DNA of 64,000 nucleotides from Acidobacteriota bacterium (GTDB lineage: Bacteria > Acidobacteriota > Terriglobia > Terriglobales > Acidobacteriaceae): positions 1-64,000 of the forward strand of contig QIAU01000143.1 in assembly GCA_003225055.1 (NCBI GenBank). The letters run 5' to 3'. Within the stretch, counting starts at the first letter, position 1. Each line of letters begins with the position of its first letter. Positions 1 through 64,000 of the stretch are shown piece by piece. The notes below the pieces were generated by a model. The model saw nothing but the letters and a program-made list of their open reading frames with translations, was not told the DNA's origin and did no database searches. Made by a program: the position numbers and the translations under genes.

Positions 1-200
1 CACTTGTTGCGGCGTGCCATGCGCCGCAACCCAGCGCTGCAATTCCACTCGATCTGCCTGCCTCAGGGCAATGGGCTGAGCTTGGCGCGGCATGCACCCC
101 AGGGTATTCCATTTCCATTAATAACTCCAGCTATTTATGCGACACTACACTAGTTGCGCTTGCGGCGCCATTCCCCGAGTCGCTGGTTGGTTGGGTTGTG

Positions 201-1031
201 ATGGCTACACGGCAAAGCAAGAGGGGAAAGCAGGGTCTTGTGGTTCCTTCTGCAGACCCACGAGCGTACACGGACCGTCTGAACAGTTTGGTCACGGCAG
301 CTGGCTGGACGCGGGAGTATACGGTTGAAGTGGTGCACGGGTTTGAGCGCAGGAAGAAAGGCGTGGATCACCCAGTGGCGGCGGCAAAGGTCCTGGTTGT
401 CTGCAAAGTTACAATTTTCAATTTGGGCACGCATTCAGGAACCGGCGAGGCCTGGGCGGATGACGAAAACGCGATGACCGCGGCCGAAGCGCAGGCCTTC
501 AAGCGCGCCTGTTCTTGCTTCGGGCTCGGGCGCTATTTATAAGACGTCTCTGGTGATTGGGTGGAGCTCGACGAATACGAGCGACCGTTCTCCCATCCTG
601 ACCTACCCTCCTGGGCGAAACCCGGCGGTGGGTCCGGTCAGCAGCCCGGGGCCAGCCGACCTCCAACCGAGCCGCAGAACAGAGGTGCGCGTGGCGGGAC
701 ACCCAAGTCGGCGAACGGGGGTGGCGGTAAGAATAGTGAGCCGTCCTCGCCAACCGCGAATGGCAGCACGAACGGCAATGCGCAGTCGCTCGTTAGGGAG
801 ATCTGGGGGCTCCAGGCGTCAGTCGGTGAGAAGCTGTCCACGCAAGTTGCGCTATCCGTGACCGGCACTCAGGATATCGCGAGCGTTACCGATACCGGCA
901 AACTTGCCCTAGTTCGCGAGAGCCTGGCGAATGTCAACCGTGGGATGAACCGACTCCGAAAAGCAGTCGAAGCGTGTGGACTGGAACGATATTCGCAGTC
1001 TGCGCGGAGATCGGATTCCGCGGTGGTTTGA
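201..1031 (+). pseudogene. Rad52/DdrA-like single-strand annealing protein, interrupted by an in-frame TAA
   Basis: The first 113 codons match the Rad52/Rad22-type annealing fold, which binds single-stranded DNA in recombinational repair. Visible are a GEAWADDENAMTAAEAQAFKR stretch and the conserved CSCFGLGRYL signature. The frame then hits TAA at 540-542, exactly where the family has Tyr (GRYLYD), and continues in the same frame with DVSGDWVELDEYERP and a Gly/Ser/Asn-rich linker to a weaker C-terminal region ending at 1031. One base change from TAT or TAC would create this stop. ATG at 201 is preferred to the GTG just before it. Such proteins often sit on phages and plasmids, which fits the relaxase remnant downstream. 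A short annealing domain might still be made; readthrough is possible but unsupported. Confidence 0.72.
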
Positions 1032-1421
1032 ACGGCGTGCCGGATGCCAAAGTTCTGCGCATGCTCGTGGATCGCATGGAGGCGGCGAGACCTGTACAAC
1101 CAGCCGTTCATTGAAGGTAGTGTAGGATGTCGCCGTTGACTGTCGAAGGACTTGCGGCGCTCGATGTCACAACTCATGAAAATGTGCCTCCGCGATTCGA
1201 GGAAAAATCCTACGTCTGTTCTTGAAATAATCCTTCACGAACGCCTTGCTCCAGCTTCCGGATGGCCGACTATCCGATAATCGGCTTGGTTCGCGCATCC
1301 GGCGGATCATGGCATCAACTGTGCGCGCCGCATCGCCTTTGACCGCAAAGCTTCCCTGAGAATGGCCCATCACACCGCGCCAGCAGCCATCCGCATCGGC
1401 CACCCCTATGCGTATACGCCG
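1032..1421. other. No gene recognised
   Basis: About 390 bases between the Rad52-like remnant and the reductase. Short frames exist on both strands, but none shows a recognisable domain or a good ribosome binding site. It may hold the decayed tail of the Rad52 gene. Confidence 0.5.
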
Positions 1422-2420
1422 CTAACCGTTTACGATCTTCATCATCTCCGGGGTGTAACGTTCGCCAACGGCCGCGCCCTTCGGAAGGATCTGTTCGATG
1501 CGAGCGAGATCATCGTCAGTCAGGCGGATGTCCACTGCGCGGACATTCTCTTCGAGCCGGGGGAGACTGCTAGTACCCGGAATCGGGATCACATCCTCAT
1601 GTCGGCGGATAAGCCAAGCCAATGCAAGCTGAGCTGGAGTGCACCCTTTCTCCCTCGCGATCTGGTGCAGCCGATCGGCCGTAGCCAGGTTCTTCTCGAA
1701 TTGCTCTCCTTGGAAACGAGGATTCCCACGACGCCAGTCATCGGGCGCCAGATCGTCAATACTTCGGAAACGCCCGCCAAGGAAACCCCGTCCGAGCGGA
1801 CTGTATGCGACCAACGCGATTCCGAGTTCTCTCAGGGGCTGGAGCAAACCCTCTTCAGGTTCGCGACTGAACAGAGAGTACTCGGTCTGGACCGCTGCGA
1901 TCCCATGAACCTGATGCGCACGACGAACGGTGTCAGGAGCGGCTTCCGATAACCCGAGATAGCGCACTTTTCCTTCTCGCACCAACTCCGCCATCGCTCC
2001 AACCGTCTCCTCGATGGGTACGTTCGGATCCACCCGGTGCAAATAGTAAAGATCAATATGGTCCACCCCTAGACGCTGCAAGGACGTTTCGCAGGCACGC
2101 CTCGCGTTCTCCGGAGTGCCATCGACTCCGCGGGACTCTCTGGGAGAATCGACAATAATCCCGAACTTTGTCGCCAACACAACTCCGTCGCGACGTCCTT
2201 TTAATGCTTTGCCCACCTTGATCTCGGAGTCTCCATAGATATTTGCCGTGTCGAGGAAATTGATGCCGAGGTCGAGCGCGCGGTGGGTGAGCTCAATAGC
2301 CTCTCTCTCTCCTTGAACGCTGCTCGTATATACGTCGGCGATGCCAATGCTCATGCAACCGAGGCCAATGGCCGAGACCATAGGCCCAGCGGTTCCTAGT
2401 TTTCTTCTTTCCATTGCCAT
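1422..2420 (-). CDS. Aldo/keto reductase
   Basis: A complete 332-residue NAD(P)H-dependent oxidoreductase of the (alpha/beta)8 aldo/keto reductase superfamily, cytoplasmic, expected to reduce aldehydes or ketones. The catalytic tetrad is visible: Asp57 and Tyr62 in DTANIYG, Lys85 in VLATKFG and His128 in YYLHRVD. The C-terminal cofactor region [14 protein letters not shown] is also intact. Length and motifs fit the large group of stress-related reductases with broad substrates. ATGs at 2420 and 2414 are both possible. The gene sits alone between remnants and reads away from the RHS fragment, so the neighbours give no hint about its substrate. Confidence 0.93.
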
Positions 2421-2549
2421 TCACTCCATGATAGACGATGCGGCGATCATTTTTCGATGCTCGGCGGCCCGCAGCGACTCGGGCCAGGTGCCCGATTTTC
2501 CTGGATCTCTCCGACCAAACTGTCATGGATGACCGCTCCCTGAACGTTG

Positions 2550-3400
2550 TCACGCCATTCCTATATTGTGCCCGGAGAGCGCCAGCGAAGTAGAGGAAGA
2601 AGGTAGCCCAACCTGAGCCCTGCGTTTCGAGAAACGGGTTTCCCGCCAGATCATACACATAGCTGGTCGTCGTGCCACCAATCGTCTTCGGCACACGACG
2701 CCCGCTGGGATCGTAGGCATAGCTGGCGGTCGTGCCGCCATCGACTTTGATGAGCCTGTTCTCTGCGTCGTACGTGTAAGTGTGGCTGCCGTCGTTGATC
2801 ATGTTGCCAGCGGCGTCATATTGATATGGGGAACCGATAAACTGGTTCCGTGAATTGACAGATTGATGAAACGCGTAGCAGGTTCCCGCAGTGACGTACT
2901 GGTCGGTACGATTGCCCCAGGCATCATAGGTCCAGGATAGACCGTACACGCTGCCGCATCCCGTTCCGCTGCCACTGGTTTGAGAAAGCGTGGAAATTCG
3001 ATTCAGGTGGTCGTATCCGTAGATGCGAGCAAAGCGCTGGTAGCCGCTGCTCGCGCTCCAGTGGGTGACATTCCCATTGTCGGCCGTTCCAGCGTCGTAG
3101 GTCATCCAAAAGTCGAGAATATTTCCGGCCGGAGTGGCGTCGTTGCAGGTTTGCAACGTTGCATTGGTCTGGTTCACATCAATGTGGCAAGGCTGGAGGC
3201 GATTGTTATAGACGTTTGTGAGTGTTAGGCCGTTGCCGAGAGTAGCCTTGCGGAGCGCCCCATGAGGGAAGTAGCCGATGGAGGGGTCAGTCGTGATTAA
3301 GGTTGCCGGGTGCTGCGTCGCACCTACCCAACTACTGGTCAGTTGTGTGGCGCGCCGAGCAGCATCAAACGACTGATTGAAAGTAATAGACCTCACTGGA
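2550..3400 (-). pseudogene. RHS/YD-repeat protein fragment
   Basis: The minus-strand reading shows typical YD repeats: TYDAWGNRTDQY, YQYDAAGNMINDG, YTYDAENRLIKVDGG, YAYDPSGRR and YVYDLAGNPFLE. RHS proteins are giant secreted or cell-surface proteins that encase polymorphic toxins. Here only about 280 residues of the repeat shell remain. The 5' end is fused in frame to a relaxase fragment near 3400. At the 3' end the repeat homology stops after ALRAQYRNGV near 2550, so the usual hyperconserved core end and toxin tip are missing. It is therefore a remnant and not a functional toxin. Confidence 0.75.
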
Positions 3401-3811
3401 GGATCATTCCACTGTGCAATTTGGTTCGTATCTTCGAGTGCCTCGCGCATGGCGGTCCCGTGTGCGGCGACCAGCCTCTCATCACCACCAACAATGGCCA
3501 TTACAGAAACGCACTTCAGTGCGGAGAATGTCATGTCATAGAGGGAACGGGCCTTGCTTTGTTCCGCGCCATTGTTGGCAATGCGATCCGCACTGTGGCG
3601 CTGCCGAGGAACTCTCCAGTTTGCGGGTCGAGACCTTGCCGTACCGCCTCAAAATCCTCGGATGTAACCTCTCCTTGTAAGCCGAAGCAGTTCAGGCGCC
3701 GCGTCCGTGCCACTGGCCTTTGACGGTCCGATTCTGGTCGTAATAATCCCTTTGCTGGAGATGCCGCTGAGCGTAGCCCTCACCGCCGGTCATGGCACGA
3801 ATCGTCAGCAC
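3400..3811 (-). pseudogene. MobF/TrwC-type conjugative relaxase N-terminal fragment, frameshifted
   Basis: From GTG at 3811 the minus strand reads LTIRAMTGGEGYAQRHLQQ, then YYDQNRTVKGQWHGRGA. After a frame change it gives GLQGEVTSEDFEAVRQGLDP, and after a second frame change near 3548 it gives RSLYDMTFSALKCVSVMA and VGGDERLVAAH. This order is that of the TrwC relaxase domain, which nicks the transfer origin and leads plasmid DNA in conjugation. Only about 140 residues survive before the sequence runs in frame into RHS repeats near 3400. It marks an old conjugative element next to the SWIM/MoxR/VWA operon. Confidence 0.72.
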
Positions 3812-4062
3812 AACCCGACGCTAGCTGGCTCTGTTCGAAATTCGAGATCAACTATGAGGGGACGCGCATCTGGCACGCAGATGGCTTTCGAGTTGCAGAC
3901 GAAATTACCCTCTGCCTGCTTGCGGGAATACAGTCCAGGTGACATCTCTGGGTAGGACCCGATTTCACGGTAAAGGGGCTTGTTTGTAGACCGATTTGCC
4001 TGAGAAACAATCTTGGTACATCAACCCCAAGTTATTTGGCACCGTTAGATGAGTGCTCTACT

Positions 4063-5493
4063 ATGAGCAGGATGTCACTCACGTTCGAGAGAATTGAGGC
4101 GCTCGCTCCGGACCAGGCCTCGCTTGCGGCTGCTCGAAAGTTGCTGAAGCCGTCCTCTTGGCCGACATTGGCGGAAGGAGAAGGGCTTGCTTGGGGCGAA
4201 TGCCAAGGCTCTGGCGCAACGCCGTATCGCGTGGTAATCAACGAGGCGGCCGCCGGATACAAGTGCACGTGTCCCAGCAGAAAATTCCCCTGTAAGCACG
4301 CGCTCGCGCTCATGTGGATGCGAGCAGATAGACCCGCTGCTTTCGCTTCGGCATCTGTTCCCGACTGGGTGAAGGACTGGCTCTCCCGCAGGCGCGGAAC
4401 ATCGAACTCGGCAAGCAAGACTGATGACGAAGCCAAGCCGAAAACCAGACCTTCCATTCGTCTCACCGAGATACCCGAAGCGGGAGCTGATACCGATCCA
4501 AAGGCGGAACAACGCGCTGCAGCAGCTCGCGAAAGAAACCGGTTGGAGCGCGAGGCGGCGGTGCTGGCAGGTCTCGAAGACCTTGACACATGGTTGTCAG
4601 ACCAGGTTCAACAGGGAATGGCGAACTTCATCGCGCAGACTGCTCAGGTGTGCCGCACGATCGCGCAAAGACTCGTCGACGCGAAAGCACCGGGGCTTGC
4701 AGGACGGCTCGATGCACTTCCGACGAGGCTCTTTACCTTACCGGGACCCGCGCGTCCCTCAGCCGCGATACGAGAGCTGGGACAAGTCCATTTGATCAGC
4801 CAGGCATACCGGCGGGCGTCTGAGCTTCCCGAATTACTAGCGGCAGATGCAAGGCAAGCCGTGGGCTGGTCGGTCACACGAGAGGCGCTGCTCAATGATT
4901 CCGAGGCGTTACGAGTCAATGCAAAATGGCGAGTCTTCGCGGTGCTTGCCGAGGCACAACCAGACCGCCTGCGCAGAGTTGAGACTTGGCTATGGCGTCA
5001 ACGTGGCGCAGATGGAATGCCTCAATGCGCGGTCCTGATTGACTTCGTACCGATCTCCACCGGAGCCGCAGTAGGCGGCTACCTGGTTGGAGATCAAATC
5101 GAAGCTGAGTTGAGCTTTTACCGTTCCACCATCCCGCTTCGCGCACAGATAAACACGCTGAAGAGAGGCGCCGAACAAAGTAGTGAACCGCTCACTTTGC
5201 CAGACGAACCTCTCAGTGCTTCATATGCAAACTACGAGCACGCGTTGGCGCAGCTTCCCTGGCTCGGAACGATTCCCCTGAGTTTTCGGATGGCCAGGGT
5301 GCGCCGAAATGGAGAACAACTCTACCTTTACGATGACGAGAGCGAACTATCGCTGCCGCTGCATACATCGCAGGCGAATCATGCCTCGCCACTTGCGAGT
5401 CTCGATCGCATTGATGGAATCGGTTTGTGGAATGGATACGAGTTCACCTTGGCGTGGGCAGAGACGCAGCTCGGAAGGTGGTTGCGATCATGA
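4063..5493 (+). CDS. SWIM zinc-finger protein, first gene of the MoxR-VWA operon
   Basis: A protein of about 476 residues with a SWIM-type zinc finger near residue 70: CTCPSRKFPCKH, the CxC(n)CxH pattern, preceded by WGECQGSGATPYRV. SWIM fingers bind DNA or proteins. The rest shows no recognised domain; a charged linker rich in Lys, Glu and Arg (about residues 115-170) precedes a long C-terminal region. ATG at 4063 is chosen; ATG at 4072 and an upstream TTG at 4036 are alternatives, and no ribosome site decides between them. Its stop overlaps the next ATG in an ATGA junction at 5490-5493, so it is translationally coupled to the DUF5691-like gene. By association it may recruit the MoxR/VWA machine to nucleic acid or a protein client (inference). 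Confidence 0.88.
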   Translation: MSRMSLTFERIEALAPDQASLAAARKLLKPSSWPTLAEGEGLAWGECQGSGATPYRVVINEAAAGYKCTCPSRKFPCKHALALMWMRADRPAAFASASVPDWVKDWLSRRRGTSNSASKTDDEAKPKTRPSIRLTEIPEAGADTDPKAEQRAAAARERNRLEREAAVLAGLEDLDTWLSDQVQQGMANFIAQTAQVCRTIAQRLVDAKAPGLAGRLDALPTRLFTLPGPARPSAAIRELGQVHLISQAYRRASELPELLAADARQAVGWSVTREALLNDSEALRVNAKWRVFAVLAEAQPDRLRRVETWLWRQRGADGMPQCAVLIDFVPISTGAAVGGYLVGDQIEAELSFYRSTIPLRAQINTLKRGAEQSSEPLTLPDEPLSASYANYEHALAQLPWLGTIPLSFRMARVRRNGEQLYLYDDESELSLPLHTSQANHASPLASLDRIDGIGLWNGYEFTLAWAETQLGRWLRS

Positions 5494-6914
5494 ACTGGAT
5501 TACCTTGCATGCAAAGGTTCTGCCGTCACTATTGGGAGGAACATCACGGCATCCGCTGCCGGGCGAATTGATTCATCCTTCTAGTCCGAGTTCTGATGGC
5601 ACACTCGAAATGCTCAGTCTTATGGGACAAGCACTGCGTTTCGAGCGCCCTTCGACACCAGAGTCATTCATCGTTGAACCGGAAATAAAGGATGAACGGA
5701 AGATCATCGCCGATGGTCTGCGCCGCCCGCTGATTCGATTGCTAACTGCGAAGAATGCCACTGAGCATCCGGCGCGTGCTTTGGCGCGTGCCTTCGATCG
5801 ACTGAGATTGCGTCCGCACCCATTTGACCTGCCGTTGATCGATGTTTTCGTTCGGTCAAATGCAGAGAAGCTTGGTCCAACAGCGCAGCATTGGGCTGAC
5901 AGGCAAAAACCCGAAGGGGAGACGCGAAGTTATTTCGATCCAGAGCTGCTTGATGAGAGCAACTGGACGCAACCGACGCTTTCACGACGCGTGGCATACC
6001 TGGAGCAACGGCGTCGCGATGATGCGGATGCCGCTCGTGCTCTGGTTGAGTCCACCTGGGCACAAGAAGAGGCTGATGCTCGCTTCCGTCTGCTGCAAGT
6101 ATTCCAGACCCGCTTAAGCATGGCCGACCAGCTGTTCCTGAGCACGTTGGAGAAGGATCGAGCACCGCGCGTGCGAGCACTTGCGGCGAGATTCCTCGCG
6201 CGGCTCAGTGCAAGCAGCGAGAATCCGTCGTTGGGCGCATGCCTGGAACGAATCAAGCAAAGCCAGAGCGGGTTACTTCGGAGGCGCACCACGTTGCAAA
6301 TCGAACTTCCGGCGAACGTAAAGGATCAGGCTGCATCGCGATGGATACTCCAAACATTTACCGACGTATCGTTCGGTGAACTGGCGGGCAGGTTCAAAGT
6401 CACGGAAAAGGAATTGATTGAATCTGCCGCAAAAGGCGAGCCTTTGCTTCTTGCATTGGCGCTTATCGCGACGAACGAACGCCGTCTCGATCTGCTCGAA
6501 CCTGTGGTCGCGAACCTGCCAAACGCGTGGGAACGTATGTTTGAAGCCGGACTTGACACGCTGGGAACGATGACAGAATCAGAGCGTCAACGCTGGGAGG
6601 AGATCGTCGTGCATCCTTATCGCAAGGATGTGCCGACGACCTACTCTCTGTGGGACTGGTTGCATCGGATCACGGATGCAGAGGCGCCACCTTCGGTTAT
6701 GTCGATTGCTCTTCACGCGAAGTTGTTGACGAAAGTCCCCGAACACGAGCGTGGTAGCGCGCCGTGGCTTGAAGTGATCGCTGCGACCTGTCCGGCTTCG
6801 CAACGACAGGAGCTTCGCGAGCAACTGACGAAGTTCGACCAATCACAAACCGTTACTCCCCTTGCACTGCTTGAGATCCTCGATGGAATGGAGAACGACC
6901 GTACCCATGTCTAA
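5490..6914 (+). CDS. DUF5691-like protein, second gene of the operon
   Basis: A 474-residue protein starting at the ATGA junction with the SWIM gene. It has no signal peptide or membrane segment. It is leucine- and arginine-rich and mostly helical in appearance, with HEAT-like stretches such as DRAPRVRALAARFLARL, and a LRRPLIRLLTAKNATEHPARA segment shortened here to its core. I recognise it as the DUF5691-type protein that accompanies SWIM, MoxR and VWA genes; that label is from memory and was not searched. No catalytic motif is visible, so a scaffold role is the best guess. The last eight bases overlap the start of the ATPase gene. Confidence 0.82.
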   Translation: MNWITLHAKVLPSLLGGTSRHPLPGELIHPSSPSSDGTLEMLSLMGQALRFERPSTPESFIVEPEIKDERKIIADGLRRPLIRLLTAKNATEHPARALARAFDRLRLRPHPFDLPLIDVFVRSNAEKLGPTAQHWADRQKPEGETRSYFDPELLDESNWTQPTLSRRVAYLEQRRRDDADAARALVESTWAQEEADARFRLLQVFQTRLSMADQLFLSTLEKDRAPRVRALAARFLARLSASSENPSLGACLERIKQSQSGLLRRRTTLQIELPANVKDQAASRWILQTFTDVSFGELAGRFKVTEKELIESAAKGEPLLLALALIATNERRLDLLEPVVANLPNAWERMFEAGLDTLGTMTESERQRWEEIVVHPYRKDVPTTYSLWDWLHRITDAEAPPSVMSIALHAKLLTKVPEHERGSAPWLEVIAATCPASQRQELREQLTKFDQSQTVTPLALLEILDGMENDRTHV

Positions 6915-7998
6915 ACTAGCTTCTGGCCGAATACGATTAAGCGCTGAAGAAATCTATGCGCACGAGTTGTCTGCTCTTGCCGCAGGTGACAAGCTTGCTC
7001 GTCCTGCGAACTGGCGTCTCTCGCCTAAGGCGATCGTGACCTACATTCTTGGAGGCAAGGCGGCGGACGGCACTCCAATCTCAGCGAAATACGTTGGTAA
7101 TCGCCGCCTGATTGAAACCGCTGTTGCGACGCTCGCGACAGACCGCGCACTGCTGCTGCTCGGCCTGCCGGGGACAGCGAAATCATGGGTATCGGAACAC
7201 CTGGCGGCGGCAATTTCGGGATCGTCGCAACGCATGATTCAGTGCACCGCAGGGACCGATGAAAACCACATTCGATATGGCTGGAACTACGCACTGCTGC
7301 TGGCCAAGGGGCCATCGCGCGAGGCTCTCGTCAAAAGTCCAGTGGCACGAGCAATGGAAGAAGGAACCATCGTTCGCCTAGAAGAACTCACGCGCATGGG
7401 TTCGGACGTGCAGGACACTCTGATCACGATCCTTTCCGAGAAGACCATGCCTATCCCTGAACTAAACGACGCGATTGAAGCGAAGCGCGGGTTCAATGTC
7501 ATCGCGACCGCCAACAATCGCGATAAAGGGGTGAACGATCTCTCGTCCGCACTTAAACGCAGGTTCAACGTTGTGGTGCTTCCGTCTCCCGCTACTTTGG
7601 AGGAGGAAACCGGTATCGTCGTGAAGCGCGTTCTCGAGATCGGTTCGAGCCTTGAACTGCCGCCCATCCGTCCCGCTGACGAAGAGTTGGTCCGGGTGGT
7701 AACCCTATTCCGCGAGTTGCGCGATGGCAAAACTCTGAACGGCAAGACCAAGCTCAAATCTCCTACGGGCTCGCTTTCAACAGCTGAAGCGATCTCTGTC
7801 GGGGTAAGCGCGTGGGCATCTGCGGCACACTTCGGCGATGGAGCTATGACGGCGGAAAGTCTTGCGTCAAACCTCGTCGGTGCGGTTGTGAAAGATCCTG
7901 TGCAAGACACGGTCGCATTACAGGAATATCTCGAAAGCGTGGTGCGGACGCGCGATGGTTGGTCGGACCTCTACTCAGCGATTCGCGAGGTCCTTTAG
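6907..7998 (+). CDS. MoxR-family AAA+ ATPase
   Basis: A 363-residue AAA+ ATPase. Walker A is GLPGTAKS (residues 86-93). The Walker B position reads IVRLEELTRM (about 155-164), where Glu replaces the usual Asp of the DE pair. Sensor 1 is IATANNRDKG (199-208) and the arginine-finger segment is SALKRRF (about 214-220). MoxR ATPases act as chaperone-like remodelers paired with VWA-domain proteins, as in the RavA-ViaA pair. ATG at 6907 overlaps the upstream gene by 8 bases; a longer in-frame extension from 6862 lies inside that gene and is less likely. The partner VWA gene lies two genes downstream in the same operon. Confidence 0.93.
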   Translation: MSKLASGRIRLSAEEIYAHELSALAAGDKLARPANWRLSPKAIVTYILGGKAADGTPISAKYVGNRRLIETAVATLATDRALLLLGLPGTAKSWVSEHLAAAISGSSQRMIQCTAGTDENHIRYGWNYALLLAKGPSREALVKSPVARAMEEGTIVRLEELTRMGSDVQDTLITILSEKTMPIPELNDAIEAKRGFNVIATANNRDKGVNDLSSALKRRFNVVVLPSPATLEEETGIVVKRVLEIGSSLELPPIRPADEELVRVVTLFRELRDGKTLNGKTKLKSPTGSLSTAEAISVGVSAWASAAHFGDGAMTAESLASNLVGAVVKDPVQDTVALQEYLESVVRTRDGWSDLYSAIREVL

Positions 7999-8004
7999 TC
8001 AACA

Positions 8005-10281
8005 ATGCCCGCTCAAGCCGACGAACGCGTGCGCATTCTCGGGATCCGTCATCATGGTCCAGGATCTGCTGCCTTGTTGCGCAAGGCGCTGGACGTGCTC
8101 GACCCAGCATGTGTCCTGGTGGAAGGACCTCCGGAAGGTGATGAACTGATCCAGTACATCGCTGACCCGGATTTAAAGCCTCCTGTCGCCATGTTGTTGC
8201 ATGCGTCGGAGGAGGCGAGCCTTGCCTCCTTCATGCCGTTCGCTGAGTTCTCTCCTGAATGGCAGGCGATTGATTGGGCGCTTAAACACGAGCGTCCTGT
8301 GCGCTTTTGCGATTGGCCTGCCGCTACCTCACTCTCATTGCAAAAAGCCGCACGAGAACATCCCGAAAGCGCACCTCCGCAGCCGCGCGCAGATGCGCTC
8401 GATTTGCTCGCAAGTGTGGCCGGATATGAAGATGGCGAGACTTTCTGGAATGGCCTGATCGAACAGCACGGCGCCAGCGGACAAGAGGCGCTCTCCGTGT
8501 TCGCGTCTATCGAGACTGCAATGACAGAGGCGCGCGCGCAGGAAGGCCTCAGCCCGCAATCGCCGGATGAAGTATTGCGCAACAAACAGCGCGAGGCGTT
8601 TATGCGCACGAACATACGAGCGGCGCTGAAAGAGGTTGAGGGAAATATCGCCGTCGTCACTGGTGCGTGGCACATCAGCGGACTCAGGCAAGCTACAAAG
8701 GCGGCAGATGACCGAGCACTCATCAAAGACTTGCCCCGCCTAAAGGTCGAAGCAACATGGGTGCCATGGACAGATAGCCGCCTCAGCGCATTCTCCGGCT
8801 ACGGAGCAGGAGTGATTTCGCCCGGATGGTATCGGCATCTGTGGTCCCTTTACACGCGCCAGAAGCTGCCCAGCGCTGAAGAGTTTGCTTCGGTCTGGCA
8901 ATCGCGTACGGCGTTCAAGCTTCGCGAAGAGGGTTATACCGCTCCAACCGCCTCGGCCATTGAGGCGACTCGGCTGGCTCTCGGACTCGCTGCCCTTCGC
9001 GATCTGCCGATGCCCGGCATTGCTGAAATGCGCGAGGCATCGCTGGCCGCCATGTGCGATGGAAATCCGGTCCCGCTGGCGATGTTGGAGCGCCAGTTGT
9101 ACATCGGCGAGCGCGTGGGCGAGATCGGCGGGCGCGTTCCGCAGAACCCGCTTGCGCGTGACCTTGCCGAGTGGCAACGCAAGACGCGCCTGAAACCGCA
9201 AGATCTCGAATTGGAGATCAAACTCGATTTGCGTTCCGAGGCAGGACTGCTGAAATCGACTCTGCTGCACCGGTTGAACTTGATCAATGTTCCATGGGGC
9301 AAGCTGTTGGACGCTCAGGCGGGCCGAGGCACGTTCCGCGAAGTGTGGGTCATCGAATGGGAGCCGTCGTATTCGGTCTCGCTGGCCGAGGCGCTGGTTT
9401 ATGGAGTCACAATCGAACAGGCCGCCGCGAATGCAACGCTTAAAAAAGCACGCGAAACAACTTCCATTACGGAGCTTGCCAGTCTCATCCAACGCGCTCT
9501 CGTATCAGACCTGCCGGAGACCGCCGCTTCGTGCATTGAGCAACTTCAGGCTGTCGCCGTCAACTCCAGCGATGTCACCGATCTGATGAAGGCGGTTTCT
9601 CCGCTGGTCCGCGTGCTTCGCTACGGTACGGCTCGCAGCCTCCCGGAAGATGCCCTTCGCTCGTTGATCGTGTCGATCAGCGTGGAGATCAATGCCGGCG
9701 TTCGAATGGGCTCGCGCGGATTAGATGAAGAGACCACTGCCGCACGCATTTCCGCCATGGAAACCTACGATGAAGCATTACGCCTGTTCGGCGATGATGC
9801 GCTGACCTCCTCGTGGCGAGACGAGTTGGGCAAGATCGTGGATGATGACCAGGTCACGTCGTCCATTGCCGGCCTGAGCCTTCGTCGCCTGCATGACGTG
9901 CGCGCATGGGGACTAGAAAGAGTTGCAGCGGAGTTTGCGCGGCACACAGGCTCACGTCAGCCAAGAGAATCGGGGGCTTTCCTTGAAGGTTTCTTGCGCG
10001 GTGGGTCGGAGATACTCCTGCAAGACGAGCCGCTGCTGCAACTACTTGACGCCTGGCTTTGCGAGCTCAGTGAAACGGACTTCACTGATTCTCTTCCGCT
10101 GCTGCGCCGAAGTATGTCGAACTTCGACAGAGTTGCACGTCGCCGCGTGCTCGAGAAAGTTCAGAGCGGGCGCCAACAAAGCACTTTAGCGGCTCCCGAC
10201 CTTACAAACGAGTCAAACCCTGCCTTCGAAGCCGCACTACCGTTGCTCTATAGGATCCTCGGCCTTGGAGAGCCCGCATGA
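8005..10281 (+). CDS. DUF5682-like large protein with TraB/TIKI/EreA-type GxxH motifs
   Basis: A 758-residue protein, soluble in appearance, starting 6 bases after the ATPase stop. The N-terminal 230 residues carry GIRHHGPGSA (G13, H16), VLVEGPP (E40), REAFMRTN (R196, E197) and VVTGAWHISGL (G220, H223). Two GxxH motifs with a conserved Glu and an R-E-x-x-M box between them is the pattern of the TraB/TIKI/EreA/ChaN-like hydrolase fold, a metal-dependent or esterase-like family. The assignment to that fold is my inference from motifs. The remaining 520 residues are helical and unrecognised. I identify it as the DUF5682-type partner of MoxR-VWA operons from memory. It overlaps the VWA start in an ATGA junction at 10278. 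Confidence 0.85.
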   Translation: MPAQADERVRILGIRHHGPGSAALLRKALDVLDPACVLVEGPPEGDELIQYIADPDLKPPVAMLLHASEEASLASFMPFAEFSPEWQAIDWALKHERPVRFCDWPAATSLSLQKAAREHPESAPPQPRADALDLLASVAGYEDGETFWNGLIEQHGASGQEALSVFASIETAMTEARAQEGLSPQSPDEVLRNKQREAFMRTNIRAALKEVEGNIAVVTGAWHISGLRQATKAADDRALIKDLPRLKVEATWVPWTDSRLSAFSGYGAGVISPGWYRHLWSLYTRQKLPSAEEFASVWQSRTAFKLREEGYTAPTASAIEATRLALGLAALRDLPMPGIAEMREASLAAMCDGNPVPLAMLERQLYIGERVGEIGGRVPQNPLARDLAEWQRKTRLKPQDLELEIKLDLRSEAGLLKSTLLHRLNLINVPWGKLLDAQAGRGTFREVWVIEWEPSYSVSLAEALVYGVTIEQAAANATLKKARETTSITELASLIQRALVSDLPETAASCIEQLQAVAVNSSDVTDLMKAVSPLVRVLRYGTARSLPEDALRSLIVSISVEINAGVRMGSRGLDEETTAARISAMETYDEALRLFGDDALTSSWRDELGKIVDDDQVTSSIAGLSLRRLHDVRAWGLERVAAEFARHTGSRQPRESGAFLEGFLRGGSEILLQDEPLLQLLDAWLCELSETDFTDSLPLLRRSMSNFDRVARRRVLEKVQSGRQQSTLAAPDLTNESNPAFEAALPLLYRILGLGEPA

Positions 10282-11435
10282 TCTCTCAGAAAGAGCGCTG
10301 GCGACGCTGGCAACTCGCGCTTGGCGTCGATGACGAGCAGAATGAACTCTCTGACCGTGATCGGCGCCTTAACACCGCTCTCTCTGCACTGTACGACAGC
10401 GGGACTGAGAAGCGCAGAGGTGGACTCGGCGCGTCCGCTCCGCGGGTCGCGAAATGGCTCGGAGACATTCGCGAGTTCTTCCCGACTCCCGTCGTGCAAA
10501 TCGTCCAGAAAGATGCATTCGAGCGACTGAACTTAAAGGCTCTGATGCTCGAACCGGAATTCCTTTCGACGCTGGAGGCAGATGTCCACCTTGTCGCCGA
10601 TCTCATCGCGCTACGCGCTGCGATTCCTGGCAAAACCCTTGAAACGGCACGACAGGTGGTCCGGAAAGTCGCGGACGACCTCTTGCGCAGGCTCGAACAC
10701 AACACGCGTGAGACTCTGAGAGGCGCGCTGAACCGCTCTCAGAGAACGCGGAGACCTCGTCACGCGGACATCGACTGGCCGCGAACGATCCGTGCAAACC
10801 TGCGTCATTACCAACCGCAACATCGCACGGTTGTTCCAGAGACGCTGGTGGGACACACACGCCACGCGAAGACCCGTGCGCAGCTGGACCATGTCATCTT
10901 GTGCGTCGATCAGTCTGGATCGATGGCTACCTCGGTCGTGTACTCATCGATTTTTGCAGCCGTCATGGCATCGATCCCTGGACTTTCCACGAAACTCATC
11001 TGCTTCGACACATCGATCGTGGACCTGACCGATCAGCTCGCGGACCCTGTTGAGGTGCTCTTTGGAGTCCAACTAGGGGGTGGAACGGATATCAACTCGG
11101 CGCTCGCGTATTGTGAAAAGCAGGTCGAGAATCCGACGAAGACGCATCTTGTGCTCATAACCGACTTGTATGAGGGAGGCGACGCCAAGTCGATGCTTGC
11201 GCGTGCTGCCGCTATCAAGCAGAGTGGTGTAAATCTTATCGTGCTGCTCGCTCTCTCAGAGTCGGGCCACCCAGCTTATGAAGCGAAACACGCAGAAGGA
11301 ATCGCAAGCCTCGGATGTCCCGTGTTCGCCTGCACTCCAGATCAGTTTCCGTCGATGATGGGTTCCGCGCTCACGGGAAAAGACCTAAGAACTTGGGCGG
11401 CTGAAGAAGACATTGCTCTCATTCGGGGATCTTGA
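10278..11435 (+). CDS. VWA-domain protein with complete MIDAS, last gene of the operon
   Basis: A 385-residue protein. The N-terminal 200 residues are basic and helical; the C-terminal von Willebrand A domain starts near residue 204. All metal-ion-dependent adhesion site elements are present: DQSGS (D211, S213, S215), GGGTDI (T270) and VLITDLYEG (D296). No signal peptide or transmembrane helix is visible, so it is probably cytoplasmic like ViaA and not a surface adhesin. VWA proteins bind clients or partners through Mg2+ and are remodelled by MoxR ATPases. The ATGA overlap with the DUF5682-like gene indicates translational coupling, so the five products are probably made in fixed ratios. Confidence 0.93.
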   Translation: MISQKERWRRWQLALGVDDEQNELSDRDRRLNTALSALYDSGTEKRRGGLGASAPRVAKWLGDIREFFPTPVVQIVQKDAFERLNLKALMLEPEFLSTLEADVHLVADLIALRAAIPGKTLETARQVVRKVADDLLRRLEHNTRETLRGALNRSQRTRRPRHADIDWPRTIRANLRHYQPQHRTVVPETLVGHTRHAKTRAQLDHVILCVDQSGSMATSVVYSSIFAAVMASIPGLSTKLICFDTSIVDLTDQLADPVEVLFGVQLGGGTDINSALAYCEKQVENPTKTHLVLITDLYEGGDAKSMLARAAAIKQSGVNLIVLLALSESGHPAYEAKHAEGIASLGCPVFACTPDQFPSMMGSALTGKDLRTWAAEEDIALIRGS

Positions 11436-11613
11436 GGGCGAGCTCATACGGCACAATTGCCGATATGTCATAGTCACCTTGCATATGCTCAGAATGCGAT
11501 ACTTGCGCAGCAATTCGTAAAGAAACAAACCGTGCCGCAGTTGCGACGTTACGGATGTCACCGAGTGACTCCGTACTGTCAAAGCCTCTTCGCTTGCATC
11601 TACAATGACTTCT

Positions 11614-11639
11614 TATTACACTTACCAGTAGGAGTAATA
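11614..11639 (+). promoter_or_regulatory. Probable autoregulatory operator of the toxin-antitoxin pair
   Basis: TATTAC (11614-11619) and GTAATA (11634-11639) form an inverted repeat with a 14-base centre. The right arm overlaps the AGGAG ribosome site (about 11629-11634) just before the antitoxin ATG. Antitoxins of the AbrB/MazE type usually repress their own operon, so a dimer bound here could block both transcription and translation. This is inferred from position only. Confidence 0.45.
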
Positions 11640-11642
11640 CCA

Positions 11643-11903
11643 ATGCAGATCACAAGCAAGGGCCAGGTGACGATTCCTCAGGAAGTCCGAAACCGATTGG
11701 GTCTATTACCCCATACAGAAGTGGAATTCGAAGTAGCCGGAGACCACGCTCGCATTCGGAAGGCCAGACGCACGGGAGGATCGGGCGTCAGGGGAAAGAA
11801 TGCGCTCAGAGCGCTTCGCGGTTCGGCGAATACTCGAATGTCAACTGACGAAATCATGTCGCTCACGCGGGGAGGCGGCCGCCCCGGCGGGCACGGCAAA
11901 TGA
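11643..11903 (+). CDS. AbrB/MazE-type antitoxin
   Basis: An 86-residue DNA-binding antitoxin. The N-terminus MQITSKGQVTIPQEVRNRLG is the swapped-hairpin AbrB/SpoVT fold signature, followed by a hydrophobic strand and a basic, Gly-rich tail that should bind the toxin. ATG at 11643 has a good AGGAG site; longer upstream reading is not needed. Its last codons overlap the toxin gene in an ATGA junction at 11900, the usual vapBC arrangement. Confidence 0.9.
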   Translation: MQITSKGQVTIPQEVRNRLGLLPHTEVEFEVAGDHARIRKARRTGGSGVRGKNALRALRGSANTRMSTDEIMSLTRGGGRPGGHGK

Positions 11904-12349
11904 CGACGGCTCTGAGCAACCTGGCAGCCCGCGTGCGCAACTGCCGCGGCGTCCTCGTCGACAGCAACGTTTTGCTGGACATAGCCACCAACGACCTGAG
12001 ATGGGCTGATTGGTCGACTCGTGCACTCGCAGAGTGCGCCGACTGTTCGGCCCTGATTATCAATCCTATTGTCTACGCCGAGGTATCCATCGGTTTTGGT
12101 ACTATCGAGGCCCTGGATGCTGCTTTGCCCAGCGCCTCGTACGAAAGAGAAGCGCTGCCCTGGGAGGCCGGGTTCCTGGCTGGCAAGTGTTTCCTGGCTC
12201 ATCGCCGCCGTGGTGGCCAGCGGACAACTCCACTTCCGGACTTTTACATCGGAGCGCACGCCGCAATCGAACGGCTGGCGTTGCTCACGCGCGACGTTGC
12301 GCGCTATCGGACCTATTTCCCAAAGCTGGAGATACTGGGGCCCGCGTAG
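11900..12349 (+). CDS. PIN-domain ribonuclease toxin (VapC-like)
   Basis: A 149-residue PIN nuclease, expected to cleave RNA with Mg2+ at a cluster of acidic residues. Visible acidic positions are the first Asp in VLVDSNVLLD, Glu in IVYAEVSIGF, Asp in PLPDFYIGAHA and Asp in LLTRDVARY. The order and spacing fit VapC. It is coupled to the AbrB-type antitoxin upstream by a 4-base overlap. All catalytic residues are present, so the module looks active. Confidence 0.9.
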   Translation: MTTALSNLAARVRNCRGVLVDSNVLLDIATNDLRWADWSTRALAECADCSALIINPIVYAEVSIGFGTIEALDAALPSASYEREALPWEAGFLAGKCFLAHRRRGGQRTTPLPDFYIGAHAAIERLALLTRDVARYRTYFPKLEILGPA

Positions 12350-12701
12350 CATCTGACTACACCGCGATTCGAGCTTGCGCGGCATGCGTCCACCGGTGAT
12401 TGCCGAAAACTCCATCCGGTCTGAAAACACAGGGGTTCCGATCATTCGTGAGATCATGGTGGCTACCACGATGACGATGAGCTCCCTTTTCGCCGCCCTT
12501 TTCGCCTTGTTAGCCTCCAGTTTCGAACCTGTCTCTGGCGAATTGTTATGGGAACCGATCGTATCGGCAATCGCGCCGTATCCGGTCGGAGTGAACGATG
12601 AGATCCCGCGAAACCCGCTGTAATTGAGAAACACCGAATGATTTCTTTGCAAGTATTGGCGAGGTCGACTAATACCACAGCGAGCGCGAGTCTTTGACAA
12701 A
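12350..12701. other. No gene recognised
   Basis: About 350 bases between the PIN toxin and the integrase remnant. Frames on both strands are open for 60-100 codons but lack familiar motifs and ribosome sites. Probably debris associated with the neighbouring insertion element. Confidence 0.45.
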
Positions 12702-13150
12702 TCAGGCAGCCACCGGGGTCTGATAGAGGGCTCGACAGTGTGGTTGCCAGCGAAACGAGCGGAGATTGGCTGGTGGTCGTGACGTGGGCGTATCCGGCGT
12801 TCTCCCTTCCCGTGACGTATGCGTGCGATGGTGGTTGAAGTAGGTCCTGAAATCGAGCAGCTTGTTTTCGAGGTCTGCCGTCGTCCAGAACAACATGTGA
12901 TCGAAGTATTCCCGCCGCAGGGTGCCGATCTGCCTTTCCACGAATGGATGGGACAGGGGGACGTAGGGGATGGTCTTGATTTCTATCACCTTCAGTATCC
13001 GCAGATTGGCTTGCCATTGGTGGAACCGATAGAGCGGATCATTGTCAGAGCTGAGGTAGTTCGGCATCCCGTATTGGCCTCGAATGGCGCGGTTGAACAT
13101 CCGACACAGCGCGGCACCATCGACCGTTCGCGCATGGACGCCGAACCCCA
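12702..13150 (-). mobile_element. Integrase-core transposase, 5'-truncated remnant
   Basis: The C-terminal half of an rve-type (DDE) integrase is readable: GIPNYLSSDNDPLYRF-like text with the second catalytic Asp (SSDNDPLYRFHQW), PYVPLSHPFVERQIGTLRRE with the catalytic Glu, and the end ALYQTPVAA. The first catalytic Asp and the helix-turn-helix are missing, since about 150 of an expected 290 or so residues remain. The 5' break near 13150 lies against a TPR gene fragment, showing the element inserted there and was later trimmed. Confidence 0.72.
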
Positions 13151-13562
13151 TGCGCACTATCACTACGCTTTGTTTCTCTTGGACCGCCAGCGGGACAAAG
13201 AAGCTGAGGGTGAGCTACAGGAGGAGCTGAAGTTCAATTCGTCGAGTGCCTTGCCACTCTTGTGCTTAGCACAGATGGCTCTCGATCGCGGAGACGTGCC
13301 TCGAATATTGGAACTGACAGCCCGCGCCCACCAGATTGAACCAGAGAGCTTTGTTGCTTACTACCTGGACGGACGCAGCTTCATGAAAAGCGGTGACTGG
13401 GAGCAAGCCAGGCACTCCCTTGAGGAAGCTGAAGGCCGTGCGCCCCGTTCAGCGGAGATCCACTTTTCGCTGGCCACAGTTTACCAGAAGCTGAATCGTC
13501 CTCAGGATGCGGAGCGGGAACGCGCACTATTCGTGCGCGACTCCGCGAAAGACAGGCAATAG
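13140..13562 (+). pseudogene. TPR protein, 3' fragment cut by the integrase remnant
   Basis: From about 13140 the plus strand reads tetratricopeptide helices: PHAHYHYALFLLDRQRDKEA, PLLCLAQMALDRGD, YYLDGRSFMKSGDWEQARHS and IHFSLATVYQKLNRPQDAE, ending at 13562. The open frame extends upstream to 12819 but that part is only the antisense of the integrase. The N-terminus and most repeats are lost. TPR proteins of this type in Acidobacteriota are usually exported scaffolds. Confidence 0.68.
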
Positions 13563-13769
13563 ACTCTCTGGAGACGGCCGCGTCATCGTCTGACAATGAC
13601 CGGTTAGCTAGCTCATTTCACTTGGCTGCCTCATATCGTGTGATCAAGTCGATTCGCTAGTTCAGCTATAGTCGGTATCCTCTTCAGCCTACCAAAGAAA
13701 ACCGGGAGCGCATACCCTCGCTGTAATACGAGATGAAGGTGGAGTCTCAGAGAACAGTTAGACTACTTC

Positions 13770-13783
13770 TTTGAAACGTTTTA
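13770..13783 (+). promoter_or_regulatory. LacI-type operator candidate
   Basis: TTTGAAACGTTTTA contains the perfect 8-base palindrome AAACGTTT (13774-13781), the core of many LacI/GalR operators. It lies 28-41 bases before the start of the exported glycosidase-like gene, in promoter range. A decayed LacI-family gene lies just downstream of that gene, which supports the assignment. Confidence 0.45.
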
Positions 13784-13810
13784 TATTTGCCAGTCCGTAG
13801 GAGCGCACCC

Positions 13811-15982
13811 ATGAAATCCGGCATCGCGTCTTTTCTTATTGCGGTGGTGCTCGCGATGATTGGCACGCTTTCGGCCCAAGACTCGCGCTTTCGTCCAGAT
13901 CGTCAGCAGATTCCAACTCCTGGCTGCCTAGTTATGAAAGGTGCCTGGGAGGGCGGATCAACGGCCTGCACCCAGAATGAACATGATGATTGGCTGGCTG
14001 ACATTCGGCACTGGCGGAATGAACGCCGGATCCGCATCGGCTATAACGGCTCACGATACGATCTCGCTGCCCTCAAGTGGACTCAGTCGAGTTTCTTCCA
14101 GCCGCAGATGATGGTCGAGGACCGGTATTTCTATGATCCAATCGTTCATCGCTACACGGTCGACCGGTATCTTGACGACCTGGAGAAAAGATACGGTGGC
14201 ATCGACGCCGTGCTCATTTGGCCTACGTACCCAAACATGGGAATTGACAATCGCAATCAGCAAGACATGATCCGGTATATGCCGGGCGGGGTCGAAGGAG
14301 TGCGCGGAATGATTGCTGATTTCCATCGCCGCGGCGTTCGCGTGCTGTTCCCAATGATGATGTGGGACCAGGGAACCAGAGATCCGGGCATGGATTGGCC
14401 TGATGCCATTGCCAAGTTGATGGCGGAGATCGGAGCCGACGGCATCAATGGCGACACCCAGGATGGAGTGCCACTCGCCTTCTCGACAGCTGCCGACAAG
14501 ATCGGACACCCGCTGGCATTCGAGCCGGAAGGCGGTCCCGCTGACGAAGCGCTTGCTTGGAACGTGATGACCTGGGGGCAGTATCAGTTTCCGTTTGTAC
14601 CGATGGTCGACAAATACAAATGGCTGGAACCGCGGCACATGGTAAATATCTCGGATCGCTGGAAACGCGACAAGACCGACAACCTGCAATTTGCATTCTT
14701 CAACGGAGTGGGCTGGGAAAGCTGGGAGAACATCTGGGGCATCTGGAATGGGATCACTCCGCGAGATGCTGAAGCCACGCGACGCGTGGCTGCAATCGAA
14801 CGTGCCGTTGCCCCATTTCTCGTAAGCGCCGATTGGGAGCCACTTGCCCCAATGTTGCGTTACGGTGTCTACGCTAGCCGTTGGCCATTGGACCAGCAAA
14901 CCGTCTGGACAATTGTGAACCGCAATGAGTACAACGTAAATGGTCCGCAGATCGAACTGGCGACCGAGGATGGTACGCGCTACTTCGATCTCTATCACGG
15001 CGTCGAACTTGCTCCGGTGAAAGACCAGGCTGGGGGAACGCAACTGTCTTTCCCGATCGAAGCACACGGCTACGGGGCATTGCTGGCTTCGCGGATCGCC
15101 CCTGATTCCGCCATTCAGGAACTGATGTCGAAGACGAAAGAGTTGAGCGCCACACCACTGGCGAGTTACTCGCACGAGTGGAAGGTCCTGCCGCAGCACA
15201 TTGTGCCGATTGCCGCGACCAAACCTCCTTCGGGCTCACCTGCGGACATGGCGAAAATTCCCGAAGGTGACTTCCGCTTTCGTGTGCAAGGAATTGAGAT
15301 TGAGGGTTTCGACGATATCGGCGTGGACGTTCAGTATCCCTGGGAGGATTCGCCGCGACGCTTTCATGATCATCCCATGCACGTGAAGTCTTTCTGGATC
15401 GACAAATATCCAGTCACGAACGCGCAATTCAAGAAATTTCTCGACGCGACCCACTACCATCCACACGACGATTTGAATTTCCTGCGTGACTGGAGCAACA
15501 GCACCTATCCGGCAGGCTGGGACAACAAGCCCGTCACTTGGGTTTCGCTTGAAGACGCGCGCACCTATGCATCCTGGGCAGGGAAGCGGTTGCCGCACGA
15601 GTGGGAGTGGCAGTACGCGGCCCAGGGAACCGATGGACGCCTCTACCCGTGGGGCAACGCATGGAATGCCGACGCCGTGCCCGTTCCTGACGAGAGCCGC
15701 ACGATGCGTGGTCCGGATGCGGTTGATGCGAAGCCTCAGGGTGCTAGTCCATTCGGCGTCATGGATCTGGTCGGAAATGTCTGGCAATGGACGGAAGAAT
15801 TCCAGGATGACCACACGGTGGGAGGAATCTTGCGCGGAGGCAGTTACTACCAGCCGCAGGGATCCATTTGGTATTTCCCGCAGGCATATAAACTCAACGA
15901 GCACGGAAAACTTCTGATGACCTCGCCGAGCATGGATCGCTCGGGAGGGCTGGGTTTCCGCTGCGCTCAGGATGCGGAATAA
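13811..15982 (+). CDS. Exported fusion of a glycosidase-like domain and an FGE/sulfatase-modifying-like domain
   Basis: A protein of about 723 residues with a clear signal peptide (MKSGIASFLIAVVLAMIGTL, cleaved after SAQ). Residues from about 30 to 470 look like a TIM-barrel carbohydrate-active domain with GGIDAVLIWPTYPNMGID, RGVRVLFPMMMWDQG and GADGINGDTQDG. Residues from about 480 to the end are FGE-like: HVKSFWIDKYPVTNAQFKKF, GKRLPHEWEWQYAAQG, FGVMDLVGNVWQWTEE, ILRGGSYY and GLGFRCA. The paired active-site cysteines of true formylglycine-generating enzymes are not seen, so the domain is probably a sugar- or protein-binding module. ATG at 13811 is chosen for its signal peptide over 13787. 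The substrate is unknown; glycan breakdown outside the cell is likely. Confidence 0.82.
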   Translation: MKSGIASFLIAVVLAMIGTLSAQDSRFRPDRQQIPTPGCLVMKGAWEGGSTACTQNEHDDWLADIRHWRNERRIRIGYNGSRYDLAALKWTQSSFFQPQMMVEDRYFYDPIVHRYTVDRYLDDLEKRYGGIDAVLIWPTYPNMGIDNRNQQDMIRYMPGGVEGVRGMIADFHRRGVRVLFPMMMWDQGTRDPGMDWPDAIAKLMAEIGADGINGDTQDGVPLAFSTAADKIGHPLAFEPEGGPADEALAWNVMTWGQYQFPFVPMVDKYKWLEPRHMVNISDRWKRDKTDNLQFAFFNGVGWESWENIWGIWNGITPRDAEATRRVAAIERAVAPFLVSADWEPLAPMLRYGVYASRWPLDQQTVWTIVNRNEYNVNGPQIELATEDGTRYFDLYHGVELAPVKDQAGGTQLSFPIEAHGYGALLASRIAPDSAIQELMSKTKELSATPLASYSHEWKVLPQHIVPIAATKPPSGSPADMAKIPEGDFRFRVQGIEIEGFDDIGVDVQYPWEDSPRRFHDHPMHVKSFWIDKYPVTNAQFKKFLDATHYHPHDDLNFLRDWSNSTYPAGWDNKPVTWVSLEDARTYASWAGKRLPHEWEWQYAAQGTDGRLYPWGNAWNADAVPVPDESRTMRGPDAVDAKPQGASPFGVMDLVGNVWQWTEEFQDDHTVGGILRGGSYYQPQGSIWYFPQAYKLNEHGKLLMTSPSMDRSGGLGFRCAQDAE

Positions 15983-16039
15983 TGTGAACTCGGCGCTCTC
16001 CCATGAGCGCAGATCCGTTGAGCCGGGTCGAGTCTTCTC

Positions 16040-17103
16040 ATGAACCCTGCTGTAACAATGCGGCAAATTGCGGAGCGAGCCGGAGTGTCGCTTGGTACCG
16101 TGTAGCACGTCATCAATAACACAGCCAAGGTTCGGGAAAAACTGCGGCAGCGGGTATTGGAGGCGATCCACGGCCTTGGTTATCAGCCCAGCCAACTGGC
16201 CCGCGGACTGCGCCGGAATCAGACCAATACGCTGGTCATGATCATCCCCGATGTGACCAATCCGTTCTTCCCGCCGTCGTGCGCGGCGTAGAGGACGTCG
16301 CTTACAAGAGTTCCTTCCGCCTCGTACTGTGCAACACGGACAATGACGCTCGCAAGGAGATCTCTTACCTAAACGAAATGCGATCCTATCTGCCCGCCGG
16401 GTGGTTGCTGATTCCGGCGGTAGACAGCCAGATAGCCTCCCACTTCCGATCCCCGGGGATGGGGGGGGCCGGTGGTTTGCCTTGACCGCCAGCCTCAGGG
16501 TTGGAACGGAGATCTGGTTCTGGTGGCGAACGAAGTAGGAGCGCATGGTGCCACGCGACATCTCTTGCGCATGGGACACCGCCAGCCCGCAGTGATCACC
16601 GGCCCGCTACACCTTCGTAACGCAGTGGAGAGACTGCAGGGATTCAAGCGAGCTCTCGCCGAGGCCAAGGTGCCGATTGAACCGGACTATATTCAGGAAG
16701 CGGGCTTTGAGCGCAACAGCGGGTATCAGGCGGCCAGGCGGCTGTTGCGAATGCTGCCCAGGCCTACCGCAATTTTTGCCTGCAATGATCTAATGGCGCT
16801 GGGCGTACTGCTGGCGGCCCGCGATCTCGGTCTGCACTGCCCGGAAGATCTCTCCATTGTCGGATTTGACAGTCTCGATTTCGCTGAATTTACGCCGGCG
16901 CTCACCACGGTGCACCAACCCGGTTACCAGCTCGGCACGACCGCTGCACGACTTCTATTGGAACGGATTGACGGCTTATCGCAACCCCCCAGCAGGTTGT
17001 GCTGCCGACTGAGTTGAAGATCCGTCACTCGGCCGCTCCTCCCGCTAGTGGGAATTCTCTTTCCAAAGCCAAGGCACGCCCAGAGACAGTCGAGGTTCGC
17101 TGA
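16040..17103 (+). pseudogene. LacI-family transcriptional regulator, one stop and three frameshifts
   Basis: The helix-turn-helix reads MRQIAERAGVSLGTV, then TAG where Ser of the usual VSHVIN is expected, then HVINNTAKVREKL. The sugar-binding part follows in pieces: TLVMIIPDVTNPFF, a frameshift near 16270, RLVLCNTDNDARKEISYLN, a second at a run of eight G (16461-16468), DRQPQGWNGDLVLVANEVG, AIFACNDLMALGVLLA, LSIVGFDSLDFAEFTPALTT and a third at a run of six C (16985-16990) before the tail ending at 17103. It would have repressed nearby carbohydrate genes through GAAACG-type operators. Confidence 0.85.
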
Positions 17104-17300
17104 GTTCTCTTAGTCGGACTGGTACTTGCTGCCATTTCCTTATTTGCCTTGACGGAATTCGAAACCGGAAATAATGTTCGTGCCCGATGCTTTGAAAGCT
17201 TCAAGCTCAAGCACATTTGTGGACTGCAATTCAGCGCTTCATAGATTGATTGGAGGTATTTACTTGACGCCACCGACCCCCACCTATAGGGTTCGAGGGC

Positions 17301-17699
17301 ATGGGCAAAGATTATCCGCGCACTTTGATGGACTTTGAACGGCGTTTTCACGACGAAGGGGCGAGTGCCTCGTACTTCTCTAAGCTGCGCTGGCCCACGG
17401 GATGGGTATGCCCGCGGTGCGAAGGACGGGAGAGCTCGCTGGTCCGGCGAAATCGCTGGCGCTGCGGCCAGTGCCGGGACCCTCTTCCAGCACAGTCACC
17501 TGCCCTGACATCTTGGTTTCGAGCTATGGGGTACGTCACGAACCAGAAGAACGGCGTCAGCGCGTTGGGATTACAGCGTGTGCTGGGCCTGGGCAGCTAC
17601 AAAACCGCCTGGGCGCGGCACTCCGCGTCACCGCCCCGCGGGAGAGCCGCGGTGGGGGAACGAAAACAATCGTACGATCGGACGATCGGCGTGAGCTGA
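17301..17699 (+). mobile_element. IS1595-family transposase, decayed N-terminal part
   Basis: The N-terminal zinc-ribbon is clear: MGKDYPRTLMDFERRFHDEG, WPTGWVCPRCEGRESSLVRR and WRCGQC. The next segment has lost several residues and shifted frame (DPLPAQSPA, whose other frame reads GTLFQHSHLP), then recovers as LTSWFRAMGYVTNQKNGVSA and LQRVLGLGSYKTAW before shifting again near 17620. The DDE catalytic domain is absent. Inactive remnant. Confidence 0.75.
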
Positions 17700-17856
17700 C
17701 TCTTCCCGGTTTCCTCATGTTCTCTCCCATTCTTGGAAGTCCACTCGGCATCAACCGACCACTAGGCCGTGGCATCTGATTCGCGCTTTGGCAAGGTTGG
17801 GAGAACGGGATTAAGCTACTGCGCGTGGCCGTTGGAATGAAATCTTTCAAATGGAT

Positions 17857-17882
17857 CCCCAAAAAAGTGCCCCAAAAAAGTG
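17857..17882 (+). repeat. Perfect 13-base tandem duplication upstream of a promoter-like site
   Basis: CCCCAAAAAAGTG occurs twice head to tail (17857-17869 and 17870-17882), immediately followed by C and the hexamer TTGACA. An A-tract duplicated just upstream of a -35 box could act as an UP-like element. Confidence 0.6.
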
Positions 17883-17883
17883 C

Positions 17884-17911
17884 TTGACAAAGGATTTTGA
17901 AACGATCTAAC
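17884..17911 (+). promoter_or_regulatory. Candidate promoter of the TPR/TonB-receptor operon
   Basis: TTGACA (17884-17889) and TCTAAC (17906-17911) with a 16-base spacer resemble a sigma-70 promoter. The spacer holds TTTTGAAACGAT (17895-17906), half of a LacI-type site like the one at 13770. It lies about 100 bases before the TPR gene start. Assignment is by pattern only. Confidence 0.35.
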
Positions 17912-18013
17912 TTCCGCCCTGTTTTGGTTCGATGGTCTCGCAAGAAGTGCGGTTCGCTTGCATGTCGTGTTGTAGTTCCATGGGGGTGAGGGCACTGTAG
18001 CCTCTCGAATCAC

Positions 18014-19642
18014 ATGACCGGAAGCTCTATATATTGTACGCACCGACTTCTCACTCTATTGCACCGCTCGCGGCCAGTATGGCTCGGACTGTATTCGGCT
18101 CTCTTGGTTTTGCCGGTTGTTTGGGCGCAGTCTGCTCCGGTGTTCTCGACCTCGAGTGAGTCCGAGGCTGCTCAGGCGTTCCGCTTGGGTATGAGCCTGG
18201 TCAAAGCGGGACGCCTCGATGAGGCCATACCAGCTTTTAAGAACGGCCTCGTGACTGATCCCCAAAGTGCAGTCCTGCTAAACGTGATCGGGGCTACCTA
18301 CAGCTTGAAAGGTGATTTCGCGCAAGCCGAAAGTTATTTACTCAAGTGCCTGCAAACCGACCCGGGGTTTGTGCCTGCCCGAAAGAACCTGGCGATAAGT
18401 TATTTCAATTCGGGTAAGTACAATTTAGCCATCACGGAATTTGAAAGACTGGTTAATACGCCGGGCGACTCACGTTCCGTAGCTTTTCTTTTTTTGGGAA
18501 TCATTGCCGAAGAGCAAGGGAACTTCAGCAAATCCGCTTCGCTCCTGGGAGATTCTGGGGACATTGTCTATCAGTATCCGCTGGCGCTGCTATCGTTTGC
18601 ACACTCCCTTTTGGAGTTGGACCAGGCGCAGAAGGCGGATGCTGTCTTAAAGAGCCTGGACGCGATGTCCGGCGTCGCGGCCTCCGAATACTTCAAGGCA
18701 GGTCTCCTCTACTCGCAACAGAGGCAATACCATCAGGCCCTCGCGGAACTCGACAGGGCAAACAAGATGGATCCCCTGCTGGGGGGGCTTCAATATCAAC
18801 GGTCGGTTGTCTTGGACGAGTTGGGCCGCTCGGATGAGGCGCTGAAGCTGCTCAAAGATCTCATCAGCATCAAGCCGGACGCCGACTCTTTGAATCTACT
18901 GGCCAACCTCGCCCGAAGAAAGGGTGACCTCAATCTGGCGATCCAATCACTGCGGCAAGCCGCACTGCTCGAACCGGGAAGAGAGAGCAATTACTTAGAT
19001 TTCAGCACCATCTGCATGGACTACGAAAATTATCCTCTGGCCCTGGAAGCTGCTGAGATCGGACTGGCGCACATCCCCGGTTCCTATCGCTTGCAGGTGC
19101 AAAAGGGCGCCATCCTCGAAAAACTCGGCCGCTTCGGCGAAGCCGAAAAGATCGTGCAGAGAGCCAGCAAGCTCCAGGAAGACAACAGTGTCGCCCTCCT
19201 AAGTCTTGCCATCATCCAGACGCACGCGGGCGAGCTACAAGACGCGATCCACACACTTTCTTCAGCCATTGAAAAATTTCCGTCCAATTCCCAGATGCAT
19301 TACTACCTGGGCGTCGCACTCGAACAAACGTTGGAGCACGACGCGAGGGCCGCAGAAGCATTCAGGCAAACCATCCGATTGAATCCCTCTTTTGCGGACT
19401 CTTACTACCACTTCGCCAAACTGTATTTGAAAAAGGACCCGAAACTCGCCGAGCAAAACTTGCTGACCTGTCTACGGCTGGACCCGCACCACCTGTCGGC
19501 GGAGTACAGCCTGGGCCGTCTTTATCTCCAGACCGGAAGGCGAGTGGAAGGACGAGCTTTAATTGATGCGTTCGAACGCCAGCAGCAAGCCGAGACGCTT
19601 AAAGTACAGCAGAAGCCCAGTCTCGAATTGGCACAAAGATGA
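18014..19642 (+). CDS. Exported TPR-repeat protein
   Basis: A 542-residue protein with an N-terminal hydrophobic segment (LGLYSALLVLPVVWAQ, about residues 25-40) acting as signal peptide, then a near-continuous array of tetratricopeptide repeats from about residue 55 to 520, for example FRLGMSLVKAGRLDEAIPAF, ATYSLKGDFAQAESYLLKCL, GLLYSQQRQYHQALAELDRA and GRLYLQTGRRVEGRALID. TPR proteins scaffold multi-protein complexes. Its stop overlaps an ATG (ATGA at 19639) at the head of the TonB-receptor frame, so the two are cotranscribed. In Acidobacteriota such TPR proteins are often paired with receptors and may present substrates in the periplasm (inference). Confidence 0.9.
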   Translation: MTGSSIYCTHRLLTLLHRSRPVWLGLYSALLVLPVVWAQSAPVFSTSSESEAAQAFRLGMSLVKAGRLDEAIPAFKNGLVTDPQSAVLLNVIGATYSLKGDFAQAESYLLKCLQTDPGFVPARKNLAISYFNSGKYNLAITEFERLVNTPGDSRSVAFLFLGIIAEEQGNFSKSASLLGDSGDIVYQYPLALLSFAHSLLELDQAQKADAVLKSLDAMSGVAASEYFKAGLLYSQQRQYHQALAELDRANKMDPLLGGLQYQRSVVLDELGRSDEALKLLKDLISIKPDADSLNLLANLARRKGDLNLAIQSLRQAALLEPGRESNYLDFSTICMDYENYPLALEAAEIGLAHIPGSYRLQVQKGAILEKLGRFGEAEKIVQRASKLQEDNSVALLSLAIIQTHAGELQDAIHTLSSAIEKFPSNSQMHYYLGVALEQTLEHDARAAEAFRQTIRLNPSFADSYYHFAKLYLKKDPKLAEQNLLTCLRLDPHHLSAEYSLGRLYLQTGRRVEGRALIDAFERQQQAETLKVQQKPSLELAQR

Positions 19643-19671
19643 ATAGGACCTCAGAAGAAGGGAAGGACACC

Positions 19672-22600
19672 ATGAAGGCATTACGTCTAGCCGCGACGAC
19701 AATCACGCTGGTCTTCTTGTCCGTGGTCCTCAACGTGCCCGCCCACGCTCAATTCACCAGTGGATTGACAGGAACGGTGACAGACCAGACTGGAGCTGCG
19801 ATCTCAGGGGCCAAAATCATTGTCACCAATCAAGATACCCACGTCAGTCGGTATACGACTACCGCGGATAACGGTGACTTCCGCATTACGTCGCTGCCCG
19901 GGGCGATGTATACAGTTGAGGTCCAGCAGGTGGGATTCAAGACCTGGGTGCAACAGGATCTGCAGTTGGAATCCAACCAGGTAAAGAGCCTTTACCCGAC
20001 CCTTGTCTTGCCCAGCGAAACCGTCACCGTAGACGTTACCGCAGAGCTGGCGGCGGTTGAGGCGGACAAGGCCAACACTTCGCGAGAAATTTCCGAGTCC
20101 CTCGTCCATGGTGCGCCATTACTCGGAAGAAATGTCTACACCAGCATGATCGAATTAGCGCCAGGTGTCACAGGTTCGGGGCTGCCGGCTGGAGGCGCGC
20201 TTGGTTCCGGTTCCGCGAACAACGATAGTTTTGAACAGGAGGCGGGGTATCAGCTCAACGCCGCCGGGCAGCGGCAGGAGAACAATCAGTACGATGTCGA
20301 CGGCAGCATCGCGGTGAGCGCCTCTCGTGACGGAGTCGTGAACCTGTCGCCGGAGCCGGACTTTATTCAGGCCGTGCGTATTTCAGGAGCGACGATTGAC
20401 GCCTCCAAGGGGCGCTACAGCGGGGCCTACGTGCAGGTCTTCACGAAACCGGGAACCAACGAGATACATGCTTCGTTGTCGGAGTTCCACACGGATAACG
20501 CGTTGACGTCCCGAACCGAGTTTCAGTACTGTCCTCCGGGATCAACCGGGTGCCGCGCAATCCCGGCTTTTCGCCGCAACGAATTCGGCGGAACCCTGGG
20601 TGGCACGATTATCAAGAACAAACTGTTCGCGTTTGGCGGTGTCTTTTTCTTGAGATCCTCCAATGCAACAACGCAGGTAGCAACTGTCGAGACGCCCCAG
20701 TTCGCGCAATTTGTCGAGCAGAATTTTCCGAATAATCTCTCTTCGACATTCTTCAAGCAGGCGCCCCCGGGGGCCACGTCTACCACTGGTATCGTCACCG
20801 TGGGACAACTCCAGGCAACCCACCCCGGTTTCTATCCGGAATCCCCCGCATTTCAAAACAATCCCAATCTGCCCGCTTTCGGGACAGCAACTTTTCCACA
20901 GAGTTTGCCCCATAACGCCTATCAGTGGCATGTCCGGCTCGACTACAATTTGAACGAATCGAAAGATCGCTTCTTCTTCGATTGGTTCCGGACCTACTCC
21001 GACCAACTACAATCCGATCCGCGCCCCATCTATCGAGTAAAGGTTCCGAACAACGGGTTTTTCGCCAAACTCGACTGGACCCATGCGTTCTCTCCAAGAC
21101 TCTTGAATGACGCCGGTTTCACTTGGATCGATGCCGACGGATCCAATCCCGGCACGGCGCACAACCAGAGTCTTCCCAATGTCAGCATCTCAGGAGTGGC
21201 CGGATTTTCACAGTGGGGTCCGGCTGGCTGGGTGCATCAGAACTACAGCTGGCATGACGTGCTGACTTGGACGCATGGCAGTCACACCATCAGCGCGGGA
21301 GGCGATATCGACCGGCATCATGACGACGATGGGTTTACCAGTCCTCTGCTGCGGCCGGGTTTCGGTTTTAACAACCTCCTGGACTTCGCCCAGGATCAGC
21401 CTTTTTCCCAGAGCGGTCCCGCAATTCAGGTATCTAACAGTGCCTTGGCCAGCGACCTGTATCAGATCCTGCGCTGGCTTTACGGAGGAGCATTCCTTCA
21501 GGATGACTGGAAGGTGACGCACCGGTTCACGCTGAACTTAGGTATTCGGTACGACTACTTCGGCCACTGGGGGACCTACTACAATTCACACACCCCATTC
21601 CCCTTCTTCACGCTGGGTTCTGGGAGCGATTTTGCTTCTCAAGTCGCCAGCGGAGCGATGTCCGTCCGGGGTGGGAAGAATGCATATGTGACAAATAATC
21701 GACCCCAGGGATGGGGCCCTCGAATTGGATTTGCATGGGATATTTTTGGTGATGGGAAAACCTCGTTGCGCGGCGGGTACGGCCTATTCTTCAACAACGT
21801 GGCTGACGGATCGTGGTCATTCCCGGCACGCGCCAATCCCCCGAATTGGGCCAACCCCTCTTTCAGCGCTCTTAGTCCAACCCATCCGTTCACCTATGTG
21901 TTGGGAGACTCGACCGGTACCGTCTGGCCGATCCCGCCGGGAATCACGTTTCAAACCAATGCGGCGGGAGGAATCGTGGGCTTACCGGTCCAAACGTCGG
22001 GTTTAGTGTCCAACCTGGATCAGCCTCGTACTCACGTTTTCATGTTGTCCCTGCAGCGGGATCTTGGGCACGGCCTGACTGCTGAGGCGGACTACAACGG
22101 CTCCCACTGTAAAAATCTATATGTCCAGACCGACGTGAATCGTTTCCCGGGCGACCTGATCCTCAACAAGGGAAGTCAGACCCGCTTGAATCATAACTTC
22201 GGCCCCATTATCTTCGGTCGCACGATTGGAATAGCAGATGGCCATTATGGCACCCTCATGTTGAGCAAACGGTTCACTCATTCCTGGCAGCTGAGGGGTA
22301 TTTACACCTTCGGCAAAGCCACGGACGACTCGAGCAGCAACGACAATGGGACGAACAACGGCGAGGCGATTTTCAACCCGTTGGACGTTCCGTTCCAACA
22401 CGGCAGGGCGGACTATAACGTGGCCAGGCGCTTCACCATTGATAGCGTGGTCGAGGTTCCGGCGGGGCTGTTCAAGAATGGTTTTGCCAAGAGCGTTCTC
22501 GGCGGTTGGCGCATGTCCAATATCGTGGTGCTGCAGAGCGGCTTGCCCTTCTCCGTATATACTGCGGCACCGTTCAATCCGGTCCTGGATTCGAACGGAA

Positions 22601-23004
22601 ACGTGGTTGGTTTGCAGCCCGGGAGCGGCGACTTCAACGCCGACGGTTACGCTTACGACCTGCCGAACGCAGCGCCCGCTGGCGCCGTACATACGGGCAA
22701 CCGGAACAATTTTCTTACAGGCTTTGCTTCGGCGTCCGCTTTCCCCACCCCCGCACTCGGACAAGAGGGCAAAGTGGGCCGCAACACCCTCACTGGCCCG
22801 GGTTTGGCTAACGTCAATACAGAATTAGGGAAGGTGGTGAAATGGGAACGCTTTTCCGTCGAATTCCGGGCGGATATTTTCAACTTGTTCAACCGCGTGA
22901 ACTTGGTGAATCCGGTTAGCGATCTACGCAGCAGCCTTTTCGGTAAATCAACCGGCCAGAATGTGCCGCGTGCGTTTCAGTTCGGGCTTCACTTGGATTT
23001 CTAA
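19672..23004 (+). CDS. TonB-dependent, Oar-like outer-membrane receptor
   Basis: A protein of about 1110 residues. Signal peptide LRLAATTITLVFLSVVLNVP ends at AHAQ; next comes a carboxypeptidase-regulatory-like beta sandwich (GLTGTVTDQTGAAISGAKI), then a plug domain (YQLNAAGQRQENNQYDVDG) and a long beta-barrel ending FQFGLHLDF, with terminal Phe as in outer-membrane proteins. It should import a large ligand, probably an oligosaccharide, using TonB energy. ATG at 19672 is chosen for its GAAGGGAAGGAC-like ribosome site and signal peptide; ATG at 19639, overlapping the TPR gene stop, is the alternative. The frame is intact over 3.3 kb. Confidence 0.9.
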   Translation: MKALRLAATTITLVFLSVVLNVPAHAQFTSGLTGTVTDQTGAAISGAKIIVTNQDTHVSRYTTTADNGDFRITSLPGAMYTVEVQQVGFKTWVQQDLQLESNQVKSLYPTLVLPSETVTVDVTAELAAVEADKANTSREISESLVHGAPLLGRNVYTSMIELAPGVTGSGLPAGGALGSGSANNDSFEQEAGYQLNAAGQRQENNQYDVDGSIAVSASRDGVVNLSPEPDFIQAVRISGATIDASKGRYSGAYVQVFTKPGTNEIHASLSEFHTDNALTSRTEFQYCPPGSTGCRAIPAFRRNEFGGTLGGTIIKNKLFAFGGVFFLRSSNATTQVATVETPQFAQFVEQNFPNNLSSTFFKQAPPGATSTTGIVTVGQLQATHPGFYPESPAFQNNPNLPAFGTATFPQSLPHNAYQWHVRLDYNLNESKDRFFFDWFRTYSDQLQSDPRPIYRVKVPNNGFFAKLDWTHAFSPRLLNDAGFTWIDADGSNPGTAHNQSLPNVSISGVAGFSQWGPAGWVHQNYSWHDVLTWTHGSHTISAGGDIDRHHDDDGFTSPLLRPGFGFNNLLDFAQDQPFSQSGPAIQVSNSALASDLYQILRWLYGGAFLQDDWKVTHRFTLNLGIRYDYFGHWGTYYNSHTPFPFFTLGSGSDFASQVASGAMSVRGGKNAYVTNNRPQGWGPRIGFAWDIFGDGKTSLRGGYGLFFNNVADGSWSFPARANPPNWANPSFSALSPTHPFTYVLGDSTGTVWPIPPGITFQTNAAGGIVGLPVQTSGLVSNLDQPRTHVFMLSLQRDLGHGLTAEADYNGSHCKNLYVQTDVNRFPGDLILNKGSQTRLNHNFGPIIFGRTIGIADGHYGTLMLSKRFTHSWQLRGIYTFGKATDDSSSNDNGTNNGEAIFNPLDVPFQHGRADYNVARRFTIDSVVEVPAGLFKNGFAKSVLGGWRMSNIVVLQSGLPFSVYTAAPFNPVLDSNGNVVGLQPGSGDFNADGYAYDLPNAAPAGAVHTGNRNNFLTGFASASAFPTPALGQEGKVGRNTLTGPGLANVNTELGKVVKWERFSVEFRADIFNLFNRVNLVNPVSDLRSSLFGKSTGQNVPRAFQFGLHLDF

Positions 23005-23078
23005 CGTTGAGGAGTCGACATAGGTGCTCCGAAACTGGGCCAGGTAGAATCACAGTTCTCACAAACTCGTAGCAGGGA

Positions 23079-23215
23079 CCCGACGAAAGGCATACGAGCG
23101 AAGAACAGGTCATTGCGATCCTGAAGCAAGCGAGGCCGGGTTAACGACGGCGGAGTTGTGTCGTCAGCACGGAATCACTGAGCAGACCTAATTACCGCTG
23201 GTGGGCAAAGTACGA
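23079..23215 (+). mobile_element. IS3-family OrfA remnant
   Basis: In alternating frames the plus strand reads EEQVIAILKQA, EAGLTTAELCRQHGITEQT and YRWWAKYDG, the helix-turn-helix region of IS3 OrfA proteins. Two frame changes within 130 bases and the absence of OrfB show that it is dead. It lies directly downstream of the TonB receptor. Confidence 0.62.
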
Positions 23216-23293
23216 CGGGATTTCTTCGCCATTGCGACACATTGGCGTGACATGAATGTAAGCCGATGGCAGAATTGAATAGGAGAAACCAAA

Positions 23294-23575
23294 ATGAGTT
23301 CGCAAATCACAAGCCCCAATACTGAAGCAGCGATCCTCTCCCGCGTCATTCAGGTCGAGAAAGGGGCCTTGTCGCGCGGCGCCGCCGAGTATTTGTTGTC
23401 CGTTCGTTTTGGCGAACGCGACGTCGCACGCATGAACGAGTTGTCTGAGTTGGCTCGGCAAGGCAAACTGACCACTCAAGAACAAGCTGAGCTCGACAGC
23501 TACCTCCACGTGAGCAATCTGCTGGCTGTTATGCAATCTAAAGGACGCCGCGCCTTGCAGCGCTCCACTCAGTAA
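23294..23575 (+). CDS. Small conserved hypothetical protein
   Basis: A 93-residue soluble, helical protein with no signal peptide. The segments AILSRVIQVEKGALSRGAAE and LTTQEQAELDSYLHVSNLLA resemble small proteins that I associate, from memory, with a position just upstream of HNH nuclease genes in soil bacteria. An HNH fragment follows 10 bases after the stop, in keeping with this. The ribosome site AGGAGAAA is good. It might be an immunity or accessory partner of the nuclease, but no function is known to me. Confidence 0.7.
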   Translation: MSSQITSPNTEAAILSRVIQVEKGALSRGAAEYLLSVRFGERDVARMNELSELARQGKLTTQEQAELDSYLHVSNLLAVMQSKGRRALQRSTQ

Positions 23576-23584
23576 TCAGACATC

Positions 23585-23725
23585 TTGAACGCTGATCTCA
23601 TCCGCCGGGTTTGGGAGCGCGCGGCGGACCGCTGTGAATACTGCCAGTTGCCCTCTGACGCCAAGGCACTCGGTCATCTGCCCTGCGCATACCGGTTGTT
23701 CCAGAGCCAAACCCCACTTCCATAG
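23585..23725 (+). pseudogene. HNH endonuclease, 5' fragment
   Basis: From TTG at 23585 the frame reads NADLIRRVWERAADRCEYCQ, the start of HNH nucleases with the first zinc-binding CxxC (CEYC). After LPSDAKAL the family match is lost and TAG at 23723-23725 ends the frame. The His-Asn-His catalytic part is missing. Inactive remnant of the partner of the upstream small gene. Confidence 0.62.
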
Positions 23726-24267
23726 CGAGCCTGTGCCATCCCTGAATAGTGATGCGAACCGCCTGTACTTGCGAGGCGGCAAAAAAAAGATACCCGAAGC
23801 AGCCGATCACGAGCGGCAACTTCAAAGATTGCAGGAAATTCTAGACGAATTAATGTCCCTGACTGATTGGGAAAAGCCATGAATCTCCAGGCTTGGACAT
23901 TCGATTCAAAGCTTCACTGAAGCATGGTCAGAACTTGCAGCAGACCCGTGCAGCAGACCTGGCGACTGGCATGACCGTTCGCGTTAGACTAGCAACCCCA
24001 TTTTTGCAGTGACGCTAAGTTCTTGGGGTGAGGCTCTGGGTCTAGGCCGGCAGCCCGTGCAAGGCCGTGTTTTTCCATTCGCACCATGTTCACTCAACAG
24101 AAGTTGCTTACATCGTAAATACATGGAAGGCGGTATTGCTTTGGCCACAGGTCGTGGCACCATCTGTTTGCGACACTTCGTGATCAGCTGTTCCCGAGTA
24201 CTGGCATTCCTTCTCGCCAACAACTGATAGTTCGGGGCAGAAGACCCCATGCGGAAAGGGGACTGTG
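23726..24267. other. No complete gene recognised
   Basis: About 540 bases. A plus-strand frame ending at 23882 closes with a coiled-coil-like stretch (DHERQLQRLQEILDELMSL) that could be the tail of a lost gene. The rest, up to the response regulator, shows nothing recognisable; it must contain that gene's promoter. Confidence 0.4.
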
Positions 24268-24654
24268 ATGACCCGCATTTTAATAGCCGATGATAGTCAG
24301 ACAGTGCGCGAGGGAATTCGTAATTTGCTCAACCAGCACAGAGATTGGGAAGTTTGTGGGGAAGCAATAGACGGACAGGATGCAATTCAGAAAAGCGGGC
24401 AGTTAGCTCCCGATGTGATCGTCCTCGATTTTTGTATGCCCGGGGTGAATGGTATCGAAGCGGCGCGCCGAATCTCCGAGATATGCCCGAGTGCTTCGTT
24501 GCTTCTATGCTCGATGTTTTTGGATTCTCAGCTTGTTAGATTGGCGCGGAATGCTGGTATGGCGGGCGCGATCTCCAAGAGTAATGTGGGGAAAATTGTG
24601 AGCGGCATTGAGGCACTTCTCCATGGGGAGGAGTTCTTTGCGAATCAGATATGA
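24268..24654 (+). CDS. Single-domain response regulator (receiver only)
   Basis: A 128-residue CheY-like receiver with the acidic pair in ILIADDS, the phosphoacceptor Asp in VIVLDFCMPGVNG, Ser in LLCSMF and Lys in GAISKSNVG. No output domain follows. ATG at 24268 is preceded by GGAAAGGGG; a GTG three bases upstream is possible. No histidine kinase is nearby, so its partner is encoded elsewhere. It is complete and probably works as a phosphate shuttle or protein-binding switch. Confidence 0.9.
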   Translation: MTRILIADDSQTVREGIRNLLNQHRDWEVCGEAIDGQDAIQKSGQLAPDVIVLDFCMPGVNGIEAARRISEICPSASLLLCSMFLDSQLVRLARNAGMAGAISKSNVGKIVSGIEALLHGEEFFANQI

Positions 24655-24791
24655 TTGAAGAAATCATTGCGAAATCCCGGCCTACCTACCAGGCCTGAAC
24701 GATCACCAAGACTTCGACCGTGTCATTTTGGTGTCACAAGACTAAACCCCCCAGTCGTTGATTCCGATGTATGGAACGAAGTTAGGTTAGC

Positions 24792-25203
24792 TCACCATTT
24801 GCCGCGTTTCACGAAATCGTAGGCCTCCTTGGCCAGCTCCACCCAGCCTCCCTTTCCCTGGACCACGACACACTTTTTCATGACTCTGCCCTGACCGGGA
24901 TCGAAGTGCTTGCCATCGCCTCCACTCACCAGCGCGTCGACGCGTTTGCTGGGGAAGTTTCGTGACGAATTGCTTCGTCCCGAACATGGCGAAGATCTTT
25001 CCATTCACTTTGAGGCCATAGGAGGACATCAGCTTTCCTTGCGCTAAATCGCGATAACCGGCGAAAGCGTCGACGACGGGCTGAAAAGTGGGATCGATTT
25101 CGGGCGAAGCCGCCTTCTGTTTTATTCTCTTGGTTGGCACAACCTCCTCCCGCTGCACCGGAGCTGGCTTAATCTTCGAGAGCGTGCCGAGGCGGTCTGA
25201 CAT
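24792..25203 (-). pseudogene. TfoX N-terminal-domain-like protein, frameshifted
   Basis: ATG at 25203 starts MSDRLGTLSKIKPAP, leading to FQPVVDAFAGYRDLAQGKLM and KVNGKIFAMFGTKQFVTKLP. A single-base shift in a run of C near 24955 moves the reading to SKRVDALVSGGDGKHFDPGQ and GGWVELAKEAYDFVKRGKW, ending at 24792. The joined product of about 137 residues matches small proteins related to the TfoX N-terminal domain. One indel would restore it, so a recent lesion is likely. Confidence 0.72.
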
Positions 25204-25239
25204 AGCGCCTCCGACATTCCACTTTGCACTTCTCCGACT

Positions 25240-26220
25240 GCAGTACCTCCACACGACACGAACCACGGCTACGACCCTTTTAATCGGCCGTTTATGAACA
25301 GCTACAATACGAGCTCCACTGCTTACAGGCTCATCGGCAAACTGGCCGCCCTACGCAAGAGCAATACCGCCCTCCCATATGGGACCATGGCCCAACGCTG
25401 GATCAACAAGGATGTCTATATTTACGAGCGAGCCTTCGCCGGTAGCGTGGTTCTCGTCGCTATCAACAAGAACGACAGTTCCTCGGTTTCTATTGGAGGT
25501 CTGTTCACCTCACTTCCCGCGGGGACTTACACTGACTTTCTGGGCGGTCTGCTTGGCGGTTTGCCGATCACTGTGAAAAGCGGTGGTGGAAACAATCCTG
25601 TCAATGATTTCGTTTTACCGGCTCATACCGTTTCCGTCTGGACTCACGCACCGGTCACGCCAATAACGCCCGTTCTCGCTTCGGCCGGACCCGCTGTAGC
25701 CCAGCCAGGCGGACAGGTCACACTGGCAGGAAGCTTTTCCGGAACGAACACGGTCAAGTTGGGAACCTCCTTGGCCACCGTAGTTACCTCCACTTCCAAC
25801 CAGATCGTAGTGATGGTGCCCTCCATTCCTGGCGGAAGCTACAATGTTATGGTGACTGATTCCCGGGGTCATGTGTCGAACAACGTGCACTTCGCACTGC
25901 TTACTGCGAAACTCGTTCCCGTTACTTTCACTGTTAACAATGCCGTCCCCACCAATCTGGGCGATTACATTTTCCTGACAGGCAACACGGTAGAACTAGG
26001 GAACTGGAATACAACGTGGGATGGCGCGATGGGTCCGATGCTGACACCAAATTATCCGAACTGGTTCCTGAACGTAAGCGTGCCCGCAGGTAAGACGATC
26101 GAGTTTAAGTTTATTAAAATCGCGAGCAACGGCACCGTCACTTGGGGAAACGGCCCGAATCACAGGTTTACCGCGCCGTCCGAAGGCACGGCATTCGTGG
26201 ATGTGTCTTGGCAGCATTAG
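25240..26220 (+). pseudogene. Cyclodextrin glucanotransferase-like enzyme, C-terminal fragment without catalytic domain
   Basis: Reading is open from about 25240 (GYDPFNRPF before the ATG at 25294) and shows the end of a CGTase: LAALRKSNTALPYGTMAQRW and WINKDVYIYERAF of domain C, an IPT/TIG domain (SAGPAVAQPGGQVTLAGSFS) and a starch-binding CBM20 (TFTVNNAVPTNLGDYIFLTG, VELGNWNT, KTIEFKFIKI). The GH13 barrel with its Asp-Glu-Asp residues is lost. Without signal peptide or catalytic part it cannot act on starch. The upstream edge abuts the TfoX remnant on the other strand. Confidence 0.82.
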
Positions 26221-26323
26221 CCTTGTGCTCAAATGGCAAGCAGTACCGGCAGTGGACAGAGATCCGCGAACAACGCCCGTCAACCACAGTCCTCCCGGCA
26301 GACTTGCGGGTGGGGACTCGTGC

Positions 26324-26491
26324 CTACTTCTCCTGTTCGGCAGTACGTTCCGCAATCTGCTCTTTGAGTGACTTTCCTTTTTTCGCACTGCCGGGTTCTG
26401 GCTGCCCCCGCTTCAAACGCTCAATGTGGTCGCGTAGCCTTTTGGCGCGCTCGATTTGTCCTTGCTCTGTGTGGGATTGTTCTTCCGCCAT
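26324..26491 (-). CDS. Small charged helical protein, 55 residues
   Basis: ATG at 26491 with an AGAGG ribosome site opens a 55-codon frame, MAEEQSHTEQGQIERAKRLR continuing with DHIERLKRGQPEPGSAKKGK and ending in SLKEQIAERTAEQEK. It is rich in Glu, Lys and Arg, probably a single long helix, with no recognised family. It lies 57 bases after the zincin-like gene on the same strand and may belong to its transcript. Confidence 0.55.
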   Translation of the reverse strand: MAEEQSHTEQGQIERAKRLRDHIERLKRGQPEPGSAKKGKSLKEQIAERTAEQEK

Positions 26492-26548
26492 GGAGAACCT
26501 CTTTTCAGAAGGGAGCCACCTCGTTGGGTGGCTCCCCTCATGGTTATG

Positions 26549-27418
26549 CTATATCTCGCGGGTCTTCAACTTTTGCACGTAATTTCGAAGCGTCTTCGCG
26601 CGGGCTGTACTCGTCTTTGCCAGCGGAGATCCGACCGCGGCAGCCACTGCTTTGGTCATAGCCGGGTGGATGCGATAGCGCTCCTTCTGCCTTGCTTTCC
26701 GAACAGCGAGATCAACGAGCTCACGCAGACTCCGGCCGTTGGTGGATTGAATCACCCCGAGATCGCGGACCTGAGTTTGGCCGTTCACAACAATGATTTG
26801 ATACCAGTGACTGTCCACTGGGTTGCCGAAGCTCACGTATCCGCCCTCCAGCACGGTGTGCGGGGCTTCGATGTTGCCTCCGAAGCTGTACTGGGCTCCG
26901 CTTGAGTCATTCGGGTCGTAGTAGTGGGCCGTAATAAAGTCCGAGACCGTCACTCCGTTCGCCGTATAAGCAAACTGGTCGCTCTCGCACGGATCACAGA
27001 CTTCTACAAGGTATACGACCCGGTCGAATCCTGAGACAGGGTCAGGTGAATTGGGAGGAGGAGAACCCGCAATGGTCCTGTTGCCGAAAGGATCGGCCAA
27101 CATCTCCAGTACTTCGTGGCTTGCTGTTAGCGTCCAGCTGTCATCAGCCTGGACGAGCGAAAAAGGTTGGCCATTATCATCCGTGTGATAGCCGGCTGCG
27201 CCCGGTTGGTTGATGTCGTCTCGAATGATCACGGGCCAATAATCGACAGGCACGTCTTCGAGTTTGTCAAAGGCGCTGACTGTGGCATCCACGTCCCAAA
27301 GCGGACCGAAATCGCGAGTGGCTTGCTTATTTAGAGCGGCGGCCACGATTGAGACTTGCGACGGGTCAACTACGGGGGTTTCCGAGACTAATGCGACGTT
27401 AAGTGTTAACGCGCTCAT
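26549..27418 (-). CDS. Putative zincin-like protein with HEVLE motif
   Basis: A 289-residue protein without obvious signal peptide. The central LTASHEVLEMLADPFGNR carries His-Glu-x-x-Glu, reminiscent of gluzincin or metzincin-like zinc sites but not a standard HExxH. Cys pairs (VCDPCESD) follow. The C-terminal 70 residues are strongly basic. The start has an excellent GGAGG site (GAAAGGAGGCAACTC). I know similar proteins only as hypothetical, with the SHEVLEML motif conserved. Protease activity is possible but unproven. Confidence 0.72.
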   Translation of the reverse strand: MSALTLNVALVSETPVVDPSQVSIVAAALNKQATRDFGPLWDVDATVSAFDKLEDVPVDYWPVIIRDDINQPGAAGYHTDDNGQPFSLVQADDSWTLTASHEVLEMLADPFGNRTIAGSPPPNSPDPVSGFDRVVYLVEVCDPCESDQFAYTANGVTVSDFITAHYYDPNDSSGAQYSFGGNIEAPHTVLEGGYVSFGNPVDSHWYQIIVVNGQTQVRDLGVIQSTNGRSLRELVDLAVRKARQKERYRIHPAMTKAVAAAVGSPLAKTSTARAKTLRNYVQKLKTREI

Positions 27419-28350
27419 GAGTTGCCTCCTTTCGAGTGGGCTGGGTCACGCTGAGCGGGGTTTTTCACAGCAAGGAAAATTCCTACTGCTGCAGCCGACG
27501 CGTGAAACGTTTGTGGTGGAGGAACATGTTGCCTCCAGGATCAACTTCCTTCCGGCTTATTGCTGGAGGGACGTTATGCTCTTCGGTTTTGCACCAAGGG
27601 GAAGCCGTGAAGTAGAGATCTTAATTGTAGGCCCAAATCAGATTGAAGTCACAAATGTATTTTTGCCGCTCCTCATGTGGATAACTATTCCATTTACGTT
27701 TGGTAACCTTTTCTCCGCATCTGCCATCCATCAGTTTTCACGCGAGAAGTCCAGTGCGCGTCATGACCGGGGCATCGAGCGTACACTCCACATCTTCCAC
27801 AGCTGCCCCGCAAGATCAAATTCTCGAGCAACGCAAGACAGCGTAATTCTGACTTTCGCTGCTGAGCGACATCTCAGCCATCGAAGATGGTCAGGTCCCC
27901 GTTCGCAGATCGGGGCAAGTTCTTGGGCCAATTCCTCGCCTGTCCTTTACGCGGCTGTACCTACATGTATTAGCCCATGCATTAACAGCCCATGGATTAG
28001 CCCCATGTATTAGCATGAAAGCCAAGCCGCATTCCTCTTGACAATTGCGTCACGCGCGCCCAAAATTCGCGCTACCCCATCGCTCTCGACTTTTGGCGAG
28101 ACTTCGTGGAGCGTCGTGTGCTGTGTATACGGTTCCGTGCTCCTCGTTAGAGAGGCTCAGGTACATACCATCGCGTTCTCGTTTCTGAGAGATGAGAAAC
28201 GGGCGAGAGCCGGTTCCCCGTTTGGTCCACTGTGCACGCTCTCAATTAGTCAGCAGACGCACTCAGATTGAAGTAAAGGTTCCCGGGGCGAGTACAGTTC
28301 GTAGCCATTTCCAGGCTGAACGAAGAACTGCGAAAGGAGATCAGAATCCC
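27419..28350. other. Mostly non-coding, with a possible small-gene remnant
   Basis: About 930 bases. A plus-strand frame from ATG 27576 has a strong GGAGGG site and reads MLFGFAPRGSREVEILIVGP and a hydrophobic FLPLLMWITIPFTFGNLF stretch, then loses protein-like character and ends at 28013. It may be a remnant of a small membrane protein. A short tandem repeat follows at 27964-28014, and an AAACGTTT palindrome lies at 27505-27512. Confidence 0.4.
27964..28014 (+). repeat. Degenerate 11-15-base tandem repeat, four copies
   Basis: Units built on CATGTATTAGCCC follow each other: CATGTATTAGCC, CATGCATTAACAGCC, CATGGATTAGCCC and CATGTATTAGC. The array sits in a gene-free stretch. Function unknown; it could bind a protein or be a microsatellite-like expansion. 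Confidence 0.55.
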
Positions 28351-29319
28351 ATGAAAAAAATCCATCGGCTCATCTGGATACTGTTTTTCTTATTTGGTCT
28401 GGTCGTCCCGACAATCGCGCAACAAGCCGTGGTAAAAAACCGGGCTACCCTCCGTCAGGATGCTTCCAGCAAGAAGGCTCCCATAGCCCGATTGGATCCT
28501 GGCACCGACGTTGACCTTCTTGAGCCCGGCACAACGCGCGGCTATTACCACGTACGGACAAGCGACGGTACGGAAGGCTGGATCTATTCCCACAACCTCG
28601 AAATGGTCACTCCTGCGACGCCACCATCGACACAACCGGCGGGTGGTATGCCTCCTACTCCTCCGACAGGAGTAGCGGCTGCCTTTTCGCGCGACTGGGA
28701 AAAGCGTGCACCGAACCAGACAACATTCTCGGGTCCAGACGGTGAGTGCGGCCCGACCGGAGATGGAGGAGACACCTCGACTAACGGCCGCAAGAACCGC
28801 ACTGACGTCCCCGCCAGTTACCACGAGGTCACCTGGAAGGCCCTGCAGTCGTTGCCTTACCCTTCCCATGCACCCCGATTGCTGGACCAGTGGACTCCCC
28901 AACAGATCCAGGTTATTCAACCTTTCGAGGGAGTCCCCGTTTCCTTAGTAGGTTATCTCGTCAAAATTAAGGTTGAAGACTCCGGATCAGGGGAATCGAC
29001 CAATTGCCATTTCGTTAATCCGGAAGAGGTGGATTGGCACATGCCTCTCGCCGAGCATGCCGGAGACCTGGAAGCGACGGCCGTCGTTGTGGAGACAACT
29101 CCCCGCGTCAGGAAAGACCACCCGAAATGGACGCCAACGAATCTTTCAGCATGGGTCAGTTCGAATTCACCTGTCCGGGTCAGCGGTTGGACCCTTCTCG
29201 ATCCGGAGCATGGCGCGCAGGTTGGGAAGTACCGGTCCACGCTGTGGGAGATCCACCCGATCACAAGGATTGAGGTTTTCAAGGATGGACAGTGGGTAGA
29301 TGCAGACAGCTTGCCCTGA
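28351..29319 (+). CDS. Exported SH3b-domain protein
   Basis: A 322-residue protein with a signal peptide (IHRLIWILFFLFGLVVPTIA, cut before QQ). Residues about 25-90 form a bacterial SH3 domain: VVKNRATLRQDASSKKAPIA, DVDLLEPG and YYHVRTSDGTEGWIYSHNLE. A Pro/Thr-rich linker follows, then an unrecognised domain with YHEVTWKALQSLPYPSHAPR and WHMPLAEHAGDLEA. SH3b domains often bind cell-wall peptides. ATG at 28351 has a good AAAGGAGA site. The C-terminal part might bind DNA ends or act as a nuclease-like fold but no catalytic motif is clear. Confidence 0.82.
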   Translation: MKKIHRLIWILFFLFGLVVPTIAQQAVVKNRATLRQDASSKKAPIARLDPGTDVDLLEPGTTRGYYHVRTSDGTEGWIYSHNLEMVTPATPPSTQPAGGMPPTPPTGVAAAFSRDWEKRAPNQTTFSGPDGECGPTGDGGDTSTNGRKNRTDVPASYHEVTWKALQSLPYPSHAPRLLDQWTPQQIQVIQPFEGVPVSLVGYLVKIKVEDSGSGESTNCHFVNPEEVDWHMPLAEHAGDLEATAVVVETTPRVRKDHPKWTPTNLSAWVSSNSPVRVSGWTLLDPEHGAQVGKYRSTLWEIHPITRIEVFKDGQWVDADSLP

Positions 29320-29772
29320 CAGGATGCAAAAGCGTAATTCGTCGGACTTCAGACGAGGTGTATTGGCGGGCAAGATGAGGCTACGGGTGGAGCACTCGCG
29401 CCAGCTCCACCTGTACCTACCGAAAACTCGATCTCAGCAAAAAAAGGTGAAGTAAAGTAGCTGCGGAAAGCGCATCCTCGGTTGGCAGGTCCGTGATTGC
29501 TTCGCCTGCCGCGAAAACGGCACCGTGTCAGCTTGTCGGTGCAGCGGATCGCGCCGGCGTGCGTCGTAAGCACCTAATATTAAGGAGGGAGGGTCTCAGG
29601 CGGCCCGTCGTTCGTAGCGGTGATGCAGCCCGCCGACCTGGGCAGCGCCACGACTCTCCCCATTGGCTCCGGCTGGATCGATCGCGACTCCGGGGCGTCC
29701 CTGGCTAGGGCGAGATTTGGGCAGGTCCCAAGGAGAAAAGGCGCGTGTGCATACGCCCACCAATTTCGAAGG
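29320..29772. other. No gene recognised
   Basis: About 450 GC-rich bases with several short open frames on both strands but no motif that I can assign. May belong to an old insertion. Confidence 0.45.
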
Positions 29773-30683
29773 TCACGCCGGAACGTCGTGCTGGTTCAGG
29801 CTGATCCCGGACTCTTAGCGTAATTGTGAAGCCCTCTTCGAAAGGTCCTTCATCACCACTGGGCGCGGTACTCCCAGCAGGTACTCCTTTGGCAACCCCG
29901 CCACTTGGGGCGGGAATTCAAGTTGGGGATTGCCAACGTGCTGGATCACAACCGGTATCTCTGTTACTCCAATGCTGCGCAGTGCAACGCCCGATGAAAC
30001 CCGTTGTTCAGAACAATTCTCGGTCCGGCCTGCAGAACATTTACAGGCGCGCCACCGTAACCGATAAACGCAATCACTGCGGCAGCGGGCAGCCCACCGA
30101 AAACCGCGTGTTCCAAATCCTCATTCGTTAACTGCTTCATAAGCGCCCCTAAGACATCTGTGTTTCGCCAAAGCGCGAGATGGCCCCGATTCAGCACCTG
30201 GAGGTGGCTCCCAACACCCATGTGTTTAGCTCGCCAAATGCTGATATCCGTTACGTCCAGAAGCTCGTCCAAGCTTGGGCTCTTCGGATAGCGCTTTACT
30301 AGTTGACGGACGTAATCGAGATTAACCGTCCGTTGTGGCGCGACGAGTTTGTCGACCTCCACCAGCCCGAAACTGACCGGGAGAATTGAAAACGTCTTGC
30401 GGAACAAATTAATCGGACGAAAAAGCATCCAACTTCTGCTTGTGCTGGAGTGGGATATTGCTGACCCGAATACCATCGAGGATACCAGCTTCATTGCGGA
30501 GCAGATCTGCAACACGGGCCTGGACGCCTCGCCAAGCGGAGAATATATCCTGCAGACGTGCGATTTCGTCGTCGAGCGTCTGTGTGCGCACGTATTGCAG
30601 GACCTCAGCCTGGGTCGCAAATGCAAATAACTATTGCTGTTGGACAAAGTGAGTGGCCCACCTGGACAGGCGCTGAGCCATGA
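29773..30683 (-). pseudogene. Unknown conserved protein with nonsense codon, frameshifts and a 99-base internal inversion
   Basis: From ATG 30683: MAQRLSRWATHFVQQQ, TAG, then LFAFATQAEVLQYVRTQTLD, ARLQDIFSAWRGVQARVADL and QHKQKLDAFSSD. A frameshift near 30409 leads to LFRKTFSILPVSFGLVEVDK and YVRQLVKRYPKSPSLDELL. The next 99 bases (30156-30254) make sense only on the opposite strand: ICVSPKREMAPIQHLEVAPN and THVFSSPNADIRY. Then minus-strand homology resumes with LGALMKQLTNEDLEHAVFGG, AGPRIVLNNGFHR and, after another shift, VALRSIGVTEIPVVIQHVGN. The 3' end is uncertain; a final peptide LNQHDVPA ends at 29773. Family function is unknown to me. The GFHR/LRSIGV text recalls ParB-like nuclease folds only loosely. 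Confidence 0.7.
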
Positions 30684-31136
30684 GCAGTCTCCTTGTCCAG
30701 CACGATTCCTTCGCTTACGTCCTGATCTGCCACTTTCGTGCGCTATGGTGAAGTGCTGACGATTAGGATGGTGAAAGGAGCTCACCCCGATAATTGTTTG
30801 AGCCCGATCCCTGTACAAGACACCGGAAATGTCATCTAAGGCGCGGAGTTGTGCGTCGTCGTATTTTCTCTATACGTAAATCCGGACGAGACAGGAAATT
30901 TGCCCTGTCAAACTGCGGCACTCCGCAGACCGGCCACGATTACACGGAAAGCGAGCCGCACTAAATGTCTGCGCGTACAATCTTGCAGCGAAATCCACAG
31001 CTCCAACCCTTGAGAGATGCCAAGGCCAGCAGTGGGAAAGGCATTCTCTAATTGTGTTCGATCTCACGCCTAGCAAAAATACTTCGCGTGACTTGCAAAT
31101 GTGTAATAAGCTTTATATCAATTCGGGGGGAACGCA
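30684..31136. other. No gene recognised
   Basis: About 450 bases between the inverted pseudogene and the next exported protein, with only short frames. The last 60 bases are AT-rich and include a GGGGGGAA ribosome site for the following gene. Confidence 0.45.
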
Positions 31137-31817
31137 ATGAAAAAGCTATACGTTGCCTTTAGCGCTTGCGCTTTCCTCATTCTTTCGTTCACTCAAATGG
31201 TGCGAGCTTGGCAAGCAGAAGTGGAGGTAGTGTCGAGGACAGGTAAGATTCCGAAAAACTTCAAAACTTACTCTCTCTTTCTCGTGTGCAATCCGCAGTG
31301 GCTCGCGCCAGAGAAGAGCGAAGGCTTGTACGAGCTGTACAAACAATTCGAGAACTTCGGCAGGACAATAGGCGACGATAATGCGGCCGTTTGGTTCTGG
31401 AAAACACAACAGCGCGCGCATGACCCCACGCTAGCCAAAAACGTGGACGTGGAGCGCAGTGTCCGCTTCTGCCAAACTTGGAAACTGAAGCCGAGCGAAG
31501 GACCGCACGTGGTTGTGACTACGGTCTATCCGGATGAGTCCAGTCTCTCTTCAGGGCTTCCGAAGGGTAGTGCGGTTTACGGGCTCGGCAATATGAGCCC
31601 GACGGAGATCTCGGGTCTTCTTACGAAGCTCACCGACGAACTCATCGAGAAGGGGCGGGTCGAAAGTCCTGCCGCGACCGCGGCGGCACCGCTTGCACTG
31701 TGGGTACGGCTACTGGATGCAACACAGCGAACAATCAACAGCTTCGGCTGCTCGTGGACCTTTAAGATTGAGGCGGGGCCAGTTAACGCAGATCTCCACG
31801 CGTGCAAGGCTGAGTAG
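31137..31817 (+). CDS. Exported protein of unknown function
   Basis: A 226-residue protein with a typical signal peptide (LYVAFSACAFLILSFTQMVR, cut near RAW-QA). The mature part has two or three Cys residues and the segments TYSLFLVCNPQWLAPEKSEG and GPHVVVTTVYPDESSLSSGL. No family is recognised. The start has a purine-rich GGGGGGAACGC site. The next small membrane-protein gene begins 4 bases after its stop, so the two are probably one operon. Confidence 0.75.
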   Translation: MKKLYVAFSACAFLILSFTQMVRAWQAEVEVVSRTGKIPKNFKTYSLFLVCNPQWLAPEKSEGLYELYKQFENFGRTIGDDNAAVWFWKTQQRAHDPTLAKNVDVERSVRFCQTWKLKPSEGPHVVVTTVYPDESSLSSGLPKGSAVYGLGNMSPTEISGLLTKLTDELIEKGRVESPAATAAAPLALWVRLLDATQRTINSFGCSWTFKIEAGPVNADLHACKAE

Positions 31818-31821
31818 AGGA

Positions 31822-32037
31822 ATGGTAATCCGAAAGTGGCATCCAGGGAAGCTCATAATCCTTTGGGCGTGGGGCGGCGTCGCAGTGGCGCTCGCGCTGA
31901 CCAGCTTTCTTTCAAGTCCCGTGAGAGACGCCCCTGCGCAGCACTTGGTTGAGCTAGTCTTCGTCTTGCTTGCCCTTTTCGCACTCTCGGGTATCACTTG
32001 GCATTGGCTGGGCGGCAGAGAGTCTGCCGGAGAGTGA
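31822..32037 (+). CDS. Small two-helix membrane protein
   Basis: A 71-residue protein with two hydrophobic segments, LIILWAWGGVAVALALTSFL (about 11-30) and LVELVFVLLALFALSGIT (about 43-60). It begins 4 bases after the upstream stop with a GAGTAGAGG site. Function unknown; partner of the exported protein upstream by arrangement. Confidence 0.65.
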   Translation: MVIRKWHPGKLIILWAWGGVAVALALTSFLSSPVRDAPAQHLVELVFVLLALFALSGITWHWLGGRESAGE

Positions 32038-32519
32038 TTTATTTCAGCTTACTTCGGATATTGGCAATCGGAAACCCAGTCGGTCATAAGCTCATCGCCA
32101 GTCGGGACCAAACTCCGCCGATATCAATCTTTTCCGGATGAGGGGGTCCGGTTGACTCCGAGCCTCTGTTTCCAATAGCCAAGCAAGTCCGAAAAGATGA
32201 GAAGGGTTAGGTTCCTAGATCTTTCAGTTTCGGCTTGCGCTTTGGTTTCTGTCCTCTTTCGGCACAAATTGACGTCCGCGTGCGGGCGAATTGGCCACGG
32301 AGACGAGTTAGAGTCTAGGCCCGTGAGGGAGGAAATAGTGAAGTCTTGCCGTCCACTCGGGAGTCGGAGCATCTTATGGGAGGAACCAACGAGCGACTTT
32401 CCATTCTCACTCTGTTGAAGAGGTTCAGTTCAGGCTTAACGTGCTTTCCTTCCCAACCCAGAATGCTACGTCTCCGCCAGATTGTTTTATGATTGCTTCC
32501 TTTTGACAAGGAGGAGCCC
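32038..32519. other. No gene recognised; leader of the phosphoesterase operon
   Basis: About 480 bases without a supported gene. It ends in a strong AAGGAGGAG ribosome site (about 32508-32516) before the GTG start at 32520. Confidence 0.5.
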
Positions 32520-33920
32520 GTGAGGACTAACCCGAAGATAGAACATATCATTGTCCTGATGATGGAGAATCGCTCCTTCGACCACATTTTGGGTTACATG
32601 GCGCAGGAGAACCCGAAAATTGACGGAATTGTTGGTAACGACTACACAAATCTTGATAGCAGCGGCGAGCCGTACCGGACCACCGACGGCGCGGCGTATC
32701 GGGGCCAGCTCGTAGCGGACCCCGGTCACGATGTGGACGATGTTTACTTTCAGATGTTCGGCGTGCCGTTCGGGACGCCGGCCGGCGGCGATCCCAACAT
32801 GTCGGGTTTTTCCCAAAGTTACGAGCAGCAGGGGGGCGACCCGCAGGAAATCATGCGGTGCTTCCGCCCTGAGCAAGTCCCGAACACGGCGGCGCTGGCC
32901 CGGCATTACGCGATCTGCAACCGGTGGTTTTCTTCGGTAGCGGGCCCCACGCTGCCGAACCGCGCCTTTGCCCATTACGGTACTTCCTTTGGACGGTTGG
33001 ATATGTCTCCGGTGTATTTCTCGAGTAAGCCGAGCATTTATCAGCGCCTCAGGGGGGCGGGCGCTCAAGCCAAAATCTACTACTACTCCGGAGAGAGCGG
33101 CACCATGGGGCTGACTTTCCTTCTCAATGACCAGCGTGACTATTTTGGCTTGTGGGGAGACTTCCAGAGCGACTGCAAGCATAATCGTCTGCCACAGTAT
33201 TCGTTTGTAGAACCTCCTTATTACGACAGAGGACCGGTGATCGCGGCCGACCAGCATCCCGACCATGACGTCCGGGCGGGTGACAACTTCATCCGGCAGG
33301 TTTATGAGGCGATCCGATCGAACGACGCAACCTGGCACTCGACGCTGTTCCTGGTTGTGTGGGACGAGCACGGCGGCTTATTCGATCACGTTCCACCACC
33401 TAGAGTGGATCATCCCGATGGTTTCACGTCGACGGCCCCGGTGTACGATTTCGCGTACTACGGAGTGCGCGTTCCTGCACTCGCCATCTCGCCGTACATC
33501 GAGAAAGAATGCGTGAGCCAGACATTGTTCGAGCACGCTTCGCTTCCGGCCACGGCTACTATGCAGTTCATCGGAGACCCGAAGGCCTATGCGCCTTACG
33601 ATAGGGAACGAAACGCCAATACGCTGCTTTCGCTGCTCACGCTGGATGCACCGCGGGACGAGCTACCGGACTGGTCGGCGCACCCGGTTAAACTCGATCC
33701 GGCGGCAGTCTCATCCGCTGCGAGCGACGCGGCACAACTGCACCTCGACCACGTGAGAGAAGTTCACGCCGTTCTCCAACAGCGAGATGCGGCACTGGCA
33801 GCGACGATGGACCCGAAATCAGTGGTGACCGAAGGGGACGCCGCGCAGTTTGTTGCGAAGGCCATGGCCGTGATCCACCCAGAAGCGGCGCCGCAAGCTG
33901 CGGCCGAGGGACAGCCGTGA
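32520..33920 (+). CDS. Phospholipase C/acid-phosphatase-type phosphoesterase
   Basis: A 466-residue member of the phosphoesterase family that includes bacterial phospholipase C and AcpA (alkaline-phosphatase-like fold). The signature IVLMMENRSFDHILGYM starts at about residue 10 and holds the metal/nucleophile region. Further motifs are GPTLPNRAFAHYGTSFG, FLVVWDEHGGLFDHVPPP (metal-binding Asp-Glu-His and Asp-His) and VPALAISPYIEK. GTG at 32520 is chosen because of the AAGGAGGAG site five bases upstream. No signal peptide is present, so it is cytoplasmic or exported by another route. Its last bases overlap the next gene (GTGA at 33917-33920). Confidence 0.9.
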   Translation: MRTNPKIEHIIVLMMENRSFDHILGYMAQENPKIDGIVGNDYTNLDSSGEPYRTTDGAAYRGQLVADPGHDVDDVYFQMFGVPFGTPAGGDPNMSGFSQSYEQQGGDPQEIMRCFRPEQVPNTAALARHYAICNRWFSSVAGPTLPNRAFAHYGTSFGRLDMSPVYFSSKPSIYQRLRGAGAQAKIYYYSGESGTMGLTFLLNDQRDYFGLWGDFQSDCKHNRLPQYSFVEPPYYDRGPVIAADQHPDHDVRAGDNFIRQVYEAIRSNDATWHSTLFLVVWDEHGGLFDHVPPPRVDHPDGFTSTAPVYDFAYYGVRVPALAISPYIEKECVSQTLFEHASLPATATMQFIGDPKAYAPYDRERNANTLLSLLTLDAPRDELPDWSAHPVKLDPAAVSSAASDAAQLHLDHVREVHAVLQQRDAALAATMDPKSVVTEGDAAQFVAKAMAVIHPEAAPQAAAEGQP

Positions 33921-35242
33921 AGCCGGTAGTGGCGTTGCTGGTGTTCGCTGCGATAGCCCTTGCCAAGGCGGCCGGTGCAGTAGACACGTGCGACTCAGCG
34001 GCCGCGAAGAAGAATGTGGCTTGGGCCAAAAGCCGCCCGCATTCCTGGCTCGCTGATGTAGAGCACAAACAGGACGTCGAAGTGCCCAGAAACTGGTGCC
34101 ATATCTGGGAAACACACGGCGTCGACCGGCTCCAGAAGACTATCGACTTCGGCCGCGTTCTGTTCACCGGCGACGGATTGCATCCGTCAGTGGGCGGCAT
34201 CGTGCCGGGGAGCGGATTTGCCGGCGGGCTGACCTATAATCTGGAGCGTGCCTCCGAGTCGCTACCGCTACGGTACAGCGGCAGCGTCGAAGCGCGTGGG
34301 TCGTACAATCGATTCTGGGTAGCGGGCGGCAAAGTTGACATCTGGGGGAGCGGAAACAGCAGGGACGACCGGCATATTCACGCTACGCTGGAGCTGGAGC
34401 ACTACGAACTGCCGCAGCTCTCGTACTTCGGGTTGGGTAATGATAGTTTGCTCGCGAACAAGAGCCTGTTCGGGCTGTATCAGACCATAGGCGGGGGGCA
34501 TATCGAGGTGCCTTTGCCGGCCGGTCTTTTTATCGCCGGCGATTTGGCCGGGATGCATAACAGCCCATCGGGCATGCACGGCGTGTTGTCGCCTACGCTC
34601 TTCACTCCCCTCAATACACCGGCACTGGGCGTAGATACTACCTACTTGGTGGCGGGGGGCGGGATCGATTGGATCCACCCGGTGTCGCCGCGTTCGCAAG
34701 GCTTCTCCTCCTCGCTCGCCACTGGCTATCGCTTGTTCCACGCTACGAGTGGGCCGTATTCTTTCCGACGCCTCGATGCCATCTGGCAGAATCGCTACAA
34801 TCCGGCCACGAAGGCGGACCTCGGCAACATCTCAGCGACCATTCGTTTTGTCGAAGCTTATGCGCCGGCGGGGAATAAAATGCCTTTTTACCTCCAGCCG
34901 ACCATTGGAGGCACTGATATTAACAATGTAGACGTGCTGCGCAGCTACGCCGACTACCGCTTTCGCGCGCCCAACTTGTTGACCCTCCAGGCCGAATACG
35001 AGCACATAATTTGGGGACCATTCGCTCTCCTGGGATTTTACGATGTGGGCCGAATGGCGGAGCAGCGTTCCGATATTGAGATCGGCCATGTGCGCCACAG
35101 CTTCGGAGCCGGATTGATCCTGCAGCTGGGCGGCCTTCCCGTGGTGAAGTTCTACTATGCGCGGGCCGGCGAAGGAACGCATACCGCCTACACCCTGAAC
35201 ACGAACAATTTCACGTTCTCTACACCGGCGGGCGTGTTTTGA
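33917..35242 (+). CDS. Beta-barrel outer-membrane protein coupled to the phosphoesterase
   Basis: A 441-residue protein with a signal peptide (KPVVALLVFAAIALAKAAGA). Alternating aromatic-hydrophobic strands from about residue 90 on and a C-terminal Phe (FSTPAGVF) suggest an outer-membrane beta barrel of the BamA/surface-antigen type; the segment FAGGLTYNLE resembles the start of such barrels. It starts at a GTG overlapping the phosphoesterase stop, so translation is coupled. A phosphoesterase-barrel pair might cooperate in phospholipid or phosphate turnover, but this is inference. Confidence 0.78.
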   Translation: MKPVVALLVFAAIALAKAAGAVDTCDSAAAKKNVAWAKSRPHSWLADVEHKQDVEVPRNWCHIWETHGVDRLQKTIDFGRVLFTGDGLHPSVGGIVPGSGFAGGLTYNLERASESLPLRYSGSVEARGSYNRFWVAGGKVDIWGSGNSRDDRHIHATLELEHYELPQLSYFGLGNDSLLANKSLFGLYQTIGGGHIEVPLPAGLFIAGDLAGMHNSPSGMHGVLSPTLFTPLNTPALGVDTTYLVAGGGIDWIHPVSPRSQGFSSSLATGYRLFHATSGPYSFRRLDAIWQNRYNPATKADLGNISATIRFVEAYAPAGNKMPFYLQPTIGGTDINNVDVLRSYADYRFRAPNLLTLQAEYEHIIWGPFALLGFYDVGRMAEQRSDIEIGHVRHSFGAGLILQLGGLPVVKFYYARAGEGTHTAYTLNTNNFTFSTPAGVF

Positions 35243-35261
35243 CTGTCCTTCGTGAGGAACC

Positions 35262-35690
35262 ATGATCCGATGCCTACTATTTACGCTCTCCGTCCTTTTC
35301 GAGATGGCCACCTTTGGTCCCGAGCCTGGAGGAGCCTCGAACCCGCAGACTCGCATACAAGTCGTGGACGTGGATAGCGAGAGCTCACTCGAGCAGGTTT
35401 CCGTCACGCTCCGGCCACTAGGCTCGAACACTGAACTGAGATTCAGAACAACCGATGGACGAGGAGTAGCGAATTTTGGTACGCCGCCCGCGGGAGACTA
35501 TGAAGTTGAAGCCTGCAGACCCGACCATATTCCCTCCGATTGGAAACGCTGGAACGAATTGACCGAATCGGACCGAGTAACGGGAACCAAAGTGCTCAAG
35601 TTAAAGCGAAGCACGACTCGCCAGAACTGTATGTACGGGGACCAAAGGCACCGGAGGCACGCGGGTAGCAGGGCAGCAATAGCTCGCTAA
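35262..35690 (+). CDS. Small exported protein with carboxypeptidase-regulatory-like domain
   Basis: A 142-residue protein beginning 19 bases after the barrel gene, probably same operon. An N-terminal hydrophobic stretch (MIRCLLFTLSVLFEM) is a possible signal. Residues about 30-100 read RIQVVDVDSESSLEQVSVTL, TTDGRGVANFGTPPAGDYEV, a beta-sandwich like the N-terminal domain of the Oar-type receptors. The C-terminus is basic and may be out of register. Likely a periplasmic or surface adhesin-like module. Confidence 0.62.
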   Translation: MIRCLLFTLSVLFEMATFGPEPGGASNPQTRIQVVDVDSESSLEQVSVTLRPLGSNTELRFRTTDGRGVANFGTPPAGDYEVEACRPDHIPSDWKRWNELTESDRVTGTKVLKLKRSTTRQNCMYGDQRHRRHAGSRAAIAR

Positions 35691-36104
35691 AACCATACAG
35701 CGCGGTATTCGTCGGGCAGGCTCTTCAGCCGACGCAGACCGGTCTTCAAGGGGGACAAGGGTGAGTCCGCCACAGTCTGGGACTGTGGCGCTTCCGGCCA
35801 CGAAAATTCCGATTCCCCGTCGCGAACTCGCCGATACCATACGATTTCGGCGCCGCAAAGGAAGCGTAGCTGTTCTGGAATCCTCTTTTTGTCGGATAGA
35901 ACCCCGGGCCCACGCGATAGCGTCGGCGCTAATACCTAACCCGGCGGAGCCGGAACCAAAAAATGCAAACTCGGACATTTTCAAGAATGCCTTCAAACCG
36001 GGCATAAACATTGGTCGAATCACCACCCACCGGAAATTTCTTGCCAGAAACAGCAAACATCTATGCACAGAGGCTAAATCCTGCGTGAATTCGACTGTTT
36101 TCTT
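35691..36104. other. No gene recognised
   Basis: About 410 bases. Frames on both strands are open for up to 155 codons but have no recognisable motif, and the region lies against an IS remnant. Confidence 0.45.
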
Positions 36105-36680
36105 TCAAATTTGGCCGCAAATCCAGCATTCCGTAATCACGGGCATGGAGTGAAAACAACAGGCCAAGGGTTCCTCGCTGCCCGCCCAGGTTCCGGCATC
36201 GCCACGCCGCAGTTCCACATCCCACAAGAACGAGGAGTTCGCTTCTACACAGAGCAGCGGATCATAGGACCGCTTGCCGCGGTGGCGCGGATTGTAGCCC
36301 ACCTCAGCGCCTTCCTGATGGCCAAAGACGGTGAGCACCATGCTATCCAGATCCAGAATTAACCGCGAGCGGTGCTCGGGTTGGTGAATGAACCGCTGCA
36401 ACAGGTAATCATTGACCCGGTGTAGTTGTTCTCGGAAATCAGGATCAGCCTGCAATAAAAGTCGGCGCAAGCTTTCCGGATGAAGGTAACTGGGAAGACC
36501 GGTCAAATACTGAAACGTGACAGCGGAACCTAACAGCGACGCTGTCTCTAAACGATCCAAGCCCAGGATGATGGGAGAGAGCAAGGAGAGGATCATTTTG
36601 GGAGAGCTGGTAGTCATGCTTGCGCCGGGGGTAGCGCAAATGCCGAGTTAGGAAGCGGGGCAATCCGTTTTATCCAGCTG
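36105..36680 (-). mobile_element. IS1380-family transposase remnant
   Basis: The minus strand reads ILGLDRLETASLLGSAVTFQ, YLTGLPSYLHPESLRRLLLQ, the first catalytic Asp region RSRLILDLDSMVLTVFGHQE and GYNPRHRGKRSYDPLLCVEA, all IS1380-type. Upstream text (FLTRHLRYPRRKHDYQLS) is in another frame. After EPLACCFHSMP the frame is lost, and the second half of the DDE domain is missing. Inactive. Confidence 0.75.
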
Positions 36681-37850
36681 ATAAAGCGCGGCAGTATTCG
36701 TCTTCTCCCACTCTTTCCAGTCGTTAGCACGTATATGCGGGGACTGGCATCATTCTCCGCGACGTGCACAGTGTTGGCGAAATGGAGAGTATTCACCCAC
36801 TGCAAGTGCTGATTCTGCGAGCCCGACCGCGGTCGGTTTCGGATCAATCACGAGGTCGAAGCCATAACTATCAAGTATCCGATTCGGGCGGAATCCGCTA
36901 TGCGAGGTTACCCTTTTGCCGGCTCCACCATGCCCTGTCTGGTAGCACCACGGTGAACCATCACGATGCCGTGGACCACGATCAATCGTGTCCGCTTTTT
37001 GAGGTTCCCACCGACAAGGTTCGGAAGTCTGGCACTCGCATGTGGCCGATGAGCCCCATGCAGTTGGGGCAGGGGCCTGCTGCGGAGCCATACCTGGCCT
37101 GCCTCTTTCACCTCTCCGGGTGCAAACCAAAACCTGTCCGCCTCTCCGCTTTTTAAATCTCTAGGGCGAGTCGATCTTTTTGCCCCTTGCCCTTTTCGAA
37201 TCCGGATACGACGAGCAGCACGATATCGCTCGGTAGCGCATGCTAGCCCACCATGAACTCGTCTTCTCAGATTCGTGACCTCGCTCTCAACACCCAAACC
37301 TCCTACCTGGTAACTTTTTCCCTCGGTCAATTGAACTGAACACTGGTCGGAGAGCAATGGCAGTCTTTAGACGCCGACAAGCTCCTTGGAAATCAAAAAA
37401 TGTTCTCGACTGCTCGGGATGGATGGATCAATATATCCGAGCAAAAGGAAACAGAAAGTGGGTCAAGTTATCTGAGCGCTATGGGCGGGTGCGTAGCTAG
37501 CTATAGCTAATAAGAACCTGGCGTGCCTGTCCGGCTCGGTGACGACAAGGGTTTCGGCGCACGGCACGTCGACCCCAAAGCAACTAATTTCTGGACGTCC
37601 TGAAGGGTTCTTTAGAGTCCGGGTTTAAGTGGCGTAATTCGCCCTGGACTTGTCCCGTATTTGGTCCCGCATTCTGCAACCACGCGCAGGAAGGCGAAGT
37701 TAGTGTAGAATCCATGCCGTTTTCGAGCACAGAAAGGAAATCCCGCATAAGGGAGTACCTTCTTTACCCATCGATGCCCCCTGTTCGACAGCTCGAATAG
37801 ATTCCGGTTCAGGTTGCAGCGGAGACTGGTTCGGCCGAAGCGAGGTAGCG
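36681..37850. other. Long stretch with no gene recognised
   Basis: About 1.17 kb. Overlapping frames on both strands of 80-150 codons show no known motif. A 12-base perfect palindrome TAGCTATAGCTA lies at 37498-37509, and a related AGCTATAGCT palindrome lies beyond the next gene (38910-38919). Confidence 0.45.
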
Positions 37851-38795
37851 ATGAGAATTAAAACCTGTGGCTCTCTCGTGTTCGTAGCCTTATCCATCAT
37901 GATTGCTTGTCCTCCACCCAATTCCCCCACCAAGCCAATCGAGCAGAAGTATTACGCGGCCGGTAGCTGGACGGTCACCGTCAGCAAGGGAATTGCTTGT
38001 TGCGACTCTCTGGGGAATAAATTTGATCTCTACTATCCCACCAGCTTAGGCGCGAACGGCTTCCTGCATCCCATTCTGACCTGGGGGAACGGAAGCAATG
38101 CGGTCCCCAGCCAATACGATTATTTGCTCACGCACATGGCTTCCTGGGGTTTCGTCGTCATCGCCACGGAGGACAAAACCACCGGCCTGGGGCAGACCAT
38201 CATTGACGGAGCCAATTACCTGGTTGGCAAGAACAACGATTCCGCAAGCCCTTTCTATCATAAGCTCAACGTGAGCCAGATCGGGACTTTTGGCCACTCT
38301 CAAGGTTCCCAAGGTGCCATCAACGCCCTTATAAATTCTGCCGGCCTTATTAAAACGGCGATTCCGATCGAATTGCCGGCTACTATCTGGTGCAGCCTGG
38401 GCCCCAGCTGTGCCGATACCAGTCACCTGACGTCGGGATCGGTATTCTTCATAGATGGCTCCGCAGACGTTCCCATATCGCCGCCAACCCAGGATCCCGC
38501 GATCCAGGGTGAGCAATCCATCCAGGCTTTCTACAACGCGGTACCGACTAACGTTCCTAAGGTCAAGGGGACTCTCATCGGCCCCAACCATAATGACGTC
38601 CAGGGCCAGCCCGACTGCTTGCGTGCCTCATTCCCCTGCGTGAACGGTGTCTATGGATACCTCGGCTATCCGACTGCTTGGTTCATGTATCAGCTCCAGG
38701 GCGATACCTTTGCGCACGGGGCTTTTGTGAATGGCACGGGGGAAATGTTCGCAGAAACCACCAACTGGGAATTTGTGGGTAGCAATATACCGTAG
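37851..38795 (+). CDS. Exported chlorophyllase-like alpha/beta hydrolase
   Basis: A 314-residue lipoprotein-like or secreted hydrolase. The signal region SLVFVALSIMIAC has a lipobox-like ending (MIAC). The catalytic serine lies in IGTFGHSQGSQGA (GxSxG), a likely Asp in SVFFIDGSADVPIS, and the His in IGPNHNDVQG. The motif FVVIATEDKTTG resembles chlorophyllase and polyester-degrading (PET hydrolase-like) enzymes. It probably cleaves esters outside the cell. It stands alone between IS debris and the SRAP remnant. Confidence 0.85.
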   Translation: MRIKTCGSLVFVALSIMIACPPPNSPTKPIEQKYYAAGSWTVTVSKGIACCDSLGNKFDLYYPTSLGANGFLHPILTWGNGSNAVPSQYDYLLTHMASWGFVVIATEDKTTGLGQTIIDGANYLVGKNNDSASPFYHKLNVSQIGTFGHSQGSQGAINALINSAGLIKTAIPIELPATIWCSLGPSCADTSHLTSGSVFFIDGSADVPISPPTQDPAIQGEQSIQAFYNAVPTNVPKVKGTLIGPNHNDVQGQPDCLRASFPCVNGVYGYLGYPTAWFMYQLQGDTFAHGAFVNGTGEMFAETTNWEFVGSNIP

Positions 38796-38873
38796 TCAGA
38801 TAGCCGGCTAAGAGCCCGCTTTCGCACAGCATGTGCTCTTCCCGCTATCTCCACTCTCCGGTCAACAATGGCC

Positions 38874-39377
38874 TCAGCTACTTTTGGCGCAAAAGCGGAA
38901 AGTAGTTAAGCTATAGCTAAAGCCTGTTGAAAAACCCAGGGCTGACACGCAAAGTGGCTCGGCTTTTGGGATGGTTCGACAGAGAAGGTGAGCAACCGCA
39001 CCCTCATCGCCCACGCGTGCAGCCTGCCGGGGCCTGGAGTAATCCATTTCCTTTTGCTCGCGGGCAGCACAAGTGGGCGCATGGATTGCCGTCATTCTAG
39101 ACAAAGCGGGACAACTGCTGGAGGTCGAAACTCCCCCGACGGGGCCGAGCGAGAGGCCCTTGGTAGCTATGGATGGATCCTTTGCCCAGGACGGAATGAG
39201 TCCCCAGCGGATCAGCGATAGCTCTCGGACGGATTCCCTGGGATTTTGGCGAATGACTGGGATGAGCTGTGTGGGGGCGATGTTGTAACGCGGAGTCCAT
39301 TGTTCTTCGGGGGAATCGGTATCGAAGTATTCCTCAAGAATCTCTTTTCTCCGCGAAAGCCGATAGCGACCGCACAT
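38874..39377 (-). pseudogene. SOS-response-associated peptidase (SRAP/YedK-like), truncated
   Basis: The first 71 residues are typical of SRAP: MCGRYRLS with catalytic Cys2, TPRYNIAPTQLIPVI and LIRWGLIPSWAKDPSIA. Cys2 of this family crosslinks to abasic sites in single-stranded DNA. After residue 71 (about 39165) the match ends; the conserved NARSET, FYEW and catalytic His segments are absent. The frame runs on to 38874 with unrelated text. The active-site start is kept but the fold cannot form. Confidence 0.82.
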
Positions 39378-39500
39378 CGAACGATTATGCCAGATGGGCC
39401 CGGCAATTCAGATGAAGCCCTTGGGTGGCAAAGCTGTTTCGTGACCCAGGGAATGACAATCGCCCTGGGCTAAACGGAATGTTCGTTAGGGACAGTCTCG

Positions 39501-41234
39501 CTATTTCGCAGAGATGATGGTCGAGCCGCTGATCTGGCGAGTGAACGTCGCCAGCGGACTTGAGTTGTTGTAGTCATCGGCGTAGTTGATCATCTCCGAG
39601 CCGTCCAGATACAGGCCGGGAGCGAAGTATTCAGCAAGGTTGCGCGTGCCACTGGCGCAGCCGGTGCCGTTGGTGCAGATGGCTCCTTGGTGCATCACGC
39701 CCGTCACCGTGGTCTGCGCGAAAGTCGGGATGCTGGCGAGGGCGTTCTGTGACTGCGAGAAGTAGATCCGCCACTGCGCGGTTGTGTCGTTGTTGCTGGT
39801 CGAGCTCGTGCCCCACCAGGTGAGGTTGACCTTGCCGGAGTCTCCCGCCGTGATCCACGGTCCGATGGCGCTCTTCGTCCCGGACCCGTTGCTGACACGC
39901 ACCGGGACCGACCACGTTGCTGCCTGGTCCTGCGAGACGGTCAGAAAGACGCTATGGCTGTCGGAGAACGCGATGTAAAGATTGTCCGCGCGGTCGACGG
40001 CGAGCGACGGGAAGACGTTGACCAGCGAGGTCCCTGGCGCGGCAGTGTACACGAGCTTCACAATGAAGCTCTTGCCTCCGTCGGTCGAGCGCGCGATGTA
40101 CAGCGTGTTGCCTGTCGAACCGAAGAAGACGGTATAAACGTTTCCGCTGGGAGCGACCTCGATGTTCCCCTGGTCGCCCGGCTGGATCCCCAGTTCCGGC
40201 GTCGTGATAGGCGTGATCTGCGGCCAAGTGGTACCGCCGTCGAATGACTTGGCCACGAAGATCGACTCCGTTCCTACCAGCAAAACGCCCAATTGTTTGT
40301 ACGTCAGATACAGCTCGTTAGCGCCGTGCGCGGCGATCCACTGCCGGTCCACCAGCGGTAGGTCGGAGGAGAATGGATTGACGAGCCAGGTGTTGCCACC
40401 GTCGGTCGAGGTGCTCTGCGTGGAGGAGCCAAGCCACAGCGAGTTCACGTAGACGCTGCCTGTGCTACCGATAGCAAGGTCTTCGTCGCCGCCACCGGCG
40501 CCCAGCCCGCGCGCTACCGCGGCCGCTGCCTGCGCGCCGTCAGGCTGGCCGAGATACTGGAACGAGTTGCCGCCGTTCATGGACTTCCAGACGTCGGTGC
40601 CCGCGGGCACACCCTGGATTGCCGCAGTGTAGATGTTGCCCAGCGCATCGGTGCGTACCCGCGCTTCGAGGTCTTGCACGCCGAAGATCAGGTCATTCGG
40701 ACCGGGCAGCGTCTGCGGCTTACTAAAGGTGAAATTGCCGGACTTGTAGCGCGCCCTGCCGACCGGGCTAGTCGGCTCCGGTCCTAGCATCGCCTGGCCG
40801 GAGTAGGTTGCGTTCACTGTCGCGAAGGCGACCACCTGCACGGTGTAGGTCCCGGAGGGCAGTTGGCCGCAGTCGGCCAGCTCGAAGTTCGTCATACCCT
40901 GGGCTGAGGAGCAGACGGTATTGCCGGCGCTGTCGGAGATATAGAGATCGAAGTCGTTGGTGTTGCTCGACCAGTTCAGGCCGACTTGAACGACATAACC
41001 GGGATTGGAGGAATAGAAGGTGCTGGGCACGCTCACCTGGAGCGTGTACCTGTCGCAGGTGGCGCCGGTACAGAGCGAAGGGTCGCCGGTCACGGCGGTG
41101 TACGGCCCGCCGGCCCAGTTCACTGCGCTGGTCTGCCCACTGGCAGGCGCGGATAAGGTTCCGCTGCTGGGCGTGGCCGCCAAGGCACACGACGTGATGG
41201 ATACCAAGCAAAGTACCGTGAAGACAGGTCGCAT
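39501..41234 (-). CDS. Exported BNR-repeat (sialidase-like) protein with PPC domain
   Basis: A 577-residue protein. The ATG at 41234 has a GGAGGAAAAAGCT site and a signal peptide (VFTVLCLVSITSCALAA); reading upstream to 41483 is not needed. Residues about 35-150 are a PPC-like beta domain (FDLYISDSAGNTVCSS, LPSGTYTVQVVAF). Then come BNR/Asp-box repeats: STDGGNTW, SFDGGTTW, STDGGKSF and SQDQAATW, forming a beta-propeller. The catalytic arginine triad of true sialidases was not identified, so carbohydrate binding is a safer statement than hydrolysis. Confidence 0.85.
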   Translation of the reverse strand: MRPVFTVLCLVSITSCALAATPSSGTLSAPASGQTSAVNWAGGPYTAVTGDPSLCTGATCDRYTLQVSVPSTFYSSNPGYVVQVGLNWSSNTNDFDLYISDSAGNTVCSSAQGMTNFELADCGQLPSGTYTVQVVAFATVNATYSGQAMLGPEPTSPVGRARYKSGNFTFSKPQTLPGPNDLIFGVQDLEARVRTDALGNIYTAAIQGVPAGTDVWKSMNGGNSFQYLGQPDGAQAAAAVARGLGAGGGDEDLAIGSTGSVYVNSLWLGSSTQSTSTDGGNTWLVNPFSSDLPLVDRQWIAAHGANELYLTYKQLGVLLVGTESIFVAKSFDGGTTWPQITPITTPELGIQPGDQGNIEVAPSGNVYTVFFGSTGNTLYIARSTDGGKSFIVKLVYTAAPGTSLVNVFPSLAVDRADNLYIAFSDSHSVFLTVSQDQAATWSVPVRVSNGSGTKSAIGPWITAGDSGKVNLTWWGTSSTSNNDTTAQWRIYFSQSQNALASIPTFAQTTVTGVMHQGAICTNGTGCASGTRNLAEYFAPGLYLDGSEMINYADDYNNSSPLATFTRQISGSTIISAK

Positions 41235-42140
41235 AGCTTTTTCCTCCAGAGAATGCCAAGCTGGGCCGCTTAGGACACTAAGAGTTGTGCTCAGGTTGCG
41301 CAGGAACTCCAGCTTATTGCCAGCACGGTGGGGTTGGGCTATCCCGATAAGAGCCAAAAAAACGCCATCAGCAAGCCCTTGGGAAGGAACCAGCGAGGTT
41401 GACTGGGCCGATCCTCGATATATATCCTCCACACCCTCCCCCAACGGTGTGGCAGAAACGGGCGCGACCATACTGTGCTTCAAGTGGAAACTACATAAGG
41501 TAGTTTCTGTAGGAAGCTAAGGGAAACACTGTATCTTTTCGGGGTCGTGGTCGTGGCTCGCACTCTTGTCCCAGCACAGCAAAGCTAAATTAAATTACAC
41601 GGACAAAAACTTGCCTGCTGCTCGGTGTACCAAAGCACCCGGCTTGGCTATTCATCTGCTCTGCTGTATGGCAACCAGTAAGTCGGATGGTCTTGAATGA
41701 GAGACGACGGCGACTGGTGCACACTTTGCAAGGCCCGCCCGCGCACGAACGTGGGAAACGGCAGTGCCGGTGCTCCCTGAGTCCTCAGGAAAGGCATTGC
41801 CCACAATTCAGAGAGCCTGTTGTGAGAATCCCGCAAGTCAGCGCCCAACCCTGACAGTCGGCCGTCACGGTCGTCGTTGTCCAAAACGAAAGCGCCCCCG
41901 GCTCATTGAGCCATGAGGCGCTCGTCGAACAGCCCTCCCCCAGAACTGCTCACCGACAAAGTAGATGCTCCCCTGAAAATGGTAAATGGCACAACAGTGA
42001 TCAGAACATAGCACCGGTCGGCTAAGGTTTTGGCAGTAGAGCGGATCGGAGCACGACTCTGCCTGAACCAGCGTTCTGTGGCCAACATTATTGCCAAGCA
42101 GCGCACACCAACTGCTCGTTTGGCCTCAAGACTTCCTGAT
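41235..42140. other. No gene recognised
   Basis: About 900 bases. Upstream of the BNR protein it must contain that gene's promoter. No frame has a recognisable motif. Confidence 0.45.
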
Positions 42141-42480
42141 CTACGCGTGCTTCTGCTTGGCTCTCCATTTCGCCCATCTGGCACGTTGGGCGGGCAGCCA
42201 TGCGCTTCCGCGCGGCTGCCGAAACTGGATGCCTCGCCTCACGAATGTTGTGTTTCTGAGAGCGTCGCGGACCTTTTAGGCCAGCCCAACGTGCCTTCTG
42301 AGCTCGTGAAATACGTCGACGTCCGCCAGCCGAGAGTGCATGACGACGTCGTGGCTGAGCACGGTCTAAGTGAAACGCTCCTTGGAGCGCAGATATCGCT
42401 TGCTCGAGCTGGCTCAATTGCACGATTGCCCGTCTACGCTCCTGCTCTAATTGATTCAGAACCGAGGTCAATGTGGACAT
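42141..42480 (-). pseudogene. Basic repeat protein (H1-like, AQKARWA motif), frameshifted near the 3' end
   Basis: ATG at 42480 starts MSTLTSVLNQLEQERRRAIV, a coiled-coil N-terminus, then a basic repeat RHALSAGGRRRISRAQKARW. A second copy RHPVSAAARKRMAA then needs a one-base correction near 42190 to read AQRARWAKWRAKQKHA and stop at 42141. Such Ala/Lys/Arg repeats resemble histone-H1-like or DNA-binding proteins. As sequenced, the frame continues to 42088 with unrelated residues. Confidence 0.65.
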
Positions 42481-42585
42481 GGCACAGCATTGTAACAACA
42501 CGTGTTCAGATACCCGAGTGGGCGCGTTAATGACCGGCCACACAGCAAGTCGAGTGCTGAGTAGGAACACCTTTGGAGGATTGGC

Positions 42586-42966
42586 ATGGAAAATACCGCA
42601 TCACGCAACAACGAAGTACTTCATCCCGAGCAGGCTGCTGCCAGAGCGGCGTTGCTCCGAGAATGTGAAAAGCTGGCAGCTGCTGGGATTACCTTCGTCG
42701 CGGTTCACTTCGATGGTTACGGTGATGATGGAGCCACCGAGGAAGTGAAGTGCTACAAGAGCAACTGCTATGGCTCTAACGAGAGCGAATCAGTGGATTA
42801 TGACGCGGCCCATTTGCAGGACCACTTCGAGGCCCTCGTTCCCTTCGGATACGAGAATGATTGCGGCGGGTTTGGGGACGTTGTCCTGGACGTGGGCGCC
42901 AGGAAACTTGCGGTTGAACGAAACGACCGGTTCGAAGATTACACGACCACGACGTACGAGGTTTAG
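42586..42966 (+). CDS. DUF6878-like small protein
   Basis: A 126-residue acidic protein with FVAVHFDGYGDDGATEEVKC, NDCGGFGDVVLDVGARKLAV and ERNDRFEDYTTTTYEV. This matches from memory the DUF6878 type found on plasmids and mobile regions. The ribosome site is GGAGG with good spacing. It is complete. A DUF6915-like gene starts 3 bases later, but is broken. Function unknown. Confidence 0.7.
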   Translation: MENTASRNNEVLHPEQAAARAALLRECEKLAAAGITFVAVHFDGYGDDGATEEVKCYKSNCYGSNESESVDYDAAHLQDHFEALVPFGYENDCGGFGDVVLDVGARKLAVERNDRFEDYTTTTYEV

Positions 42967-42968
42967 CC

Positions 42969-43378
42969 ATGGCTCACCCACTTAAGCATGCTGAGATCAG
43001 TTGCCAGAAATTCGGCGGAAGGCCAAACGACTACATCGCAATCCACAACTGGTTCGACGAGTCGAAAGCTTAAATTACGGACTTCCGGCATCGCTGCCTC
43101 CGCCATCACAGACGGGATTTTCGTCGCGGAAAAACTATTCGGGGTAGCCATCACGAACAGTGGCGAAAAAACAAGTGCCGGTGCGCTACATCGGAGAACA
43201 ACATGTGAAAGACGATCTGGGACGCATTCCCACCGTGCAGGACTGGATTAGTCAGCTCAGACCGCAGCGCTGGATGTACGGGCGGCACCTAGAGTTGGAA
43301 GCTAGCGACGCGGACCCACGTCACGCTGAGAAATATAGTACTAACGAGGCTCCGCCTCAGACCGACGAGTCATGCTAA
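42969..43378 (+). pseudogene. DUF6915-like protein, stop and frameshifts
   Basis: ATG at 42969 reads MAHPLKHAEISCQKFGGRPN and DYIAIHNWFDESKA, then TAA. The same frame goes on as ITDFRHRCLRHH; another frame gives DGIFVAEKLFGVAITNSG, and a third KKQVPVRYIGEQHVKDDLGR and IPTVQDWI. All belong to one family of about 130 residues. The 3' end runs into a dispersed repeat at 43275. With the DUF6878-like gene it forms a pair that I associate with plasmid accessory regions. Confidence 0.72.
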
Positions 43379-43727
43379 GCTTTCAACGAACACTCACGAT
43401 CTTCGGCCTCTTGGATGCTAGCGAAGGCCCCTCTATCAGCGGCAACATGAACCCACCTTTTGCGGGTTTTCCGATTCCCGACCATTCGGGAACGAGCCAA
43501 CTCAGGCAACCCGCCGCATTGGGCTGCCCAGCATCCCTCCCGGCCAAGTATGCGGATGTGCAAAACACCGCTCTGCACACCTGCGTGATAGTGTGCCTCC
43601 CGAAAAAAACTTGACTCATTTACAACAAGTTTTGCTATCCAAGGTTTCTAGGGTTGGCGAGGAGGCAATTGGGGTAACAGCAAAGAGCAGACGGAACGCC
43701 GCGGCTTACTGGTTGTACCTGATTCCA
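43275..43727 (+). repeat. Dispersed repeat, copy A, split by about 314 bases
   Basis: Bases 43275-43338 match 57348-57412, and 43653-43727 match 57419-57493 with about four differences in 75 positions. In the copy at 57 kb the two halves are almost contiguous; here 314 bases of unrelated sequence lie between them. The pieces start TGTACGGGCGGCAC and GTTGGCGAGGAGGCAATTGG. This suggests a small mobile insertion in this copy. Confidence 0.7.
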
Positions 43728-43784
43728 ATTGAAGCCAAGGAAGTATTGCTCGTGCGCGCACCTGTTTCGGGGCCAGCTGGAACC

Positions 43785-43964
43785 ATGCCATCTGCAAAAT
43801 ATCCGAGTTTCGATCAACTGCGTCTGGTGCTGTCAGCAGTCGCTGGTATCGCCCCCAATGGGTTGGACGAAGCAGCGCGGGCATTAGCAGCAGACAGGTC
43901 CTACGGAATTTACAAAGTCATGCTCACCGAAGAGGACCTTCGGCGCCTGGGACTGTCCGCCTGA
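43785..43964 (+). CDS. Possible 59-residue protein of unknown function
   Basis: From ATG 43785 the frame MPSAKYPSFDQLRLVLSAVA continues to DRSYGIYKVMLTEEDLRRLG. It looks protein-like but has no family and no clear ribosome site, and it begins just after the repeat. Could be the 3' end of a larger lost gene. Confidence 0.35.
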   Translation: MPSAKYPSFDQLRLVLSAVAGIAPNGLDEAARALAADRSYGIYKVMLTEEDLRRLGLSA

Positions 43965-44410
43965 GTACGACTAAAGCTGTCATTCATGAGCGCGCCGGTG
44001 GATCCAAAGTTGTTTAGCATGAAAGACCAGATTCAAGACGCAGACAATTGCCACGGTGGTGGTGAGAACGTTGGCGGAGATATTGGGATACACAAAGCTG
44101 TCCACATACAAATTTTATAACGGGTTCGTTGGCCCTCGGGTGATGACCCCTTCCAAAACGTCCGGTGCATTTATGCAGGTTTAGGTTGAGACTGAAAAGG
44201 AGACCATAGCCTCGTGAAAGAGTAGGCTGCGGGCCTTTCCTAGGGTGTTTCGGTGAAGAATGGAAGCTCACTATACTCTAGCGGCTTCGGCGCCCTTCGA
44301 AACTTCCGACTCGCTGAAACTTTTGAGATTGGCGGGATCGTGAGCGTGAAGGCCTGTTTTCGACGGGAACACCAGAAGAAATATACTTGCTCTCTAACAG
44401 AGGGCAAGGT
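43965..44410. other. No gene recognised; leader of the ClpN-domain pseudogene
   Basis: About 450 bases with only short frames. It ends in a GAGGGCAAGGT ribosome site before the ATG at 44411. Confidence 0.45.
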
Positions 44411-45403
44411 ATGTTTGAACGCTATACGGAGAAGGCACGACGCGTCATCTTCTTTGCGCGCTACGAATCCAGCCAGTTCGGTTCTCCTTATATAGAGACG
44501 AAACACCTATTGCTGGTGGCTTCTGCGCGAAGACAAAGCTCTCACCAGCCGTTTCCTGCGCTCCCATGCCTCGGTGGAGTCAATCCGCAAGCAGATCGAG
44601 GGGTACACCACCATCCGGGAGAAGGTTTCGATCTCGGTCGATCTCCCGTTGCGCACTGAGTGCAAGCGTGTCCTGGCCCATGCCGCTGAGGAGGCTGACC
44701 TGCTTTCCCACAAATTCATCGGAACCGAGCACCTGTTGCTGGGTTTGTTGCGAGAACAGGACTGTTTTGCTGCGAAGTTGCTTAACGAAAGAGGTGTGTT
44801 TATAGAGAAATAGAGACAGCGCGTAGCCAGATTGCCAGTCAGCCACCTCCGGAAGTCGGATTCTCTCCCAGATCGCCGGGTGTACCCGCTGGATATACCT
44901 CACGCAAGCTCCTCTACAGTCCCGCCAGCGAGACGGTCATTGTTGAATTGAGCAGGTCCGGTGAGGCGCGTCTCCTTCCGACGCGAATCTTCATCCGCCG
45001 TAAGGATGCGGAAGCGCATGAACAAATTGGCAACCCGACCGAAGAGCTGTCCTACGAATCTCCCGTGACCTGCGACAAGCAACCGGTGGTTGTGTTCAAT
45101 TCCGTAAGCTGGGACAAGGCGCAGACCGGAGGGAACTGGGCAGGAGTGTATTCCTTCAATCTCAATACGAAAGAACTTGCGGTTTGCATTTCGCCGGAAA
45201 CCTTGAGATTCCAAGAGCCGCACGGGCGCATGTGGATTGTAGAACTCGTTCTTCTGTCCGACGATGCTCGAAAACTTTATGTAAACGTTGGAATGGAAGA
45301 GGTGGTTTCCGGCGGTGGCGTGGTCGACTACTATCTGGCGAGAGTGGATTTGACAGATCAACAATTGGAACTTGTGTGCCCGTTAAAGGACATTCGCTTC
45401 TGA
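44411..45403 (+). pseudogene. Clp N-domain protein with unusual C-terminal domain, inactivated
   Basis: ATG at 44411 opens MFERYTEKARRVIFFARYES and [12 protein letters not shown], the first Clp N motif. A one-base insertion near 44518 shifts into the frame [19 protein letters not shown]-like text, then [20 protein letters not shown], a second motif [20 protein letters not shown] and [11 protein letters not shown] at 44811-44813. After one more shift the reading is QIASQPPPEVGFSPRSP, LLPTRIFIRRKDAEAHEQIG, NAVSWDK-like and GVVDYYLARVDLTDQQLELV. No AAA+ ATPase module is present; the C-terminal part is a separate, unrecognised beta-rich domain. Clp N-domains bind substrates and adaptors. Confidence 0.75.
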
Positions 45404-45527
45404 TCTTCCGGTTCGGGTAATCTGTCGCAGGCGAAGGTCACTCTCGTAACATCACCTCATTGACGGGTTCTGAGCACAGAGGGCCTGGCTACCACAGTGA
45501 TCTAGGAACGGCGCCTTTAAATGGAAA

Positions 45528-45979
45528 ATGCGCTCGCAGCGGTGTCTAAGTAAAGCAGGAATGCTCTACAACCGGGCAAACTCGCTTAAGCCCATTTCCA
45601 AGATCGACGTGACCGCCTTTTCCTGCGTGATGGCCGTGGTGATCCTTACGCTACTGGTAATCGAAATGGTCGCGTTTTCCTATGCATGGGGGCATCACGG
45701 TGTTGGAATATACTTGAGAGAGTCGGTCATCCGGTGAAGATGTTGGCCGCAAACAGAGAGGATGCAATCGTAGTGGCCATCATGCGCGATGGAAAAGTGT
45801 TCTTCGGCAATGAGCTGGTGACAGCCGAACAGTTGCCCGAAAAAATCAGGGAGTGGCTCAGCCATTATGCCGAGCGCAAGGTTTACATCAAAGCTGATGC
45901 TCGCGCCCGGTACGGCACGGTTTGGACTGTTCTGGAGGCAGTTCGTTCTGCGGGAGTGGAGAGATGCGTTGGATTCTGA
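45528..45979 (+). pseudogene. ExbD/TolR-type biopolymer transport protein, frameshifted
   Basis: The first frame has a basic N-terminus, KPISKIDVTAFSCVM, and a transmembrane helix VVILTLLVIEMVAFSYAW. A shift near 45715 leads to HPVKMLAANREDAIVVAIMR, DGKVFFGNELVTAEQLPEKI and ERKVYIKADARARYGTVWTV, the periplasmic domain. ExbD works with ExbB to energise TonB receptors. The conserved helix Asp of ExbD is not evident (KIDVTAF precedes the helix), so the gene had probably diverged before the frameshift. Confidence 0.75.
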
Positions 45980-46091
45980 TCTGAGCATAACCGCCTGATT
46001 GTGTAAACCACGTGGTTGGTGACGGGCGTACCGTGGACTACGGATCATCCATTGCTTAGTTTTTGAAGAAAAAGGAGCCCCGAGGCCAGTT

Positions 46092-49000
46092 TTAGAAATG
46101 CACCCGCAGGCCAAATTCGACCTGCCGCGCATCGTATTCGGAGGCAGTCACCCTGCCGAAGGTGCCAGGACTGTTGAGATTCAGGTTGGCGATGGTCGGA
46201 TCCGACGGCTGGAAATGGTTCAGGATGTTGGTCATCAGGGCGGTGAAGGTAACGCCGACTCGCTCTGTCGCCCGGATTTCCTTGGCAAATGTCATGTCTA
46301 GATTCCAACGTTTGAACCCGCGCAGAATCCCGAATCCACCTCCGTTGGTGTCAACCCCCAGGATCAGCCGGCGGAACTGGCTGTAGGCTGTGGCCGGGTT
46401 CCCGAATATGTTGAACCATTGCTGGGCGCCGAGGTCGTTCACCGTCGGGTTCCCCCCCACCGTCCCGGGCGAAGTGTTAAAAACGTGGAGGGAGTTGCCG
46501 CCGGAGAAGTGGCCGTTGATCAGCACGGCGTTGTAGATGGAGTTTTGGCTGGGATCAGATTGGCCAAATGCCTGCACCGTGGCTCTTGATTCGGTTTGAG
46601 TTACTCGCAGCGGAAAGCCGCTCTGCGCGGTGAAGACCGGCGCCACCGACCAGCCTCCCAGAATATGTCCGAGGCTGCCGCTCTGGCTGCGATAGAAAGG
46701 CACTTGGTAGCTCATCGCGAGGTTGTAGATAAACCTGACGTCAAATTGCTGTGTGCCGTACGAACTGTGCAAATTGAAAGGATTGAGAACCGTGCGGGTG
46801 CTTCGCGCTTGCACTTCCGAGCCCGTGCCCAGCGCCCGGCCCCAAGTGAAGTTGGAGCGGGCGGTGACCCCGTGCCAGTCGCGGAAGTTCACTGAACTGT
46901 ACAGCGCGTTGTAATTGCCCCAGCCATTGCTTGCGTCAAACTCAAAAGCCGTGAATTGCTTGCAAACCGTAGTGGGAGTGACGGTCCGGGGACAGCCGCC
47001 GGGGGGATTCATGCCGGGATTGGTCAGCCCGAGAGTCCAGGAGTTCGACTGCGCCATAGCGGCCCACAATTGATAAACGCTGTTGGAAGCCACAAAACCA
47101 CTGCGGTTCTTGTCCGCAACTAGGGCTGCCGTACAACTGGGGAAGCCGGCACAGAACTTGGAAGTCGGACCCCCCAGGGCTGCCTCAAACCAAGGTTCCG
47201 GCGCAGGCGTGAAGCCGGCAGGCGGGGTACAAGTCTGAACCGTTAAGGTGCACATGGAGGTGTAGAGATTGGCGTAGGCCTTGGCGAAGGTTTCGCCGTT
47301 CAAGGTCAGCATCCACGGCACCGCATCCACATTGATTTCCTGGAACTCGTTGTGGATTCGCTTGCCGATGTAGCCGACCTCGACGAAGACCTTTGAGGAA
47401 ACCTCGCGCTGGATGGAAAGCGTAAAGCTGTCGTTGGAGCTGGGCCGGGTCTTGGGGTCCAGTCCGGCACCGGGAGCTGCCGCCAAATTGCCTCCGACAC
47501 CGGGGAAATAGGGCTGCGGCAGAGTGGTGGACGGGGCGTTGCCGAGTGGCGCTACCAAACCATCGGTCCCAATGCGGAAAGCCGTCCCTGGCGTTGCACC
47601 ACCCGGTCCCAAACACTGACTCCCGCCGGAGGCGAACTGAGGAGCGATGGCGCCCAGGCACGACACGGCCTGCATCAGTCCCGTACCCAGCAACGGGACC
47701 AGCACCAGGTTGACGCCGTTCAGGCGGCCGTAAATCCTGCCATAACCACCACGCACAACCGTGCTGCCATTGCCGAACAGTTTGTTCAGCAGGCCGCTAT
47801 CGAATTTGGGGTTCCACGCCGCCGACAGGCGCGGGCCGAACCCCCCGTAGAACGGATCGTAGGGATACTTGCGCCCGCGGCCGACGTTGGCGACGGTAGC
47901 GAATCCCAGGATCGGATCATAAACCTGGCCCGCCAAGGCGGCCTTTTGCCGTTGGGCAACGTAGTTGCCTACCTGAACGGGGTTGCCGCCCTGATCCACC
48001 AGCATGACTTGTCGCCCCTGCTGTTCGACCGGCGGCATCTCCAGGTTGTAGGACAGGCCATAGGTCAAAGTAAAGCTCGGCTTCAAGTGCCAGGTGTCGG
48101 CGAAATAAGCGCTGTAGAAGTCAATCACACTCTTGTCCTGGGCGTGTGTTCCCAAAGACAGCAAATGGAGGTCGGATCCGGCGCGCGTGTACAGGGTCTG
48201 CGGCTGCTCGACCAGACCAAGCACTTCTGCAGCCAGATTCTGATAGTTATTGGTTTGCGAGGACGGCACGCTCGCCGGTAGGTAGGCGCCCCAGTTGATC
48301 CCTCCCAACGCGCTGCCCACCTGATAGACATTTGCCGCCATGATGCCCTGGCCGTTGTCGTTGCGGTCGTGCCAGTTGAAGTTGCGCTGGTATAGGCCGC
48401 CGAACTGAAAGAGGTGGTTGCCCTGCAGAAGGTTGAGGTCGTCGCGAACCAGGTGATCCTGTCCATCCCAGAAGCGAGTGCGCGACTGCTGGGTGTTCAC
48501 GTTGTACGGAATGAGCGCGTTGGGGTCTTCCCCCCCAATCTCGACCGCTCCACCCAAGCCACTAATCGGCTGGATCGGCGCCCCCGGCCCATTCCACTTC
48601 CACCAGTCGTAAGTGTAGTTGTAGCGGAGATCGCTCGTGAGATGGGAAGAGATCGTGGTCGTCAGGCCAGCCACGAAGTAGCCGGGGTATACGGGATAGG
48701 TGCGCAGCGCAGTCAATTGACCCTTCGCACCTGCCACGATGCCGCCCATATCCACCTGGGCGGTGTCGGCGCCGCCCATCAACCTGTAATAGCGGTAGCT
48801 AGACATGAAATGCCAGTTTTTGGCGAAGTCGTGGTCCACGCGAAATACCCAGTTGTTGTCCCGAACGGGCAGAGAAATCGTGCCTTTATAGCCGATTGTG
48901 TTCTTTTGGTCGCAAACAGGAACGTTAACATTATTGATGGTGGCCGTGTTGTTGATTGGAAATGGGCCCCCACAACCGACGTCGTTGCCGGCCGGCATCA

Positions 49001-50267
49001 TCGACCACAGCTGAGTGACAATGGGATTCAGTCCGATACCACGGGGATCGCACAACTGGTTGCCGCCGGGGCCGCACACCATCGCCGGAGCATAAGTAAC
49101 GCCATTGACCGTGACCGCCGCGGGGTTGAGGTTGAAGGGTATCCAAGTACTGCCACTTTGAATCTGGATGACCCCCGCCCTCATCAGGTCTGATGGCACT
49201 GGCTTCTCCAAAGTGGTGACGTTGGGGAACCGCTGTCCCTGGTAGAAGCCGAACAAATACGTTTTTCCCCCCAGGAACTGAGGCAGGATGGTCCCCCCGG
49301 CGGAGGCGCCGAAGCGGTTCTCATGTCGCGAGGGCAGGGGGGTGAAGCTTCGCATCGCCCCGGTACCTGGATCCCTGGACGGGGTATGACCGTTTTCCCA
49401 CTGGTTGGCGGAAAAATTGGTGCCGTAATAGTACTCATAGGCCGAACCGTGCCAAGTGTCACCCCCACGGCGGGTGACCATATTCACCTGATTGCCGGAT
49501 GCGTTGTTGAAATCGCCGTTCTGGCCGGCCACACTCACCTTGAACTCCTCGATGGTTTCCACCGGAGTCGGGATGGTGCCGTTGGGAGTGGCGTTGCCGA
49601 AGCCGGTGATTGGGTTGCCGGCGAACCCACTGAGGTAAACGGTATTGGTTCCATCCATGTCGCTGGAATTATTACCGCCATCGAGCATGTACTTGTTCTG
49701 GTCTGCATTCGATCCGGCCACCGCACCGGCGACACCCGAACCCGAGGCTGTGTTCACCGGCGTGGTTGCGGGCTGCAGCATGGCCAAACCGGAGATATCG
49801 CGGGAGAGACCGGGAAGAGCCTCCGCGAGTGCAAAATTCATGGTCAGTCCGACAGTGGCGTTCGTGCTTTGCAGTTCCGCACCACGAGCCTCGACCAAGA
49901 CCTCTTGGGTGGTCGTACCGACCTTGAGAGCCACATTTACGGTTGTGACCATGCCTACGCTCACCGTTTCCCGGACTTTGGTAACGGCAAATCCGGTTTG
50001 GGAGAAGGTAAAGTCGTAGGGGCCGGGATCAACATTGGTGAAGACATAGCGCCCGGCTCCGTTCGTGGTAGTGTTGCGTGCGCTGTGGGTCTTGCTATCA
50101 ATGAGCGACACGTTGGCGCCGACTACCACGGCGCCTGTGGAATCAGTCACGACCCCTGATACCGTACCACCCGTTTGAGCCTTGACCGGCGTGAGACCGA
50201 GAGCGAGCACGAGAGCCAAACCAAGCAGAAAACCTGCCCAGCGAGAGACCGCTCCGAAAGGCCGCAT
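46092..50267 (-). CDS. TonB-dependent, Oar-like outer-membrane receptor, 1391 residues
   Basis: Signal peptide (AGFLLGLALVLALGLTPVKA, cut before QT), then a carboxypeptidase-regulatory-like domain (GTVSGVVTDSTGAVVVGANV), the plug (NADQNKYMLDGGNNSSDMDG, PTPVETIEEFKVSVAGQNGD, NQVNMVTRRGGDTWHG) and a very long barrel, ending VEFGLRVHF. Such receptors in Acidobacteriota are thought to take up plant or fungal glycans or peptides. It starts at ATG 50267 with a GGAGGGAACCC site. The reading frame is intact over 4.2 kb despite the many pseudogenes around. No TonB box is evident from sequence. Confidence 0.9.
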   Translation of the reverse strand: MRPFGAVSRWAGFLLGLALVLALGLTPVKAQTGGTVSGVVTDSTGAVVVGANVSLIDSKTHSARNTTTNGAGRYVFTNVDPGPYDFTFSQTGFAVTKVRETVSVGMVTTVNVALKVGTTTQEVLVEARGAELQSTNATVGLTMNFALAEALPGLSRDISGLAMLQPATTPVNTASGSGVAGAVAGSNADQNKYMLDGGNNSSDMDGTNTVYLSGFAGNPITGFGNATPNGTIPTPVETIEEFKVSVAGQNGDFNNASGNQVNMVTRRGGDTWHGSAYEYYYGTNFSANQWENGHTPSRDPGTGAMRSFTPLPSRHENRFGASAGGTILPQFLGGKTYLFGFYQGQRFPNVTTLEKPVPSDLMRAGVIQIQSGSTWIPFNLNPAAVTVNGVTYAPAMVCGPGGNQLCDPRGIGLNPIVTQLWSMMPAGNDVGCGGPFPINNTATINNVNVPVCDQKNTIGYKGTISLPVRDNNWVFRVDHDFAKNWHFMSSYRYYRLMGGADTAQVDMGGIVAGAKGQLTALRTYPVYPGYFVAGLTTTISSHLTSDLRYNYTYDWWKWNGPGAPIQPISGLGGAVEIGGEDPNALIPYNVNTQQSRTRFWDGQDHLVRDDLNLLQGNHLFQFGGLYQRNFNWHDRNDNGQGIMAANVYQVGSALGGINWGAYLPASVPSSQTNNYQNLAAEVLGLVEQPQTLYTRAGSDLHLLSLGTHAQDKSVIDFYSAYFADTWHLKPSFTLTYGLSYNLEMPPVEQQGRQVMLVDQGGNPVQVGNYVAQRQKAALAGQVYDPILGFATVANVGRGRKYPYDPFYGGFGPRLSAAWNPKFDSGLLNKLFGNGSTVVRGGYGRIYGRLNGVNLVLVPLLGTGLMQAVSCLGAIAPQFASGGSQCLGPGGATPGTAFRIGTDGLVAPLGNAPSTTLPQPYFPGVGGNLAAAPGAGLDPKTRPSSNDSFTLSIQREVSSKVFVEVGYIGKRIHNEFQEINVDAVPWMLTLNGETFAKAYANLYTSMCTLTVQTCTPPAGFTPAPEPWFEAALGGPTSKFCAGFPSCTAALVADKNRSGFVASNSVYQLWAAMAQSNSWTLGLTNPGMNPPGGCPRTVTPTTVCKQFTAFEFDASNGWGNYNALYSSVNFRDWHGVTARSNFTWGRALGTGSEVQARSTRTVLNPFNLHSSYGTQQFDVRFIYNLAMSYQVPFYRSQSGSLGHILGGWSVAPVFTAQSGFPLRVTQTESRATVQAFGQSDPSQNSIYNAVLINGHFSGGNSLHVFNTSPGTVGGNPTVNDLGAQQWFNIFGNPATAYSQFRRLILGVDTNGGGFGILRGFKRWNLDMTFAKEIRATERVGVTFTALMTNILNHFQPSDPTIANLNLNSPGTFGRVTASEYDARQVEFGLRVHF

Positions 50268-51167
50268 AGGGTTCCCTCCAGGAATTCAAGCCCGAATTGC
50301 GCTACCATTCAGGTCTTTGAGAGAGATAGAAGTCCGGCAAGGAATTAGAGATTCGCAACCACGGATGATGGTCTATCTAGAAATCGGGAACTTATGACGC
50401 CAAAGAAAGACGCTGGCCGACAGGCCGCTGACAGTAAACCTGGGCTTGATCAGCCCCAAGACTTGGCGCGCCCCAACCGCGCCATTATGCGAGACGAACT
50501 GGCCCATCCTAAATAAACTGAGGTGGTATTGGCAATTGTGGTTCCAACCCATTGGTTGTTGATTTTGAGCAGCTTGCGATAGTGCGACAGGAATCAATTC
50601 CAAATTTGAAAGTCGGGTTTCTATGAAAGTTCATAGCAGCAGGGGAAACGCGCCTGCAAAACCCTGCAAAACGATGACCGAGCAGACAAGCACTGCGGCC
50701 AGCAGATCGAGCTATGGTTCGAGAGCAGGAACGGGCCAGCAATACCGCCGATAGGCCTCAACACATTGTTATGTCTGTTTCCGCAATTAATCAACGGTTT
50801 AGCCTCGCTTGCGGTTACCCAGAGCTCCCAGGCCCCGGAATGTACAGGATTTTCCCTACAGTAATTACAGTATCCAACGTATTGGCCTCTACTCTGGATT
50901 TGCTAGTGTTGCGCGCCGTTGGCCTTGTGACTTCGGCCAGACGGCCAGCTGGAGGCAAGTTTCACAAGGCCGAAAAACCGTTTCGGTTTTTCGCGTGCTG
51001 CGGCCCCTCGAAAAGCACCACAAACTGCAGTTTGGGAGACATCTTTGCGCGATTAATACATGCGGTCTTGTTTCCTCTAAAGGACTGGCCGCAGGGGAGG
51101 AGCTTCTGTCTGTGTGTTCCTCCATCAGAACACGTCTTCACCTCACGTGGAGAAGGAGGATGCAAAC
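50268..51167. other. Long intergenic region with a strong hairpin
   Basis: About 900 bases upstream of the minus-strand receptor. No supported gene. Contains the perfect 10-base inverted repeat at 50971-50993. It presumably carries the receptor promoter. Confidence 0.5.
50971..50993. terminator. Perfect hairpin CGAAAAACCG/CGGTTTTTCG with TTT loop
   Basis: The arms 50971-50980 and 50984-50993 are exact reverse complements around a 3-base loop. The T run in the right arm makes it terminator-like on the plus strand, but no gene ends just before it. It could also be an operator or a transposon end. Confidence 0.35.
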
Positions 51168-51260
51168 GTGAACTATGACACACCCGGAGTCAGGAAGGTT
51201 CTCTCGCTTTCCATAGCTCTGTTCTTCATCGGAACAGCCTTTGCCCAAACCGGTCTATGA
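51168..51260 (+). pseudogene. Signal-peptide-only remnant, 30 codons
   Basis: A strong AAGGAGG site is followed by GTG at 51168 and VLSLSIALFFIGTAFAQTGL, a textbook signal peptide, then TGA. The same frame then continues with VRTTAILNNLGNDSEKATAG beyond the stop. It is probably the 5' end of a lost exported protein with a nonsense codon just after the signal peptide. Confidence 0.5.
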
Positions 51261-51490
51261 GTTCGCACCACCGCAATTCTCAATAATCTCGGGAACGACT
51301 CGGAGAAAGCCACCGCCGGTATCTTCAGTCAATTCCACGGATGGCGACCCTGCAATTCTTCCAGAACGGACGCCCTGCACAGGCACATGACTTGCGTAAA
51401 GCTTCTGCGTTTCACAGGGCGTCTATCTGGGTCTCTTATATGCGGCATGCGGAAGGCCTGTCGAAGGTGATCTGCTCGCGACAGTAATCG

Positions 51491-54400
51491 CTAGAAGTGC
51501 ACCTTGACAGCAAACTGCAGAATACGCGGGTCGTAGTCGCTGGGGAAGAAGCCGGCTCCAGGTGATGAGGTGACAAAGCCGAAAGTTGAACCATTTCTCG
51601 CCATGGCTGAACCGATACCGCTGGTCGGCCGGAGGTTGATTTTGTTAATTGCGTTGAAAGCCTCGAACCGCAACTCAAGTTGCGTTCTCTCCCGGATGGG
51701 GAACAACCGGCTGAGGGCACCATCGAAACGAAGCACGCCCGGCCCATAAAACGCGTCGCGGCCGACTGGCGTGTAGGCATAGACGTTGCCTGCCTTTGGG
51801 TTGATTACCACCGGAGCCGAACTGCTGGTTGAGTCGGCAAAAGCATTCGGATTAAACAGTTCATAGCATATAGAAACGCCTCCCGGGCAGGGATTGGAAG
51901 GAGAAGAAGTTACCCACTTGTTGACATAGACCGGCTGACCGGGAACCAATTCTGGCCTGGCGCCCACGTTCGAGCCCGAACTTTCATTGCCATCTGCCAG
52001 CGAATCTTTGCCAAGCACAACATTTACCGGGTAGCCGCTCAGAACGCGAATCGAGGGAGCAAATTGCCAACCGCCGACCAGCCACCTGATGGCTCCGGTT
52101 CCATGGAACGGGCTGCTAGCCACCATCGAGACATTGAAGATGTGCCGGATATCGAAATTGCAGTTGCCATAATCCAGGTGGTGGTCCGTCTGGATCATGT
52201 AATAGCTCTGCCGCAAATCTCCGTTAAAGTCTCCGTTGCTCAGGCAGTGCGAAAAGGTGTAGTTGGCCTGCACGCTAAAGCCGTGTCGGAACCGATGTTG
52301 GACGGTCGCCATTCCGGCGTTGTAATTGGAAAACCCGGTGTCATCAGCGAAATCTAAAGCGCCGAGGCCTTCGGCGTATTGAGGCGTGAATTGCCCAGTG
52401 GGAGGCACCGTGCCGCCAGTAGCGATCTGGTACAGCAGGCGGCGTTGTGACTCATTCGCAGTAGTGCAACCGGGCCCTCCAGGTAGGGTGCGCTCGGTAC
52501 ATACTGCCGGGCTGGTCTCGATGTAATTGGCGTCGTACGCGAGCGGCACATGCAGGCTCCTGCTGCCCAGGTATGCCAGCGAGAAGGACCACTCGTTCAG
52601 GAACTGTCGCTCGTAGCTCAGGTTCCACTGCTGCATGTATAAGGGCCGCATCTGGTGTGGCATTGATACCCAAAATGAGCCGGAGGGGAAAACGCTGGCG
52701 CCCGTACCTGGGAAAGGGTTCTCCTCGGTGCCCGAGTTGGCAACGCAGCCGGTCGAGGTGCTGTAATTCTTCCACGGATTACTGAAAGTGCCGCAGCCCT
52801 GCGTAGTATCAATCTGGTTCACGAACGGAGGATTGGAGGTAAGCCGCTGCGAGAACCAGACCATGCTGGAGTCATAAAAAAGACCATACCCTGCGCGGAT
52901 GCTCTGATTGCCTTTTCCGCTTGGGTCCCATGCGATTCCAAAGCGGGGCGCAAAGTTCAGGAAGTGATTATTCGTGAATGCCCCAGGAACTCCCTGATCA
53001 CCGTAGTACAGCATTCCAGCGGGCGGGAAAGTTCCGGGCAGCCCATTCGTCGGATAAACCGAACTGTGGACATTGTTCAGGAAGTCAGCCATGTTGAAGA
53101 AGCTGCCCCGGTGGAAGTAGTCCGACGGCCAGATGCTGGGTTCCCAGCGCACGCCGGCGGTGATCGTCAGGTGCTTGTCGGCCTTGTATGTATCCTGAGC
53201 GTAGAGGCTCGGAATGTTCTCGCGATATGCGACCTTTTGTGCTCGGCTCTGGGTAAATGCGGCCTGTTGACCGAGGAGGAAATCCGCCAGTCCATCGCCC
53301 GTCACGTTTCCGGTGAATGAGAAGGTCCCATTTTCGTCGTAGCCGGTGAGCGTGTTGTTCTGAGTGTGGATGTAGTCTACGCCGAATGCGAAATGGTGCT
53401 TACCGCGAATCCAGTCAACGTCGTCGGCCACCTGCCCGGTGTTTACGTTGAAGAATCCTGGCGCGCACGTGCCGCAGCCCACCATGAAATAGCTGCTGAT
53501 GTTGAACAGCAGAAAATCGGGTACTGCGGCGTACATATTCACGCCCAGCGTAGTCGGGTTGATGTCGTGTGGATCAACTGAGCGGTTGTCGCGTCGCCGG
53601 CTCAACGTACCATGAAATGAGTTGATGAGGGAGGGGCTAAACGTATATGTATGGCCGAGCGTAAAAGTCTGCGCCCGCTCTGTGTTGCCTTGAAACTGCG
53701 TCAGGATCAGGTTGTGCAGATCAAACGGCGCAGGAGAGCGATAGTCGTCAATGAAATAACGTCCGAATATTGCCTGCTTGGAGTTGATGTTGAAGTCAAC
53801 TTTTCCAATCACCTGATCTTCGTTGTTGATCGAGGGCTGCACATAGGTCAACAGGCCGCAGGGATCGGTGGAAACAGGCACGTATCCGGCGCTGAACAGC
53901 GCAACGGCCGCAGGGTCGAAGCGGGTCGGGCTGATCATGTTTCCTGAGAACCCGCCCTTCAGGACTTTGGCCGGAGAAACGCAGGGGGAACTCTCCAAAG
54001 CAGTGAAATCGCCGTTTAGGGTCTGTTGCGTCGCCGTGTGGGCTAGCTGGCTGGTCGTCTGCCGTGATCGCGTGGCCTGATAACCCGCAAACCAGAATAA
54101 CTTGTCGGGAACTACCGGCCCACCAATGGTTCCACCGAATTGGTTTCGCAGTAATGTGTCCGGCTTAGGGGCTGAAGAACTGCCGGTCGGGACAAATCGT
54201 TTGGTGGTCGCATTAAAGATTCCGTCGCGATAGAACTCAAATACATTACCGTGAATCTGATTCGCACCCGACTTGGTCACCAAATTGACGATGCCGCCGG
54301 GGTGCAACCCGTTCCGTGCCGGCAGCGCACTGGTTTCCACACTGAATTCCTGGAGGGCATCGGGAAAAGGAAACGGTAGATTCACGTTGGAGAAGGTGTC

Positions 54401-55027
54401 GTTATTGTCGCCTCCGTCAAGCAGGTAATTTGTGCCATTGGCCTGGCCACCGGCGACAGAAATGGTCTGCGAACTGTAGAAGTTCTTGCTGCCCTTTTCA
54501 TCTCCGCCAGGCGCATTCAGAGATGCACCCGAGAGCAGAACCAAATCGGTGACATAGCGTCCATTCAGCGGCAGATCAACCATTCGTTGGGAGTCAATCA
54601 CGTTGGAAATACCTGCGCTCTCGGTCTGTATCAGGGGCGCTTCGCTGGAAACCTCGACGGTCTCAGTCGCACTCCCAAGCTGGAGTGGCGCATTCAAGGA
54701 AACGTGATCGTTGACGTGCAACACAATATCAGTCAGGACGTAGGTCTTGAAGCCCTGCTTGCTGATTTCCAGCCTGTAACGGCCCACGGGCAGCCCCGGA
54801 AACAGATAGTTGCCGTTCACGTCGCTAGTCACGGCATGCACGATGGCCCGGTCAATCTCCGTCATCTTCACACTCGCGCCTGCGAGCGCAGCCCCACTCG
54901 GATCGGCGACTTGCCCGCTGACCTGAGCAACTGCGACCTGCTGCGCCAGCAGCGGTGAAGGACGCAGACACACGAAAGCAAAAAACGACAACATCAGAAG
55001 GCAACAGGATTTCCGAGACATTGCCAT
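51491..55027 (-). CDS. TonB-dependent, Oar-like outer-membrane receptor, 1178 residues
   Basis: A signal peptide (CCLLMLSFFAFVCLRPSPLL, cut after LAQ) precedes the regulatory-like domain (VSGQVADPSGAALAGASVKM), the plug (SNVIDSQRMVDLPLNGRYVT, GTNYLLDGGDNNDTFSNVNL, GGIVNLVTKSGANQIHGNVF) and a barrel ending LQFAVKVHF. The YVTDLVLLSGAS and FYRDGIFNATTKRF text is typical of this family. Frame intact for 3.5 kb. It is divergent from a secreted GH88/105 hydrolase, so the pair probably works on pectin-type or other uronate-containing glycans (inference). ATGs at 55027 and 55021 are both possible. Confidence 0.9.
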   Translation of the reverse strand: MAMSRKSCCLLMLSFFAFVCLRPSPLLAQQVAVAQVSGQVADPSGAALAGASVKMTEIDRAIVHAVTSDVNGNYLFPGLPVGRYRLEISKQGFKTYVLTDIVLHVNDHVSLNAPLQLGSATETVEVSSEAPLIQTESAGISNVIDSQRMVDLPLNGRYVTDLVLLSGASLNAPGGDEKGSKNFYSSQTISVAGGQANGTNYLLDGGDNNDTFSNVNLPFPFPDALQEFSVETSALPARNGLHPGGIVNLVTKSGANQIHGNVFEFYRDGIFNATTKRFVPTGSSSAPKPDTLLRNQFGGTIGGPVVPDKLFWFAGYQATRSRQTTSQLAHTATQQTLNGDFTALESSPCVSPAKVLKGGFSGNMISPTRFDPAAVALFSAGYVPVSTDPCGLLTYVQPSINNEDQVIGKVDFNINSKQAIFGRYFIDDYRSPAPFDLHNLILTQFQGNTERAQTFTLGHTYTFSPSLINSFHGTLSRRRDNRSVDPHDINPTTLGVNMYAAVPDFLLFNISSYFMVGCGTCAPGFFNVNTGQVADDVDWIRGKHHFAFGVDYIHTQNNTLTGYDENGTFSFTGNVTGDGLADFLLGQQAAFTQSRAQKVAYRENIPSLYAQDTYKADKHLTITAGVRWEPSIWPSDYFHRGSFFNMADFLNNVHSSVYPTNGLPGTFPPAGMLYYGDQGVPGAFTNNHFLNFAPRFGIAWDPSGKGNQSIRAGYGLFYDSSMVWFSQRLTSNPPFVNQIDTTQGCGTFSNPWKNYSTSTGCVANSGTEENPFPGTGASVFPSGSFWVSMPHQMRPLYMQQWNLSYERQFLNEWSFSLAYLGSRSLHVPLAYDANYIETSPAVCTERTLPGGPGCTTANESQRRLLYQIATGGTVPPTGQFTPQYAEGLGALDFADDTGFSNYNAGMATVQHRFRHGFSVQANYTFSHCLSNGDFNGDLRQSYYMIQTDHHLDYGNCNFDIRHIFNVSMVASSPFHGTGAIRWLVGGWQFAPSIRVLSGYPVNVVLGKDSLADGNESSGSNVGARPELVPGQPVYVNKWVTSSPSNPCPGGVSICYELFNPNAFADSTSSSAPVVINPKAGNVYAYTPVGRDAFYGPGVLRFDGALSRLFPIRERTQLELRFEAFNAINKINLRPTSGIGSAMARNGSTFGFVTSSPGAGFFPSDYDPRILQFAVKVHF

Positions 55028-55152
55028 CTCCCGAAAGTCTGAATTTCAGCTGCGTGCAACTACGCGGCGCCACGCTAAGTTCTCCCGGAATCTCTTTAAA
55101 CCAAAAACCCCAAACCGACCATGATGTTGGGCGCCCTCTATGTACTTCCACA

Positions 55153-55166
55153 GACAATTGTTTGTC
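55153..55166. promoter_or_regulatory. Inverted repeat between divergent receptor and hydrolase genes
   Basis: GACAATTGTTTGTC has arms GACAA (55153-55157) and TTGTC (55162-55166) around TTGT. It lies in the 389-base gap between the two divergent starts, a natural site for a shared regulator. No regulator gene is nearby. Assignment by pattern only. Confidence 0.35.
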
Positions 55167-55416
55167 AACCATTCCGATTAGGCGCAGAGTGTTACGCGCT
55201 GAAAAACAGCAGCCCGCCCCGGCGCAAGGTTACAGAACTCCGAAGAAATCACAGCGATACGCGATGCGGAACACTGCTTCCTCTTTTTTCCACTTCTATA
55301 CCGTCACGCACTCGGGCCATTGCACATACTGGTTGCATCGAGACCAAGAACGCGGTAATCATGTTGGCTTTCGGTTTCAGCAAATCATCGGCTCTATCGA
55401 ATGCCGGAAGCGGAGA

Positions 55417-56568
55417 ATGACCGTGACCGAAGGTTTGACAAGATGGTTGAAAAGCGCCGCCGTAGCATCGTTGATTCTGGGTGCAATGTCGTACGCTGCA
55501 GGGCAGCAGAAGTACTTTACCAACTGGCCCGACGGAACTTCCCCGCAAGAGATCGGAAAACGTGTTGCTGAGCGCTTTGTCACCAGTCCCCATCAGGATC
55601 CGCAGAAGATTACCTATCCAGAGGTTTGCGCGTGGTATGGAGCGCTTACATTTGCGCAACTTTCTGACGACAAAGACTTGAGCGCGCGGCTCATCCAGCG
55701 TTTCGAGCCGTTGCTCTTGGCTTCCGGATCGAAACTGATCCATCGCGAGCGCCACGTCGACTTCGAGGTCTTCGGGGTGGTGCCGCTGGAAATTCACATC
55801 GAAACCAAAGACCCCAAGTACTTGGAACTGGGGAAGTCTTTTGCCGACACGCAATGGGAGAGCCTGCCTCCCCAGACCCTGGTTCGGGAGGGCCTACCCC
55901 CAGAGACCGTGCCGCCAGGCCTGACTCCTGAGACCCGTTTCTGGATCGATGACATGTACATGATCACGATCCTGCAGGTCCAGGCATTCCGCGCCACTAG
56001 AGACCCCAAATATCTTGACCGTGCCGCGCTGGAAATGGCCGCATATCTCGACAAACTGCAGCAGCCCAATGGCCTGTTCTATCACGCCCCTGATGTCCCG
56101 TTTTTCTGGGGGCGAGGCGATGGATGGGTAGCGGCGGGCATGGCTGAGTTGCTGCGGTCCCTTCCGCAGAACCATCCCAAGCACGCCCGTATTCTTGAAG
56201 GATACAAAAAGATGATGAAGGCGCTGGTGAGTTTTCAAGGCGCGGACGGAATGTGGCGTCAGTTGATTGATCACCCCGAAGCCTGGCCGGAGACGTCGTC
56301 GACCGGCATGTTTACTTTTGCATTGATCACGGGCGTGAGAAACGGCTGGCTGGATGAAGAAACTTACGGCCCGGCTGCGCGCAAAGGGTGGCTCGCGCTC
56401 GTTGGTTACGTCGATCAAAACGCCGACGTCACAAACATTTGCGTTGGCACCGGAAAAAAGAACGCCCTCGAATACTACCTGACCCGGCCGCGTCACACCG
56501 GCGACATGCACGGCCAGGCTCCAGTGCTGTGGTGTGCTTCTGCCCTCCTACGAGAAGCATCGCACTAA
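55417..56568 (+). CDS. Exported GH88/GH105-type unsaturated glucuronyl or rhamnogalacturonyl hydrolase
   Basis: A 383-residue protein. ATG at 55417 leads a signal peptide (SAAVASLILGAMSYAAG). The (alpha/alpha)6 barrel carries the catalytic-Asp motif RFWIDDMYMITILQVQAFRA, RGDGWVAAGMAELLRS, QPNGLFYHAPDVPFFWGRG and DHPEAWPETSSTGMFTFALI. These enzymes hydrate and cleave the unsaturated uronic acid left by polysaccharide lyases. Reading upstream of 55417 to 54955 overlaps the divergent receptor and is not used. Full length for the family. Confidence 0.92.
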   Translation: MTVTEGLTRWLKSAAVASLILGAMSYAAGQQKYFTNWPDGTSPQEIGKRVAERFVTSPHQDPQKITYPEVCAWYGALTFAQLSDDKDLSARLIQRFEPLLLASGSKLIHRERHVDFEVFGVVPLEIHIETKDPKYLELGKSFADTQWESLPPQTLVREGLPPETVPPGLTPETRFWIDDMYMITILQVQAFRATRDPKYLDRAALEMAAYLDKLQQPNGLFYHAPDVPFFWGRGDGWVAAGMAELLRSLPQNHPKHARILEGYKKMMKALVSFQGADGMWRQLIDHPEAWPETSSTGMFTFALITGVRNGWLDEETYGPAARKGWLALVGYVDQNADVTNICVGTGKKNALEYYLTRPRHTGDMHGQAPVLWCASALLREASH

Positions 56569-56677
56569 AAGTTAAGACCGCGGCACACCCGATGCAGCAC
56601 GCTCCTCTGAGGTGACGAATCGATGGGATGCGGAGCTGGAAGGCCCAGGAGGTGCATTTAGCGCATATGAAACGGAT

Positions 56678-56848
56678 CTAGCCCGGACCGCCACCCCAGC
56701 CACCAGGCATATCGGCCTTGGGTGGAGCCTCGAAAGTCAAAGACGCGGCCAGATCAGATCTGTCAGTTGTCGCTCCAGGCTTTACTTCCCGAGCGCCGCA
56801 GAAAAGCGTCAAAGCCGCGCACATCAGTGCAACCAAGAGCTTTGCCAT
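56678..56848 (-). pseudogene. 5' fragment of an exported protein
   Basis: ATG at 56848 starts MAKLLVALMCAALTLFCGAR, a signal peptide with a possible lipobox (LFCG). The mature part reaches FEAPPKADMPGGWGGGPG and stops at 56678. The Pro/Gly text looks like the start of an exported carbohydrate-binding or repeat protein that has been truncated. Confidence 0.5.
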
Positions 56849-57072
56849 CAATGCCCCTGGCGGGGCTGGAGACGCGAATCGAAGGTCCGGCAAGATTGGT
56901 GGGCTAACGTGCGATGTGCAGTCGTAGATCATTCTGAGACTTCTGCCCCGGCACTTCTTTTCTCGAGTAAATCCCAAAATTATGTTGTGGTTCTTGTCCC
57001 AAAGCACTCATCAATACTACTCATTGGGTGCAGCCGACAGCATAAGTAAAGAGCACAACATAAGCTGCCAGA

Positions 57073-57347
57073 TTGAAGTTAACTGACCTTGTGCCCGAGG
57101 TCGCCGAGGGCTTTCTGAAAAACGAGTTGACCGCGGAGCACGCTCTGCTCATCGCCAAGCTGCCGGGATCGGTGAAGAAGGAAGCTCTCAACCAAGCTTA
57201 TGTGACTGCCTGGATCGAGGGGAAGCACGAGCGCGTGCTGAAGCCCATCGCATCTTTACAGGCGTGGATTGAGCAGCACCTTTTCCTCCAGTTGGACAAC
57301 GTGCCCTTCCCGAAAGACGATGCAACGCTCGTACCGGAAGCAGGAAA
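57073..57347 (+). pseudogene. ParB-like partition protein, internal fragment
   Basis: The frame reads KLTDLVPEVAEGFLKNELTA, EHALLIAKLPGSVKKEALNQ, ERVLKPIASLQAWIEQHLFL and DNVPFPKDDATLVPEAG. This corresponds to the helix-turn-helix and dimer regions of ParB/RepB plasmid partition proteins. The N-terminal nuclease-like domain and the tail are missing. It ends at the dispersed repeat at 57348. Plasmid-derived. Confidence 0.7.
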
Positions 57348-57493
57348 TGTACGGGCGGCACGTAGAGTTGGAGGCTGGCGATGCGGAACCACGTCACCCT
57401 GAGAAATGTAGTGGTAGTGTTGGTGAGGAGGCAATTGGGGTGACAGCAAAGAGCAGACGGAATGCCGCAGCTTACTGGTTGTACCTGATTCCA
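57348..57493 (+). repeat. Dispersed repeat, copy B, nearly contiguous
   Basis: 146 bases matching the two separated segments at 43275-43338 and 43653-43727. Both copies lie directly beside broken plasmid-type genes (DUF6915 and ParB), so this may be a non-autonomous mobile element or its end. Confidence 0.7.
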
Positions 57494-57499
57494 GCTTTT

Positions 57500-57720
57500 T
57501 CACCGGGTTCAATAGTGTCCCCGGCATTCTCGCTTTGATCGCGGTGATCCCGTTGGCAGCGATTGTTCTCTTAGGCAGGTCGTTTCCTGGAGGACATGGG
57601 ATACGTGCCCTGTTCGCGGCGCTCGCCATCTGTTGGAGCGGACTGTTGCTCTCCCTTTATGGCTTCGCCGCGTGGATGTTCTTCGTCTACCTACCGCGTC
57701 ATGGAGCCGGTCCTCGATAA
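57500..57720 (+). pseudogene. Membrane protein, 5'-truncated copy
   Basis: Open reading gives FFTGFNSVPGILALIAVIPL, AAIVLLGRSFPGGHGIRALF and AALAICWSGLLLSLYGFAAW, ending YLPRHGAGPR. At least two transmembrane helices are visible. The 3' 148 bases are repeated at 59651-59798. The 5' end is fused to the dispersed repeat, so the start codon is lost. Confidence 0.58.
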
Positions 57721-57721
57721 G
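57574..57721 (+). repeat. 148-base duplication, copy 1
   Basis: Nearly identical to 59651-59798; both start GGCAGGTCG and end TCCTCGATAAG. They encode the same membrane-protein tail, in frame here and shifted in the second copy's gene. Confidence 0.7.
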
Positions 57722-57829
57722 CTGGAAGCCGCGCTTTCGTCCATTGGAGCGGCGCTGGGTTTTCAGAGTGGTTTTTTGATGGTGGGTGGAATGAACTGCG
57801 GTGGGAAAGGTCGGCGCAAGTCAGAGCAT

Positions 57830-57987
57830 TTTAGAACGGGTCAAACGAAGAACAAGCGTGATGCCCACGCCGAGCGCGACAGCGAGCGCAAGAAAAAACC
57901 ACAGCGCGGGAAGGCCGGGAAAATAGCCATACTGCCGACGGTAAATACAAAGCCAGCAACGCCCGCGCCGACGGGGAAATTGTGCAT
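57830..57987 (-). pseudogene. Small membrane protein, frameshifted
   Basis: ATG at 57987 reads MHNFPVGAGVAGFVFTVGSM. A shift near 57926 leads to YFPGLPALWFFLALAVALGV and ITLVLRLNPF. Two hydrophobic helices would result. Without the correction the frame ends at 57841. Confidence 0.35.
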
Positions 57988-58173
57988 GGTTATTCCGGGG
58001 TGAGGGTTATTCTTCATGCCACATCTTCCGGGTTATTGCCCAATAGTCTAACGAAAGAGCGTCCGTGGGGCAGACTGGCACTTTGGTTGTCAACTGCGGC
58101 CGCAAGTATGAGTTCAAATGAGTGGGACATTGCCGGAATCTTCTTAGCAACTTGGCGCATCAAACATAGCATC

Positions 58174-58353
58174 ATGAGTCTTGAGACGAAGACTGTGCCT
58201 CAGTTGGAAGAGATCGCCGCCAACCTGCGGGAGTACATACTGCACAATCCAACCCATTCATCCTTTTATAAGGAAGAGTTGAAGGACGCGGAACAATGGA
58301 TTGCGGAACGGCAGAGAAAATCTTCGCCAAAGCCCGCAGATATCGCTTGCTAA
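58174..58353 (+). CDS. Small helical protein, 59 residues
   Basis: ATG 58174 reads MSLETKTVPQLEEIAANLRE, YILHNPTHSSFYKEELKDAE and WIAERQRKSSPKPADIAC. It is soluble and amphipathic, with no known family. The ribosome site is weak. A strong terminator follows 42 bases later, which supports real transcription. Confidence 0.55.
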   Translation: MSLETKTVPQLEEIAANLREYILHNPTHSSFYKEELKDAEQWIAERQRKSSPKPADIAC

Positions 58354-58395
58354 AAAAATTAAGGCGGCGTTGCCACCTGCGGCGGCGGGAATGAA

Positions 58396-58427
58396 AAAAG
58401 CCTTCGGCGAGAGCGCTGAAGGCTTTT
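58396..58427. terminator. Bidirectional rho-independent terminator
   Basis: AAAAGCCTTC (58396-58405) and GAAGGCTTTT (58418-58427) are perfect reverse complements around a 12-base loop, with A and T runs on the two sides. It can stop the plus-strand small gene and the minus-strand small membrane-protein gene that ends at 58440. Confidence 0.8.
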
Positions 58428-58439
58428 GTTTCTTGCGAT

Positions 58440-58577
58440 CTAGTGACGAGGGCATGATTGGGTTTCTGGCGGTTTCCTGTTTGGTGGGAGCGGCTGCGGG
58501 GCGAGCCAGGTGAGGAGGATCACTAAGAGACCTGCCAGGATCAGCCAGGGGTGGTGGTACCAGGCCGTGAATGCCAT
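58440..58577 (-). CDS. Small membrane protein, 45 residues
   Basis: ATG at 58577 reads MAFTAWYHHPWLILAGLLVI, then LLTWLAPQPLPPN and a Pro-rich basic tail. One clear transmembrane helix. It ends just before the strong terminator, in the right direction. The ribosome site is weak. Function unknown. Confidence 0.45.
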   Translation of the reverse strand: MAFTAWYHHPWLILAGLLVILLTWLAPQPLPPNRKPPETQSCPRH

Positions 58578-58856
58578 GCTTGCAAGTCCAGGAGTAGAAT
58601 TTTGCCGGCTTCGTTGCCGGAAGGATGCGAGTTATGAACGAGATTGCCGCCCTTGGATAGCGGTCCGGCATATTATCTACCGCATTCAGAGCGGCATTTG
58701 GCCGAAACAGAGATATGGTGTGCTCCGCCAAGCGGTCCGGTGTGGAATATCGAGTGGCACGATTGCAGAACATGGCCGAGCAGACGCGTCTCGCGTTCAG
58801 GAGGAACGCTTGTCGTAGTGGCTCGCCGTAAAGGCGATTTACCTATTGCAGCGCTA

Positions 58857-59315
58857 CTACATCGATTTCCACGAGAGCGTCTCTAGGCAACGCGGCAACG
58901 CGATAGTGGAGCGCGAAGGGGGTGCGTTCGTGAAGAAGTGCCCGTAGACTTCGTTCATAACCGGGAAGTCCGAGATGTTCTTCAGGAATACCGTGGTCCT
59001 CACAACCCGCTCCATGCTGCTCCCGGAAGCGGCAAGCACAGCGGAGAGGTTCTTCAACACGCGCTCAGTCTGCACCCTGATGTCGCCCTCAACTAGTTTG
59101 CCTGCCGCGGGATCCAGCGCGATTTGACCCGATGCGAAGACGAACCCGCCTCCCGTGATCGCCTGCGAGTACCGGCCAATGGGTTGGGGCGCATCTTTGG
59201 TCGCAACCTCTTCTGGGTTGGCCTTCTTCTCGTGCGCGGACGCGCCTGGCGGGTTCTGCGCGGTGGAAATGGAAACGAATAGAAGCAGAGCTAGAAGCTC
59301 GCCAGTGCTTTTCAC
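58857..59315 (-). pseudogene. Exported RidA/YjgF-family protein, C-terminal frameshift
   Basis: GTG at 59315 follows a GGAGGGAACT site and a signal peptide (STGELLALLLFVSISTAQ). The RidA fold reads IGRYSQAITGGGFVFASGQI, VQTERVLKNLSAVLAASGSS and RVVRTTVFLKNISDFPVMNE. RidA enzymes deaminate reactive enamines; the catalytic Arg region RVVRTT is kept. Near 58894 one base is missing and the end reads LPRCLETLSWKSM. With one G added it becomes VAALPRDALVEIDVVALQ, the normal C-terminus, stopping at 58843. Confidence 0.75.
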
Positions 59316-59477
59316 AGTTCCCTCCAGATTTCGGGTCTTGAATTGAGGGCCGTCGGTGAATTGGCCGGAAGGACCGCCGAATTCTAACACCAGCCCCCAG
59401 GGTCTGTTACAGGTTCTTAGGCTTCTTAGGCACGGGCGCTTGATTTTAGTCTGGCCCTGTGAGAATCTCTCGGCCCG

Positions 59478-59797
59478 ATGGACGAGGACCGCAGTCAGGA
59501 ACGCAAGAGAACATGGTTCATTTGGGGCATGGTCCTCGCTGGGGTTCCGTCCGTTGCCCTGATTATCGGACTGTTCCACGCCTTTGCAGGAATTAGCGAG
59601 CAGAAGGCAACGGGCCTGGCAGCGGTGGCCGGTGGTATTGCAGAGGCTTGGGCAGGTCGTTCTCTTCAGGACATGGGATACGTGCCCTGTTCGCGGCGCT
59701 CGCCATCTGTTGGAGCGGACTGTTGCTTTCCCTATATGGCTTCGCCGCCTGGATGTTTTTCGTCTACCTGCCCCGTCACGGAGCCGGTCCTCGATAA
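59478..59797 (+). pseudogene. Small membrane protein with internal frameshift (paralogue of 57500-57720)
   Basis: ATG at 59478 reads MDEDRSQERKRTWFIWGMVL, AGVPSVALIIGLFHAFAGIS and TGLAAVAGGIAEAW. Here the frame shifts; the other frame continues as GRSFSSGHGIRALFAALAIC and WSGLLLSLYGFAAWMFF to 59797, matching the copy at 57.6 kb. Uncorrected, the frame ends a few bases away with unrelated text. Confidence 0.6.
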
Positions 59798-59798
59798 G
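59651..59798 (+). repeat. 148-base duplication, copy 2
   Basis: Same length as copy 1 at 57574-57721, with differences at scattered positions, so the duplication is not recent. Confidence 0.7.
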
Positions 59799-59987
59799 CC
59801 CTAAGCCGCGCCAATGTGTCGCGGATTTTGCCGGGCGAGGTCGCGGGTTTTTCGTGAGGTGCGGGTCTGGAGTTTTGTTTGTGGTCGCGCGGGGACTTGG
59901 CTTGCGGATGCGGCAATTATCGAAGAGAGGAACTGCGGTCTTGTCGGCCTGATGGCGGCATGCTGATCCGGCACAGTAAGTGGGTGG

Positions 59988-60248
59988 TCAGGCTGCGTCG
60001 CAGGAGTTCGGGTCGACGGGAATATCCCACTCATCAAGTAGCCATTCTGGGACGTAGACCCGATTCTTGTTGCGCTCGCACCAGCTGCGTAGCTCCGCTG
60101 AGGAGACATACGTCTCTACCGTGAGTCGCAATTGCCTGACTTGCGTTTCGAACTCGGTAGGGAGAACTCGCGCGGGCGGAATGGGGCGGCCCCAGTTGGG
60201 ATTTCCGCGTTTACGAACAATACGTGGCTGGGCGGCTGGTTCTGCCAT
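59988..60248 (-). CDS. Conserved hypothetical protein, 86 residues
   Basis: ATG at 60248 reads MAEPAAQPRIVRKRGNPNWG, RPIPPARVLPTEFETQVRQL and WCERNKNRVYVPEWLLDEWD. It is basic at the N-terminus and acidic at the C-terminus, with no signal peptide. It resembles small proteins common in Acidobacteriota near mobile DNA (from memory). Function unknown. Confidence 0.62.
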   Translation of the reverse strand: MAEPAAQPRIVRKRGNPNWGRPIPPARVLPTEFETQVRQLRLTVETYVSSAELRSWCERNKNRVYVPEWLLDEWDIPVDPNSCDAA

Positions 60249-60454
60249 AGCCCCCCGATAATACTCTGCCCGGTTAGACTTCGCGACTTCGGACCCTCGC
60301 GTGGTCGGGGAAACGAGATGCACGGACGTCTCCCCTCAAAGAGCTGATCTCCGCGTGGCTAGAATCGCCTTTCGCCTGCGTGGCGGACCTGCCTTGTGGC
60401 GGATGCGGGGAGTCGCCGTTGCAATTTGCCCGTCACCTGCCTTTAGCAGGAATG

Positions 60455-60482
60455 GAAAAAGCCTTCGTGCGTTGACGAAGGC
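60455..60482 (-). terminator. Rho-independent terminator of the lipoprotein gene
   Basis: GCCTTCG (60461-60467) and CGAAGGC (60476-60482) form a 7-base stem; on the minus strand it is followed by TTTTTCC. It lies 40 bases after the lipoprotein stop. Confidence 0.7.
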
Positions 60483-60522
60483 ATGGATGTGGGCAGCGAG
60501 TCCAAGATTTCATGGTCGCTGC

Positions 60523-60897
60523 CTAATGCTTCAAAGGAGTCATTCCGGTCTCTTTTCCTTGTCCGCCGGCCTGAGTAATGGTTCGCGATTGGCGTATCAC
60601 TGATACTTTATGTCCTGTGTCGTGGCATCTACCCGGTATTTTGCTTGATACTACCGTGTCTCCCTCTATTGGTTCGTTGTCAAATTCACAGTCCCATTCT
60701 TTTGCTTTAGGGTCCAATGGATCTCCGTTTTTTACTTCCACTGTTGCCCAATTTTCAGGGGGCGAGTGATTAGAGAGATTTGCACGGAATCGGTTTTCCT
60801 CGACCGACCATGCCCGTTTTACTACTATGGCGGCTGTCGGTGGATTGTCGTCACCACACCCGACCAAGAACAGCAAGAACAATGGCCAAGGCTTCAT
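60523..60897 (-). CDS. Small lipoprotein of unknown function
   Basis: ATG at 60897 starts MKPWPLFLLFLVGCGDDNPP, a lipoprotein signal with lipobox LVGC. The mature protein of about 105 residues includes AIVVKRAWSVEENRFRANLS and EWDCEFDNEPIEGDTVVSSK, all polar. A GGAGGTGG site precedes this ATG, so it is chosen over the in-frame extension to 61026, which is a PIN-like remnant. A terminator follows. Confidence 0.65.
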   Translation of the reverse strand: MKPWPLFLLFLVGCGDDNPPTAAIVVKRAWSVEENRFRANLSNHSPPENWATVEVKNGDPLDPKAKEWDCEFDNEPIEGDTVVSSKIPGRCHDTGHKVSVIRQSRTITQAGGQGKETGMTPLKH

Positions 60898-61026
60898 AGA
60901 CGTTACCACCTCCAGCTTTTGCGCTGCGACGAGAGCCAGCATCTCCTGTAGGTTTTTCATTTCTGAAGGAGGGAAATCGCTCTTCGCAATCGCGGATACG
61001 ATGTCGTTGTCCAAGTAGGCTTTCAT
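60898..61026 (-). pseudogene. PIN-domain N-terminal fragment fused to the lipoprotein frame
   Basis: ATG at 61026 reads MKAYLDNDIVSAIAKSDFPP and LQEMLALVAAQKLEVVTS, the first strand and catalytic Asp of a PIN nuclease, with VVTS as the usual next strand. It then runs in frame into the lipoprotein signal. The remaining catalytic residues are absent. Confidence 0.55.
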
Positions 61027-61082
61027 CGTTTTTCAATCAATTATGGCAGACTGCTCGAAGTACAAAACGTTCGAGTTGAATG

Positions 61083-61103
61083 AAAAAACCGCTCATTGGC
61101 GGT
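61083..61103 (-). terminator. Terminator-like hairpin
   Basis: ACCGC (61088-61092) and GCGGT (61099-61103) form a short stem followed on the minus strand by a run of six T. It lies just upstream of the PIN fragment and could insulate the lipoprotein gene from minus-strand readthrough. Confidence 0.4.
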
Positions 61104-61216
61104 CTGAGTGGGGGAGGGCCTCGCACGCTGCCACCGTGCGACGGATTTTGAGCGGCTGAAGCGCATGTTGCCGCAGGCTGAGCAATTCAATTCGGGAAAA
61201 GCGAAAAAAGACTGAG

Positions 61217-61588
61217 ATGCTCAAGCTTCTTATCGATGAGCATATCTCCCCGGAGGTCGCGGAGGGGCTCCGGCGTCGCACTCGGTCGTTGATCGCTCAG
61301 TGTATGGCGGAATGGGAGGGGAGTGAATTCCTGGGACAGGAGGACTCCAGTTGTTTGCAGCAGACTGCCGTGCAAGGGTTGACGCTCGTTACTTATGACC
61401 GAAGAACCATTCCGCCATTGTTCAAAACCTGGGCGGAGGAAGGGCGAGACTATGGTGGAGTGATTTTTCTCGATGACAAGACCATCTCACCGGCCGATAA
61501 AGGTGGCCTGGTACGCGCACTGATCCGTCTCTTCCAGGAAACTGGCAAATGCGATTGGACTAATCGCATCTGTTTTTTGCGCCGTTGA
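61217..61588 (+). CDS. DUF5615-like PIN-related protein
   Basis: A 123-residue protein with MLKLLIDEHISPEVAEGLRR, SEFLGQEDSSCLQQTAVQG, LVTYDRRTIPPLFKTWAEEG and YGGVIFLDDKTISPADKGGL. The Asp-Glu-His start and LVTYD are typical of DUF5615 PIN-like toxins. A short frame ending at 61214 (RATDFERLKRMLPQAEQF) could be the end of its antitoxin. The catalytic acidic residues look complete. ATG at 61217 is preceded by AAAAAAGACTGAG, a weak site. Confidence 0.72.
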   Translation: MLKLLIDEHISPEVAEGLRRRTRSLIAQCMAEWEGSEFLGQEDSSCLQQTAVQGLTLVTYDRRTIPPLFKTWAEEGRDYGGVIFLDDKTISPADKGGLVRALIRLFQETGKCDWTNRICFLRR

Positions 61589-61894
61589 TTGGCTGGCTTC
61601 AGAAGGGTCACCACAGCAGATGCGCTTCAAATTGTCGTGCAACCGAAGCTGACTCGAAGATACGGGGTGCCGCACGGCGTGAACTGCCTGGCCTGATCAG
61701 ATCGCCCACAGTTGTGTGGCTTCATTGCAACAAGTCCTGGCAGGTGGAAAAGCCGCAGAAGGACAAAGGACAAGGGAATAGTGAGACAATCCTGTCGCAA
61801 GAACCTCCTGGATTCGTCGTCCTACCTGGCTGACGGGTCCTTGGATTGCCAGATTCGGCAAGCCCTACTGGCTCTTCGATCAAAGGAAAATGTC
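61589..61894. other. No gene recognised
   Basis: About 300 bases between the PIN-related gene and the decayed ATPase, with only short frames. Confidence 0.4.
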
Positions 61895-62392
61895 ATGAAG
61901 GCACCTGCCGTAGCAAGTGCACTACGTACTCTTCTTATCGTGGCTGCATGTCAGCCAGCATTCATCTGGAGCCCACTGGCGTAGGCAAGTCGTCCATCAT
62001 CGCCCAGCTAGCAAGATCCCTGAATCTTTGGTTGCGGGACATTACGCTCTCCGCTGCTGGATCGGGTGGACCTGTCGAGCCGCCTTACGTACCAAAGGTC
62101 GATCCAGTCGGCGATCCCGAATTCCTCCCCGCAGACGACGGCGGCAGTCTCTGCTGAATCCGAGCAGTGAACCCATCCCAGACTCGCCAGCGGCACAGAA
62201 CGCAGTCGGGTCCGCCCTCGCTCGTCGCGCTTCCGACACAAATTTTGACCGCATTTGCCGGTATCTCGTCCGCATGCCTACCGAGTTTCGCGTCCTGGGA
62301 GTGTGCGTGATGCCAAGCTCCGCGATCAGAAGATCAGCTACATCGCCGGTTACACTACTTGGCCTGTTCAGGAGCACCAGGTGTTGGCTTAA
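61895..62392 (+). pseudogene. MoxR-type AAA ATPase remnant
   Basis: ATG at 61895 reads MKAPAVASALRTLLIVAACQ and PAFIW, then shifts to the frame with the Walker A region EPTGVGKSSIIAQLARSLNL and WLRDITLS. DPEFLPADDGGSL follows. The Walker B and sensor regions are deleted. Further on, TNFDRICRYLVRMPTEFRVL and VRDAKLRDQKISYIAGYTTW appear in two other frames and may be the C-terminal part; this last match is less certain. It is unrelated in position to the intact MoxR operon at 4-11 kb. Confidence 0.6.
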
Positions 62393-62525
62393 ACAAGGGC
62401 CGGAAATAGCTCGTATCCAATTGTATACAAAGCACGTTATCGAAGCAGACCGCTTCCCCGGCGGTTGCGAGTCCAGACCCAAGTTGTGTAAACTCGAGTA
62501 ATCAAAACGTAGTCGGGGATATACC

Positions 62526-62837
62526 ATGAAGACGGTAAACATTCACGAAGCCAAGACACAGCTCTCAAGACTCGTGGAAGAGGCGTCCAAGGGTGAATCG
62601 TTCGTCATCACGAAGGCGGGGAAGCCCATCGTAAAGGTTACGGCGTTTAGCGCTCCAACGCGTGCCCGGGTCCGTCGACCCGGCTTTATGGCGGAACAGA
62701 TTTCCGTGCCGGACTACTTCGACCAAACGGGTCGAAAGGAGATTGAGCGGATCTTTCCAGAGAATGAGCTCCGGTTCAGCGCGGCCAGCACAGGCCGACC
62801 CTGGGGGGTATCACGCTTCTTACCATCGATTTTTTAG
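62526..62837 (+). CDS. Phd/YefM-type antitoxin without toxin
   Basis: ATG at 62526 reads MKTVNIHEAKTQLSRLVEEA, SKGESFVITKAGKPIVKVTA and FMAEQISVPDYFDQTGRKEI. This is the Phd fold followed by a toxin-wrapping tail. The usual end (EIERMF-like) is replaced by a 25-residue extension of unrelated text, and no toxin follows; a receptor fragment lies there instead. Either an orphan antitoxin or a remnant. Confidence 0.72.
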   Translation: MKTVNIHEAKTQLSRLVEEASKGESFVITKAGKPIVKVTAFSAPTRARVRRPGFMAEQISVPDYFDQTGRKEIERIFPENELRFSAASTGRPWGVSRFLPSIF

Positions 62838-62958
62838 TGGCGCGGTTCCCCGGGCCAATACGGTAAAGTGTGAGAAAGTTCCACCGCAGCCGCAATGCCG
62901 TTCCATACGTGGAACGTGTCTTCGATAAACATAGACCATTGGGGGATGCTGAAGATTT

Positions 62959-63851
62959 ATGGCTTGGCCGCCCTCGGCGAGTCACAAGAAATCGGAGCGA
63001 CTTGCATTGGCAGCACTGGTCGGCACCTACTGTGGAACCAAGGCGCCGGGTTTTCCTGAAGACTATGTTTTCGGCAACGCTCAATACCCGGTGACTGGTC
63101 TTACTTCACGTTATCAAGCCTTGCAACTTCAGTTTCAACGCCGTACCTCGCACGGACTGCAAATATTTGCCGCGTATTCATGGGCACATTCCGTCGATGA
63201 TGCGCCGATTTACCGGGGCAGCGCAGCAGCGTACTCGCTGATCCGCGGTGACTCCGATGTTGACCGTCGGCACGTACTGCGTGTCGGAGCAACATACTCC
63301 CAGCCGCGTATCACAGGCATGCGGCTCGCCTGTAGATTGTTTAACGGGTGGAGTACAGCGCTGAACATTGCAGTTCAGTCCGGAACTCCTTTCTCGATCA
63401 ACCCCGGGAGCATGCTGCTGGTCCTGCCAGATGGTGAACAAGTAACGCGGCCAGCGAATAAGAATACGGGTGTGTCTGCCCGGATACGGAACGTAACTGC
63501 ACCGGGCGGATGGCAGCTGAATCCCGCGGCGTTCAACGAGCCAGCGCCAGACGTGGTTGGAACGGCTGGCCGAAACACTTTCAGAGAATTTGCTGCCGGA
63601 CAGGCGGATGTTGCACTGACGAAGGAGTTTTCCTTGACTGAGCACGCGAGAGCTCACCTTCGCGCAGAGATTTTCAACATAACCAACCATCCGAGCTCCT
63701 CTAACTTTGACAGTACCGGACGCCACAGGCAACGAGGTCGAATTTCGGGCAGGCACAGAACCTGCTCGGAAAATCGCTTGGCGAACTGAATCCGCAGTAC
63801 CAAATTGGTGGGCCAAGAAGCGTTCAAATGGCAGTTCGGGTGATGTTTTGA
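62959..63851 (+). pseudogene. TonB-dependent receptor, C-terminal fragment
   Basis: The frame has barrel strands YPVTGLTSRYQALQLQFQRR, TSHGLQIFAAYSWAHSVDDA, FNGWSTALNIAVQSGTPFSI and EHARAHLRAEIFNITNHPSS. A shift near 63715 leads to FGQAQNLLGKSLGELNPQYQ and RSVQMAVRVMF, ending 63851 with the typical terminal Phe. About 800 N-terminal residues are missing. It joins the antitoxin gene abruptly. Confidence 0.78.
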
Positions 63852-64000
63852 CGTGGGTAGGAAGCAACGGGCCCTCACCGTAACAAGGCTTTCGTCCGGA
63901 ACCGCGCGGTGATGCCGAGAACGATGTTGCTGTACGGAGTCCATTAACCCTCTAGAAAGACCAATCCGGTCGGTCTTATCGTCTGCGACGGCAGGCAAAG

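Follow-up and report, generated by a model that had tools for sequence, protein, structure and literature searches.

A 99-base stretch that seems to run backwards inside a decaying gene raises two questions: whether it is really inverted relative to its ancestor and, if so, how so short an inversion could arise between ends that pair over only three bases. The locus lies in the window, by which we mean the whole 64,000-nucleotide stretch of DNA analysed here. Two features are needed at the outset:

29776 to 30657 (approximate), minus strand: pseudogene; its family is uncharacterised, and a ParB/sulfiredoxin-like core is predicted for it. It was placed by tblastn matches to the intact L013 protein, which fall in different frames, and by the flipped and unflipped frames.
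30156 to 30254, assigned to neither strand: inverted segment of 99 bases whose ancestral coding sense is now plus, placed by tblastn of the L013 protein.

The pseudogene and its relatives

Besides the flip, the pseudogene carries one in-frame stop near 30631-30633 and frame breaks near 30410, 29988 and 29836, and tblastn pieces of the intact relative fall in three minus frames. Family labels from Pfam, NCBIfam and PHROGs gave nothing convincing for it, a sequence search of solved structures reached a best E of 0.33, and Rfam returned a single match on 29300-31130, far below the gathering score. Directly beside the pseudogene, 29402-29716 is part of a dispersed repeat, with 8 further matches in the same genome (on contigs C10, C90, C31, C267, C212, C44, C226 and C214) at 72-89% identity over 68-305 query bases.

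The first searches for relatives gave distant homologues, and a first scan of genome contigs with the restored peptide found no relative. When the restored 128-aa peptide was used, the window's own genome was the sole match among 61 genomes of the genus, family and phylum; in the 396 genomes searched across the phylum, G242 matched in addition to the own genome, and among 15 genomes of G242's family, G242 was again the only match. A restored peptide with no database match, an outcome that by the original prediction would have told against the flip, was therefore not what the searches gave. A match of such a peptide to the genome it comes from is inevitable, which makes the search partly circular, and intact relatives were used as the query instead. 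A scan with a three-row alignment yielded 30 loci, and one of them, L013, the closest intact relative, shows 63% identity over the query. Its gene (L013 6887-7843) lies in a contig labelled Archaeoglobus sp. JdFR-37, which may point to gene movement between domains or to a mixed bin.

A search of 397 genomes of the order with the intact L013 protein gave matches at E 0.001 in 28, one of them the window's own genome. Loci were taken from 20 of the matches listed, comprising L043 (own) and 19 others (L044-L062). Six of these 19 matched by tblastn at E 0.01, with 25-27% identity and gaps at the joint, and the 13 that gave no tblastn match, being uninformative on the joint, were not counted. Searches of viral contigs and phages found no relative. 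The same-genus genome G001 had no match to 29300-31130, and therefore offers neither an empty nor an uninverted site.

The segment is inverted relative to its homologues

The L013 protein matched the window on the minus strand at 30657-30412, 30407-29970 and 29985-29776, and on the plus strand at 30153-30272 with 75% identity (E 3.6e-16, all by tblastn), so that the matches run minus, plus, minus, in register. After flipping, 28 of the 33 residues are identical to L013, whose 318-aa frame has LLDICVSPKRKMDPIQHLEIAPNTHVFSSPNSDIRF-LGAFVKQL unbroken. The segment is uninverted in all 35 aligned homologous frames, which represent 33 distinct loci (L004 duplicates L021, and L006 duplicates L019); homologues in the present orientation, a finding that would have told against the original prediction, numbered 0 of 35. 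Columns that are nearly invariant in the family include, inside the segment, C152, F174, S176, S178, D180, R182 and F183 (L013 numbering).

Flips were scored against a profile of 29 homologues, from which the window and L013 were both left out, together with the duplicates L004 and L006 and the fragments or near-duplicates L042, L022 and L027. The flip of 30156-30254 came top of the 102 in-frame 99-base flips of the gene piece, at 98.2 bits compared with 60.8 for the unflipped sequence. In a set of 1563 scored sequences, made up of 90- to 108-base flips, either complete or lacking 3 bases, and of 3-base deletions alone, the best was the 99-base flip without codon 30153-30155, the omission raising the score of the flipped piece from 98.2 to 104.2 bits, whereas a 3-base deletion without a flip reached at most 63.9. 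At the DNA level, a three-piece ungapped fit to L013 reached +122 when one piece, about 98-103 bases long, was inverted and +30 when none was, and the tied best inverted pieces start at 30152-30155 and end at 30252-30254.

Flipping 30156-30254 does restore one continuous frame, as the original prediction stated, although the unflipped minus strand is open as well, with an open reading frame of 284 aa, so the flip is not required to remove a stop. In the window's 25 open frames of at least 300 codons, 7744 of 12584 in-frame 99-base flips stay open (61.5%), and the openness of the flipped frame was dropped as a sign of selection. The case for the flip is therefore one of homology, since most in-frame flips stay open anyway.

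The segment is reverse-complemented relative to intact relatives while its flanks are collinear with them, and these comparisons confirm a real and well-resolved microinversion in a pseudogene, as had been claimed. They likewise establish that the ancestral state was uninverted, place the joints to within a few bases, and reveal a net gain of 3 bases. The inversion gives no sign of any function of its own.

The time of the flip was judged from the distribution of differences from L013. In the ancestral frame, differences inside the segment number 4, 2 and 20 at codon positions 1, 2 and 3 (33 sites each). Upstream they number 10, 7 and 25 of 36, and downstream 12, 4 and 36 of 50, 49 and 49, giving 22, 11 and 61 outside the segment when both flanks are combined. 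The concentration at third positions shows that the segment accumulated its differences as coding sequence and that the flip came late.

The three-base ends

Two codons mark the joints:

30255 to 30257, minus strand: near joint, with the original codon (GAC) that precedes the segment in relatives; it matches the D of LLDICVSP in L013.
30153 to 30155, minus strand: extra codon (GTC) at the far joint, probably made by the event; its column is empty in 35 of 35 homologues.

As read on the plus strand, GAC at 30153-30155 and GTC at 30255-30257 bound the 99 bases exactly where the original prediction put them. The three-base ends are thus present now, but that prediction took them for flanking homology, and homology older than the event is unlikely with one codon extra relative to every homologue. 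The extra GTC is the exact reverse complement of the near-joint GAC, and in the column before it 33 of the 35 homologues have F, one has Y and one has P; the window has Y. Outward from the segment, pairing between the two ends extends over 3 bases and fails at the fourth, and a repeat scan near the segment found no long inverted repeats and no flanking arm pair. Microhomology at the joints, read off the sequences, is nil at one switch and 1-2 bases at the other. Since the codon is extra in comparison with all 35 homologues, and since the best in-silico undoing of the event omits it, the GAC/GTC pair is probably a product of the event rather than older flanking homology. In the simplest history that the alignment suggests, about 99 bases would have been replaced by about 102 reverse-complement bases, made from the 99 themselves together with the 3 that precede them, with a net gain of 3, and the event would not have been a balanced inversion. 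Edge repeats of the type defined in the available text of PMC8755829 have at least 3 bases; 3 are present here now, one copy probably being new.

A local template switch as the favoured origin

We give about an even chance to a local replication template switch having made the segment. Template switching, which the original prediction had put forward, is thus kept as a leading mechanism, and the unknown inversion mechanism offered beside it is not needed. The event would have been one mutational accident in a gene already decaying or about to decay. In the polymerase path that we infer, the growing strand would halt after the GAC codon, and synthesis would resume on the complementary-sense strand at the segment's far end. 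Copying would then run backward across the segment and for 3 bases past its own halt, yielding GTC, before the strand returned to its original template just beyond the segment. In the notation of PMC7954356, as given in the accessible part of that paper, we derive the order 3-1-2-4 for the four points on the ancestor along the gene.

If 3 bases were over-copied, one joint should carry an additional codon exactly reverse-complementary to the other joint, as was found, and the locus can be split into three collinear fragments, of which the second derives from nearby sequence of the complementary sense, with the fits of +122 and +30 reported above. A single accident suffices for a template switch, and it is improbable that two breaks would fall about 100 bases apart. 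Against it stand the near absence of microhomology at the joints and the lack, near the ends, of the long inverted repeats that template-switch models usually invoke, judging from the available text of PMC8755829 and PMC8604942; moreover, a flipped fragment rejoined by end joining would give the same product.

End joining of this kind is the most serious rival, although we consider it the less probable origin. If both strands broke at two neighbouring points, with a 3-base stagger at one of them, a piece of about 100 bases would be freed, filled in and ligated back the other way round by Ku/LigD-type end joining. Filling in the 3 bases would leave a copy of GAC at each end, giving GAC...GTC. 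Fill-in ligation would account for joints that look blunt, with homology of 0-2 bases, and for the inverted duplication of 3 bases, and a Ku protein is encoded in the genome (PF02735, E 3.4e-49, above the curated cut-off). Nevertheless, two breaks within about 100 bases are required, and the accessible portion of PMC8755829 deems two breaks about 20 bases apart highly unlikely. Template switching is ranked ahead of end joining on plausibility and not on proof from sequence.

The edge repeats of some microinversions may be the footprint of the event, left by 3-base over-copying or fill-in as an inverted target duplication, rather than its cause, and the first switch may have been bridged by a third template in a two-step serial switch. 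We offer this proposal only tentatively. One candidate template lies nearby:

30308 to 30315, plus strand: GGACGTAA, possible bridging template, not significant; opposite-strand copy of TTAC-GTCC at 30251-30258.

In such a variant of the template switch, GGAC would fold back on GTCC 50 bases away, copy GTAA, and then pair with TTAC. If true, the bridge would supply microhomology for the switch and would also explain why the window has Y at a position that is F in 33 of 35 homologues. Apart from GGACGTAA, no local 8-base match extends across a novel joint. The 8-base bridge TTACGTCC was rejected as telling evidence, being within chance: 2.4-12.2% of 3000 random flips per setting equalled it.

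Microhomology-mediated break-induced replication from a break inside the segment is improbable as the origin. It is what PMC8755829, in its available text, proposes for microinversions with very short flanking repeats, but that proposal makes use of flanking inverted repeats, and the sole pair here looks event-made. An assembly or library artefact seems very unlikely. In its favour, the host genome is a 7.41-Mb draft in 301 contigs (the window lies on contig C20); yet both joints lie 99 bases apart inside a contig of 129,511 bases, searches of the own genome found no second copy of the gene available for mis-joining, and an inverted 3-base duplication would, in our judgement, be an odd product of an assembler. 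An active element inverted by a site-specific recombinase, as in phase variation, has nothing to recommend it beyond the inverted state itself and can practically be dismissed, since the flanking inverted repeat has just 3 bases, too short for a recombinase, the repeat scan gave no arm pair on either side of the segment, and the gene has other disabling lesions.

Comparison with known systems

The segment is a clean bacterial case of an already known kind of mutation, and its twist is the origin of the tiny flanking repeat. Quasipalindrome template switching in bacteria, reportedly a replication template switch and said to be covered in a 2017 review by Lovett, differs in needing an imperfect inverted repeat; here no such repeat spans the event, the pairing being limited to 3 bases. 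Our literature search, which left most subscription papers outside its reach, found no description of a comparable microinversion in bacteria.

The original prediction had called such a segment rare, but rarity is not established here: human-chimpanzee microinversions with 3-base flanking repeats are described in the accessible text of PMC8755829, where 8 of 59 are flanked by 3-base inverted repeats only, 6 of the 8 directly at the edges, although these are 17-33 bases long. They resemble the present case in being short, local and mostly precise inversions, but the segment here has 99 bases, and in the human-chimpanzee cases the repeats, as far as that text goes, are counted as pre-existing, whereas here the repeat looks event-made. 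In the four-point short-range template switch, as presented in the available part of PMC7954356, a local stretch is likewise replaced by a reverse-complement piece, and three collinear fragments give a full account of the event; that description concerns great apes and is mechanism-agnostic, whereas the present case is in a bacterial pseudogene. Inversion of inverted-repeat spacers in yeast is also a local inversion ascribed to template switching, but in the available text of PMC8604942 it occurs only on arms of more than 9 bases, with spacer changes of 2-5 bases, and no such arms are present here.

Short inversions that lack pre-existing repeats are difficult to demonstrate, since the ancestral form can rarely be consulted. 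In the present case, comparison with an intact relative and with the aligned family locates the joints to within a few bases and reveals the net gain of 3. A general question that can be tested is how often the event itself creates the tiny inverted repeats that flank microinversions. A flipped segment escapes ordinary gene finding, and in a protein alignment it resembles a divergent patch.

The gene family

Pfam gave no match at E 0.1 or better on 26 family members, and the NCBIfam SerK (serine kinase) model matched 8 of the 26 homologues weakly, with a best E of 0.00076. An AlphaFold2 model of the L013 protein had a pLDDT of 87.2. With this model Foldseek returned no match at E 0.001 or better, ParB-like entries topping the list, and VIA-align gave middling scores, with a best Z of 7.0 to 2hwj and 6.4 to sulfiredoxin. 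The predicted structure bears a middling resemblance to ParB-, sulfiredoxin- and SerK-like structures, and a ParB/sulfiredoxin/SerK fold is likely for the family, though not settled. Three members encoded on plasmids (L008, L009 and L010) lie near peptidase-domain ABC transporter genes, and on two of these plasmids an HlyD-type gene stands between the family member and the ABC transporter gene. HlyD-like frames were also recognised by eye in the stretches beside G242's two members. Together, the plasmid and G242 neighbours suggest a possible link between the family and peptide export.
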